The notes beneath the pieces were generated by a model. That model saw only the letters and a program-made list of their open reading frames with translations. It searched no databases and was not told the origin of the DNA. Shown here piece by piece: positions 1-64,000 of a stretch of DNA of 64,000 bases (position 1 is its first letter; each line of letters begins with the position of its first letter). Source of the DNA: Hericium rajendrae (lineage: Eukaryota > Basidiomycota > Agaricomycetes > Russulales > Hericiaceae). The position numbers and the translations under genes are program-made. The stretch spans positions 1,984,001-2,048,000 of the forward strand of contig CM065881.1 of the NCBI GenBank assembly GCA_033439255.1. The letters run 5' to 3'.

Positions 1-2002
1 TGCCACTCAATCTGTTTAATAGTACTTGATGACTTACTATCTGTTCCTCGCGGATAGACATGGCTCTAAAGGTGGTTCCCGCTGGGCCATCATGGGCATG
101 GCAGTGAAACTGGCGCAAAGTGTAAGAGTACTTCCAACCACTCGACGCGATTCAAGCTCATGTATTATTATGATTTTTCCTTTTTAAGATTGGTCTTCGT
201 AAGAATGCTTATTATATAATTGTCTTGCTGCCAATATTCACTACAACTATCGTAGACCGCGACGTTGGACGCTGGAATGTCGAGCCAGATGAAGTGCAGC
301 GACGCAGGGAGCTCTTCTGGGAATTGTATGTTTACGATTCTTGGCAGGTAAAGGTTTCAATGCTCTATTCTTTGGCGGTATGACTCACTTGGTCCACGAT
401 ATACAGTGTCTTACATTCGGACGTCCTCCTGCCTTTACCATTGCACAGGTAGACTGTAAGATGCCCCATTCAAAGGATGCTAGCCCTGAACAAGCCTGTG
501 AGTCGACTATCTTTCTGATGTCGAAACTGCTGACACGTCATGGATCAAGTCCATGCTTGGAAGCACCGTTTCACTTCCGAATGTATGTCTGTCGTGCACG
601 ACCAAGCCTTTGGAGCGAAAACACCATCGTACGCGACGATTCTCCAGCTAGATCGAAAACTGCGCGCGTGTGTCGTCCCTGAAATCCTTCAAATTGCTGG
701 GTTTGGCCATTCATCTGAGCCAAGGCTTGGTATCTACCCTGAGTCCGTGCCACTAATCCTGCAGCGACATATTGTTTTAGCTATTCGAGAGATGAGTGAG
801 TTCGAAATGGAAGTAGTATGTTTCAGCCTTGTCGCTGACTTAAAATTTATTTGTTTCGTCACGCAGATTTACTCTACATGCATCGCAGCTTCTTTGCGCG
901 TGCTTTGAGCGATCATCCAAAAGATCCTCTTGGGAGTCCATATGGTACATCAGTTATTGCTGCTTATCGCAGTGCAGGATCCCTAGTAGCCCTCATGCGC
1001 AATCTTCACTCGCTATTGAAAGATCCTATGGAGAGGATGTGGTTTTTGTGGACTCACATGTTTTCTTGTGCGGTAAGGATGTGAACGAACACCCGGTGAC
1101 CTATTACTAACGCATGCAATCGCCCCAGATAATCCTTGGATCCATTGTCACTCGCTGTCCATCTATGAGCCTTGCCCCTTCGGCTCTTGTTCAGTTGGAT
1201 TCAGCGTGCGAACTCTTTTCCAAAGCGGCGCGAGTGTTTAAGGCTGATACAGTATTGGTGCGTGTTTTACCGCATTATTTCGCCATATTCCTTGACTGAA
1301 GCTGTTTCTCTCGTGCCATAGGACATAATGGTCAAATTACGGGAAAAAGCTCATGTGAGCTTACAAGCTTTCCGGGATGGAAAGTCGTCAACGCCACGCA
1401 ATATTCTACAGACAGAGTCACAAATGACGGCAGATGAAGATGACGAGCTCTTTACACTTGGAGGGAAAACGAGGCTGGTCGCTAGAAGAGAGCCGGTATC
1501 AGCGCTTCAATCTCCATCCGTTGACAAATCGACACCTCCTTTCGAGCCTGTGGTTCCTTTACCGTTGGCACACGGGCCCGATCAACCCGTACATCAGAAC
1601 GTGGTTGATTACCTGCGCACCTTCGGGCCATCCCCAGGATCTCTAAGTGATGTGCGCACGGATTTGCCAAGGGCCGACCATGACATGTTTCACACCGGAG
1701 TACGCGATGGAACACTGTTTGACTTCTCCACAGTTGGCCATTCATCCGATCAGCTAAGCACTATGTATCCTCAACAGCCAATGACAGAAACCATTCAATC
1801 CACAAGCTCACTGGCATCAGAATTCCCTCAATTTTTTCCCGTTCTTGATTATAGTAATAGCATGATGGAGTCACCGTACTCAATGGGCCCGCCGTCAGAA
1901 CCTCGAAACGTAGAAGCAAGTCACGGGCTCTCTTCCGGAGAAAATAGTATGCAGGGTACATGGCAGGAGTTTGTTGCACAGCTTGGAATGCATCAAATCT
2001 AG
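1..2002 (+). CDS. Fungal-specific transcription factor, C-terminal part (5' end outside window)
   Basis: The coding sequence enters from the left edge and runs through about seven exons to a TAG at 2000-2002. The joined protein shows the hallmark of the fungal_trans regulatory domain: a GRW motif followed by a stretch like EVQRRRELFWELYVYDSWQ (about 255-347), then LTFGRPPAFT (from 410), HAWKHRF and FGAKTPSY (540-640). The usual N-terminal Zn2Cys6 DNA-binding cluster would lie upstream, outside the window. Introns include about 121-188, 348-409 and 1074-1128. The last exon (1327-2002) is a low-complexity Ser/Pro/Met-rich tail, typical of activation regions. The family acts as nuclear DNA-binding regulators of metabolism. 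The target genes cannot be told from the sequence. The TAG lies only about 45 bp before the CpG-free island begins. Confidence 0.85.
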
Positions 2003-2732
2003 GCATAACTATAGTAGATCTGCCTTTATTTAATACTGTCGCATTCGATTCTTAGTTTCTGTTGCAATGACTCTATTCATGTATCAATCACATAAACTTA
2101 ACATATCAATGTAGTTTCCAACACTACAGGATCTAGCTTCTTGGAATGAATTATATAGTGCTCTGATAATGATTGATTGGGCAATGAGCAGCAAAAGTAT
2201 GATCATCAATTCTGTCATCTATGTCCACACCAACACATCATCAACATACTCATTACTACTAAAAGTAACAAGAATGATCAGTCTGAGACATTGGTCACAC
2301 ATCCTTTGTTTGTATCCTGCTTGCTTGTAAGTGCATAACAAATAGTCAAAATATTTGTACATACTCTTTGACATCCATTTGAGCTAGAAATTTGATAGAT
2401 TTGACAGAAACTCATTAGTCATTCATCTATTAATAAAACTTTTTTCAACACATATAATAGAAGAAGCTACTAAAGATAATGTTGAAATGTGCAAAATATA
2501 GTACAGCTGACTTTATATACTTAGAATTTAGTTTTTATCCTAAGAATTGAAAGATATCTATTTGAATAAATGGTAATTGTGAAGTTTGCTATGATAAAAT
2601 TAAAGCTGATCCAATAAATACTGGTCCAAAAGCATAATTCAAAATTAAATGTTAGAGATAGTAATTTGACATTGAATTATCATTGAATACATAGCAAAAA
2701 GCTACCAGTTCAGAACTGAGTCTATTAACCAT
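2003..2732. other. AT-rich, CpG-free non-coding tract
   Basis: About 730 bp between the stop of the transcription factor (+) and the last recognisable MMS22 codon (-). The last CpG on the left is at 2046-2047, and none occurs again until 3038. Stops are frequent in all frames and I find no open coding. I searched the minus strand for the usual C-terminal motifs of MMS22 and saw none. No transposon features (terminal repeats, transposase or polymerase motifs) were visible. It is the left part of the island described under findings. Confidence 0.8.
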
Positions 2733-3037
2733 GTGATTCACCTAAAGCTGTAGATAACTCTGGATCATCTAAATCAAACTCAAACCCTTCATAATAATCC
2801 TGACTCTCATGTGAAGTCTTTTGCATATGTTGAGCAGCATTCAAAAGGCTGAGACAGTTACTAAGATAGACTTTCACAAGAGTGACATCAATATTCATAA
2901 TGTTTGAGAGACAATCTGTTGAAATCACTGTAACCCATCAAGTTTCAATAAGATGCAACTGCTTACTGCAATATATCACTTACTGCCAACTGAGCTTCTA
3001 GGATAAGCCACCTGCATAATCTCATTCATCTCAGCTT
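2048..3037. other. CpG-free AT-rich island A
   Basis: Not one CpG in 990 bp, flanked on both sides by sequence with normal CpG frequency. It covers the tract after the transcription factor stop and the last exon and intron of MMS22. No repeats or mobile-element features were seen. Confidence 0.9.
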
Positions 3038-6000
3038 CGAGGATGTGGTTAAACGAGCTAAAAAGAAATTGCAGGCATTTCATAGCAAGTCTATCATGGG
3101 CAAATGCATCTTGCTTCACGACATTTTGATATCCATCAAGAATGGATTGGGCTACATGTGTTGACCAGGCAAGGATGTAATCGAGAGGTAGACCAAAATA
3201 CTGCAGTTGCAATGTGAATTGTCGGAGAGCATCAACGGAAATTGAGTGAACAAGGGGGTTTGCTTCTCGAAAGTTGACGTAGTGTTGAGCAAGTGCTAAA
3301 CATCTTTGAACAGCGGGACCTGAGTGACTAATTTGAATAGCAACAGCAATAGCACTGAAGCGGTTGTACACCATTGATAGCTCCTTATGACTAGGAGACA
3401 AAGAGTTGTCGAAAACGACGGAGCCAACAGGGACCACAAGAGAAAGCAGCTTCTTTGTTTGACCTGTGCAATCTATATCAGATGAAGACTGCAACTCCTC
3501 GGCAGCCTCCATGACAAGTCCAAGGAAGATGGCGAACGTTTGCTCTTCCTCAATGCTCTTCGTAACAAGGCGACCGCTATTTTGAAGAATGAAGGATGGG
3601 AATCCGGCTTCTTCATCATAGAGACTTGAGTACCTCCTGCTTCTGAAGATCTCGCTCAAATGGTTGATGAGGACCGAAATCTTGACGAGGCTCCAGCGGC
3701 ACCGCCGACGCAATACAAGACACCTCCTGACAACCAATTGAATGTATTTGTCCCGCTTTCTGGATGTGCTGTCATCACGGATACGCGCAGTCAAGTCAAC
3801 CTGCATCACAGCATGTGCGACGATGCTCCAAGATGGCGGAACATGTGAGTTTGACGTTTGGATACCGTGCACCGAAAAGCGAGACAGGGCAATAACGGTA
3901 AAAATTATATGCCAGATTTCCTCGCCTGCTTCTGCGGCTCCTCTGAATGCCAGCCTTGAAGACCTCTTTATAGGAAGGGCCTGAATGATAAGGTGCCAGA
4001 TTGACTCCACATGAATATCGCCAGGCCTGCTGCACGCCCATAGTAGATGGATCAGACAGATCCAGACATGTGCAGCAGAACCACCAGTAGAAAATGCTCC
4101 CAATGGCGGGCCTACGCGTAAAAGAGATGCAAGCGTGTCCTCGACTTTCAACTCCAACAAACGCTGTGTAAGCATCAGTGAGTGACCCAGAACGATGCTG
4201 AATCTGCCAGCGTTGTCGGGTGAAGATCGACCGTAGTATAGGCGAACCGATATCTCTAGACAAAACCAGTAGACGTGAAGAATCCGAGCGTCTGGGAAAA
4301 TGCCGTGAGACATTGAAGCATCCACTAGCAGATCGGCCTGCGCCTTCAATAAATCAATGCAACCTAGAGCAGATATTCGCAGTTCTTCAAACTCTGGACC
4401 AGCCAGCTTCACGGATAGCCACGATAATGTTTGGCATATGATATGCAAAGTCGTGGTGATAGTCGACATTTCGGAAGCCAGGGTCAATGTGGTGATCTGA
4501 CGACGCATGATTGCATTTGCGGACTGCAAAAAGGTAGAAAACTCTTCGAAGGTGGGCTTGAAAGGAAGAAGACATCCCTCCAGCTCGTATTCGGGAGCAC
4601 ATGGCGGCGGCCTACGGCCTGATATGATTTCGATCAGCTCGTGGAGCCATCCTTTACGCAGATAAGAGTCGGAAGCGAATTCGAATGTTGTGGGGACATC
4701 AGGTGGATGAATAGCCAGAGAAGCCAAGAAAACATCCGGAACGCCGCCCCAATTTTTAGTAGGAAATAGATGACCGTCACCAGAACTATCCCTAGGTGGT
4801 ATCTGTTGTAATCGCTGCATATGATGATCTTGTCTTCTATGCGATGCCTCCGAATCCGTTGAAGAGATAGAGATATTGTCTTCTATATCAATTGTCTCTG
4901 CTTGCCGTCGATGCAGTCTACGAATGATATATTTCCCCCGGGACGGAAATATGGATACACCGGACGGAAGTCTATCGCCGATACGGATTGAACGGCGACG
5001 ATCTAGGTAGTCCGTTAGTAGGTTCAATAGACGTGTCCATTTTAAATACGCACCACGAGTTTTCGGCCTGGAGAAACTCTTAAGTTTGCTGGAGGATTTA
5101 GATGCACCGGTGCGATTGCGCGGACGCTTCGTATTTAGTTTACACTTCAAGATGTTTCCGCGTGCGCCCAAACATCGCTTGGTACGAGGTCTAGCATTAT
5201 GTCTTTGATCTTCAGTGATCAACACGGAATTCGTTATCTCGTTTGTCTTTCCATACGGCCGCGAAACAAGCTTGTCCACCTCATGATTGGAATCGATACT
5301 GCCAAACAAATCGGTACTGTGGGCCATCTCACTGGGAGGAGAGGACGATCTGAAGGATCTGTAGAAAGTGTGCATAGTCTGAAAGAACGCGTGGCACTCA
5401 GAATAATGCTGCTATGTGTGGAAAAGGATAGCGCGCGTACATCGTGCTTGGATGAGCCAGCCTGTGAACGTTCAGACTGTGAACACTCCCCAAGCGGGTT
5501 TGATTCTTCGCCACTAGATTCCTGCTGGAAAACCTTTGGATACCACCTGATAGTATTCGCACCATTCTGAGGACTACTCTGAATGGGCGCATTGGATGTC
5601 ACATGGCGAGTCTTGGACGATTCCATGCGCCTAGATCTTCGTTGTATGGATAGAAAAGAATCTTCTTTGTTGGCAGTAGGCCCAACGATGTGCCGATGCC
5701 CTTTGGTTGAATGTTTCCTGTACGTATCCGACTGATGCTGTCTCCAACCCTCGTCGTCGGAATCTTCATTCTCCCCCGAAGATCCTTCCTGAGATGGCGA
5801 GTCCCTCATATGACGACTGTCCGTGTTCACAATGGCTTCGGGATTAGATTTCATCTGATTCTTGTAGTAAGTCTTCTCATAGGAGTAGGGATTGATCTGT
5901 TGGGCGTTGCGTATGCGAAGGGTGTAGCGGCCATCGACGGCATGCTGGCTAGAATCCGAAAGAGGTGATGCAAGTACGCTATTATCTTCCATAATGATAT

Positions 6001-6927
6001 TTTCGGCCACTTCGGGTGAAGAAGTGACTCTGTCCCGTGCCGAAGAGACGACAGAAGTTTGGGAAGTGGCCGGTGCTATTCGGAAAGAAGAAAGATGATC
6101 TGATGATCTGTCTATGTCCCATATTTCTGGGGATGGCGAACTGAACTGATGACGGTTGGCTGGTTGCAGACGGTTTTGATGCACAGCACGGTGCTGCAGG
6201 TTGCACCCTCCGGATAACGAGCTTCCCGAAGTCTGTTGTCCGACAGATAAAGATGACATTTCTGTTTGATCGATATCCTCGTCTCCCGACAGTGCTGCAG
6301 GGAAGCCATGAAATATCGGCGGACTTGTAGGAGCCGACGGTTGCAAAACCGACACGCCTGAATGCGACGCTCGCGATGGGGAACGAGGACTAGAGTCAAT
6401 TGAGAGGACGGAGCCCTGACTCAGCAGGAGTTCATCTTGGTCCTGGATAAAGTAAGCTGAACAGCTAGAAGAGCCAGCACTTTGTTGTCGTACATCGCGT
6501 GATGAGGTCGATTCTTTATATATCGAGTCCGACGTTCTTCGATGATCTAGCGAAGCAGAGATCCTAACTTCATCAGTTCGGTCTAGAGCTCGCAGCACCG
6601 GCTTGAAAGCATCGTTGAGGCAACTTGGGGCCGTCTATCACCATTATAGCGCACTTTGCTTACATGTAATGGAAGTGCCCTCACCTGCAATACTCCGTCA
6701 ACCAAACTATGACAGTCGAAAGACCCCTTCTGCTGAGAATTGTGTTCATGAGAGGCTCCTTCAAAGGCTTGATCGATGCGTTGAGTTTCTGCTCGAAATG
6801 CAGCAACAGCGTACTCCCAATAGGCAGCCGCAGAGGCGGCGACAGCCTCGAATTCTTCCGCATCAGAAGTGGTGACTATATCTTCACTTGAGTTCGGACT
6901 TTGAGGATCTGAAGCGTGCAAGCTCAT
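2733..6927 (-). CDS. MMS22: Mus7/MMS22-family replication-fork repair protein, apparently short at the C terminus
   Basis: In yeasts Mms22/Mus7 is a nuclear scaffold that, with the Rtt101 cullin, helps stalled or alkylated replication forks recover. Exon 1 starts at 6927 (MSLHASDPQSPNSSEDIV). A second long exon, about 6598-5460, carries the family's N-terminal motif QQINPYSYEKTYYK. An intron of about 60 nt leads into the 2.4-kb main exon (about 5390-2980), with LVKISVLINHLSEIFRSRRY and the Mus7 helical repeats. A last intron joins SSVG to a 67-codon exon (2928-2733) ending in DLDDPELSTALGE. In the relatives I know, roughly 250 more residues follow this DPEL motif; none were found here. The last exon lies wholly in CpG-free AT-rich DNA, unlike the rest of the gene. 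Either the gene is truncated or its 3' end has diverged beyond recognition. Confidence 0.82.
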
Positions 6928-7342
6928 GAGGATAAGATGGCAAGATGTGGATATGAAAATGTGGTGCAGGACATGAGCAGACGATAGCAGGTCACCAGAG
7001 CTTACACCAGCCGACACAACGTGATCGCGATGGTGGAGAAACACGACGTGACGACGCGCACGTGAAAAGAGTCACACTACAGTAGTATGCCGCCAGGCTT
7101 TCGGCCCCGGGTCTCAACTGGTCGACGTTAACATCCGTGCTTGGGCTCGCACTAACTCTGTGCTTGACCTCGACCTGCTAGTGTAGTCGTAGCGGCACAC
7201 CGAACATATACATGCATGTTCAAACTGGTTGTGATACTAGTATACTGGTATCATCCATCATGATACTGAAGAAGCAGTCCGACAAAAATTGGAACAAAAG
7301 TATAAGGACAATGATTCCTGTGACTCCGCCATGACGTCCCAC
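6928..7342. other. Promoter side of MMS22 / 3' side of MSC2
   Basis: About 415 bp between the MMS22 start and the MSC2 stop, both on the minus strand. It should hold the MMS22 promoter. No clear TATA box or repeat was seen beyond short palindromic TAGTATAC / GGTATCAT runs near 7235-7270. Confidence 0.5.
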
Positions 7343-10326
7343 TTATTGGAACGAATCCACGTCTTCTACTTGTATTGTCAACTCTTCCAGCCCTTGTATG
7401 TGGCTGCGCAGAAGGCGATCCACTTGTTGCACAATATCGCTTATTTGCGTAGCCAGGAAGAGCTGTATATGAATGGAACCAATCAAGCTCGAGGAATCCT
7501 TTGGCCAGAACCGCGGTGAATTATATGACTTCAATCCTTCGACACTAGACAGCTAAATGCAAAGATATTCAGCCTGACACGAAACTAAAGGCGGAAACAA
7601 GGCCCATACCTTAGCCAACGCTTCACTGATATCCCGATCACGATCAGAGACGTCCAACGCAAGAACTCTCCCTGTGTCAAGAACCAGAGGTACAACACTC
7701 GCTGCAATGAGTAGTGCGATTAGCAGGGATGCAATGGGATCAAAGCCAGTCCAGCCATAGAACTGAATAAGCAAGGTTGAGATAATGACGCCCACGGAGC
7801 CAAGAGTGTCCTGCATGACGATCGATCAGAAATCCGGGAAAGTAGAGAGGTTTTCCACCTACCGCCATGACATGCAGAAACACGCCGCGCATGTTGTGAC
7901 TGTGCCCTTCGTGAGAGTGACTATGCGTGTGCGAGTGATCGTGCAGATTTGGAGTGTGGTGATGATGATGAGTTGCAAAATGTTCATCCACCCCGAAGCG
8001 ATAGCTAGGGGTAATCGGCGAAGTTGGGAGCATTGAATCTGCAAGATCGCCGACAAGAGTACGTGCATGAATCAAGGGCTGAGATTTAAGTTGTAGTGAA
8101 GGAGGGGCGTGATTAAAGGGTCGTTTTCCGGAAACATGCTCGTCTGAGGGAACATTTACGCCACTACCAGGTGACTGTAAAGAAGTAATCTTATATGTCA
8201 ATCTAGCTCTCCCTGCAGGGACCTATGCTCACCTGCACTTGTTCATCGCCATGACGATAAGTATATGAATGTGTATGGTCGTGGTCGCGGTCATGATCGC
8301 GGCCGTGGCTATGGTCATGCAAGCAGGCATGATCAACTGAATGTTCATGAGAGTGGACCCCCTGTAGTCAAGGCAGCAGTTAGCCGCTTGGATCAAAGAG
8401 CTACGTGAGAGAGACGAACGTCTTGGTGGTGATGCCCGTGTAATTGTTCATGTTCGTGCCCGTGCCCGTGTCCATGTCCGTGATGGTGATGCCCACCTGT
8501 GGCAAACATCCCGAACAAATTGACACCAAGCCCGAGGGTGCTGATCAGTAGTAACTGTTTCGTGCTCATTTCTGGAGGTTCCAGGCTGCAATACGATGAG
8601 TGAATAAGTCGTGACAGAACGAATCAATACCCACAGGCGCTGTATGGCTTCGAAGACGATAAAAATGGAGATGAGGATGAGGAACAGACCATTGGCAAAG
8701 CCAGACAAGGTCTCCATCCGACCATAGCTGTGAGAGAATGTATTGACAGTCTCGCAATAATCGACATTACCATGACTTACCCATAAGTAAATCGTTCATT
8801 AGGTGGCCACAAAGCCATAACAGAAGCGAAAAGGCCAACTCCAATTGCCAAACAATCGAAGCCCATGTGGATGGCTGTCGATATAATCAGCCTCGATCCA
8901 CGGGTTGCGTACGGTGTGAAATTCTTACCATCAGAGATAAGACCCAAACTATTCGTCCAAATTCCGTACAGCATCTGGACCAACATGAAAGCAAGATTGA
9001 GCAGAAGGAAGTAGAAGATTCTTCGTGACTCCGAGTTATTCATGATTGACTTCAGATGGGAGTGCATGGCAGAAGACATCGCGAAGCGACAACCCTCCTC
9101 AGACCCTCGGGAGTGCCTTAGGAGCATACCTGGAATACTTAGATAAAGACATCTCGAACGAGACAGAACTCACCACAAAAGATCAAAACGCCAATTACGG
9201 CATCTACCGTTGATGGGCTAGTTGAAAATGCGACGGCACCAAAGCCAAGACAAAACAATAATGTCCACGGGTATGCGCGAGTGAACTGGGACTGGGAACG
9301 TGATCCGAATGGGTTCAGTGGCGCTTGCATGCTGTAAGCAAAGAGAAAGACTGAAACTAGCAGAATATGAATGGGGGCTTTTGGTGCAGCAGACTGAGTG
9401 GAGGATATCATAATGAGAAGCAGACACTTGAAAGAATGCGCACACATACCGTTGATCCAGACATGCTGGATGCAAATAAGACGATGAAAAACGCGCCGAG
9501 AGCACTACAGGCGGAAGCCAGGTCGGCACCCATTTTGGGGGAAGAGACATGAAGGAGATGGTGCAAGGCAGCGGTGGAGGCAGTGTAAGATAAGAGCGCA
9601 ATATAGCCGAGAAGGATCTCTCCCATTGGACGACTCGAAAAGGCCAGGTCATCGACAAATGCAAGTGCATAACTGAGGGTTATTAGAAGAACCTATATAT
9701 TCCGGTTTAAATGCAAGTGCGAATGGCTCGCAGTTCGAATGATAGGATGCCTACTAATGAGCCACCGGATGGTTTGACACGCGTGATACCATAATGTACG
9801 AAAAGAGAAACTCTGGATCGCGAAAATATCAATAAGGAACGAATAGCAGCAAAGTCCGACGCACCGTGTGGGTGGTAGCCACATCAACGCAGTCAAAAGG
9901 CTCGCGTTTCGCACTGAGCAGACCAGGGATGAGAGCGCGATCACAGGCCACTACGGAGAATTAGTCTGATCTGCGATTCACGAATCCAGGAGGACTGCTT
10001 ACCTCTGCCATGAGTGCACTAGCTCTTTTACGAATATTTCCCTGTAATGCTTCTCGGAGCAGACCACCCAATGCCCCACATGCTAGGGTCCGCGAGAGGA
10101 CCCAGAAAACACTACTGCCATGTGCGAACGCCCCTTGGTAAATGAGCCAGAATGACGCTGTGGAAGCTACGTTGAAAAGCAGCTTCTCAGACACAAAAGG
10201 ACCTGGAATCCTGTCCGCAGATTAGGGCGATAGCGCAGGAAGGACATCGCACTCTTACGATGATGGCAAGACCGTGCTAGGATACAACGAGAACTTCCCA
10301 CGTGTCCGAGAGTCTGTTGCATCCAT
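7343..10326 (-). CDS. MSC2: MSC2/ZnT5-type zinc transporter (cation diffusion facilitator)
   Basis: Yeast Msc2 moves Zn2+ into the early secretory pathway and works with Zrg17. Translation probably starts at 10326 (MDATDSRTRGKFS), joined by a 48-nt intron to IPGPFVSEKLLFN. Several N-terminal membrane segments follow (10190-9200). The CDF core has NSLGLISDG at about 8955, HMGFDCLAIGVGL at about 8870, METLSGFANGLFLI at about 8715, and DTLGSVGVIISTLL at about 7800. The HxxxD and DxxG-type pairs are the usual zinc site. Between them lies a very long His-rich loop (8480-8240 and 7990-7890) with runs such as HGHGHGHGHEHEQ and HDHSHTHSHSHEGHSHN, spread over three exons. The C terminus is the cytosolic CDF domain ending VEDVDSF-Q. 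The gene is divergent from SUR2. Sugar or other metal substrates are unlikely for this subfamily. Confidence 0.9.
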
Positions 10327-10624
10327 GGCGCGTTATGAAAGACTACAGCGTTAGCAAGGCAACTCGTAGGCCAAGTGCCGATGTGTTGCTGTGATTCGGC
10401 AGTCGCGGTACTCGCTGTTAGTGCGGCATCCGTGCGGCAGCGCAGATCACGACCACGGCTGTATCCGAAACATGCTGTCGAGTCTCGGCCTCAAATCACA
10501 ATGGTCCGACTGCTTGCCGACTAAAGTCAGCAGCTGCGCGTTCCAAGACGCCGCCGCCTGTCTCTTTCCACCACCACCCTCAGCGCTGCCTGTCCATTTG
10601 CAGTGCTGTTAGCCAGCTTGATCC
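10327..10624. promoter_or_regulatory. Divergent promoter region MSC2 / SUR2
   Basis: A 298-bp gap between two start codons that face apart, so both promoters must overlap here. The sequence is GC-rich with CpGs, and no convincing TATA box was seen on either strand. Confidence 0.55.
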
Positions 10625-11696
10625 ATGACTTCTTTCAACGCCACACTGCCTTTCAATCTGGTTACCTACGATCCTCCGTTCTACCACACCTCTCGCCCAT
10701 CAGTCATTCCCGGTGTCTCAGACCCGACATTAGCCTTGGCCGCCCCAGTCATTGCGTATTGGCTCACATCTCTTGTATTCCACACCTTCGATATTTCTAG
10801 CTGGAAATGGCTGGACCGGTTTCGTATTCATGATACCTCGGAAGTAGCATCTCGCAATCTTGCGACACGCTTTCAAGTCGTACGAGCGGTCCTTTTCCAG
10901 CAAGCGATTCAGACCGTTATAGGCTATTTTTGGGTGTCGGGCGACGACAAGCCTTACCTCAATGACGGCAGTCCGTTGGCGATGTTACCAATTGCCATCC
11001 CTTTGACCAGAGCAATGGTTTGGGTGTTGGGAGAGCGAAGTGCGACCCGCTTGCTCCGGGAGGTCGGACCCCAATTGGTTCACTTCTTCTATTGGTGGGC
11101 CATCCCAGCAGCCCAGCTTCTCTTTGCTATGTATGTCCCGTCTGTGTCCGTGCAATTACAATCACTTTTAACGATCTTCATCAGGTTCGTTATGGACACA
11201 TGGCAATACTTCCTACACCGTGCTATGCATCTCAATAAGTTTCTTTACAAACACCTGCATTCCGTGCACCATCGACTGTATGTGCCCTATGCTTTCGGGG
11301 CACTGTACAATCATCCACTTGAAGGATTTTTACTCGACACCACGGGCGCGGGTTTGGCCGAGATGTTGTCCTTCCTCTCGGTTCGACAGGCCACCTTTTT
11401 CTTCATCTTGTCTGTCTGCAAGACTGTCGATGATCACTGCGGCTACAACTTCCCGCTTGATCCATTGCAGATGCTTAGCGGCAATACCGCCGACTACCAT
11501 GATATTCATCATCAGGTTCGTCTGTTGTGTATGTCTCGCTCGCATGATCACTGAAGTGTCTATCACCCAGATTATCGGCATCAAGTCAAACTTCTCGCAA
11601 CCGTTCTTCGTACATTGGGACATTTTGTTGGGGACGCGTCTTACTCGCGAGGAAGTTAACTTACGCAGACAAAAAACCCGTGCCAAGATGGCTTGA
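10625..11696 (+). CDS. SUR2: Sphinganine C4-hydroxylase, SUR2-like (fatty acid hydroxylase family)
   Basis: SUR2 hydroxylates the C4 of the sphingoid base in the ER membrane to make phytoceramide precursors, using a di-iron centre. A long first exon (10625-11515) has several membrane segments and the three His boxes: HRAMH (about 11218), HSVHH (about 11260) and HDIHH (about 11503). The motif DDHCGYNFPLDPLQ, typical of SUR2 rather than of C5-sterol desaturase, lies just before the third box. An intron with GTTCGT donor and CACCCAG acceptor (11516-11570) joins to IIGIKSNFSQPFFVHWDILL, the usual SUR2 ending, with stop TGA at 11694-11696. Length of about 345 residues fits the family. A related sterol desaturase role is the main alternative. 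Confidence 0.88.
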
Positions 11697-12067
11697 TGAG
11701 AACTTCTTTTCTGCCATCCGGTCTCTTTAATATATCGCTTTGTGTCTTGTGTCTCCATCCATCGCCTGGTCTGGTTTACTGTATATGGCTGTGCATCGTA
11801 CTGGCAATGTTGTCTACTATTACCAAGTTGTTAATTTTTTACCCGTTGGTGGTTCTGTCTCTTCCTCGTACTCTATATCGACTCGAGCCGCGCCTGAACA
11901 GAGTTTTAAGTCGAATGGCCATATCCACGAACAAAACGACTCACGTTTTGGTTTGGGATATCCTGATGTTGATTTCCGCTTACCTAGAACTGTCCTGCCG
12001 TGGGGTTTTTCATCGTGTCCATCGTCCCCTGACGCAGAATCCTCAGCGCGATCGTCCTGTCTCCTCT
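11697..12067. other. Convergent 3' flanks of SUR2 and MAK16
   Basis: About 370 bp between two stops that face each other. It holds only 3' UTR-like, pyrimidine-rich sequence. No gene was recognised. Confidence 0.6.
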
Positions 12068-13088
12068 TCAGTAAAACTTCTGCGCCTCACAGACGATTGA
12101 CCAACTCACGGCTATTGCCTCCAAATCGCTCAGTCCGTCACTCTCGTCGCCACTGATATCGCTCACGAACTCCCGGTCGTCCCATTCTTCCTCCATCTCA
12201 TTCTCCAGCTCTTCCTCGTCAGTCTCCTCGTCCTCCAACTCTAAGTCCTCCTCGTCTGCATCATGCTTGGCCCCGTTCTTCTCCTTGTCTAATATTGCTT
12301 GCCACACATTCTCGTTGACGTTGAGAGGTGCATCACCGTAGGCCTTAGACTTCAGGCGCTCGAGCAGCTCATGCTCAATGGCACGCTCCAGATGCGCTGC
12401 AGACAGGGCCTTGCGCTCTCTGACGGCTTCGCGGCGATCAAGTTTTTTCTTCACCCCGACTAGTTTCGGCCTGAAGTGCACCGGGGATGATCAGACGGAT
12501 CAACGACCGAAGAGGAAATAGCAGATACGCACCCTTCGCGCAATTTCATTCGTCTCATCTTGATGAGATACTGCGTGATTTTGGTGATACGCTGTTTGCA
12601 TTTATGAATGGTGAAGTTCGGCCAGTGAATCAACTCCTTGTCAATCTGAGTAGGAAGCATCAGTCTCACGAAGTTATAATTGGCAATTGCGGTACACACA
12701 CCTGTTCCAGAGCGGTGCTATACTTATTCGAAAGTTTGACTCGCTCCCACATATGAGCTGGACTATGCGCTCGCTCGATGGTTTTCATATAAAGATAGAG
12801 AACACCTGACGCGTAATGTTTAAAAAATGGGATGGCATAGTAAGATAGACTGCATCGTACCGTCTTTCTCTCGGACAGTAGCATATCGCGAATTGGCAAG
12901 AGGGCAGGATTGTCTATTGCAGAACCCAGTCACATTGAATTCATTGCGGCAGAAATTTTGCGTTGTCGTCCTGCGACGCAGACATAGGTGAGCTGAAGAA
13001 GTGTTGCAGAAGAGAAATTCGCGCACTTGACTTTGTATGAACAGAACTGCTGTCCAATAGCGGACCAAATAACGTCGTCACTTTGCAT
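12068..13088 (-). CDS. MAK16: MAK16, 60S ribosome biogenesis factor
   Basis: MAK16 is a nucleolar protein needed for early pre-60S particles. The start at 13088 gives [20 protein letters not shown], the family's invariant N terminus. After an intron come the zinc-binding-like cysteines of [20 protein letters not shown] and the stretch [13 protein letters not shown]. Further exons give [40 protein letters not shown] and [15 protein letters not shown], then [20 protein letters not shown] and [11 protein letters not shown] (12440-12310). The C terminus is strongly acidic (12290-12130), as in orthologues, but the end is short. The last residues may be altered by an intron near 12110 (GTGAGT donor). 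The gene is divergent from the C78 peptidase gene. Confidence 0.93.
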
Positions 13089-13373
13089 CCCGACGAAGTA
13101 CTGAACCGATGGTCAAAGGTGTTTGCGGTATAGGAGGGCTGCAGTGGCCGCAAGAAAACTATAGACTGCAGGTGAAAAGCTCAAGTCGAGATCTGGGCCG
13201 AAATACAGCGCTCGCGGCCAAATTCAAAACAACGCTGAGTCAGCATCCACGCCGCCTTCACACAAGTGCGCTGCGTCACCGCGACTCGTTACAACTTGTT
13301 ATACCTATCCACCGAGTACGCGACTCCTCTTTCGGAGAATAATTATCTATCGCTCCTACATTTAGGGTTCTGC
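13089..13373. promoter_or_regulatory. Divergent promoter region MAK16 / C78 peptidase
   Basis: A 285-bp gap between two outward-facing starts. CpG content is normal here, in contrast with the second half of the peptidase gene. No clear core element was seen. Confidence 0.5.
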
Positions 13374-15367
13374 ATGTCAATCAAAGACATTACGCTCGAC
13401 AATCATGAGGATATCATCGTGCAGGAACGCACCCCAGAAGCAAGCTCAACGCGTATCAGCTCGAAGCCGTCGGACTCCGAGACGGTGTAAGGTCACTCAT
13501 CCGCTTCGAAAGATCCTCATTGACCGCTGAAGAGCAGAGAAGAACTCTGTCAAATCTGCAGAGTCAGGCTTGATACGCTTACATTGTCCGAGCTACAAGG
13601 CCATTACAATGAGCACCTTGCCCAGTCGACCGTTCCTTCAGGTAACATAGCAGTCTTGTGTCGTGCACTATTGTGTTAACAGGTGCCGCGCCGCGCCGCT
13701 CTCAGGTTCTTCGCCGTCCGCATCGACTTCGTCCTTGGCGCGGACTCTACAACTGGCGAGAAGAGCAGTGTCCAGACCAGTCAAAGACGTGTTTTGGTAT
13801 CCTTTGCAAGGAGTAGACCCGCCCGACAACTACACACCCGGTACGCCATCTAAGCGTATCCTTCTGAATACTACCTCATCGTCCACGGACAGGTCTGATA
13901 CCTTTACTCAAACAAGCACTAATGGTCTCGCATACGAAAGGTGTCACACAAAGAGCTGCTCTTTGCTACGTGCGAACAGTTCACATTTCCCATGAGCCTT
14001 GGGATGCTGGCTGGGGTTGTGGGTATGTCCTAGCCATCTGTCTATTGCTGTCTATTGTCATCTAAATGACTAGGAAATAGATACAGGAACTATCTTATGG
14101 CTTGCACAGCACTCATGGACCAATCTAGTCAAGTTGGATACTTTCCTCTGCTTAATGGGCCTCCATTGCCTGGCATTCAGAGCCTACAAAATTTAATTGA
14201 GCAGGCTTGGAAAGATGGTTGTTCTCATATCTCTTCAAGATGAATATTTTCTTATGACAGTTTCAGGTTATGATAAAGAGGGTGCACAGCAACTGAAACA
14301 GAAATTAGCTGGTTATACAAAATGGATAGGAACAGCAGGTCTGCTTTATGCTACTCTTAGTAAACAACAGCCTACTCAACTTAATTTGTAAGAACTTTAT
14401 GTTGCTTATACATACCTTGGTATTCCGTGAGTTTTTCAAAGTAGTGTTTTTGATATCAAGGCTAAATTGTAGAATAGCTCACAACTTGTGGACTTTCATC
14501 TTTCAAGTGGTGGTAGGTATTTAGCCTCTTGAGATAATTTTGATACCTAATGTGCATGTATACAAGATGCTGGTCCTCTAATCAGATGGATAAGAAGATA
14601 TTTTTCTCCTCCAGAACGAGATTCATACAAATCCAAGTGTAGCTCACATGGCAGCTCACATGATTCTGCTATTGTTATCTCTGACTGCATGCCACTTGTG
14701 CTACAACACTCAGGTCATTCAAGAACAATTGTAGGCTATGAAGTTCAGAAGCAAGGAGCAGTGAATCTGCTAGCATTTGATCCCTCTAAGTACCTTGACA
14801 TATTTGTCACTCTTTTAAAATGTCTAACTAAAATGTTAGATGGATTCCCAAAGAGATCAGAAGAGCATCAATTCAGTCATTTTGGTCAACACTTCAGAAC
14901 ACTGAGACTGATATGCCTGATCATGAGGCCAAGACTGCAAAGGAGGATCATGTCAAGCACTTTATACAGCACATCAAGAAGCCATTTCAAAAGTGGAAGA
15001 CAAATCATTCTTTAGAGAAAAATACTCACAAAGAGAAGTCACTAGGAGAAAAGAAGATAGGATCTGCAGAATTAACAGTGGTTGTTAATGATCCAAGCAG
15101 AAGTGTCTTGACAGATTTGGCAAGCCAGAAGGAACCTCAATTAAATATCATGCAGAACTACACCAAAATCTTGAAGTTGGTAAGGGTTGATGAGAAGGCC
15201 CTCTTGTAAGTTTTTTTTACTTGTTTCATTAGCTGATGACTGAATTTAAAGTCTCGAAACTCAGAAAGCATGATAGATATCAGATCCTTTGGTTTCCTCT
15301 TGCCGACCCACTTAGCGAGGAGGAGAAGCAGTATAGACAAGTAGTTACTAGCAATAAGCTTTGTTAA
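13374..15367 (+). CDS. ZUFSP/ZUP1-type cysteine peptidase (family C78) with N-terminal C2H2 finger
   Basis: Members of this family (human ZUP1, fission yeast Mug105) cleave K63-linked ubiquitin chains, and other C78 peptidases cleave UFM1. The exons join in frame. Start MSIKDITLDNHED (13374), then a zinc finger with CQIC and HYNEH (13551-13620), then KDVFWYPLQGVDPPDNYTPG (about 13780) and LIPLLKQALMVSHTKGVT. Next comes the catalytic Cys box WDAGWGCG, spliced to YRNYLMACTALMDQ (14022/14081), then YDKEGAQQLKQ and KWIGTA, ELYVAYTYLGIP and SQLVDFHLSSGG, the His box LQHSGHSRTIVG (about 14700) and LLAFDPSKWIPKEIRRA. A lysine-rich insert of about 85 residues (14900-15160) follows, then VRVDEKALL and KHDRYQILWFPL, and VVTSNKLC before the TAA. 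Every key motif is present. From about 13975 the gene is AT-rich and almost free of CpG, although still open and correctly spliced by eye. The exact start and first intron (about 13487-13540) are the least certain parts. Confidence 0.87.
13975..15254. other. CpG-depleted AT-rich island B
   Basis: Two CpGs (14426-14427 and 14617-14618) in 1,280 bp, with 637 bp quite free of them at the right end. It begins within the exon carrying the catalytic Cys box of the C78 peptidase and ends within its last exon. Five or more exons inside it remain open and carry family motifs. Confidence 0.9.
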
Positions 15368-15656
15368 TGATCATCCACCCTGTACACGGTTACGAGGCAT
15401 GACTGTTCATATAGCAGCCTTCGTGCTTTATTTGACACTGTGGTTACAAGACTCGATGGTCATGGGAAGAAGGAAAAGTGTCGCGCCACGGTGCAGAGCC
15501 CAGCTGGATTTACATAGTATGCGCGTCGTGGTCTGTGTTGGGCGCTTGTCTTATTCCAGCCACCTACCACCACCAAGCCCAACCACCTCCCACACCGTCC
15601 TTCATGCCCTCGCCTGCCATCACTCTCAGACCGCACTGATTCCATTTTCATCCTCC
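15368..15656. other. Spacer between C78 peptidase and MCUR1-family gene
   Basis: About 290 bp. CpG frequency returns to normal here. It probably carries the promoter of the downstream gene, with CCACC-rich and CT-rich stretches near 15555-15600. Confidence 0.5.
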
Positions 15657-16459
15657 ATGCTAGCTCTCCCTCATGGCTTCCTTCGCCTCCGACCTGCGGC
15701 AGGTCCGCTCGCGCGGCGCTTCATAAAGACAAGTCCGCCCATCCACGACTTCCACTTCGACACGCATCACTTCGTGCAGCGCCTCGAACGCGAAGGCCTG
15801 AACCGTGCGCAGGCGGAGGGTATCATGACTGCGATGGCGGAAGTCATTGACGAGAGCATCCGCAACATGACCACGAACATGGTCACCAAGTCCGAGCAGG
15901 AGAAGGTGCGTACTCATTCCTTCCTTCGGCGTACGTGTGCTCACGGAGAATGGCCGTCTAGCATCAGTACACGCAGCAAGTCGACTTTGCGCAGCTCAAG
16001 TCAGAGCTACAGCTGATGGAGAAGAACGACCTCGCGATGGTGAAAGCCGAGAACGACCGGCTCGTCACGGACATCGAGAAGCTCAAGCAGCGGCTGCGTG
16101 AGGAGATCACGCGCACGCAGGCGGGCGTGCGCCTCGACCTCAATCTCGAGAAAGGCCGCATCCGCGAGGAGGCGAGCCGGCAGGAGCTGAAGGTGAAGGA
16201 GGTGGACACGCGCATAGAGCAGGAAATTGCGGGGCTGCGGGCAGCCATCCAGGCGTCCAAGGTGCTGCATGCTTCATTTCCACTTGGCATCGAGTGTTTA
16301 CTGAGCCCTTTGTTATGGACAGGCTACGACGCTGCAATATCTTGTAGGATTTGGTGCGTTGCGCTTTTTTTGGGTCTCAGACAAGTATGTAGCTGACATG
16401 TGTTCTCAGTGACCGGTTGCTCAGCGCTGCTGATGGCCTACTTACGCTTCCGTGTCTGA
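15657..16459 (+). CDS. MCUR1/CCDC90/FMP32-family mitochondrial coiled-coil protein (DUF1640)
   Basis: The family sits in the inner mitochondrial membrane. Yeast FMP32 and human MCUR1/CCDC90B are linked to complex IV and proline metabolism or calcium uptake. The start at 15657 gives an Arg-rich presequence (LPHGFLRLRPAAGPLARRF). Then come FVQRLEREGLNRAQAEGIMT and EQEK, spliced (15906-15966) to YTQQVDFAQLKSELQLMEKN, followed by the conserved coiled coil KLKQRLREEITRTQAGVRLD. Two more introns (about 16261-16321 and 16356-16411) lead to ATTLQYLVGF and VTGCSALLMAYLRFRV, the single C-terminal membrane anchor, with TGA at 16457-16459. Length of about 215 residues fits the family. The precise function in fungi is not fixed by the sequence. 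Confidence 0.88.
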
Positions 16460-16859
16460 TATACATGGAGTTCTCTTCAATTACTTATTTTAAGCTCTCA
16501 TAATGAACAGATTTCGTCCTCCCTGCTACATGATTGCACATAGAGCTTATCCTAGTATCATGTCAGACAGTCATTTCGAGATGCAGGATTGGTAGAGCTT
16601 TTGCCAGTCTATTGTCACTATTATTATACCATTGTTTTGAATCTACACGATTGTGAGTTCTTCGAGTCCATCATGATGTCTAACCCTCTATGCATACGAT
16701 GCAATGGTGACCACACAGCTTGGTATCAATTGCTCCATGCGGCTGATCGTCTCCGCGTCGAGCCCCTCCACATGCCAATCGATGATCTCGCATAAAGTCA
16801 ATCAAGAGAATGCATCACAGTCCACCACACAGCCCTCCCATAAGCGTCCCCCATCATTG
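16460..16859. other. Convergent 3' flanks of MCUR1-family gene and guanylate kinase
   Basis: About 400 bp between two stops facing each other. The sequence is fairly AT-rich but with CpGs. I see no gene in it. Confidence 0.6.
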
Positions 16860-17668
16860 TCAATCATCGAGAGGGGGCAACGGATCACCAGGAATCCTCT
16901 CGCCCAATGCGACCTGCTTGAACAGCCCGTAGGCTCGGTCGAGGTTGTCATTAACGATGACGATGTCATATGAGCCCGGTTCTTTTGCGTAGCTGATCTC
17001 GTTGAGGGCGGTCTTTAAACGTTTCTCGATGGAGCTGTCTGTTTCTGTGCCGCGCCCCACTAGTCGCGAGCGGAGGGCGGAAAGGGAGGGAGGAGAGATG
17101 AACAGGTACACGGGATTCAAGGCGGTAGCTTTTATTTGGCGAACACCCTATATACATGCTCGAGAGGTGAAAGACTGGTATGTATGGGCTGGCACATACC
17201 TGGACCTCGATGTCCAAGATGCAGCGCTTACCGAGATCGGCGATGCTCTGAACGGCCTGGATGCTGGTGCCATAGAGGTTACCGGAAAACTCGGCATGCT
17301 CGAGGAAGGCGCCACGGTCGAGAAGGGAATGGAAGGTATCTCGTGACACAAAATGATATTGCTGGCCATCAGTCTCACCTGGACGAGGCTGGCGTGTGGT
17401 GTCTGTGCAGGTAGGCGCGTGAATGGATGAAGAGCGGAAGTATGGATGGATGGGAAAAGTTACGGGAGACGCTAAATGCGAACTTGTCGGGGAACTCTTG
17501 GAAGAGTCGCTGGAGGAGAGTGCTCTTGCCTGTGCCGGAGGGGCCAAAGAGGACAAGGGGACGGAGGAAGTCCTGGAGGGGGGACATGGTGGTCGGCGTT
17601 GACATGCGAGAACAGCAGCTGCCTAGCGACGCGGACGACATGTGGACCACTTGGAGGTACCGGTCCAT
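16860..17668 (-). CDS. GUK1: Guanylate kinase
   Basis: The enzyme phosphorylates GMP to GDP with ATP. Exon 1 carries the P-loop GPSGTGKST (about 17560) in LRPLVLFGPSGTGKSTLLQR, followed by FPDKFAFSVS. A short intron (about 17408-17475) joins it to HTTRQPRPGETDGQQYHFVS and FLEHAEFSGNLYGTS, the GMP-binding region. A second intron leads to GVRQIKATALNPVYLFISPP, the lid region with RLVGRGTETDSSIEKRL, and the C terminus YDIVIVNDNLDRAYGLFKQ. The conserved start is MSPLQDF at 17587. An in-frame ATG at 17668 would add 27 residues with Ser and Arg, possibly a weak targeting sequence. The sequence does not decide which is used. Confidence 0.93.
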
Positions 17669-17918
17669 GGACCGGCGGTGGGCGGGTGACCAGGTCGGTG
17701 AATATGTTCCCCAGGCTAAGGCTTAGCTTGGCCTGCGTCTTGAGTTGCTCCTCTTCCTCAGCTCCTCCCTCATTCCCGACCCCTCCTCCTCGTCCCCGTC
17801 CTCGCCCCGCTATCTCCTACGCTGTCTATCTTTAATTATTTTGCTTTAATTACTCAACCACAACCTGCTCGTCTCGCCCTCTTTCTCGCCTTGTCGACGA
17901 CGAAACTCACGATTTCTC

Positions 17919-19674
<1,756 letters not shown>

Positions 19675-20265
19675 TTATCTGCCTTGACGTGCGCCTGCCC
19701 CCTCCTGCTACCTCCTGCACGCTAACGCGTCCACGCAGTTATGCGATATCCGTAGGACCCCCTACGTCATGACAATATCCTCCGTTTTATACACTCTTTC
19801 TTCGTCTTCCTCTTCACATGATATACTTCACCGGCCATGTCCCATATACCTGACTTATCACGCACTTTCTTTCTTTGCCTTCTAATCACATCGGTCTCCT
19901 TGCTTTTTTTCTTCCTTTTCTTCCCGGGAATACCTCATCTCAATGAGGTGTGCATCGCTGTATAATCAACCCGCAGTAATACTTATCTCATGGTTGTATT
20001 GTGCGGGTGCTTCACACCTGCGCCTTTGCTGTCACATACATATCCAATACACGGCAAAGTTCACTCGCTCGCATGGACACTGGATTGGATCCTTCCTATC
20101 GGCAATATGTCAGTGGATCCCTCCATCCCCGTTGCTAATTTCAATGGTTCCGTGATCATCGTCCACGAGCGACTCTCAGGTAGATCGGTACCATTTCCAT
20201 ACTGCCAAACCAAGTAAGTGACATCGGCCCCATACTCCGATATTCATCCCCAAACCCGATGTAGA
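19675..20265. other. Convergent 3' flanks of YANK kinase and YEA4-type transporter
   Basis: About 590 bp of pyrimidine-rich sequence, notably 19860-19925 on the + strand, then weakly open frames that show no family motif. No gene is supported. Confidence 0.55.
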
Positions 20266-21802
20266 TCATAAACGCTTCCCTGTTGTATATTTAGCTGACG
20301 CTCGCACGTCGGGCGAAGATGCCGGGGTATCTGACGCCGACGCCGACACGCCCTTCGCATCGGCGCTAACGCGCGAATACCAGAACGAGCCGATGAACAC
20401 CATGCCTGCACCGAGTCCGAGCTGCGCGTTCCACCCGTTCCCGAACCACCACACGCTAAAGAGCAAACTGATCGCCTTGCGTGTCGTCAGCACGACCTGC
20501 GTCGACACGCTCGACACGCTCTGCAGTTAATCTATAAGATGAGGGAAGAGCGCAGTCCTGGTGAGCATGGGGACGCACCGAGGTAAGCTGGTTCACGCCG
20601 GAGACACAGACGAGCTGCGAGAGGAGGTTCGCGGCGAGGACAAGATAGGGTATTGGTATGGCGCCCGAGGCCGCGCCGAGACTGGTTAGGCCGTACTTGA
20701 CCTGGGGAATAAGGAATAAAAATATGGGTAATGATAATGCATGCTGTCGCCGCTCGTCAATCAGCACACGCACAGAAAATGCACATGAAGAGTATGTACC
20801 GTATAGAAGACGCCCTCCCGCCAGCACGGGCCGTACTTCTGGTATGTCTGTTCCTGCAGGAGCCCGAGGATGCCGGTGAGGAAGAGCGATGCGGTGAGCA
20901 TGACGATGCCTAATGCGTATTGCGACAGATTCTCTGTTGATGCAGACGAGACAGTGGATGATGGCCGGGACAGCGTCGCGATGATTACGCCGACTGAAAC
21001 AAGCGCAACTGCGATCTGCAGGGCAGATCGCGTGTCAGCTGCGACAACTTCGTACTCCGGAGATCACTGGGAGTGAACTTACAATTTGCGGCGCCGAGTA
21101 GCGCTTCTTGAGAAGCACCCGGCCGAATAACATGGACACAGCGAGACCTATACATAGCGTGTTTCCGTTAGCAAATAGCAAGTCTTGATATAAAACACAG
21201 CTCGCCTGCGGAGCGGAACACGATCTGCACGGTCAAGGGGACTTCAAATGCGTAGACCCAGTTGTTCAAAAGAGACCCAGAGGCGAGCATAACGACCTGC
21301 AGCATCCAGCATGACAAAGGGACCTGCCGGGGCTTAAGCCTCGGCCAGGAAGTCCAGGTCAAATGAGAGGGCAGCTGCTGGATAGTTATGAACAGCATCT
21401 GGGAGAATGTCAAAGCCGACCCTGCATCGAGAACAAAAGTCAGAGGCATGGAAAGAACTGAGAAAAACTTCGAGACACACCGATCCGAGGTTCTATCCGA
21501 AGGAGTTGTTCGTATGCCCATACGTTACTGAGTTACTGAAGTCAGATCGAGCCTGCAGATGCGGGTGAGCAGACGCACGAGCAACACCCTCCGAACACCA
21601 GCGAGACCATCAACGAATAATCCAGCACTGAAGCAGCGATGACCGCCGCTTGTGGGATCTGACTGGCACTACTGACAGCCTTCTCATTCTCAGACCCGGC
21701 ATGGTTTCCGTTCGCACTGCCGTTTGTCTTTGGCGTACCGTTGGCGGTCTCCTGCTTCTCCGGGATCGTATCCCTAGGTAGACCTTTCCGCCGTTGAGAC
21801 AT
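20266..21802 (-). CDS. YEA4: UDP-N-acetylglucosamine transporter, YEA4/SLC35B4-like
   Basis: The family brings UDP-GlcNAc (and UDP-xylose in animals) into the ER or Golgi for cell-wall chitin and glycan synthesis. The start at 21802 gives a hydrophilic N terminus (MSQRRKGLPRDTIPEKQETA), then ten predicted membrane segments over six or so exons. Visible segments are VIAASVLDYSLMVSLVFGGC (about 21640), LTFSQMLFITIQQLPSHL (about 21400), PRQVPLSCWMLQVVMLASGS and LNNWVYAFEVPLTVQIVFRS (about 21260), and the Lys-rich LFGRVLLKKRYSAPQI. Then come GIVMLTASLFLTGILGLLQE and QTYQKYG, and near the end VSTQVVLTTRKAISLLFSVW (20500), the motif typical of this subfamily. The C terminus is Ser/Ala-rich and ends TTGKRL. 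It lacks an obvious KKxx signal. Confidence 0.85.
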
Positions 21803-22093
21803 GATGCGGAGAGGGGGTCAAGGACGAGTGGTGAAACGGGGAAAGAATGGCCTGAGAAACGATGCAAAGACCATGGACGGTTAGGAACACGATGTATTTC
21901 TGTCGGAATGCATGTCCGTCACCCTGCTATGCGGGGAAATCTCACTGCACCCGGTCCGCCAATGCCGTTTCACACACTCCCTCACCACGATTCTCAGGCC
22001 ATTCGGTCGAAACAGAAAGGCTGGTCTATTGGTGAACATACAGACAGCAAACATGCAGGAACCGAGTTGAGATACGAGTATCATAAGCTAACA
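21803..22093. other. Spacer: YEA4 promoter and Nup53 3' flank
   Basis: About 290 bp upstream of the YEA4 start. Nothing beyond a possible promoter was recognised. Confidence 0.45.
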
Positions 22094-23531
22094 CTACCAC
22101 CCGAAAATCAGATCTGACACCTGCCCGAGCATCCCCTTCGAAGGCGACGATGGGATCCCTCCCGGGCCAGCAGCAGCCTGTGGCGTCGGCATCGCAAATT
22201 GTGGTTGCTGTATGGGACCTGGCTTCTGGCCCGAGCCCGGCTTCTTAAACGCCGCGGCAGATGGGGCAAGCCTAATCGGCGTGCCAACCGATGGCGTGCC
22301 GGGATGGGACTGCCTAGTGCCTGATGATCCTGTCCGTGCGTGGAGGGTGTCGTCAACGGACATAGGTTCGGAAATTCCAGCTTGCATAGGGACGTCTTGA
22401 GACTGAAGGGGTGGCCTGCCGAGCGAGACGGACTGCCCTAAGATACTTTCCGCCTGGCTTGGATTCTAAAGAAAAGGTATTGTTATTGCCTGAGGATCAA
22501 ACATGGCTGCGGAAGAAAGAAATGGAAACTTACAGCGAATTTAGCTCCGACCATCCAACTACCACTGACAATTTCGCCATTTTTGCGCACGGCCCGCATA
22601 GCATCCCCTGGCTGCTTATAGCCTATGCGGAAACAGTTGACCACTTCTGTGTGCGGGTCAGGCTCAGTTGTCTCCCCAAATTGTTTGAAGTATTCAACAG
22701 CGACGCTGTACTTGTCAGGGGGATATCCGAAAACAATCACATAGAGAGGCTCAGCAGTCTGCTGAGGAGTGTGGGACGGTCTCGGGCCGAACGCTTCCGA
22801 CGGGGTATGCTGTCGTGGCTAGTCAGCTCAAAGATTGAGATACAATTGGATGTAGAAATGGGCATACCCTACGGAGAAAGGTGGAAGGGCTTTCGGTGTA
22901 AGTGGCGTTAACAATGTCATTCACGGATGCAAGAGGAGGTGCATCCTCGTCCAAGGTCTGTCGTTGTCTGGGGCGTGTTATAAAGATGAACGCAGTCAAA
23001 ACACATGAATGCTGACCTTGAGCTCTCAAACATGGGATTCTTCCCAAACTCAGATGTAGATGTCCGCATCAAACTCTGGTTCAGCTTTGCTTTTGTCTGT
23101 ACCACCGGCAACTCATCCAAACGTTGGCTAGCTTGCGGAGAGTGCTATGAGGAGCAATGTTAGAACTAGGAGTTACTGAAGAAGGGACAATGCGCGTACA
23201 TTGTTTTGGGACATTGACTATACGCCGAGGAGGTCAGTTACCAGAGACGAAAGAATAAGACATGTAGACGCACCATGAGATACCCTGGCTGGTAATGAGA
23301 ACGAGACTGCAGGAAGGGAGGTTCGCTCATAGACGTCGATAACGAGCCACCAGGTGCAGCACCCGGCCACGAGCCTGAACCATGCGGATGATGAGTGCTG
23401 GTCGAGCTGGACAGGGCTGAATGGGATAATGGCACTGATGACTGAGAGACGGAATGTGCGAGCTGTGGCCTATTTCTGTCAGATAGATCGTAACCAAGGA
23501 AGTTGGGCGGGGCATTGGTAGAATTGAACAT
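22094..23531 (-). CDS. Nucleoporin Nup53/Nup35 (MPPN RRM-like domain)
   Basis: Nup53/Nup35 links the inner ring of the nuclear pore to the membrane and to Nup170/Nup93-type partners. The start at 23531 gives MFNSTNAPPNFLGYDLSDRN and a Ser/Gly/Pro-rich N terminus. Middle exons give DELPVVQTKAKLNQSLMRTS (about 23110) and DEDAPPLASVNDIVNATY (about 22960). The atypical RRM begins VIVFGYPPDKYSVAVEYFKQ (about 22740-22680) and continues with VVNCFRIGYKQPGDAMRAVR and NGEIVSGSWMVGAKFA. The C-terminal exon is Pro/Gly-rich and ends in MLGQVSDLIFGW, the amphipathic membrane-binding helix that closes Nup53 orthologues. Length and order match the family. Two CDK-type SP/TP-rich stretches (near 22290) could be phosphosites, which is inference. 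Confidence 0.9.
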
Positions 23532-24008
23532 GATGGTATAATGAGAGAGTGTCCTGCTGACTCTTGCACTTCACGCGTTCTTCAACTCGAGGACGAGTAG
23601 CCCAAAAAGGCAATTGTTTATTTCACAAGCTCTTGCCAAACAACGCCTGCTCACATGTTCTGATATCTTCCCTATTGTCTCAGTCCGGTCCCTGCCGGCG
23701 CCCGACGCCGGACACAGCACATCATTCGCCCTTCTGCTGTGACTGTGACTGAATATTGAATATTGAATATAATATTGAATTTTCAGTTCCCGTGGAATTT
23801 TCTGGACTCTGTTCTCAAGCAGTGACCTCGTAATAGTGTAAATTTAAGATTCATTCTAAGCTTCATTGTCATGGAGCTTGCCAATCGACGAAGGCGCAAG
23901 GATGTGTCGAAATGCTCCATGAATACTCAATCACTACCTATACAACTCGGAAATGATGTCTACCTGAGAATCCCGACGATGACGACTTTCACTTTCACAA
24001 GGAATGGC
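23532..24008. other. Spacer: Nup53 promoter and ABCC transporter 3' flank
   Basis: About 475 bp. It contains the short AT repeat at 23751-23783 and an otherwise ordinary sequence. No gene is supported. Confidence 0.55.
23751..23783. repeat. Short AT-rich tandem repeat, unit GAATATT
   Basis: Three adjacent copies of a 7-bp unit (GAATATT, GAATATT, GAATATA), then a degenerate ATATTGAATTTT. It lies about 220 bp upstream of the Nup53 start. A simple microsatellite is the plain reading. Confidence 0.8.
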
Positions 24009-30118
<6,110 letters not shown>

Positions 30119-30537
30119 CTTTCACAGCGCTCGCAGCTCACCGTCGAATATAAATACCGCCGGATGTTGGCCCGAAAGCGCTGACAAAGCAGTCAAAATC
30201 AAAATCAAATATGGGTCTCCATTAAATCCAACGCTCATGCAGGGGGATTTTCATGTCCTTGTCAGCCTCGATGCAGAAGGCGAGTCTGCCGAAATTCCTG
30301 AACTTTGACTGGATCGTGGTCGAGCGGAGCATACGCTTACGAAAATCTCCCTGGCACGTACTTATATGCAGTACTTCTTGGCAAGAAACCCCGGGAATGC
30401 CACCGCCATGACTGCAGACTCAAAAGAATACAGCGCTGAGTTTAACTACTACACTGGCAAATTACAATATTCCTCCATACGGACACTGCCCATGACCGAC
30501 TTCGAGTAGAAGTGTGATGTCCACCGATTCAGTTGTA
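30119..30537. other. Spacer: ABCC promoter and UCH 3' flank
   Basis: About 420 bp. A TATA-like ATATAAATA sits near 30144-30153 on the + strand; its minus-strand reading is TATTTATAT, about 80 bp before the inner ATG of the transporter. No gene is supported on either strand. Confidence 0.45.
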
Positions 30538-31653
30538 CTAATCCAACGGAGCAGCGAGCGCAACCATGCTTAGTTCAAGGCTAGGAGACTGAGGAATGAC
30601 ATGGTCTCGGATGTATGCAGCGACGTCCTTTCATTACAGTTAGTCCATAGAGCCTGGCCAAGTGAGGCTCATCGCACCTTCAGGAAGTCTGTGCTCTTGC
30701 CTCGATCAATCGGGCCATCTCGATCTCCATCCAGCTCAATGATACGCATCTCATCCGTCTCCGTCTGCGTCTCTCTGGCAGATGCTGTAGGGGCCTGGAC
30801 GAAGCACGTGAAATGTAGATCTGTGTCCAAATTTTCGGGTGGAGCAGTCTGGCCTGAGGATGCGGCATCCGCGTGGATATCGGCGAAGAGAGGAGTTGTC
30901 TCCAGAAGATGAGCACGTTCCTCAGGTGTCTTTCCTGCGCGTACCATATTAGAACCTCCACCCGAATTGAACAATGCTGCTGATCTACCTTTAGCCTCGT
31001 CAATGAATTTAGCCAAGGGACTCTCTGGAGCTATGGCAACATTGGACTTAGAAGTAAGTCAGCGATAGTAAAAGTAATGCCTCAACGCGTCCTCACATTC
31101 ATCAAGCTGTGCAGGAGACCCATTGTCCCGCAGGCATTGCTAATCTATATAGACAAGATGTCAACCATCTCATTATTCCGGTGCATATGCACTTACAGTC
31201 TGCTTGATCCATATCAGAGTGGGATCGATCGGGACTTGCCCTTCAGCCCTAAGCCTCTCGTCTTCGGCCTTCCTGGCGGTCTTAAGGGCGCCTCGGATGG
31301 GGAAGAGTAAGACGACGGCTTTCACTGGTTGTGGAACCATAGCCAGGAGCTAAATAGCGACGGATCAGATGCATTCTGCTGCTGCTGCAATTGGGAAGCA
31401 CCTCGTCGTCCAAGCCGTACACATCAGTAAACTGGGCATCGGACGGGATCAAGCCAGCCTTGTTTGCCCACTATAAACTTGTTATCAGCTGCATTTCTAA
31501 AAAGAAGGTCGTTGTAATTACGGCGTTCAAGACCTAGTTGATTAGTCGCAGAGATTTCTCGTCAATGTGGATGGAGATATCTAGATCTGCAGGCTGATTT
31601 ACCTCTGGATTGCTTTCAAGTGGGATCCACCGCATACCGGACTCTCTGGCCAT
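30538..31653 (-). CDS. Ubiquitin carboxyl-terminal hydrolase, UCHL3/YUH1 type (peptidase C12)
   Basis: These enzymes remove small adducts or propeptides from the C terminus of ubiquitin (and of NEDD8/Rub1). The start at 31653 gives MARESGMRWIPLESNPE, then a 12-nt microexon (31522-31533, residues VLNA), then WANKAGLIPSDAQFTDVYGL. The oxyanion-type region PQPVKAVVLLFPI is followed by the catalytic Cys in WIKQTISNACGTMGLLHSL (about 31200-31130). The catalytic His and Asp occur in DLHFTCFV (about 30825) and ELDGDRDGP (about 30730). The last exon adds AAYIRDHVIPQ and ends VALAAPLD at 30538. All catalytic residues of the family are present, and length is near the usual 230-270. It is tandem with the ABCC gene, with no functional link evident. 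Confidence 0.92.
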
Positions 31654-32123
31654 TGTCGCGAGTTATACGAATAGGATTCAAGTCTCGCAGAAATCAATAC
31701 TGAAATCCTGAATGTGGTATGCAGCGACGTTGGAAGAAATAAGTAAATTGCGAGACGAGTTTAACCATTTCAATGCAGCTGAAGCATACGCAAGCCCATG
31801 GTGACGTCACTAAGCTACTGTAAGAATTGGCGCTGGGCGGCATGCGAACTGTAAAGTACTACAACGGCACTGCACGGCACAGTGGTCGTCAGCTATGTAA
31901 AAACTGGTCATCATTCTGGTCCATTCAAAGGGTAAGGTGATTTGGGTGTAGTATGTCTCTGATTCTATACTCGGACTTGAGCGTCCTTAGATGTCGACAA
32001 GCCGCCAAGTCATGTAGAGCTGATCTAATGTGTCTACAAAACATCTCTTCACACAGTACATGTAGAGTAAAACATTATCGTACAGGGTACGTGACATTCT
32101 AGTTTGGTCCGTCTATGAAAGTA
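31654..32123. other. Spacer: UCH promoter and ZPR1 3' flank
   Basis: About 470 bp, moderately AT-rich with normal CpGs. It contains no recognised gene. Confidence 0.55.
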
Positions 32124-33889
32124 TCAAGGCTGCGCCTTTTGATTCTCCACTTCATAGCCCTCTACCTTCATATCGTTCAACCCTAGATCTTCATTCTGCT
32201 CAAAAGTGCGCTCATATGTCTCGACCGTCATGTTCGGATCGGGATCAGGTGCGTAGGGGTTTTGAAGGTGGGAGTTCGACAGCGGATCGTCTAGAATAAG
32301 CGTGAATGGCTTCTCAACATTTTTTATCTGTACTCAATGGTTAGTGACTTGACGAGGCGTGTGGAGAGTCAAGGCGCACCAATTTCAGCTTCGCGAGGAA
32401 GTTTTCAAAGGCATCTGTTGTCCCTGAATCGCCAGTCACGAAGGCCTTCTCGGATAATTCCTCGTAGATCTGGTCAAGAATACCCTCCAATGTCGTGAAA
32501 CGTCCTCCCAAAGTACCAGGTTGTAGGACGAGGTTTATTTCGGGAACCGTCAGTCCAGCGGTCTCGCTCTGTCGGATGTTGAACATTGTATGATGTAGAA
32601 TGGGTGAGGGCGGACATACCTTCAAGAGGTCTCTGCTTAAATCTTCCGTGTCCTCTACCTTCAGAGTTATCCGCGTCCCTTTCTCGGATATCGCAGTTCC
32701 TGACTTGATCTCGTTGTCTCGGTAGCCACATCTCTCGCAGTTTGTAGACATAATGATCACATCCTAGCAACAGAATAAGCATTTGCTTTCCAGTGCAAAG
32801 TAAGAGCGATACTTTGAAATACGGAATGTTGACTTGCTTCATCCTCGTGGTTAGCGAGTGACCACAACTTGAACATACGCCGGGGAACTCGAAGATCTCC
32901 TCGCTCCGACCATCAGGGCCGACAGCAAATTCGTGACCAGTCTCATCCTCCTTTGATTGAGCGTCCTGGTTTCCAGATACTTGTGCCCCTGCTGACTCCG
33001 CCTGCTCATCTGCAGCGACCAACCCTAGCGCCACGTTCTGCTCGCGAGTGCGATGGTACGTGCGCAGATTCCACTTGGGGTCAGCCATGCTCTCTTTGAA
33101 TTCGATAAATGAGTTGCCGGCCGGATCGTCGATCTTGATCGTGAACGCGGGCATGGGCTTGTCACTCTGCGAGGCGCTTGCTGTTTTCACCTCTCCAATC
33201 TCGTTCTTATTCTCCTCTGCCTCCTCATCGACATCATCGGCAAGGATCAACCTGAGCTTGTCGATGAGCGACTGGATCTTTGTGTAAGTTGGCTCATCCT
33301 GGATCCGGCGAAGAGGTTGATCGAGGCTAAGATCGCGGACAACGTCTCTGATGATACCTTCCACCGTGGTCAACTGTCCCTTGGACGGGGGTATAGTGAG
33401 CTCGTATTCAGGAATGATGACGGTGGACGTCTCGGACTTGACGACCTGGCGATCGAGATCACTCCGGGCGAGTATACGGGCGGTATACATAGTACCCTCG
33501 GCTAAGCAGAGTAATGAGCGACAGGAATGAGTGTAAACCATGGGTGAACGCGCTCACGTCTGATTTGACCAGCCATTTGTACTTCGTTATTCTCGGTCCC
33601 ACAATGCTCACACCGGAAAGACATCACAATGATCTCGCGAAAGTATGGGATTGACGTGAGCAGAAGTCGAGTAACACCCTGGATGATACCACAGGGTTGA
33701 GAACATTCTGCTGCAAACAACCAAAATACTATTACAAGCCTGTTTTCCGCAATTCATGCACAGTGACTCGATCTGCTCGACTGCCTGTTCTTCATTGTCT
33801 CCTGATGCATTGTCTTCGTTTGATTGCTGCTCATGGGTTTGCGTGGCAACTGACCCGATAGAGGGGAAAAGCTGCTCCTTGTTGGACAT
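32124..33889 (-). CDS. ZPR1: ZPR1 zinc-finger protein (eEF1A chaperone)
   Basis: ZPR1 binds and helps fold eEF1A and is essential for growth in yeast. The protein has the family's two repeats, each a C4 zinc finger plus an A/B domain. Finger 1: SLCMNCGKQ (about 33750) and [15 protein letters not shown] (about 33620). Repeat 1 then has [19 protein letters not shown] and [20 protein letters not shown]. Finger 2: [20 protein letters not shown] (about 32880) and [17 protein letters not shown] (about 32740). Repeat 2 has [18 protein letters not shown] and [20 protein letters not shown]. The C terminus ends [17 protein letters not shown] at 32124. The start at 33889 is [17 protein letters not shown]. 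All eight cysteines are present. Confidence 0.95.
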
Positions 33890-34173
33890 GGCGTTATATG
33901 GGATGTGAAAGGAACGAACTCTGACAATATCGAAGGAAATTAGCCTGAGTTATCGAGATGAAGCGAATTTTCGAGATTAGTCGATTCGGCCATATTCGGC
34001 CCGGCGCGCCAACCAAACCACCGGCAGAATGGCGCAGCCGATCGCGTCGAGCAACTCAAGTTCAGACGCGTCGTTCCTTTTCTTCATGCACGCTCACCCG
34101 TGTCCTCATCTACTCGGCGCGTTCGTTTGTTTTTCGTAGATGCACATCGACCCCGACGCACTCGAGTTTGACT
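33890..34173. promoter_or_regulatory. Divergent promoter region ZPR1 / DNA ligase
   Basis: A 284-bp gap between outward-facing starts with a GGCGCGCC palindrome at about 34002-34009. No clear TATA or CCAAT box was found. Confidence 0.5.
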
Positions 34174-37100
34174 ATGTTCCCAAACGACATTGACGCGTGC
34201 GGCGAAGTCATCTCATTCTCTATGTAGGCCCTCAGTCAGACTAATGTTTATTGTTCTGAATATGTTTCAAGTTTTATAGCCTTGCTACATAAGATATCCA
34301 GGATAAAGCCTCGTATCTCAACCTCGAAACGAGACTCAAAACAAGGAGGCACTGCGGAAGACGTTTTCGAGCAATGGGTGACCGAGTTGCGATGCCGATC
34401 TATACACCCTACTCCGGAAATCGCTCCTGCAGTTTTTAGATTGCTGTTCCCCGAGGAAGACAAGCAAAGGAAATACCAGCTGCAAGAAAGCGCACTTGGC
34501 CGAGACTTAACTGATGTCCTGGGTGTTTCTTCTCATCACCAACATCGTGGGGAGCGCCTAAGGAAATGGAAGACGAGCAACACCGATGGGTGCCTTGGGA
34601 AAGAGGTCTTCGAACTCTTGAATGAGTCCTCTAATGTAAGTGTATGCGCACTTTCCTCATCCATCTTTGCATATCACGGTATCTTCTATCAGAATGCACA
34701 CGACGAAAGTCCCCTGACTATCCTTGAGGTCGATGCGCTGCTCTCTGAACTGGCATCTCTGAGCCCATACTCTGATGCATCCTTCCGGGAGAAGTCTTCA
34801 ACCAAATCGCGTCGGTCCCGCAAAGACATATTGCGCGCCTTGTACAGTCACATGCCGCCTCTCGACGCGGCATTCCTGACGCAAATCATCTTAAAGGACT
34901 TGCGCCCCCTCCTTTACCCTTTGTCTGACACTGGGACCACGGCATCACTTATTCATTTCAAAAGCAACGCAGTCACACAGCTGAGCAAGGAGGATGCCAT
35001 GCGAGTATGGGATGGTTCAGGTCGTATGAGGCGCGCCTTCTCGACTAGGGTATCGTTACAGGAAGCTGCAACGTTTATATCGACTACTGGACAAGACGTC
35101 GAACCTGAATACACTATCGGCACGCCTATCGAAGTCAGTGCCCGCTCTATCCTTGAACGGCGTCATCTAATGAAATGCATGTATAGATACCAAAATGTAG
35201 GAAAGGCCAAGGGTGCAAGGCATCGCTTTCAGCGTTCTCGTCATGCAGCCGTGTCTGGGCCGAGACAAAATATGATGGAGAACGAGCGCAGATACATGTT
35301 CAAGTTGATGAGACAGGAGCTGTCGATATCAAGATTTTCAGCAAAAGCACACGAGACTCCACTAAGGATAGATATGCTGTGCATGAGTGAGTCTTCTGCC
35401 TCACGAATGGCATATTGTTCCTGGCTGACGTCGATAAAGTGTAATCAAAGATGCTTTGGGTCTGACATCAAACCATAATCGCACTCATGGGGCAGCATCC
35501 ATGAACACGAGACGAATCCGCCACAACGTCGTGGTTGAAGCTGAAATGGTGGCGTTCTCCACAGAATTAAATCGCGTTGATGGTACGTTTGTCTTCGTAG
35601 TCACAGCTCCATCAGCCTTGCATTGATTCTGCGCAGAGTTCTGGCGGATACGCAGCTTGATTGAAAGCACTGCGAAGGGAATCCGCGGGAGGCATTATAA
35701 GCCTGCGATTGTTGCTTCACACGAGTACGTCTCGTTTGATCCTGTCTTTTCACGGCTCATTGACAGTTCTTCAAGGTCACAAGAGTCGATGATTTCAAAT
35801 GCTTCAGACGGCGGCGCACGGCATTTAGCCCTAGTTTTCTTCGACGTTTTGATGGTTGATTCCAAGCCACTTCTCAACACGACCTACGTTCATCGTCGCG
35901 CCATGTTGGAGGAAATCATCTCGACAATTCCCGGGCACTCAATACTAGCCCAGCGATACCCCATTGAACTTAACGGGCGTGCAGGACTCGCCGGCGGTGA
36001 AGCCGAACTGCGCAAGTTGTTCGCGACACATATTGCAGACTGTGAGGAGGGAGTTGTATTGAAGGCAGATGAAAGTTATTACAGAGACTTCCGACTTCCT
36101 TGGATCAAGGTGCGCATCCTGGATGGTGAATCGAATATATTGATGAACTGAAATATCCCAGCTGAAAAGTGACTATATCCCAGGTCATGGGGACTGTCTT
36201 GACCTAGTAATCGTCGGCGCGGGGTGGGATAAGGACAGAGCCCGAGAACTAAGAGGTATGAGCTACTTTCTGTGCCTGGAATTACTCTCTCACTAGGTGC
36301 ATAGTTGCGCCGACTACGCTTACTACGTTCTACGTCGGGATACTCAATGAAAAAAAGAGCAAGGTTGGTGTTTGATGCCCTCTTCTCGTCTGCTACTGAC
36401 TTCTTCCTGCAGTCAAATAATCCACATTTTGAAGTTTACTTTACAATTTCATACGGCCTTGGAAGAGAACAGCTTGAGGAGGAGAATTTCTATTTCAGCG
36501 CCTCTACACATCTCAGATACGACGAGCTTCGAGATGTGAGTATCGTGCATCTCTGTCTTGATCGTATGTTTATTGGTCTGAAGCATCAGGAATCTACTCT
36601 TCCATACACGTTCACATTATTCTCTGGTCTAGAACCTCCGACCATAATGCTCGAAAAGCCAGTTCTAGCCGAAGCATACGGAGCAGGATTCACTAAAGCC
36701 GATAACAACAAGGTATGCGATCGCCATCTGTGTATTTACTCACAGCAGCTCAAGTTTGCGTCGTCAGTACTATGAACTTCGATGGCCACGGCTCACCAAA
36801 ATCCATCGCGTATGTGAACGAGCCTGGACTGAGGGGATCACACTGGATAAACTGCGAGAAACGGCCAATATGGCCGTCGGCCACGTCAGCTCATCCCGCT
36901 CAGCAGAAGAAGAGATATTTGAACTGTGGACCAAGTCTCAATCGAAGTCTAGACGATCCCCACAGGAAAGAACTCGCTTAATTGCAGGATGGATAGCAAA
37001 GATGGAGAGGCATGACGGTGTTTTGCCTTTGTCTGGGACGTTGATCTCGGGACCCAAGGCTAATGTCGCGAGCTGTGAAGCTGACGCAGGTAAGGACGCC

Positions 37101-38033
37101 AACGACGCATGAGCGCCACATTTTTGACACCCATTTTCAGCATCGACGATCAGTCGGTCCACAGCTTCCCAGTTGTCGGCCACAACAGGGCGTCGTAATC
37201 AAGAAAATGCGTTGCCCAGGACGTCTCTTTCTGCGGCTTCGATTGCCGTGCACTCTGAGTCGAGTCCCAAGAGACAATACTATTCAACCACACCCGCTAA
37301 GCGGCGCCGGATCGCTGATTCATCTCGGCCCAGTGAGCACGCGAGGGGCCCTGAAAAATTCCCTACGACTCTATCCCCTGTGCGCGGTCCACTATCAAAC
37401 CGTATTACGGCTCTCCGTCCCGCGGCTGTTGATGCAAATACTGCATCATCACGGGAGAGCTGTTCCTTCGGCGAAGTGCCATATCGCGAGCCTTTGCATT
37501 ATTCGAGCGTCATGGCATCCGGGAGCAAGTCATCGTCTTCAATGATCTCACATCTTGACAGTCTGTCTACCCTGCATCCAGCGGACAGCCCTAGTCCTGC
37601 TCAGACATCGACACTTGATTCGGGGCCTACCTCTCGTCTTGTATCTTTCCTTCAAGACTCGCTGGTCTGGACAGCGGAGTTGAGTGACTCGACTCGACCG
37701 TTTTGGTGTCGACCATTCTCAACGATTGTTCCGGATACAAGCCACATCCACAGCCTGAACTCGTTTCTCATAGGATGCGGCTGGCGAGACGCGCAGAACT
37801 CAAACGACATCCTGACACGCCAAATCTGCCGCGGCGTCATACTGTTCGATGATACGAATGCACGTAGAAAGGACGAACATGCGGAATTCGTGAAGATGTT
37901 GGAAAAGGACAAGGATATAGCTAAGGCAAGACGGAGGCCGATTTGGATTTTTGATTTAAGGATGATGAGATACGGCGAACTTGAGCGGTATCAAGGGGAC
38001 TTTAAGAGATACCTACTGAGAAAGATTGAATGA
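34174..38033 (+). CDS. ATP-dependent DNA ligase domain protein (ligase IV-like, divergent)
   Basis: Exon 1 (MFPNDIDACGEVISFS, from 34174) joins to IALLHKISRIKPRIS and a long N-terminal ligase domain (34280-35130). The adenylation site is clear: after an intron (about 35131-35190), IPKCRKGQG and VWAETKYDGERAQIHVQVDE, with the lysine near 35268. Other nucleotidyltransferase motifs follow: IKIFSKSTRDSTKDRYA, VVEAEMVAF, HLALVFFDVLMVD, CEEGVVLKADESYY and LPWIK, spliced to LKSDYIPGHGDCLDLVIVGA. The OB-fold part includes TTFYVGILNEKK, and ELRWPRLTKIHR follows. The C-terminal third (37180-38033) is Ser-rich, with a final block IWIFDLRMMRYGELERYQGD. I see no full tandem BRCT pair or XRCC4-binding linker as in canonical LIG4. 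It is probably a fungal ligase of the LIG4-like group; its pathway is not settled by the sequence. Confidence 0.8.
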
Positions 38034-38431
38034 ATAAAAAAAATATACCATCGCGCAGCAATAATCTGCTGATCTGCCTGAGTACTTTATCACCTCGGAA
38101 ATTTAACAGCTCTTGCATTCTAGGAGTAGAAGAACCTGGATTTCTTAAGCTCAATTGCTGGCTTCAATACAGCTGTCATGATTGAAGAGTCCCGATCGCT
38201 TCGCGGTTAGCAGGAGTTCTACCAGCTCCTTACTTGAGCAACTTGATCAACCCAAGCCCCTCTTCAAGAAAGTGTCTCTCCTATTGGTAGTGGTATAGAA
38301 CATAAGTATCATAAACTACAAGGATGCAACGAAGACATACAAAGCAGCACATTCATAGTAAAGTGGGATGGACAATGGAGCCGATGATATAATGATGTGC
38401 CAGGAGAAAGGAAAAGGAAGAGAAAACATCA
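38034..38431. other. Convergent 3' flanks of DNA ligase and F-box gene
   Basis: About 400 bp, AT-rich near the ligase stop. No gene is supported. Confidence 0.6.
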
Positions 38432-40348
38432 TCAGTCGTCCTGGAGGAGAAAGCGATCGACGTGCTTTTTATACTCTTCAAAAACAAGCTGAGGGTTTAT
38501 AAAGGAATGAGTACAGTTAGACAAAGTGAGGAGAATAAGATGTCGTCCAAGCAAGCTACGTTGCCGCACGACATCGAGCAGTACTTTAGCGAATGCCTCT
38601 CGACGAGTTTGTGGGTCCACGATCGCCATCGTATTCAAACAGACATAGTTCAGCGTCAAATGAGAAAGGTTTGGAAGCAACAGCGATGATTGCTGATTTT
38701 GTGGGTCCGAGCTACCCGAATTGATGTCTACCATTCCTGGACGCAACAGAGGGATGAATTCGCATGCCGCCAACTTGTGCAAAACAAGCTTTGACAACCC
38801 ATCCATGAGTGCGAGCACCTGTATCAATATGTCGTTAGGAGGTATACTGTCTCCGGAGAATTCCAGGCTGGTTATAAATCGGAAATCAAAGTCATGGAGT
38901 AGTGTTGGTATCCAACTGGTCCACGCCGTCTGCTGAACTTGGGGTCTGAGACAAAATAATCTGTCATCACGAGATAGACCAGATATATCAATGTCGATAT
39001 GCACTTGACCGGCATTTTTATTGCATGCGAGCTGCAAGGAGAGAGATGAAGACTGGCAGGCGTTGATGTCACCTCTGCTTGGTAATTTTGCAGCGAGAAC
39101 CATGAAGTCCCGTATGCCACCGGGATCACCGCGACAGACCCCGACGATCATTATGTCCGCAGATGGTCCAATATCCACAGCAGCAAGGAGACCTGTGAAA
39201 CTGAATCCATGTGTACTGAACAGGTAAAAGTATTGCAAGCAGGGCAAAGAAACACGTCGACCAGGAGGTGGACGCAAAGCCTCGATGGAGTGATTAGGTT
39301 CAGAGTCCACAAGCAGCAATTTCACTAATCCAGGTGACTGTTCGAGGAGTGATAGCAGCCCGATTAAAGTTGACGAAGACTCCCGAGCAGGGAGTTGGAG
39401 GTCAAGGGCAGTCAGATTACAGAAGAAGCCCGCGGTCCAGGGAACATTTTTGCATCGACCATATATTACCTCACGAAGGCGGGGTAATGCAGATGCAAAA
39501 ATATTTGATGGAATGGGTTGGGCAAAATCCGTTGCGTCGAAACTTATAGACTCGAGCAGGGGTGCGGGAAGCTTGAATCCTTGCAGCACTTGAAGTGTGA
39601 AATCGCTGATCTCTTCACTCCCGTCTTCGCTGTCTTCCTCGTTTCCGTCTTCACTACCCTCTCCGCTTCCATCTTCACTATCCTCTTCGCCCACATCTTC
39701 ACTATTATGTTCTCCCTTCTCAGCCGCAACGTAGAGTGTTTTGAGCCGAGATACATGATTGGGCCCGACGGCCTTCAAAATCGCATCGTTTATATCACTG
39801 CTATTTTGAAGTCCAATCTCGATGGCCAGACGGAACGGTACTTTCTTGGACCGTTCGAGCATCTCGTTAATCCAAAAGGCAGTATGTGGGGCACCGATAT
39901 TGCTCCAAAGAGCAGGCATGGATAGAGCTAGTTGCCTCCAGAGCGAACAGACATGCGTGACTGTTATCCATCCTAAATTTTGGGGACGATATAGCATCCC
40001 ATCCGGAGTGAGCAAGCGCGTTGCAGATGGAGGGTCGCATTGAGAGAGTGCGGTGAAAATATGTGCCAGAATTTCGGCAGGGAATCGAGCAGTCAAAGCC
40101 ATGTCGTTGCGACGGGTACGTGCGAGAGACATGATCCGCTGTATGGCCCTCAATTCGGTATCGATCTGGTGGCGAGCGGCGTCGGCGACCTCTGTCGTGC
40201 TCCAGGCAGATGCATTCACTGGGGGGACGAGTCTGAGCTTCAAGATCATCCTCCAGAAATTCCTGCCGCAATCAGTATCAGTGTTAGCTTCAGCGAGGAG
40301 CAGGCGAACGATTGACGCACTCGGCCTCTGCATCCGCAGAATCGTCCA
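38432..40348 (-). CDS. F-box domain protein of the expanded mushroom type
   Basis: F-box proteins recruit substrates to SCF ubiquitin ligases. The start at 40348 gives MDDSADAEA; a GTGCGT intron (about 40263-40319) joins to NFWRMILKLRLVPPVNA. The layout is that of the large agaricomycete family: a short coiled region DAARHQIDTELRAIQRIMS, then the F-box, ALTARFPAEILAHIFTALSQ (about 40080-40000), then WITVTHVCSLWRQLALSMPA and LWSNI. The rest is a divergent leucine-rich-like region with blocks such as LPRLREVIYGRCKNVPWTAG and NLSHLTLNYV. A run of acidic 8-residue repeats lies at about 39621-39716. The stop is at 38432, after FLLQDD. The family is rapidly evolving, so the substrate cannot be named. 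Confidence 0.88.
   Translation of the reverse strand, partial: WTILRMQRPSASIVRLLLAEANTDTDCGRNFWRMILKLRLVPPVNASAWSTTEVADAARHQIDTELRAIQRIMSLARTRRNDMALTARFPAEILAHIFTALSQCDPPSATRLLTPDGMLYRPQNLGWITVTHVCSLWRQLALSMPALWSNIGAPHTAFWINEMLERSKKVPFRLAIEIGLQNSSDINDAILKAVGPNHVSRLKTLYVAAEKGEHNSEDVGEEDSEDGSGEGSEDGNEEDSEDGSEEISDFTLQVLQGFKLPAPLLESISFDATDFAQPIPSNIFASALPRLREVIYGRCKNVPWTAGFFCNLTALDLQLPARESSSTLIGLLSLLEQSPGLVKLLLVDSEPNHSIEALRPPPGRRVSLPCLQYFYLFSTHGFSFTGLLAAVDIGPSADIMIVGVCRGDPGGIRDFMVLAAKLPSRGDINACQSSSLSLQLACNKNAGQVHIDIDISGLSRDDRLFCLRPQVQQTAWTSWIPTLLHDFDFRFITSLEFSGDSIPPNDILIQVLALMDGLSKLVLHKLAACEFIPLLRPGMVDINSGSSDPQNQQSSLLLPNLSHLTLNYVCLNTMAIVDPQTRREAFAKVLLDVVRQRSLLGRHLILLTLSNCTHSFINPQLVFEEYKKHVDRFLLQDD
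39621..39716 (-). repeat. Four imperfect 24-bp tandem repeats coding acidic octapeptides
   Basis: Four adjacent 24-bp units lie within the F-box gene, each reading on the + strand like (C/A)C(G/A)TCTTC(A/G)CT followed by a variable half. On the coding strand they give EEDSEDGS-type octapeptides (GEEDSEDGS, GEGSEDGN, EEDSEDGS). Being a multiple of three, length changes keep the frame. Confidence 0.88.
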
Positions 40349-42476
40349 TGGCGTTTCTCTATGAGTTGTGGTGTCTCCTCAAGGGGAAGGGGGAAGGCGA
40401 AGGAGAGAGGTCGAATGAAAGCTCAACGGAAGTGCGCAAAACTCGACCTCAAGGCAATTCTCAAGCTCAAGTGGAAGTCTTGTACGACGACGCAGCACTA
40501 TGTGCACGGTGGTTAGACGAACACAACATGATGGCGACGGAAATGTCCGGTCGCCGGTCCCAACATTTACCCATCCCATCAGATCCCATCCCACAAGATA
40601 GCAGATCTTATGTACCCAGAAGATAAGTAGCCGTTGGGTGCCCATTGCTTTCGTCTGGGATGGAAGGGCTCCAACGGTCAGACTCTTCCTGAATTCCTGA
40701 ATGAGCCCACCTCATGCACTAATTACGTGCCCTCCGATGCAGGTACGCACCATCACATTCATTGGCCGACGTATAAGTAGACCATAACCATGATTTTGAC
40801 AGAGATAGCAGCGCGATATCTTTTCCAATCTGGTCAGTATTGCAAGGATAGAATATACTCTGATGGTTTTCACGCCATGCTGCGTACATGCATGGACAAC
40901 AGCTTTCCGTGTTTAGGTGCGCCGAAGTTGAATCCTTCCCTCGCGGCGTGCGCAGTAATGACGAACGTCAATCTTGATGTTGAGACTTCCCACTGACATG
41001 GTCGCTGTCAGTGCCTGATCTGCAAGGTCTCTACGACCCTTACGCATGCCCCGGAAGGGTCTGGTGTCCACAAGAACTTACAGGGTGCGTTCATGTTCGA
41101 CAAGAGCATCCACCTGCAGCCGGGATGCTCTCACACACAACACACACAATAGTGCCGACGCTCACTATCATCCACACGCAAGCCCTCAGGTTCGTCGTAA
41201 CAAGCTGCACACGTCGCTCCGCCATCGTGACCATCAACAATACCCCAAACTTCAAGGGTACAGTACATCCACGTCTGGCAACTCCACCCCGCACCCCGCA
41301 CTAACTAGTTTCGACGCCGCTATCGTCCAAGCAGCACTTGCGCGTCGAAGTAGGGGGCACGCCCGTCGGATATGAACCAGGACGGGCGGGCAGTTTCCCC
41401 GAGGTGTCCCCGCCAAATCCTTCGCCGACGTCCAGCAGCGTCCAGCGTGGCTTCGCGACGTCGACTAAGATTCGCCGTGCGTCATATCGCTGCAGATATC
41501 AGCGTCTTCTCTGCGAAGCAGAAGCAGGCCGCAGCTGAAGGCTGTTTCCCCGGAGTCTCTGAGGTCCCTGCCTCCATTGACGGTGCTTCTTACGATGGCT
41601 TCTTTTGGCTCCCAAACTCTACCAAACCACACTTATCGCGCACTCGTATCGGCAAGCCGCTGTTGGCTCCCAAAAGCTCTGGATGCCGTGCTACACCGGC
41701 CCTGGTCGCCCTCGGCGGCGTGCCATGCTGCATTTGAGTCCGTAGGTCGCACGAATGTGCAGCTCGCCGCGGGTCACTCAAATATGCTTTGGACGCCGAC
41801 CCGGCCCTGCTCATATACGTGCACGCGCAATCATCTCTGCGAAATTGCATCATGATGCGCACTGTCGTTACATACTCAGGCTGCACATGGTACATATCTA
41901 CACTCGCTTGTCCATTTTGCGCCCATCCAACGACCAGCCGCCTTCATTCCATATACACACCCCACAACGTACTCCGGAACGCCACCGTCATACGATGGGC
42001 TGCGGTGTTGCCGACCTGCGTGGCCGGCTCAGGGTCGCGGTGTGACTGCGTCCGAGATGGCCCTTCACAGAATGCACGCAAGCATGCTGTGGGTTGGGTT
42101 CTGATGCACGTCAAGGAATCGAGGGCGCCCCTGACCGCCAGCGCTCAGCCTCCGTGCATTTCGCGCTCGGTCAGTGCGGTCAGCATGTCTGACCGACCCT
42201 TGTGTATCACGCAAGCGCACGGAGAGAGTTTGGAAATTCTGATCCTGATTAGGTACGTGTGACAGAGCGTCAAGCGAAGCGGGTGCGTAGTGTACAAGAC
42301 GTGTGTAACGTGCGGGCGTGTTCATGCGTAACACCGAACGTCGGGTATGTGTGGTATGCATTAAGTACTATGAAATCGTGCAGCGATGGCTACAACCTCC
42401 AAAACCCAAAGAAACTATCGTATACCTAAAGCTATCCAAAACAGGTATGCACAGGAAAGAGGGCGGGTGGAGGAAT
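40349..42476. other. Large gene-poor interval between F-box gene and hexose transporter
   Basis: About 2.1 kb. It is GC-rich with many CpGs, so it is unlike the AT islands. It holds the F-box promoter, a short CA-rich run near 41132-41149, and several overlapping open frames without family motifs. The only one with plausible promoter signals starts at 40790 (see that entry). No firm gene is seen. Confidence 0.55.
40760..40996 (+). other. Possible small transcript: ATTGG and TATAAG before a 68-codon frame
   Basis: An ATTGG (CCAAT on the other strand) at about 40762 and GTATAAG at about 40771-40777 stand just before an ATG at 40790. That ATG opens a 68-codon frame (MILTEIAARYLFQSGQYCKD...) ending at 40996. 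There is no similarity I recognise, and the TATA is too close to the ATG for a normal leader. It may be chance. Confidence 0.2.
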
Positions 42477-44191
42477 TTAGACCTTCTCCTCGATCGAGAC
42501 GCCGTCGGCATCCTTCTTCGGCGCGCCGCCCTGCACGTCCGCGACGTGGATGTTGTTTGCGAGCATCTCGCGGCGGAACGCGTTCGAGCGGATGGGCGTT
42601 GTGTTCTGGTAGAGGTAGTCGATCTGCTCGAGCGATAGCCCTTTGGTCTCGGGCACGCAGAAATACGCGAAGATGATGCAGCAGAAGCACGTCGAGCCCC
42701 AGATGAAGAACACCTTCACCTCGAGGCCGGCGGAGCCGGGTACGTCGTTGACGAGGTAGGGCGTTGCGTACGCGATGGCGAAGTTCCATAGCCAGTTGGA
42801 CGCGATGGACATAGAGAGGGCCTTGGCGCGGACATTGAGCGGGAAGATCTCGCCGACGACGACGAAGGCGATGGGGCCCCAGGTAGAGGCGAAAAACGCG
42901 ATATAGATACAGACGAGGGCGATGAGGCCCTGCTGGCCGCTCTTGTTCTCAACGGAGATGGTGACACCGATGATGGCAATGAGGAACTCGCACACGCACA
43001 TGCCGGTGGCGCCGACGATAAGCAGCGTGCGGCGGCCAAAGCGCTCGACCCCCCACATGCCGGGGAGAGTCATAAACACGTTAACGATGTTGGTCGCGAC
43101 GGAGATGAGGAAGGGGTTGTGGATGCCCGAGTTTTGGAAGAAGGTCGTGCCGTAGTAGAAGATGAAGTTGATGCCGGTGAGCTGCTGCCACGCCTGAATG
43201 AAGATACCGGTGAGGGTACGGAAGAGGATCTTGTTGTAGCCGGGCTTGAAACAGTCGAGATACGAGCTCTCGCCGAGCTCCTCCTCAGCATGCAAGTTGG
43301 CGCGGATCTCGTCGAGCTCAATGGTGACGTCCTCGTGGTCCGCGGGGAGGCCGGTGAGGCGAGATAGCGAGGCAGCGGCATCGGCGTCACGATGTTTTTT
43401 GATGAACCAACGGGGCGACTCCGGGAGGAAGATCATGCCAGAACTCAGGACGGCAGCCCAGATGAATTGGACGGCGATGAGAATCCTGTATGAGGAGTGA
43501 TCAGGGCGGTTCTGGGTAGCGTTGGCGATGACCGAGGCAAGGAGAAGACCGATAGTGATAGCCCACTGGTAGGCGGAGACGACGGCACCACGAATCCAGC
43601 GGGGGGAACACTCGGACTGGTACATGGGGATGAGGGTGGAGACGAGACCGACACCAAGACCGGCGAAGACACGGCCAACGACGAAGAGGGCCATGGCGGT
43701 GGAGGCGGTCTGCATAGCAACACCGACGCTGAAGACAAGGCATGATAAGATGATGCCCCATTTACGACCTATGGTATCGCCAACGGGAGCTCCAAAGAGC
43801 GCACCTGGACATGGCATGAATACGAAAGTGGCGGGGCAATGTGGGGAGAAAAAGCTTACCGAAGAAGGTACCAGCAGAGAGGATGGACACGACAAGGGAC
43901 TGCTGTGAGGAAGTGATGGCATAGCCCGATGGGTTTGTCGTGCTGACTGGGACCTGGTGGCCAAAGGTCTCTAGCCAGTTAGGCGTGGCCTGGATACCAG
44001 AGATGGTACCAGTGTCATAACCGTAGAGGATACCACCAAAGGCGGCGAAGGAAGTCTAGCGCGACGAGAACGGTAAGTCACAAGATGGATAGCAAGAGGC
44101 AGTGAGTCCTTACCATGAGAATACCAGCGATGGCATTCTTGGGAGCGTTGGCACCAATGCCGTTGCCTGAAACTACTGCACCTCCGGCCAT
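42477..44191 (-). CDS. Hexose/monosaccharide transporter, MFS sugar porter
   Basis: A plasma-membrane proton-coupled or facilitative sugar carrier with 12 membrane segments. The start at 44191 (MAGGAVVSGNGIGANAPKNA) joins to TSFAAFGGILYGYDTGTISG, the N-terminal sugar-porter motif. The loop 2-3 motif is GDTIGRKWGIILSC (about 43780), then GRVFAGLGVGLVSTLIPMYQ and SECSPRWIRGAVVSAYQW. The mid-loop has FLPESPRWF. TM7 has IQAWQQLTGINFIFYYGTTF (about 43190), and the C-terminal half has GVERFGRRTLLI and FVVVGEIFPLNVRAKALSMS (about 42850), ending FCVPETKGLSLEQIDYLYQN. All PROSITE-type sugar transporter motifs are there. Codon use is strongly GC-biased, suggesting high expression. Which hexose it carries is not decided. 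Confidence 0.93.
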
Positions 44192-44290
44192 GGTGAACAG
44201 AGGAATATACGCAGCGGAGCTGTGCGTAGACGGTGGACGAGGGAAAGAATACGAACGACCGTTGGAAATGCATGGCGGGACAGATGGATG

Positions 44291-44300
44291 AATTTATACG
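44291..44300 (-). promoter_or_regulatory. TATA-like box of the hexose transporter gene
   Basis: On the minus strand this reads CGTATAAATT, about 100 bp before the ATG at 44191, a normal distance for a TATA box plus a leader of about 70 nt. Confidence 0.5.
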
Positions 44301-47300
44301 GCGGGCTTGTCGCGATGGGCGTGTCGAACTTGCAGCACATGGTTCCTTCTCTCCTCGTACCTGGCCCCCCAGCCACTCCGCGCCCCGTTGCTCACATGAC
44401 CGCCTTTTCACCTTCGTTCCTGACCGCATCTTTTCAACACAACGCTTCGCTACCTGCCCCGCGCCTATTTCCGTGCCCCACCCATTCGCCCACCATCCAG
44501 CAACATTAAAAAAGCCTAAACCGCAACGAAAAGAAGGATCGACACGCGCACCTCCATAATTCGGGTCCGAACAGATGCCAGTCCATCCCTTCACGACCGA
44601 TCTCCCCAAGCAACCCCACGCCCCGCCCCCACCCCCGCATCACCCCACAGCATGGTCGTATTTGATTTCCTCACCCTGCCATCTAACCGGATTCGGACCC
44701 GTGTCCACGCTGTCTTCCCACTCTGCCCTGCCGCGGCCGGCTCTTCGGTACAGCGCGCGTTTCCTGTGTCAGTCACCGGTGAGCAACCGGTGTGCGCGTC
44801 CATTTTCTAATGTCGTACGGGAAATATGTCCCGCAGTGCAAGCTCCGAACCGTTGGAAGGGGCGAAATGCACCGGGAAATGCGTCGAACAGACTCTGGCG
44901 CCTTGGCGGCTGCATTCTGTGCGTTTGCGCCTCGTAATGCATAGCAATTCGTAACGCATGAAATTCGCGTAGTGTATGTGCACCTATCAAGCTTGTGGCG
45001 TGCAAAGTTGTTGTGATTTCTCGAACGTCGAAATGCATGAAAGCGACGTCCCATTCCAATCAGCATCACGATGGACCACGGCCACCAACGGCACCTGCCG
45101 TAATGCTGTCAAACAAGTTCATATGATAGAATATGGAGTGCGGACAGGTGCGAACCTGCTCTGCTCAATCCGTGATGCATGCTTGATGCATTTCACCCCG
45201 GCAATCACCCTGATGGACGTTAAACGTGGGGTCCAAACTGGTCTGAATCCCCGTCGAACCTGCAGATCTGACGTACATACTGCGTCTACCATCTCCGAGC
45301 CCAGGACTGACCGTGCTTCGAACTTCGCGCGGCGGCATGTGGGACGCGATGCGCTGCGCCGACGCCGACGCAGCAATGACGCGATGCCGCAGAAGGACGT
45401 CGGATACACCAAGGATACACCGAGATGAGACACAGGGCTGGGCGCGCTGCTTGCAATTTGAGTGATGGGAGGGGAGGCCGACGGCGCAGAGCGACCAGAC
45501 ATTAAAATGAATCTTGAGGAATGGAGATGAGGTTTCAAGGCAAAGAAAGTCCTCTCTGGCCATGCACGTGAGTTCTTCCAGCCGCGAGAGCTCCAAGCAA
45601 ATAATTATGTGTTGTAAACGCTGCTCACTTAGACGTCATCAGCATGCTGATCCAATCACGCACCCTGCATTTGGGGTACCAGCCCTGGACAACGGGTTAC
45701 CAGACTTCTCGTGCCTGCAGCATCGATATGAACCGGCCCATACAGTTTCAAAGCAGCATCATAGGGCGTCAAGATACCGCGAAACGAGAGCACGGATTGA
45801 CATTCTAGTAACCGCACCACGCCTGGACCTACAAGCTCCAACACTCACGCTCCATGACTAGACTGGAAATCCATGTACCTCATGACCACTGGGTCGCGTC
45901 CTCGAAGATGGAGAAGCACGTCGGGAGGTGCGCTTCGCGGCCCCAGCGCGTCACATGGGGCTCGAGGCGAGATGCGGCAGGGCGAAGGCTATCTTGGGTT
46001 CTGGATCGGCGCAGGTGTCCGAGAATGCGAGTTCCTGGGCGAGAGAGACGAGGCGGGCAGTAGTGAGAGTGCTGAGGACATATTTCGAGGGATTGGTGAG
46101 GCTTCGCGCGGTATCGGAGCTGGAAGGTATACGAATTCAACAGCGGAAGGCGGTGGTCGTCGCTTTCCGCGGCGGGGAATAAGTAGTTGCACCGCAGAAA
46201 TGAACCAGCTCGGCTCTGTAGTATAAATAAAGTGGCATCGCATAGATTGAACAGATAGATGCGATGGGTTCCCAAGGTTTGCGATATGTATCGCGGCTCC
46301 GAGTCTGTCAGTGCCCAAGCCAGATGGGAAATTCGAGTTCCAAACGCTCAAGCGCTCATTCTCGGCGTCCCATGTGATTTGTCTTCTGGGTTGAGTGATC
46401 TAGGTGCCCTCAACAAATTGCATAGCGTTGGCGGTCTAGAGGTCTTAAAAAAAACCAGTGGTTACTCGTATATTGCGGTGAATGGGTAGTGGCCTGGTAA
46501 TGGCCAGTAGCCGATTTGATGAGCTGATCTTACAACGTTCTGCACCGGCCGCACGATGAACGGCCGACCGCAGGAGGAATCATGGAATGTGCATTTCACT
46601 CTACGAACTCAAATAAATCAGCGCAGCCTCTGCCTGGTGCCCAAAACAACCTGAGAACCTACGTTGACATGAACCTCCTCTTCTTCGCTCTCTGTATGTT
46701 GGATGCCTTCAAGCACTACAGACCACAAGAAATTTTCGTCGACCCGAGTTTAAACGTTCACCGTAGCCAGCACGCCAAGCAAACAACTCACTGCAAAGAC
46801 TGGCATTCGATCGCCAGCATTCGAAATTCGCGCAGCGGTGCTCGGGGGCACATCCGCCGCCGCATGCACCGTCGCTTGTTTCGCGCCGATTTGAAATCAC
46901 CCCGCGGGGTAAATTCAAATTGTGGTTCTTGCACGCGTGGGGCGATCGGCTGTTGTGCAGAAAATGCGTCGGGGCCGGGAATTGTTGTTCTCGTTTAACT
47001 AGGCGTGTATTGCTGTAGGATATGATACGGCAGGGGGTGGTCCGCACGAAGTATGGAGGATGCGCAGTAGATGTGCGAGACGGCATTATGTGTCGCAGTG
47101 GTCATTGCCCTGCAACGTCGGGCGCGCGATGTCGTGATCAGAGGGGCACATATGCCGTGGGTATGCAGATGCGAGCGGCCCTGTGCCAGGTGGAGCGCGC
47201 CTGCGGGAGGAGTTGGAAACTATGCGTCCATTGATGTGGAAGCGCGACGAGCCCCGTCGCAGTACCGTACCGGCTGACTGACAGCACCGATCAGTACGCG

Positions 47301-49001
47301 TATGGCGGGATGACTGCAATTGATCGATGTACAGCCGGTAGGGACCGGGGTAGCAAGTTGTCCACCATTTGTTGTCCACCACTTGTGCCAACGATAAGGC
47401 AGGACTTGTTGAAGCAAGATGGCTCGAATGGGCTACAGAAATAGACACCAAGCGCTTACTCTCAACACGAATTCGGATGCGGCGCAGGATGCATACAGTG
47501 CACAGCCACTTACGGCTAGGTGATTATGGACGGCCACGCCGGCGAGTTGAATGGAGAAGCGTAAATGAAGATGTAGAATGCGAGCGTATTGTCGCCGCGC
47601 ATCAGATGACTGCAGCATTGCAGATCCGCTAACCAGAGCATACCCATTAGTCAAAGCTCCCTGAACGCTGGACTGCAAAGAACATCACGGACCCGTAAGC
47701 AGATAGCGCAGTGGGTATCCCTGATCGTGAAACAAAAACTTTGCTTGCTTGAGCCATAATTGAATTTGAAAGGTACCGCAGGTAAAGAAAGAATAACATC
47801 TAGGCGAACACTCAGTGAAAAATGGGGCGGGAAAGACGCACATGACATACCGTCACATGGAAGCACATGAACAGATGGTTGCCTCTTGACGCAAATCAAT
47901 CAGTAGCGAGGGACGTAAGGACTCAGGATTGAAGCAAGCATGCGCCTGGCTGCAACGTCGGTTTTCACCTGCATCTGCAAACGAGTCACCGTTAGCCAGC
48001 CCTAAGGCAAGGAAAGAATGACCCCATGCATTGTATGGAACAAGCATCAAGCATGCTGCCAATGGCCTCCGGCTGCAAGTATTTTGGATAGTATAAATAA
48101 GGAAATTGAAAACCGAGTGCGACCAGATCTCAAATGCCTCCCTAAGCTCGGAATTGTCGAGACTCGGCGGATAGTCATCTAACATTGTTCCTTAAGATCA
48201 CACCCGGTCATCAGCTGAGATCATCGAGATAAATAAGAAAGCCGTTCGTAAACGTACCTTTGCGGCTCAGACCTTGCGACGCGATACACCTCCGAGCCCT
48301 CGGTGCCTGATGCCACGAATGATCTTGATTATCCAGCGGAACGGTCGCTATGACATGTGATCCTCGAAGCGTCCGCTTAGAACCTGAGCACCTTCACCTT
48401 TTAAGGTTCCAGCAGAATAGATTGCACAACACCCCAACGGCACAGCTCTCGCTGTATCTCACTCGCTTTGAACTGCCATAAAGACCGTCCTTGAGCTGGG
48501 GTATGAGCCACTCTCCTATCGAACAATGTATGGTGCGTACCTGAGCAATTGCGTATTGCCCTCGAACAGATTGCCCGACGCATATCGCTAGCCATCCTGA
48601 GTGGGAGTTGTAGCTATGCATTTCAAAAATGTTCCGGCACCATGAGAAAGTTTGTTGATTGTAGTAGAGGCTACGCCCAGATGAACCTAAGTGCTTCGGG
48701 TTGCCAGTGATACCAGGTCAGTAGCTCATTTCAAAGTCGAAGTATGAATATTTGCTCGAAAGCGCAGAATCCCCGACGAGTGATGCCGCTCGCTTGCATG
48801 AAGTAAAATGAAGCAGATGAAGCAGAGAACGAGGATGACACCGAGACTTCTCCAGTACAACATCATCATCAGCGTATAAGAGAGCATACAGCAATAGAAA
48901 GAGCAAAAACACTTAATATACACACTAGTTCGTTACAACGGCGCGACCGCAGGCACCATATAACCGTCTGCGCCGCGCAAAGCAGCAATTCTATCCATTT
49001 A
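44301..49001. other. Gene desert of about 4.7 kb
   Basis: By far the longest stretch without a recognisable gene in a window where spacers are usually 90-600 bp. Base composition and CpG look like the coding neighbours, not like the AT islands. Many open frames of 60-150 codons overlap in all six frames, as random GC-rich sequence gives; none shows a family motif. Two TATA-like motifs AGTATAAATAA occur on the + strand (about 46220-46230 and 48090-48100). A 14-bp direct repeat lies at 47358-47385. It may hold long non-coding RNAs, a fast-evolving gene or upstream control of the sugar transporter. None of these is shown. Confidence 0.6.
47358..47385. repeat. Tandem duplication of a 14-bp unit
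   Basis: TTGTCCACCATTTG is followed at once by TTGTCCACCACTTG, one mismatch in 14. A local slippage duplication is the likely origin. Confidence 0.85.
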
Positions 49002-49679
49002 GTTCTTCTTATCGGGTTCGTCGTGGAAATTGAGGGAGATAGAGTTGACACAGTGCCGCTCATCAGCTAAATGGTGTCTGTCAAACCTAGTATCTAGAAA
49101 CATGCTACGGAAAAGCTCACTGGGAGTGTCGAACCCCTCTCCCTTAAAGACGTGGCCGAGGTGACTGCCGCATGCCGTGCATGTTATCTCGATGCGGGTC
49201 ATTCCCCAAGCTCGGTCCTCATGCCTCGTCACGGCACCAGGGATAGCTGTCAACAGTCATCAGAATGACGAACAGCACAGACACATAATTTGACACACCG
49301 TCAAAGAAAGCGGGCCAGCCACACCCGCTGCTGAACTTGGTGGTGCTCTTGTAGAGAGGGGCATCGCAGGCTCCACAAGTGTAAACGCCCTCGCCCTTGA
49401 AGTGTTCGTATTTACCGGTCCCAGCTGGCTCAGTGCCCTTCTCTCGGAGAATACGAAACTTTGAAAACCGTATCAGCAGGTGAATAACAGGAAATGTAAC
49501 CACAGGATCTTCACCTGTTGAGGAGAGAGTATGGCGCGCCATTCGGAATCAGATTTCGTCTTGGATGGATCTGCCATGATGCGATGGGTTGTGAAAAGCG
49601 TACGACTGTGAGATGCAGAACAACGACAGTTCCTGCCGGCGACCTTATATCTAGGTAATACGGGGGCTATTCTGCGCAT
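49002..49679 (-). CDS. Peptide methionine-R-sulfoxide reductase (MsrB)
   Basis: The enzyme reduces methionine-R-sulfoxide in proteins. The start at 49577 gives MADPSKTKSDSEWRAILSPQ, then exons with FRILREKGTEPAGTGKYEHF and YTCGACDAPLYKSTTKFSSG. The zinc-binding pairs are CGAC (about 49360) and CTAC in RIEITCTACGSHLGHVFKGE (about 49180). The catalytic cysteine is in RHCVNSISLNF (about 49050). The frame is open further upstream to an ATG at 49679, which gives an Arg-rich leader (MRRIAPVLPRYKVAGRNCRC, then SASHSRTLFTTHRI) like a mitochondrial presequence. Two starts could thus give mitochondrial and cytosolic forms, as known for some fungal and animal Msr genes; here it is inference. The stop lies at about 49002, after DEPDKKN. 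Confidence 0.92.
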
Positions 49680-49877
49680 GCAGAAGGATGAATCAGATTG
49701 TACCGCAACCAGGGCAAGCTGGTGTAAGCCGCGGGGCAGAAGAGCGTGTGTACGCGCCATGCATGTGAAGCACCACGTGACGCCCCCGATCCGCCCGGGG
49801 CGAAATTTCGTCCCTCACCGAGTCCGACGCCCGACGCCTGACGCCTTCTTGTCGTCGTCCCCAACGTCCATCACACG
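49680..49877. promoter_or_regulatory. Divergent promoter region MsrB / TIM44
   Basis: Only 198 bp separate the long-form MsrB start and the TIM44 start, or 300 bp from the short form. Both promoters must fit here. GC-rich, no TATA box seen. Confidence 0.55.
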
Positions 49878-51548
49878 ATGCTGCCTCGTCATCTCCGTCG
49901 GTCTATCCCCGCGCCCTCAGTTCTGCGCGCTGTCGCGCATGCTCAGCGCCGTCCCGTGTACCCGCCTCCCTTCCGGATACCTGGCACGCTGCCAGCGAGC
50001 GGCGCGGCGCCCTTCCACTCGTCTGCGCGTCGGAACGACGAGCTTCCCAAGTCCCCCTTCCAGACCTTTGTAGATGTACTGAGGGATGAGCTGCGGAAGA
50101 ACCGGGAGCTGCAGGATAACGTGAAGCAGCTGCAGGGTGACGTGGATAAATTCCAGGACTCGGAGGCCATGAAGCGGGCGAGAGAGACGTATGAGCGGGC
50201 TCGGGTGAGTGCTTTTGGCGGACTTTTATCAACGCAGGATAGTAGCTCATAGTGCTATCTAGTTAGCGTCCAGTATCAAAGAGAACCCTCGGCTGCGTGC
50301 TGCCGCCGAGGAGCTCAGGAAGACAGGTGTCAAGGTAGGAGACGCGGTGTCGGAGGCTCTCAAGTCCATGGAAGAGAGCGATCTCGCAAGAGCGGTACGA
50401 AAAGTTATACTATAGAATGAAATCTAGCTATTTATTCCATCCTCTCAGATCTCTCGAGCGTCCGCATCCATTTCCTCGACTATTGCATCAACGACCGAGC
50501 CCATTCGTAACACAGCGGCGTACAAAACGCTCTCAGAAACCCTCATAGATGCATTGGATGACTCCGGAACTGCCAAACATGCTGGTTTCGAAGAGAAGGA
50601 GGCTAGGCGCAAGAGGCGGCAGGCGCGGCTTGCAAAAGCCGGGAAAGAGGGACGCTTGAAACCCCGAACGACTGCAAACCCCGAGTACGTTTTATGCCGT
50701 CAATATAGCGGGACTGCTACTAATCTACGCATTGCTCCCCACAGGGCAGGATCTGCACTTGTCCTGCATGCTGCTTCTCCTCGCCAGGAGCGGTGGCAGA
50801 AATTGAAGGAGACCAACCCGGTGCTCCAGTATTTTGCCTCCCTGCGCCAGTCCTACGATGAGTCTGAGAACCCCGTCATCTCTTCCCTTCGTTCCGTTAC
50901 CTCCACCGTTGGATCTTGGTTCGATGAGAATGAGACCGCTCAAGTCATGCGCACGATGAAGAATCTCGATCCCAGCTTTACGATGGAGTCCTTTGAGCGG
51001 GAGCTGAGAGAGTACATCGTACCAGAAGTCGTCGACGCGTACTTGAGTGCGGACCGGGACGCGCTGAAGGCATGGTGTAGTGAAGCGGTCAGTTCACGTC
51101 CTCGTTGTCCATACGTAGTTTGCGACATCTCAACATCTCAACATTACAGACATATAATGTTCTGTGGGCAACAATGGAACAGTATCTCCGCCAAGGTCTG
51201 GTCTCGGACTCCAAGGTCCTCGACATCCGCCAGGTAGATGTGAACACGGGCAAATTCCTTGAGAACAACGTCCCGGTGTTCGTCATCACTTTCGCAACCC
51301 AGGAGGTCTTGCTTTTCCGAAATGTTGCGACCGGCGAGGTCGCAGTCGGCGCAGAAAACCGCGTTGAACAGTGCCATTACGCTGCAGTCATTACGAGGGT
51401 GGAGGAGGAGCTGGACAACGAAGTCACAGGTGGTTGGAAAGTCGTAGAGGTACGTCAAGCTGATTTCCCGATCTATTAACCTTTGCGCCTTGGACTAATA
51501 AGGTTTCTTTCACAGATGGCGCGCCGATCGTCGCGCGCATACCTCTAA
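49878..51548 (+). CDS. TIM44: TIM44, mitochondrial import motor anchor
   Basis: TIM44 tethers mtHsp70 to the TIM23 channel on the matrix side. The start at 49878 gives an Arg/Ser presequence (MLPRHLRRSIPAPSVLRAVA), with FHSSARRNDELPKSPF as the likely cleavage area. The coiled part has FVDVLRDELRKNRELQDNVK and DSEAMKRARETYERA, then ASSIKENPRLRAAAEELRKT. Later exons give NPVLQYFASLRQSYDESENP and SVTSTVGSWFDENETAQVMR, then LDPSFTMESFERELREYIVP. The lipid-binding TIM44 domain runs from EVVDAYLSADRDALKAWCSE to LDIRQVDVNTGKFLENNVPV and ENRVEQCHYAAVITR. An intron at about 51450-51515 leads to a tiny last exon (MARRSSRAYL, stop at 51546-51548). All parts of the family are present. Confidence 0.95.
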
Positions 51549-52337
51549 ACCAAATGGCATCATAGCTACGCCCACCCGGGACGCAGATCTCCCTATCTTT
51601 GCTCTCTGCCTAAAAGCTATTCAGGCCCGCTACCCCAGGCTATTCTTGACCTCTATCCTCACCCACATACATGCCATACCTGGCACTTACCCACACAACG
51701 CATCCGCAACCACCACTCGGGATATACATATCTTATCTGTCGCATCCGATCTCATCTAGAAATGGGTTAATGCAGCTAATGATGCTTTCCGAAGATCTAA
51801 ATAAGAACCTGAGCCTACTGAAAATGTTTCAGGTAGGATCTGCGTTCAGCTTTCAGCAAAGATCTGTTATGCAGAAGAACGTCTAACGGGTAATGTCCGG
51901 GCATGCGGAAGAATACCTCGGAAATGAAGTCTAACTGCATTGTTTGCCCTGAGCGGTGTATCTGACAGCCATAAGAGGATCCTAGCAAGATCTACTGTCA
52001 TCTTCCTCGGCCCATGTTCAGAAAGAAACAACAGTGGTCCATGCTGAGAAACTGAGCCAGGCCTGCTGTGCGATTAGATCAGATTTGATTGACTTCAATT
52101 TAATTCAACCTAGATCCCTCATGCAAAGGGAGGAATACGGTATGCCGAGATGCTAGCGATGCGTAAACAAGAGTAACGAAGGGACCTGGTACGCCGTGAA
52201 AGGGAACGTCAAGGCGGCGTAGGATAGATGGCGGTAAGGTAATCAGGGAGGGATGAGAATTGCGGGATAACTTGTACAGCGCAAGAAGCGGGGCATGAAA
52301 GCAAAGAGAGAAAGGCACGACGGGGCGGAGGGAAGTC
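51549..52337. other. Convergent 3' flanks of TIM44 and tropomyosin
   Basis: About 790 bp between two stops that face each other. CT-rich and A-rich stretches only; no gene was recognised. Confidence 0.6.
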
Positions 52338-53018
52338 TACAGGCCTTCCATGTTCTGCACGAGCTCGTCGAGCTCGGCTTTGGATGCGCGGTACTTGTCT
52401 TGTGCTTCCTATAAAGGGAATAGATTAGATCATGTCGAGGGCAGAGCATCGACAGCAGACGCACCTCGTACTTCTTCTCCCACTCATCGCGCTCCTGCTC
52501 GACGCGCTGTACTTGGCGCTCGAAGTGCTCAGCTTTAACATCAACCTGTCTGAGCCTGGAAGAGCGCGTCAAACCCGATCAGTACATCGCTCCGAAATGG
52601 CGCGCCAAGTGGAACGCCAGATAATTGAGGATGAACGCACTTCTCCATAGTCTCCTTCACGTTCTTCTCCGCGGAATCCAGTTCCTCCTCGAGAAGCTGG
52701 ATCTTGCGCAGCAGGCCCTCATTTGTGGATTTGCTCGCCTCGCCCTCTTCTTGTGCGGCCTTCGCATCGGTCAACTTGCTCTCCGCCTTCTCGAGATCGG
52801 CGTCGAGAACGGAGAGTTTGTGTTGCAGAGAAGTGATCTCCTGATCCTTCTCCAAGAGTGCCTGCTCGTACTTCTTGTTCTTGGCCTCGGCCTCCTCCGC
52901 TCGGGCGACAGCATTATCGGCTTCGGTACGCAGAGAGGCGAGTTTCTGGGGAAAGAAGTATTCCAGCGCACTGTAAGATGAGATTATGATACGGACACAC
53001 CTCCTTAATCTTCTCCAT
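52338..53018 (-). CDS. TPM1: Tropomyosin
   Basis: Fungal tropomyosin is a coiled-coil dimer that winds along actin cables and the cytokinetic ring. The first exon codes only MEKIKE (start 53018); an intron of about 60 nt joins to KLASLRTEADNAVARAEEAE, the highly conserved N terminus. The main exon is an unbroken heptad coiled coil (KKYEQALLEKDQEITSLQHK, LEKAESKLTDAKAAQEEGEA). A third exon gives LRQVDVKAEHFERQVQRVEQ and RDEWEKKYE, and the last gives EAQDKYRASKAELDELVQNM, ending EGL. Total is about 161 residues, the length of the fission yeast Cdc8 form. It is divergent from the DUF2408 gene. Confidence 0.95.
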
Positions 53019-53307
53019 TGTAATATGCGAGTGTCTATGGGTATGTTACGGTTGAAGGACGATGGCAAGGGATAGTGGGTAAGGGTATTGCGCTGCCACC
53101 AGAGTATGGGTATCAGCGGAGTTTCAAACAGCTTAGGCGCGTGGGAAAGACGTGTGCGGTAGCAAATCACGTGGATAGATTTGGCGCTCACTGTTTCTGG
53201 GCGCCAGATCAAGTCAAGCCTGCCGAGCTTCCCCTCACATTCGCGTCCTACGCTCTTTGTCTTTCGCCTGCCCGTCCTGCATCTGTCGTCTCTGTGGTAA
53301 CTACAGG
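53019..53307. promoter_or_regulatory. Divergent promoter region tropomyosin / DUF2408 gene
   Basis: A 289-bp gap between outward-facing starts. No clear core box was found. Confidence 0.5.
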
Positions 53308-55594
53308 ATGACCAGTCCTGTACCACAAGAAGGTCGCTTTCCTTTCTTATCTACGTCGTGTGCGCGCTCATCACGCGGGATTTCTGCCGCAGAGCTTCCT
53401 ATCCTTGAAGCAGTCATCAAGTTCGTATCGTCTATGCCTTCTCTCGTGTGCCTGTGGCTGACTCTAGGACAAACAGTATCCGGAATCGTCTGACAGCTCT
53501 CAAGAAAGATCGAGGGCAGTTTATCAAAGCTTCCGACGTCAATAATCTCTACCAATCTGTCATCAAACAAGGTGCGCGTCGTATCTTTGCTCAATTCGCG
53601 CAAATATCTCCCCGCTGCCTCAAACAATTCGTCTTCATTGATTGAAATCTTCCAGTTACCAAGCTTAATGACGTGCGGGACGATGAGACGACGTATAATA
53701 ACCGTTTGGACACCTTACTCGCCGATGTCTTCAACCTACTATCGCTTTTCTTCCTCACAATTGGGAAAACGAAGGAAGCGCCGGCCACTTACTCCCAGCT
53801 TGCCAGTATGAAGGTAAATTCACATCATTCTCCAAATCGCCGTTAGTATTCCATATCGGCCGAAGGGTTCAGTATGAATAGAGAGAAGTTCATATCTCTC
53901 TTTCTCCGCCGGAAACTGCCACCTTCCCCTGACGAGCCGTCGTATAAAGAAACTTCGGCATTACTCCCTCTGTTGCCTGACCCCCCACTTACACTTCCCC
54001 CCTCTAGCAAATCCTCGATCACATGAATGAGTCTGCCGTGTATAACGAGTCCGACCTCGCGCCATTCCACCGACGGCTCAATGAACTCCGTAATATCATC
54101 AAACACGATGCGGAGAGCGGGAAGCATCCCGAAGCCATGACCAAGCTGCTCGAACGGCAGCTGGGAGAATGCGGTGCGCATTTCTTTCGCAGCACCACCT
54201 GGCATGTTCCCCTGTGAAGCTTTGTCTGCATGTAATGTTAACTGACGGCTCCCCCTCCATTTCTGATGCCCAGAGTCAAAATTACGTTCACTCCAGGATT
54301 CTCTTTCCGTTCTCTCAGTCGAACTGATTCCAATACACGAGAAGCTGGTCAACATCCGGCGACGCCTCGTCGCCCTTGCTGCAAAAGAGGGTCCGGCCAA
54401 CAAGGCAGAGCTCAAGCCCTTCCAAGAGGAGCTACGAAAAATCGACTCGTTGAGTGCACGCGCCCTTCCCAGACTGCGTCATACTGATCGGGGTTTCGTC
54501 CACTGGCGCTTGTCCCCGCAACTTCTGACCCTCAACGCAATATTCTGACTTCCATTCCACCCGCCCACCCTCGTGTGTTATCACGCATTCCTCGTCTGAC
54601 CTGCAGTAAGCGCGTCGACGGCAAGTTTCTTGGGCCGGGGGGCATGGTGCCCCCGTCACAAGCCATCTGCTCCTCGCTTCTCGAGGAGTGCTTCGAGATC
54701 GTGCAGGAGATCCGGGCGCAGCAGGAATCCAAGAACGTCGCGACCTCGCTGAAGCCCATCCACGACCGCCTGCAGAGCATCCGCGCCGAGCTGGAGGGCC
54801 TCGCGCTCACGCACCGGTGGAGCCTGCGCGAAACCGACCTGTGGAATTATTCGCAGGCCCTGCAGGAGGTCGACAAGATGCGCATCGACGGCAAGTTCGT
54901 GGATTCGGAGGGGAACCAGCCTGCGGGGCAATATGTATGTTGAATCGATCGCTTCACTGATCCGGTGTCACTGATGCGGCGCGACATAGGTGCTGCTGTA
55001 CCTTCTGCGACGATGTTATGGCGTCATCTATCGATTGCTTTCCTCGAGCGAACCGGTGTCCGAAGAACTCATGCCTGTGGTACGTCACTTGTTGCAGTCA
55101 CATGTGCCAAACCTGTCTCACGCGACACAGGCGAACAAACTGTCGACAGTAAAAAAGTGTCTCAACGAAGTTCTCAAGTATGGCGGTCCTTTCAGTCCCC
55201 GTGATCTGTATCCTGTGCGTCCTGCTCCCTCTGTCCACATGTGTCATTTTGTTCTCGAATATGCCCGGGTACGGGTGCGGATCGTTGACTGACATTGCCG
55301 CGTAGTATCAACTAGCTCTGTATCAAATCGATTCCATGAGGAAAGATGGGAAGTTCGTGGGCGTCGACGGGAATGTACCGGAGGGCCAGGGCATCGTAAT
55401 GGCTCATCTAAACGAATGCCACGAATTGTTGGAGATGGTTCGTCGCCCTACTCACATTCGTTTTCACAGGAAAGGATTTCTGACATACATGTGCGCAGCT
55501 GAAGCAAGCTATGAACGAGAACGAAGAAGAGGACTACACGGAGGACGACGACGGCGCAGAAGACTCCGCGCTGACCTCAGACACGGGCGAGTAG
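53308..55594 (+). CDS. DUF2408 / UPF0662 family protein
   Basis: A conserved fungal protein of unknown function; the fission yeast member is cytosolic and nuclear. The start at 53308 gives MTSPVPQE, spliced to LPILEAVIK and then IRNRLTALKKDRGQFIKASD. Further exons give VTKLNDVRDDETTYNNRLDT and LLSLFFLTIGKTKEAPATYS, then ILDHMNESAVYNESDLAPFH and KLVNIRRRLVALAAKEG. The long exon at 54610-54930 has KRVDGKFLGPGGMVPPSQAI. The repeated module 'DGKF..(G/N)..P.GQ' occurs three times (54615, 54890 and 55340), showing an internal duplication. The C terminus is acidic (NENEEEDYTEDDDGAEDS) and ends at 55594. About eight introns. The function is not known. Confidence 0.88.
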
Positions 55595-56133
55595 CCGCAC
55601 CTTTTCCCTGCCCATATCCCTTTGTTCTACATCTGTCGCCTAGCCTCCTTCCCCCCGCGTTCTCAGTGCGGACTACGCAACGGAGCAGTCTCGTGTACAC
55701 TTTACCTGTACCCTTGTCGCACTAGACTTTCTTCCTTCCGTGGGCCACAACGGTGTACCGTATGTGCTTCCGGCTTCGTATCCACACACCCCTTATGCTA
55801 CTGTGTACACCTGAATCTGTCTGGTAGATTTTTGGAATTTCTTAGCTTCTCTTCACAATGAGAATGGAAATGATTCACTATACGCCCAAATTATGCGCGT
55901 CAAGAGAGGGCATTTCGGTCGACACGCGGCTCCAAGAGCAGCATTGCTGATCTATAATCCTTGTCGTTGACATCAAAGGCACATCATTCACTGCTTCACA
56001 CAAAATGAGAACCTCGAAAAGGGATATGTATTTTTGGATTCCACTACAGCAACCGTCGATCGTCTACACGAAACGCATTTTCCGGCCGTCAGGCGTCACG
56101 AAGCAGAGAGGAATACACTATGGACACGATAGT
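55595..56133. other. Convergent 3' flanks of DUF2408 gene and ATP1
   Basis: About 540 bp between facing stops, pyrimidine-rich on the + strand near 55600-55850. Nothing else seen. Confidence 0.6.
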
Positions 56134-58292
<2,159 letters not shown>

Positions 58293-58461
58293 GGAGGAGA
58301 GGGATGGAGACAGGAAAATGGGAGTCGTCGAGTGTACGGAGAGTGGTGGTCAACTTGGCCGAGCCCTCGCTTCCACTCAAAGTTCTCTCGTTCAGTCGGA
58401 GCTCCAATCTCGTCCCGGTTCAACGCGATCCTCCCGGCCGGCATCCTCTCCGTCACCACCA
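58293..58461. promoter_or_regulatory. Shared 169-bp promoter of ATP1 and bL21m, with CCAAT box
   Basis: Two genes for mitochondrial proteins start 169 bp apart and face away. A CCAAT pentamer lies at 58404-58408. In fungi the HAP complex binds CCAAT in respiratory gene promoters. No TATA box was seen. Joint control is inference. Confidence 0.6.
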
Positions 58462-58960
58462 ATGGCTGCCTTTCTCAGAGGTGAGTACCTGCTAGTGTAT
58501 CTGCTCACCGTCGCTCACGACGTCCACAGCGCTGCCATGGCGCCAGGGCATTAGGTCGCTGCACACAGAGGCCCCGTCCTCGACCACTCACGCGCTCTCC
58601 CTCATCAGCTCCCAACCGTCGAAATACGTGATTGCCTCCATCGCCGGCCGAAAGTATCTCCTCGCGCCCCGCGACCTGCTCACCGTTCCCCGCCTCAACG
58701 ACGTGCGCGTTGGCGATGTCCTCGCCCTCCGCCAGATCCACGAGGTCGGGTCGCGCGAATACACCCTTCGCGGGAACCCCCACATCCCGGGCGAAAGCGT
58801 GGCCGTCGAGGCCACCGTCGTAGAGCACACCAAGGGGAGGATGGAGACCATCTTCAAAAAGAAGCGGCGAAAGGGCTACGAGCGCACCATCCACCACAAG
58901 CAGACCTACACGCGTTTGCGGATAGGACCCATTGATATCCGTCTAGACCAGTCATCATAG
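58462..58960 (+). CDS. MRPL21: Mitochondrial large ribosomal subunit protein bL21m
   Basis: Exon 1 (from 58462) codes MAAFLR; an intron of about 49 nt joins to ALPWRQGIRSLHTEAPSST, giving an Arg-rich mitochondrial presequence. The mature part has SKYVIASIAGRKYLLAPRDL and VGDVLALRQIHEVGSREYTL, the bL21 beta-barrel, then SVAVEATVVEHTKGRMETIF. It ends in the family's RNA-binding block FKKKRRKGYERTIHHKQTYT and RLRIGPIDIRL. Stop at 58960. Convergent with PRP40, with only 91 bp between stops. Confidence 0.9.
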
Positions 58961-59051
58961 CATTTTGTATAATTCATATATTTCTCGGGCATATATCGTA
59001 CTACATGCTCATACCATGGCCGTCGCGAATAGCAAGAAAAAGATGAGAGTT

Positions 59052-62014
59052 TCATATTTCTCCTTCCTCAGGTGTCTCTGCTCGCACTGCAGGCTGAGGC
59101 GGACGCACTTCTTCCTTCGCTTCCTCCGCTTCGCGGTCATACCGAGGCCGCTGCAAAAGAATCCATCAGCAGAGCACTCAACTCGATAAACCATTTTCCT
59201 TACCTTCTCAGCCCTCTCCTCGTGCTTCTCTTCGAGGGGCAAATCCCTCTTCTCGCCCCCATCACCTCGAAACACCGACGCGCTCCGCTCCCTGTCCTCT
59301 CTATGTTCCTCGCGCCGCTTCCTGTCTTCCCGATCGGGCTCCCGGTGGTGCTTCGTCCCGCGGTACCCGTACCGATCGCGCTCGCGATCCTTATCCCTGA
59401 AGTCTCTGTGCGAGTCGCGGGAGCGGTCCCGGTCGCGCGGGTATTCGCGCGACGACCGGCGGTGCGCGTCGACATCTTCGCGTTCGCGGTGCGCGTACCG
59501 CGAGGTGCGGTCGCGGTCGTGATCGCGCACGTGGTCTCTGTCCCTATCGCGCTCGCGCACGTCGCGTTCCTTCTCTTTCTCTTTCTCCTTCTCGCGTTCG
59601 CGTTCGGGCTCGCGGTGGCTCGGCTCCTTGCGCCGCCGGCTCGTCGTAGACCCGCCGTCCTCAGAGATCTCGCGCAAGCGCTCCTGCAGGGTACGTCATG
59701 TTCGTCAAATCACAATGCGGCCAGAGTGAGGACACGCACCTTCTGTCTGCGTATGTACTTCGCGAACGCGGCCCGTCGCCCTTCGTCATCCAAGGCCTTG
59801 TACTCGGGCAGAGTCTCGATCAGTGGCACGGCCTACACTCATGTCAGCAGCTAAGAGATGGAAGCAGGAGGATCAACACACCTCTTCGTACGTTGCGTTG
59901 ACTTCGATCGCCGGGGTTACCTTCTTCATGGCGTACCGCAAGTCGTCCTGCATGTGCCGCTGCCGTCTTTCTGCCCGGCGCTTCTCGTCCGCCTGCTGCT
60001 TCGTCGCTTGCTCGCGCAGCTGCACATAGTCCACGTCAGTAAAGCACGTGCAAAATACCGGTGGAACGGCGTACGGTAATGAAAATGTCCTTTAACTCCT
60101 GCGTGCTGAGGTCATTCATCGAGGGATCCGTATCGGCCTTCATAACCTTCAAGAACTCTTCCTCCGTGGTCTCAGACGTCACATTGAACGGCTTCGGGCT
60201 CTCGCCATTCATCTTAACGTCCTCGCTCGGGATCGCGGCGTTGTGCCGCCTAATGGCAGACTCGACGACCGAAATCTTCGCGTCGAGCTTCTGGTCCAGC
60301 TCGTCCACGACATCCCAGAACAGCTCGATGGGGTTGGAACCAGGCTTACCGAGCAGCTCCAAATAGCGATCATCGTTGGCAAAGGTGGGATAGACGTGCT
60401 TCCACTTCGTGCGCGCTTTGATGTCGCCGGACTCCACGCGTTCACGCAGGAGAGCCTAATCTCACGATACGAGTGAGCAGTTGCATATGGGGAACTATGA
60501 GCAAATGAACGCTGACCTTGAAGCCTTCCCGGGCCTTGCGCTCACGACGCGTCTTCTCCATCTGCCTGCGCCGCATCTGCTCGTCAAATTCACGTTCGCG
60601 CACGCGACTGTAGTCCTCGAACGCAAGGAGGATATCAAGGTTAGGCAGCTTCTGGAGCTCCGGGTCCTGCTTCCACGCTTCGGAGTCGAGGACCAGCGCG
60701 TGCGCAGTGCGCCAGCGCGTCAGCACGTCCACCTCCAGCTGCTTGAACACCGACACGAGCTTCGACACCGCGCGCGTGCGCGATGCACGGCCTTCTTGCT
60801 AATCACGCAGTAGCGCATGTAAGCGGGGCGAATCTGGGCTGTAAATGAGACGACGCACCACTTCACGCTGTTTGAGTTCGGCGACATACTCTTCGAAAAT
60901 CATGCGCCGCTCCGCCTCGATCTTCGCCTGCTGCCAGATCGGATGCTGCGCGAAGAGCTTGTCGGCGGTCGCGAACGTCGTGTAGTGGAACACGTTCGGG
61001 TTGCCCTTGAGCATGTTGCGGATCGCAGGCCGGATCTTTCCCAGCCGCGCCTCGCGCTCCTCCTGCTCCTTCGCTCTGAGTGCATCGATGTACTGCTCCG
61101 CGCGTCAGCAGGTACCCAGTACTTGAGATGAAACACGCACTTTCTGGTACACAGCCTTTTTCTCACCCAGTGTGTTCAGCGCTTTGTACAACGGGTCCGT
61201 GATGATAGCACGCATCGTCTGGTCCCACGTCCAGTTCGGGTCGACACCCGCCTTGCGCAGCAGGTACGTGAACGCGCGCTCCCCCTCCTCGACGGTGGCG
61301 AAGCCGTTGTGCGGGATCGTCGGCTCGTCGGGGAGGTTCGGGCGTGGGGGCAACACAGTTGACGAGTTCAAAGGGAGCGCGGAGGGCACGCCGTTCTGCT
61401 CGGTGCCCGGCTGGCCCTGAGCAACGAGTGCGGTCTGCTGGACGGCTGGAGGCGCGGCGATCATTCCGGGTGCGCCGCTGTGGTGTCCGTCAGTGGTTTT
61501 CGGGGATGGGATGGCAAGTTTGCGTACGGGGCAGATGCAGGCGCAGCTTTTCCGTCTTTTTCCACCTTCTCCAGCAGGAGAAGCAGCTCGTCGGGCATAT
61601 CCCATTTTGACTCCTTCGACTGGGTCTGCAGAGGAGTTGACACCCATAAACTGAGACATAAGTTGAACACACGCACATTGTAGTAGTATTTCCGGCCGCC
61701 GGAGAAATACTCCTTCCACTGCGTTTGATTTAAGGCCCTCTGTCATGCCGGGCAAAGATGAAACGAGGAAACTGGTCATACTCATGAAGAACGCACCTCG
61801 AACGGAGTCTTAAGGTCTGTCAGGTATTGTAAGCTCCTGTTTCAAAGACGAGAGTTGACCCGGCGTACCATCTGGCTTCTCCCAAACACTTTCTCGCGTC
61901 CCGGTGTTAAACCAATATGTCCTCCCTTCCGGGTTCCTGTGCTCAGTCTACAATAACAAAATGAGTAATTTGGATTGTTGAGTAAATATTCTGCGTACTT
62001 ACCCAGACATTCAT
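59052..62014 (-). CDS. PRP40: PRP40, U1 snRNP-associated splicing factor
   Basis: PRP40 bridges the 5' splice site (U1) and the branch site during early spliceosome assembly. The start at 62014 codes MNVW, spliced over an intron of about 50 nt to [20 protein letters not shown] and VWEKPDG, WW domain 1. WW domain 2 follows as [17 protein letters not shown] and [13 protein letters not shown] (61720-61590). After a Pro/Ala linker come FF domains: [20 protein letters not shown] (about 61300), then [20 protein letters not shown] and [20 protein letters not shown] (about 60600), then [20 protein letters not shown] (60400). The C terminus (59680-59200) is a very long Arg/Asp/Glu/His alternating run, followed by a final intron and the ending [17 protein letters not shown] (stop at 59052). 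An ATTGG (CCAAT on this strand) sits 77 bp upstream. Confidence 0.93.
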
Positions 62015-62472
62015 TGTGTTCGGGCGTCCTTAGCAAGGAAAGGTGATGGTCGGGGTAGAGAGACGGAGAAGAAGGCACGGAGCGCTTGCTATTGGCGGGC
62101 CACAGGCCTCCGTCTATTAGCGTGTGAAGAGGTTACTACTTTTGGCCAACGTGGACGTGTCAACAAGCTGACGTTTCTCGAATCGAAATCTTTCAGCCTG
62201 CTTCAATTGTGCTAAGTAGCATAACTATCCTATCACTCACGCAATGCCATGAATTCCCGCATAACCCTTGTGGCTGCCATGTTCGACTCGAAGTTCAATC
62301 TCGCAGAAGCACATAGTACCAGCGTGCTCACTGCAATGCTTTTCGGTGGTTCTTCATAACTTATGAGAAGCAGACACAATTCGGTGGATACAACACACGT
62401 TGGCTTTCCAAGTATGCAAGATGGTTATATATGCAATGATGATTACTGGAATATATGCATACCAGAGCAACA
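62015..62472. other. Spacer: PRP40 promoter and RPF1 3' flank
   Basis: About 460 bp, fairly AT-rich in its right half. It holds the CCAAT box of PRP40 at 62091-62095. No gene is supported. Confidence 0.55.
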
Positions 62473-63945
62473 TCACAAAAAGAAAGTACGACGCGTAGTC
62501 TCCAACTCGGGCTATTATTAAGAAACAAATGAGCTCCAGTATCAGCGGCCTCCAACAGCAAAAGACACACCTTCCAAGCCCATTCGAGTTCATTGACCTT
62601 CGGTGGTACCTTTGCCTTAGACGTCGGCGCCGGCTCCTCTACATCCTTCTCCCCTTCCGATGGCGCATCTGCCTTGTCCATCTCCTCGTCTGCTGCTGCG
62701 TCCTGCTCTGCACGTTGCGCCAGGTCTTCAAAGTTGTCGAACTCAAGAGAAGGTGGAGCCGCGCCATAATCTTTGACGGCCGGTAACCCCTTTTTAATGG
62801 ATCGCAGCTTCAAAGTGAACCGCGGACCTATCTCCTGCAGTGCAACTTTCTCGGTCGAGCGGAATGCGTATCTGCGTGACGTGAGAAGACTCTTCAAGCA
62901 ATTCAGAAGGAATAGTAGGCTTACCGATGGCGTCTAAAGAATAGAAAATCGCGCTGATTATGGAGGGTGACCACTTGCCGGCCTTGAAATTCGGGAAGCG
63001 GTGGGAAGAACGTCTGGAACATCCGTCCTACTGAGTGGCCAAGTCGGGTAACGAAGTTGTTTAAGACAAGCTCGGGGTGATGTGGTGTTGCTCGTGCATG
63101 ACCCTACCGTCAGAATTTAAGTATGTACGGCAAGGAGAAACCCGGGGAATAGAAGGACTTACGAAAATCTTCTTGGTGAGTTCGATGGACGACAGCTTGA
63201 AATAAGCCGTAGGCCCATCGGGTAAATGGACCATAGTGATGGCATCTATCTCCAAATTAGCCAATCCACAGGATGAAAAAAGAATCACGCTCACTTGGCT
63301 TTTTGACATCCTCATTTACAACGATCAGGTTGCTGAAACCTCTGCCCGCCGCCCATCCCGCAATCCGCCCCATCTCAAAACCGCGCCCTTTAGGCCGCCT
63401 ATGAAACTCTGCACCCGGGAATATGCCGACAAGCTCATCGCAGAACTCGTATGATACTCGTGTTGCTTTTGGGGAGGTGGTGATTAGGACTTTTGGAGGA
63501 ATCGACGGATCGTCGGTTGAGGAAAAGTAGGATGCAAATGGGTCAGATGCAATATCTGCTGCAGACTCAGCAGAAGGTTGTTGGGATCCAGAAGCCTCGC
63601 CCAAAGGCTCATCTCCGACCTCAGTTTCAGTTGGAGGTTTCACAGACTTTAAAGACGAAGGGTCTGCAGTGAGGATGGATGGGTCGAACTCGCGCGTGTT
63701 ATCGAGTGTACGAGGGACATTTTCTGCTAAGCGTTTCTGAAAAACGTCCTGGTCAACTGTCACTCTAGTCATAATTATTTGAGTGGACATACTTTCTTAA
63801 CCAGAGGGTCGTTCGCTTCAACCTTGGCTAGAGCAAGCCGCTTCTGCAATTTTGCCTGGCCCTTCGCCCTCTTGTTCTTACGCGAGACCTCCTCGCGCTT
63901 GTGCTTGTTTTTAATGGACGATGGCTCGAATCTAGAAGTCGGCAT
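62473..63945 (-). CDS. RPF1: RPF1, Brix-domain ribosome production factor
   Basis: RPF1 is a nucleolar protein needed for 27S rRNA processing and 60S assembly. The start at 63945 gives a basic N terminus ([20 protein letters not shown]). After an intron come [20 protein letters not shown] and an acidic Ser-rich linker, then the Brix domain: [20 protein letters not shown] (about 63490), [20 protein letters not shown] and [12 protein letters not shown], followed by [20 protein letters not shown]. Then [20 protein letters not shown] and [20 protein letters not shown], then [20 protein letters not shown]. The last intron (about 62512-62570) joins ELEWAWK to [12 protein letters not shown], the invariant end of the family, with TGA at 62473-62475. 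Complete. Confidence 0.95.
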
Positions 63946-64000
63946 GATTGCAGGATAAATGAAGTCAATGCAACAAGCAGGACTGGCCAGGAAAACGAGG

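Follow-up and report, generated by a model that had tools for sequence, protein, structure and literature searches.

A nearly CpG-free island within a working-looking ZUFSP/ZUP1-type peptidase gene of Hericium rajendrae: a probable footprint of CpG methylation, deamination and purifying selection

How can the interior and 3' half of a host gene lose nearly all of its CpG dinucleotides and still read as a working peptidase? The question is raised by a locus in a 64-kb stretch of the Hericium rajendrae genome, hereafter the window, whose overall CpG observed/expected (o/e) ratio is 1.00 and in which nearly all 500-bp segments are CpG-normal. Window composition places a CpG-depleted island at 13975-15254, with only 2 CpG in 1,280 bp (o/e 0.042), a GC content of 0.386 and a TpG+CpA o/e of 1.35. 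A sequence-only reading had reported this count and described the edges as sharp. The count is exact, with the nearest outside CpGs at 13973 and 15255. CpGs at 13929, 13935, 13969 and 13973 are followed by two solitary sites at 14426 and 14617, and the series resumes at 15255, 15304 and 15316. Pooled over both sides, CpG o/e is 0.86 in the outer 100 bp and 0 in the first 300 bp within. A log-likelihood scan delimits the segment at 13977-15253 (2 CpG, GC 0.387; whole codons of residues 148-449) with a score of 53.4, both edges falling within exons; at a slightly higher background setting the segment extends to 15303. First-order Markov sequence served as the null: in 10 Mb of it, trained on window positions 16001-60000 and scanned at the higher setting, the top island scored 12.5 against 53.4 for the real one, the background settings of the two scans differing slightly.

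The flanks of the island are compositionally ordinary. The 5' part of the gene (13374-13976, plus strand) holds 44 CpG in 603 bp at a GC content of 0.517 and a CpG odds ratio of 1.09, in agreement with the ordinary CpG and GC that the earlier reading had ascribed to it. CpG is regained at the end of the last exon (15254-15366, plus strand; 3 CpG in 113 bp), and 500-bp windows on the upstream side of the gene also carry CpG. Within the island, the dinucleotide odds ratios are 0.04 for CpG, 1.35 for TpG and CpA, and 0.70 for TpA, and no other dinucleotide among the 11 computed is comparably low. The CpA to TpA bias of ascomycete-type repeat-induced point mutation (RIP) was considered and rejected; TpA, at 0.70, equals the background and is not raised over it. 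Exons and introns are both depleted, and the difference in coding CpG between the island and the outside is significant at p=1e-14. The strand distribution of TpG and CpA is inconsistent, at 71/89 in exons and 29/16 in introns. A DNA search of the genome indicates that the island is single-copy today, and neither this search nor a repeat comparison across the sampled sequence found a repeat within it.

The host gene (13374-15367, plus strand) appears to encode a ZUFSP/ZUP1-type peptidase (Peptidase_C78), and no unusual function is claimed for its product. Matches were obtained to Pfam PF07910 (Peptidase_C78; 4.9e-32) and to the ZUFSP structures PDB 6ei1 (2.3e-33) and 7oje (3.6e-31), and a family search returned one match in the 46.8-Mb assembly. 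The gene model was built by hand from conserved motifs and GT-AG sites, steered to open frames and drawn up without RNA support. It comprises 11 exons (13374-13484, 13533-13641, 13706-13840, 13893-14022, 14081-14217, 14267-14338, 14393-14426, 14478-14512, 14567-14789, 14840-15179 and 15233-15367) encoding 486 aa, with a TAA stop at 15365-15367 and ten introns of 48-64 bp, all GT-AG. The WGCGYRN, GHSRT and DP motifs are shared with ZUFSP/ZUP1 deubiquitinases, and an N-terminal CxxC...HxxxH stretch like theirs can be seen by eye, with no Pfam finger match. Unlike these enzymes, the window protein has a long C-terminal part past the Pfam match (after residue 340). Cleavage of K63-linked ubiquitin is a trait of the ZUFSP/ZUP1 (C78) class, to which the window protein is assigned by sequence. 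The exons inside the island contain Cys161 with YRN, His305 in GHSRT and Asp326 in FDPS, which we take to be the catalytic residues. The earlier reading had the island exons running through the His box, the YRN after the catalytic Cys and the C-terminal motif. The first two do lie there; the C-terminal motif (WFPLADPLSEEE...) lies mostly just past the island, in CpG-normal DNA.

The loss is specific to CpG rather than to GC at large. Among codons with a middle C, NCG accounts for 0 of 68 in the island and 17 of 47 in the 5' part, and C-before-G junctions between codons number 0 of 81 and 10 of 40, respectively; for everything outside the island the corresponding counts are 18/53 and 12/49. Third positions at which a CpG is possible are G or C in 20 of 128 cases in the island versus 41 of 87 in the 5' part (p=1e-6), whereas those at which it is impossible are so in 86/174 versus 53/95 (p=0.37). 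The drop in third-position GC is thus limited to CpG-capable sites. A donor rich in AT would have lowered both classes, so the near-normal GC of the non-CpG third positions speaks against one. Introns lying wholly in the island contain 0 CpG in 369 bp at a GC content of 0.331, and those of the 5' part (164 bp) have a GC content of 0.524, a difference larger than the loss of CpG by itself accounts for. By rough arithmetic, CpG loss alone would predict an island GC of about 0.44; the observed 0.387 is lower, and other C>T changes or AT-rich introns therefore contribute.

The two surviving CpGs occupy sites at which either transition would be costly. The one at 14426-14427 (plus strand) spans an exon end and its splice donor, where C>T changes Pro to Leu and G>A alters the GT donor; the one at 14617-14618 (plus strand) lies in an Arg CGA codon, where C>T creates a stop and G>A gives Gln. 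Both transitions are costly at 2 of 2 survivors compared to 4 of 44 CpGs in the 5' part (Fisher p=0.014), with the 13 intronic CpGs among the 44 counted as free. Blind deamination was simulated on the island residues with the codon usage of 14 long CpG-normal frames. It removed about 57 CpGs, changed about 32 of 302 residues and added 0.55 stops, with 57% of runs remaining stop-free, so that an open frame by itself is weak proof of selection. Arg makes up 3.0% of residues in the island versus 7.6% outside and Lys 8.6% versus 4.9%, Arg is by eye not visibly depleted in the aligned catalytic part relative to 6ei1 and 7oje, and the choice of Arg codons is uninformative (AGR in 8/9 inside, 10/14 outside).

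The island is not a lone case in this genome. A separate one at 2051-3035 of the window, with 0 CpG in 985 bp and a GC content of 0.322, overlaps an intergenic stretch and a minus-strand open frame (2728-2937), a candidate last exon for a gene whose 811-aa open frame occupies 2979-5411. Within this second island, at approximately 2244-2445, lies a dispersed repeat some 200 bp long, for which the genome gave 11 more partial matches. Our wider sample covered 258 kb of contig C4, chosen around the window, and about 70 kb elsewhere. Scanning the 258 kb revealed 39 CpG-depleted islands totalling 52 kb, and islands in the sampled sequence span about 0.4-3.5 kb. They are concentrated at C4 1.900-1.985 Mb, just upstream of the window, in a repeat cluster of about 80 kb that ends about 17 kb upstream of the gene's island; the islands of this cluster match one another and include pieces of Plavaka transposase. 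Only 4 of the 39, the gene's island among them, are repeated elsewhere in the sampled sequence over less than 15% of their length. On other contigs, depletion covered 0, 3.6, 52, 0 and 2.4% of five additional 10-kb samples.

Comparison of repeat copies gives a view of the changes themselves. Differences that oppose CpG to TpG or CpA amount, for example, to 40 of 80, 26 of 82 and 24 of 50 among the 45 listed of 48 pairs, and some pairs have no such concentration (e.g. 14 of 141). With the CpG-richer copy as a stand-in for the ancestor, C>T rates were 0.375 at CpG, 0.120 at CpA, 0.141 at CpC and 0.073 at CpT; the 15 overlapping alignments used had been picked because their copies differ in CpG o/e, and the rate at CpG is inflated as a result. 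The process is native to this genome: repeats, intergenic DNA and other genes all bear its mark. Two elements of the sampled sequence may be described here in their own right. A 582-bp CpG-free near-palindrome, 86% self-complementary, is found at L008:6517-7098 (C4:1966517-1967098) and L030:3537-4118; its copies are 99% identical, lie on two contigs and seem to have been recently mobile. A repeat element at L007:1005-6084 (C4:1951005-1956084) and L016:3545-4906 (C4:2101545-2102906) has 490-bp ends that are 99.8% identical and a CpG-richer interior, and about 1.36 kb at one side is depleted in both copies, with 98.6% identity between them over that part.

The codon phase of residual CpGs provides a test of selection beyond the gene. 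CpGs in phase 1-2 are those of Arg CGN codons, in which no transition at the CpG is silent; deamination under protein-level selection is therefore predicted to leave an excess of them. Taking the longest open frame per overlap and a minimum length of 200 aa, 110 frames were obtained, 11 with a CpG o/e below 0.6, 93 with at least 0.75 and 6 intermediate ones that were omitted. Residual CpGs were distributed over phases 1-2, 2-3 and 3-1 as 124/21/21 in the 11 poor frames versus 2217/2684/3425 in the 93 normal ones (Fisher 4e-37), among which there may be antisense frames. Two of the 11 are without the bias (1/5/4 and 10/7/7) and may be non-coding, and most of the 11 lie in the repeat cluster, where selection may act on mobile elements. 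Long frames of that cluster at L003:6037-7518, L008:95-1213 and L009:366-1055 have phase counts of 19/0/0, 8/0/0 and 10/1/0, as if their lineages had stayed under selection while losing CpG; the frames of L003 and L009 match Plavaka, and that of L008 does not. Together with the counts in the gene, these codon tests support the earlier proposal of a CpG-directed mutational process with the protein retained.

Other genes show related footprints. An NLR-like gene (C4:2150404-2153756) is depleted throughout, with 8 CpG in 3,353 bp; it has open frames of 548, 194 and 158 aa, an NPHP3_N domain above the cut-off, NACHT below it and WD40, and it belongs to a family, represented by another 48 partial DNA matches (65-90% identity). 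The genome contains 5 PF00145 cytosine methyltransferase matches at four places and 2 DNMT1-RFD matches; the latter, the NPHP3_N/WD40 gene and the Plavaka matches point to an agaricomycete. One of these loci, a DNMT1-class gene on contig C12 (C12:756215-762000) with PF00145 on two open frames, BAH below the cut-off and DNMT1-RFD upstream, is itself depleted over its catalytic-domain frames (757835-758517 and 757358-757635). Its 5' side is mostly CpG-normal, declining from 0.95 through 0.69 to 0.28 toward the island in 200-bp steps, CpG is normal downstream, and the frame between the two depleted pieces has phase counts of 7/0/1. The footprint resembles that of the peptidase gene, with a less sharp left edge and a partial gene model, and it was spotted among five methyltransferase loci examined (two of them overlapping), which are not an unbiased sample. 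Residual CpGs pooled from this frame, the NLR-like frame and the peptidase island fall in phase 1-2 in 13 of 16 cases (p=8e-6), the pieces having been picked post hoc.

From this pattern we conclude that long-lasting CpG methylation and deamination, filtered by purifying selection, probably shaped the interior and 3' half of the gene. Over long evolutionary time this part of a single-copy host gene would have been a CpG-methylated domain, in which deamination of methylated C to T on the two strands converted CpG to TpG and CpA, while purifying selection purged changes harmful to the protein or to its splicing. The methylation would be maintained by a DNMT1-class or other cytosine methyltransferase, and the domain would have to be stable across generations. 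We infer the time and the direction of change in the gene from codon logic. Candidates for the initial mark are repeat-derived heterochromatin, small RNAs and a gene-body mechanism. The island itself offers no seed for methylation, as the searches detected no repeat in it.

Among the alternatives, a rapid RIP-like premeiotic hypermutation that struck once or a few times, through a transient duplicate of the gene or leakage from a nearby repeat, is unlikely, although it has several points in its favor. The island-rich repeat cluster ends only about 17 kb upstream, repeat copies differ largely by CpG transitions, and the available text of two reports describes CpG-biased hypermutation in Rhizoctonia solani AG8 (PMC4014442) and CpG-preferring RIP in Ganoderma sinense (PMC4457147). 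Yet blind conversion of some 57 CpGs would have altered about 32 residues, and the conserved motifs are kept; the two remaining CpGs are the very sites that selection would guard; and about 11 kb of DNA that is CpG-normal in 500-bp windows separates the gene's island from the one at 2051-3035, with no gradient of leakage. Moreover, RIP would call for duplicated DNA, and the island is single-copy today, although a past duplicate is possible. The sequence-only reading had also considered introgression or transfer of the 3' half from an AT-rich genome. Such an origin, with gene conversion as a further route and a CpG-poor genome or allele as donor, would find some support in the abrupt breaks within exons and the length of about 1.3 kb, as expected of a conversion tract, but it is quite improbable: GC is near normal at non-CpG synonymous sites, which are not significantly shifted toward AT, the CpG-free signature recurs in this genome's repeats, intergenic DNA and other genes, and the genome holds no second copy of the gene. 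A pattern scan of the prokaryote collection gave no close prokaryotic relative, none of its 35 pattern matches being confirmed. Within the species, conversion by an allele that had been methylated and had decayed is possible.

A decaying pseudogene in heterochromatin would fit the nearby repeat cluster, but with a 486-aa open frame, ten GT-AG introns of 48-64 bp and Cys, His and Asp motifs that align to 6ei1, and with the 5' part and the 3' end CpG-normal, such decay is very improbable. The assembly join of haplotypes or contaminants that had been offered as a possible refutation is more improbable still; composition does break abruptly at both ends, but one reading frame with its splice structure crosses both edges and like islands occur at many places. 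Chance, or the choice of codons and amino acids, is scarcely credible. Only the low GC of the introns speaks for it, against the gap between null and observed scores, the involvement of introns and exons alike, and the significance of the coding CpG deficit.

The favored reading, methylation and deamination under selection, has clear parallels. The loss of CpG with gain of TpG and CpA is shared with methylated animal and plant DNA, where 5-methylcytosine deaminates; unlike there, the loss is restricted to islands of about 0.4-3.5 kb, outside which the window is CpG-normal. The C>T changes at CpG are likewise common to the RIP-like mutation of basidiomycetes, which affects repeats and, in AG8, genes as well, as described in the accessible parts of these studies (PMC4014442, PMC4457147), and the repeats of several fungi have been noted to carry C>T signatures at CpG (PMC4352252, available text). 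The available account of AG8 describes CpG-biased hypermutation in genes and repeats, with heterozygous SNPs spread over genes (PMC4014442), whereas here a single-copy gene carries one near-total, bounded stretch with survivors at costly sites. The kind of mutation is therefore already known; what varies here is that the erasure is near-total and bounded and lies in a working-looking single-copy gene.

As in the gene-body CpG methylation of plants and animals, the interior is hit, the 5' region and the very 3' end are spared, and exons and introns are both affected; unlike there, the footprint is read as mutation and concerns few genes in the sample. In fungi, the accessible text of two reviews (PMC13297926 and PMC7862722) describes gene-body methylation as mostly lacking, the latter excepting Uncinocarpus reesii and Metarhizium robertsii, and portrays basidiomycete CpG methylation mainly as a repeat mark. 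Methylated genes are nonetheless on record, as far as the available portions of the reports go: in Puccinia striiformis, a basidiomycete, lower-expressed alleles have gene-body CpG methylation (PMC12129025); Coprinopsis cinerea has genes with high levels of 5mCG (PMC8889193); in Pleurotus, methylation is stronger where genic regions carry small-RNA clusters (PMC5974365); and 74 transcription-factor genes are methylated in Ganoderma sinense, which also has CpG-preferring RIP (PMC4457147). For Agaricomycetes host genes the evidence in these texts consists of methylation calls, mostly linked to low expression or repeats, and the portions available note no bounded erasure inside a gene; nor did the available text of the open-access literature describe any host gene of a basidiomycete with a bounded CpG-free stretch in it.

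It is possible, though rather doubtful, that the island records true gene-body CpG methylation, present now or long past at a subset of working host genes, with interior domains, each about 1.2 kb long, that leave the promoter side and the extreme end untouched and last until almost all removable CpGs are gone, the proteins remaining functional throughout. Methylation seeded by repeats or siRNA is at least as likely. Given the genic small-RNA clusters of Pleurotus and the 29 matches to RNA-dependent RNA polymerase on several contigs of the present genome, small RNAs are at least as good a candidate for the seed, if not a better one.

Taken together, a near-complete footprint of CpG loss and an open frame in a single-copy gene would mean that working exons bore a mutagenic mark over a very long period. 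The codon phase of surviving CpGs offers a simple test for long-term methylation combined with selection, requiring only the sequence and applicable to any fungal genome. If the gene-body reading were true, a heritable gene-body mark would be readable from sequence in a kingdom thought to be mostly without it.
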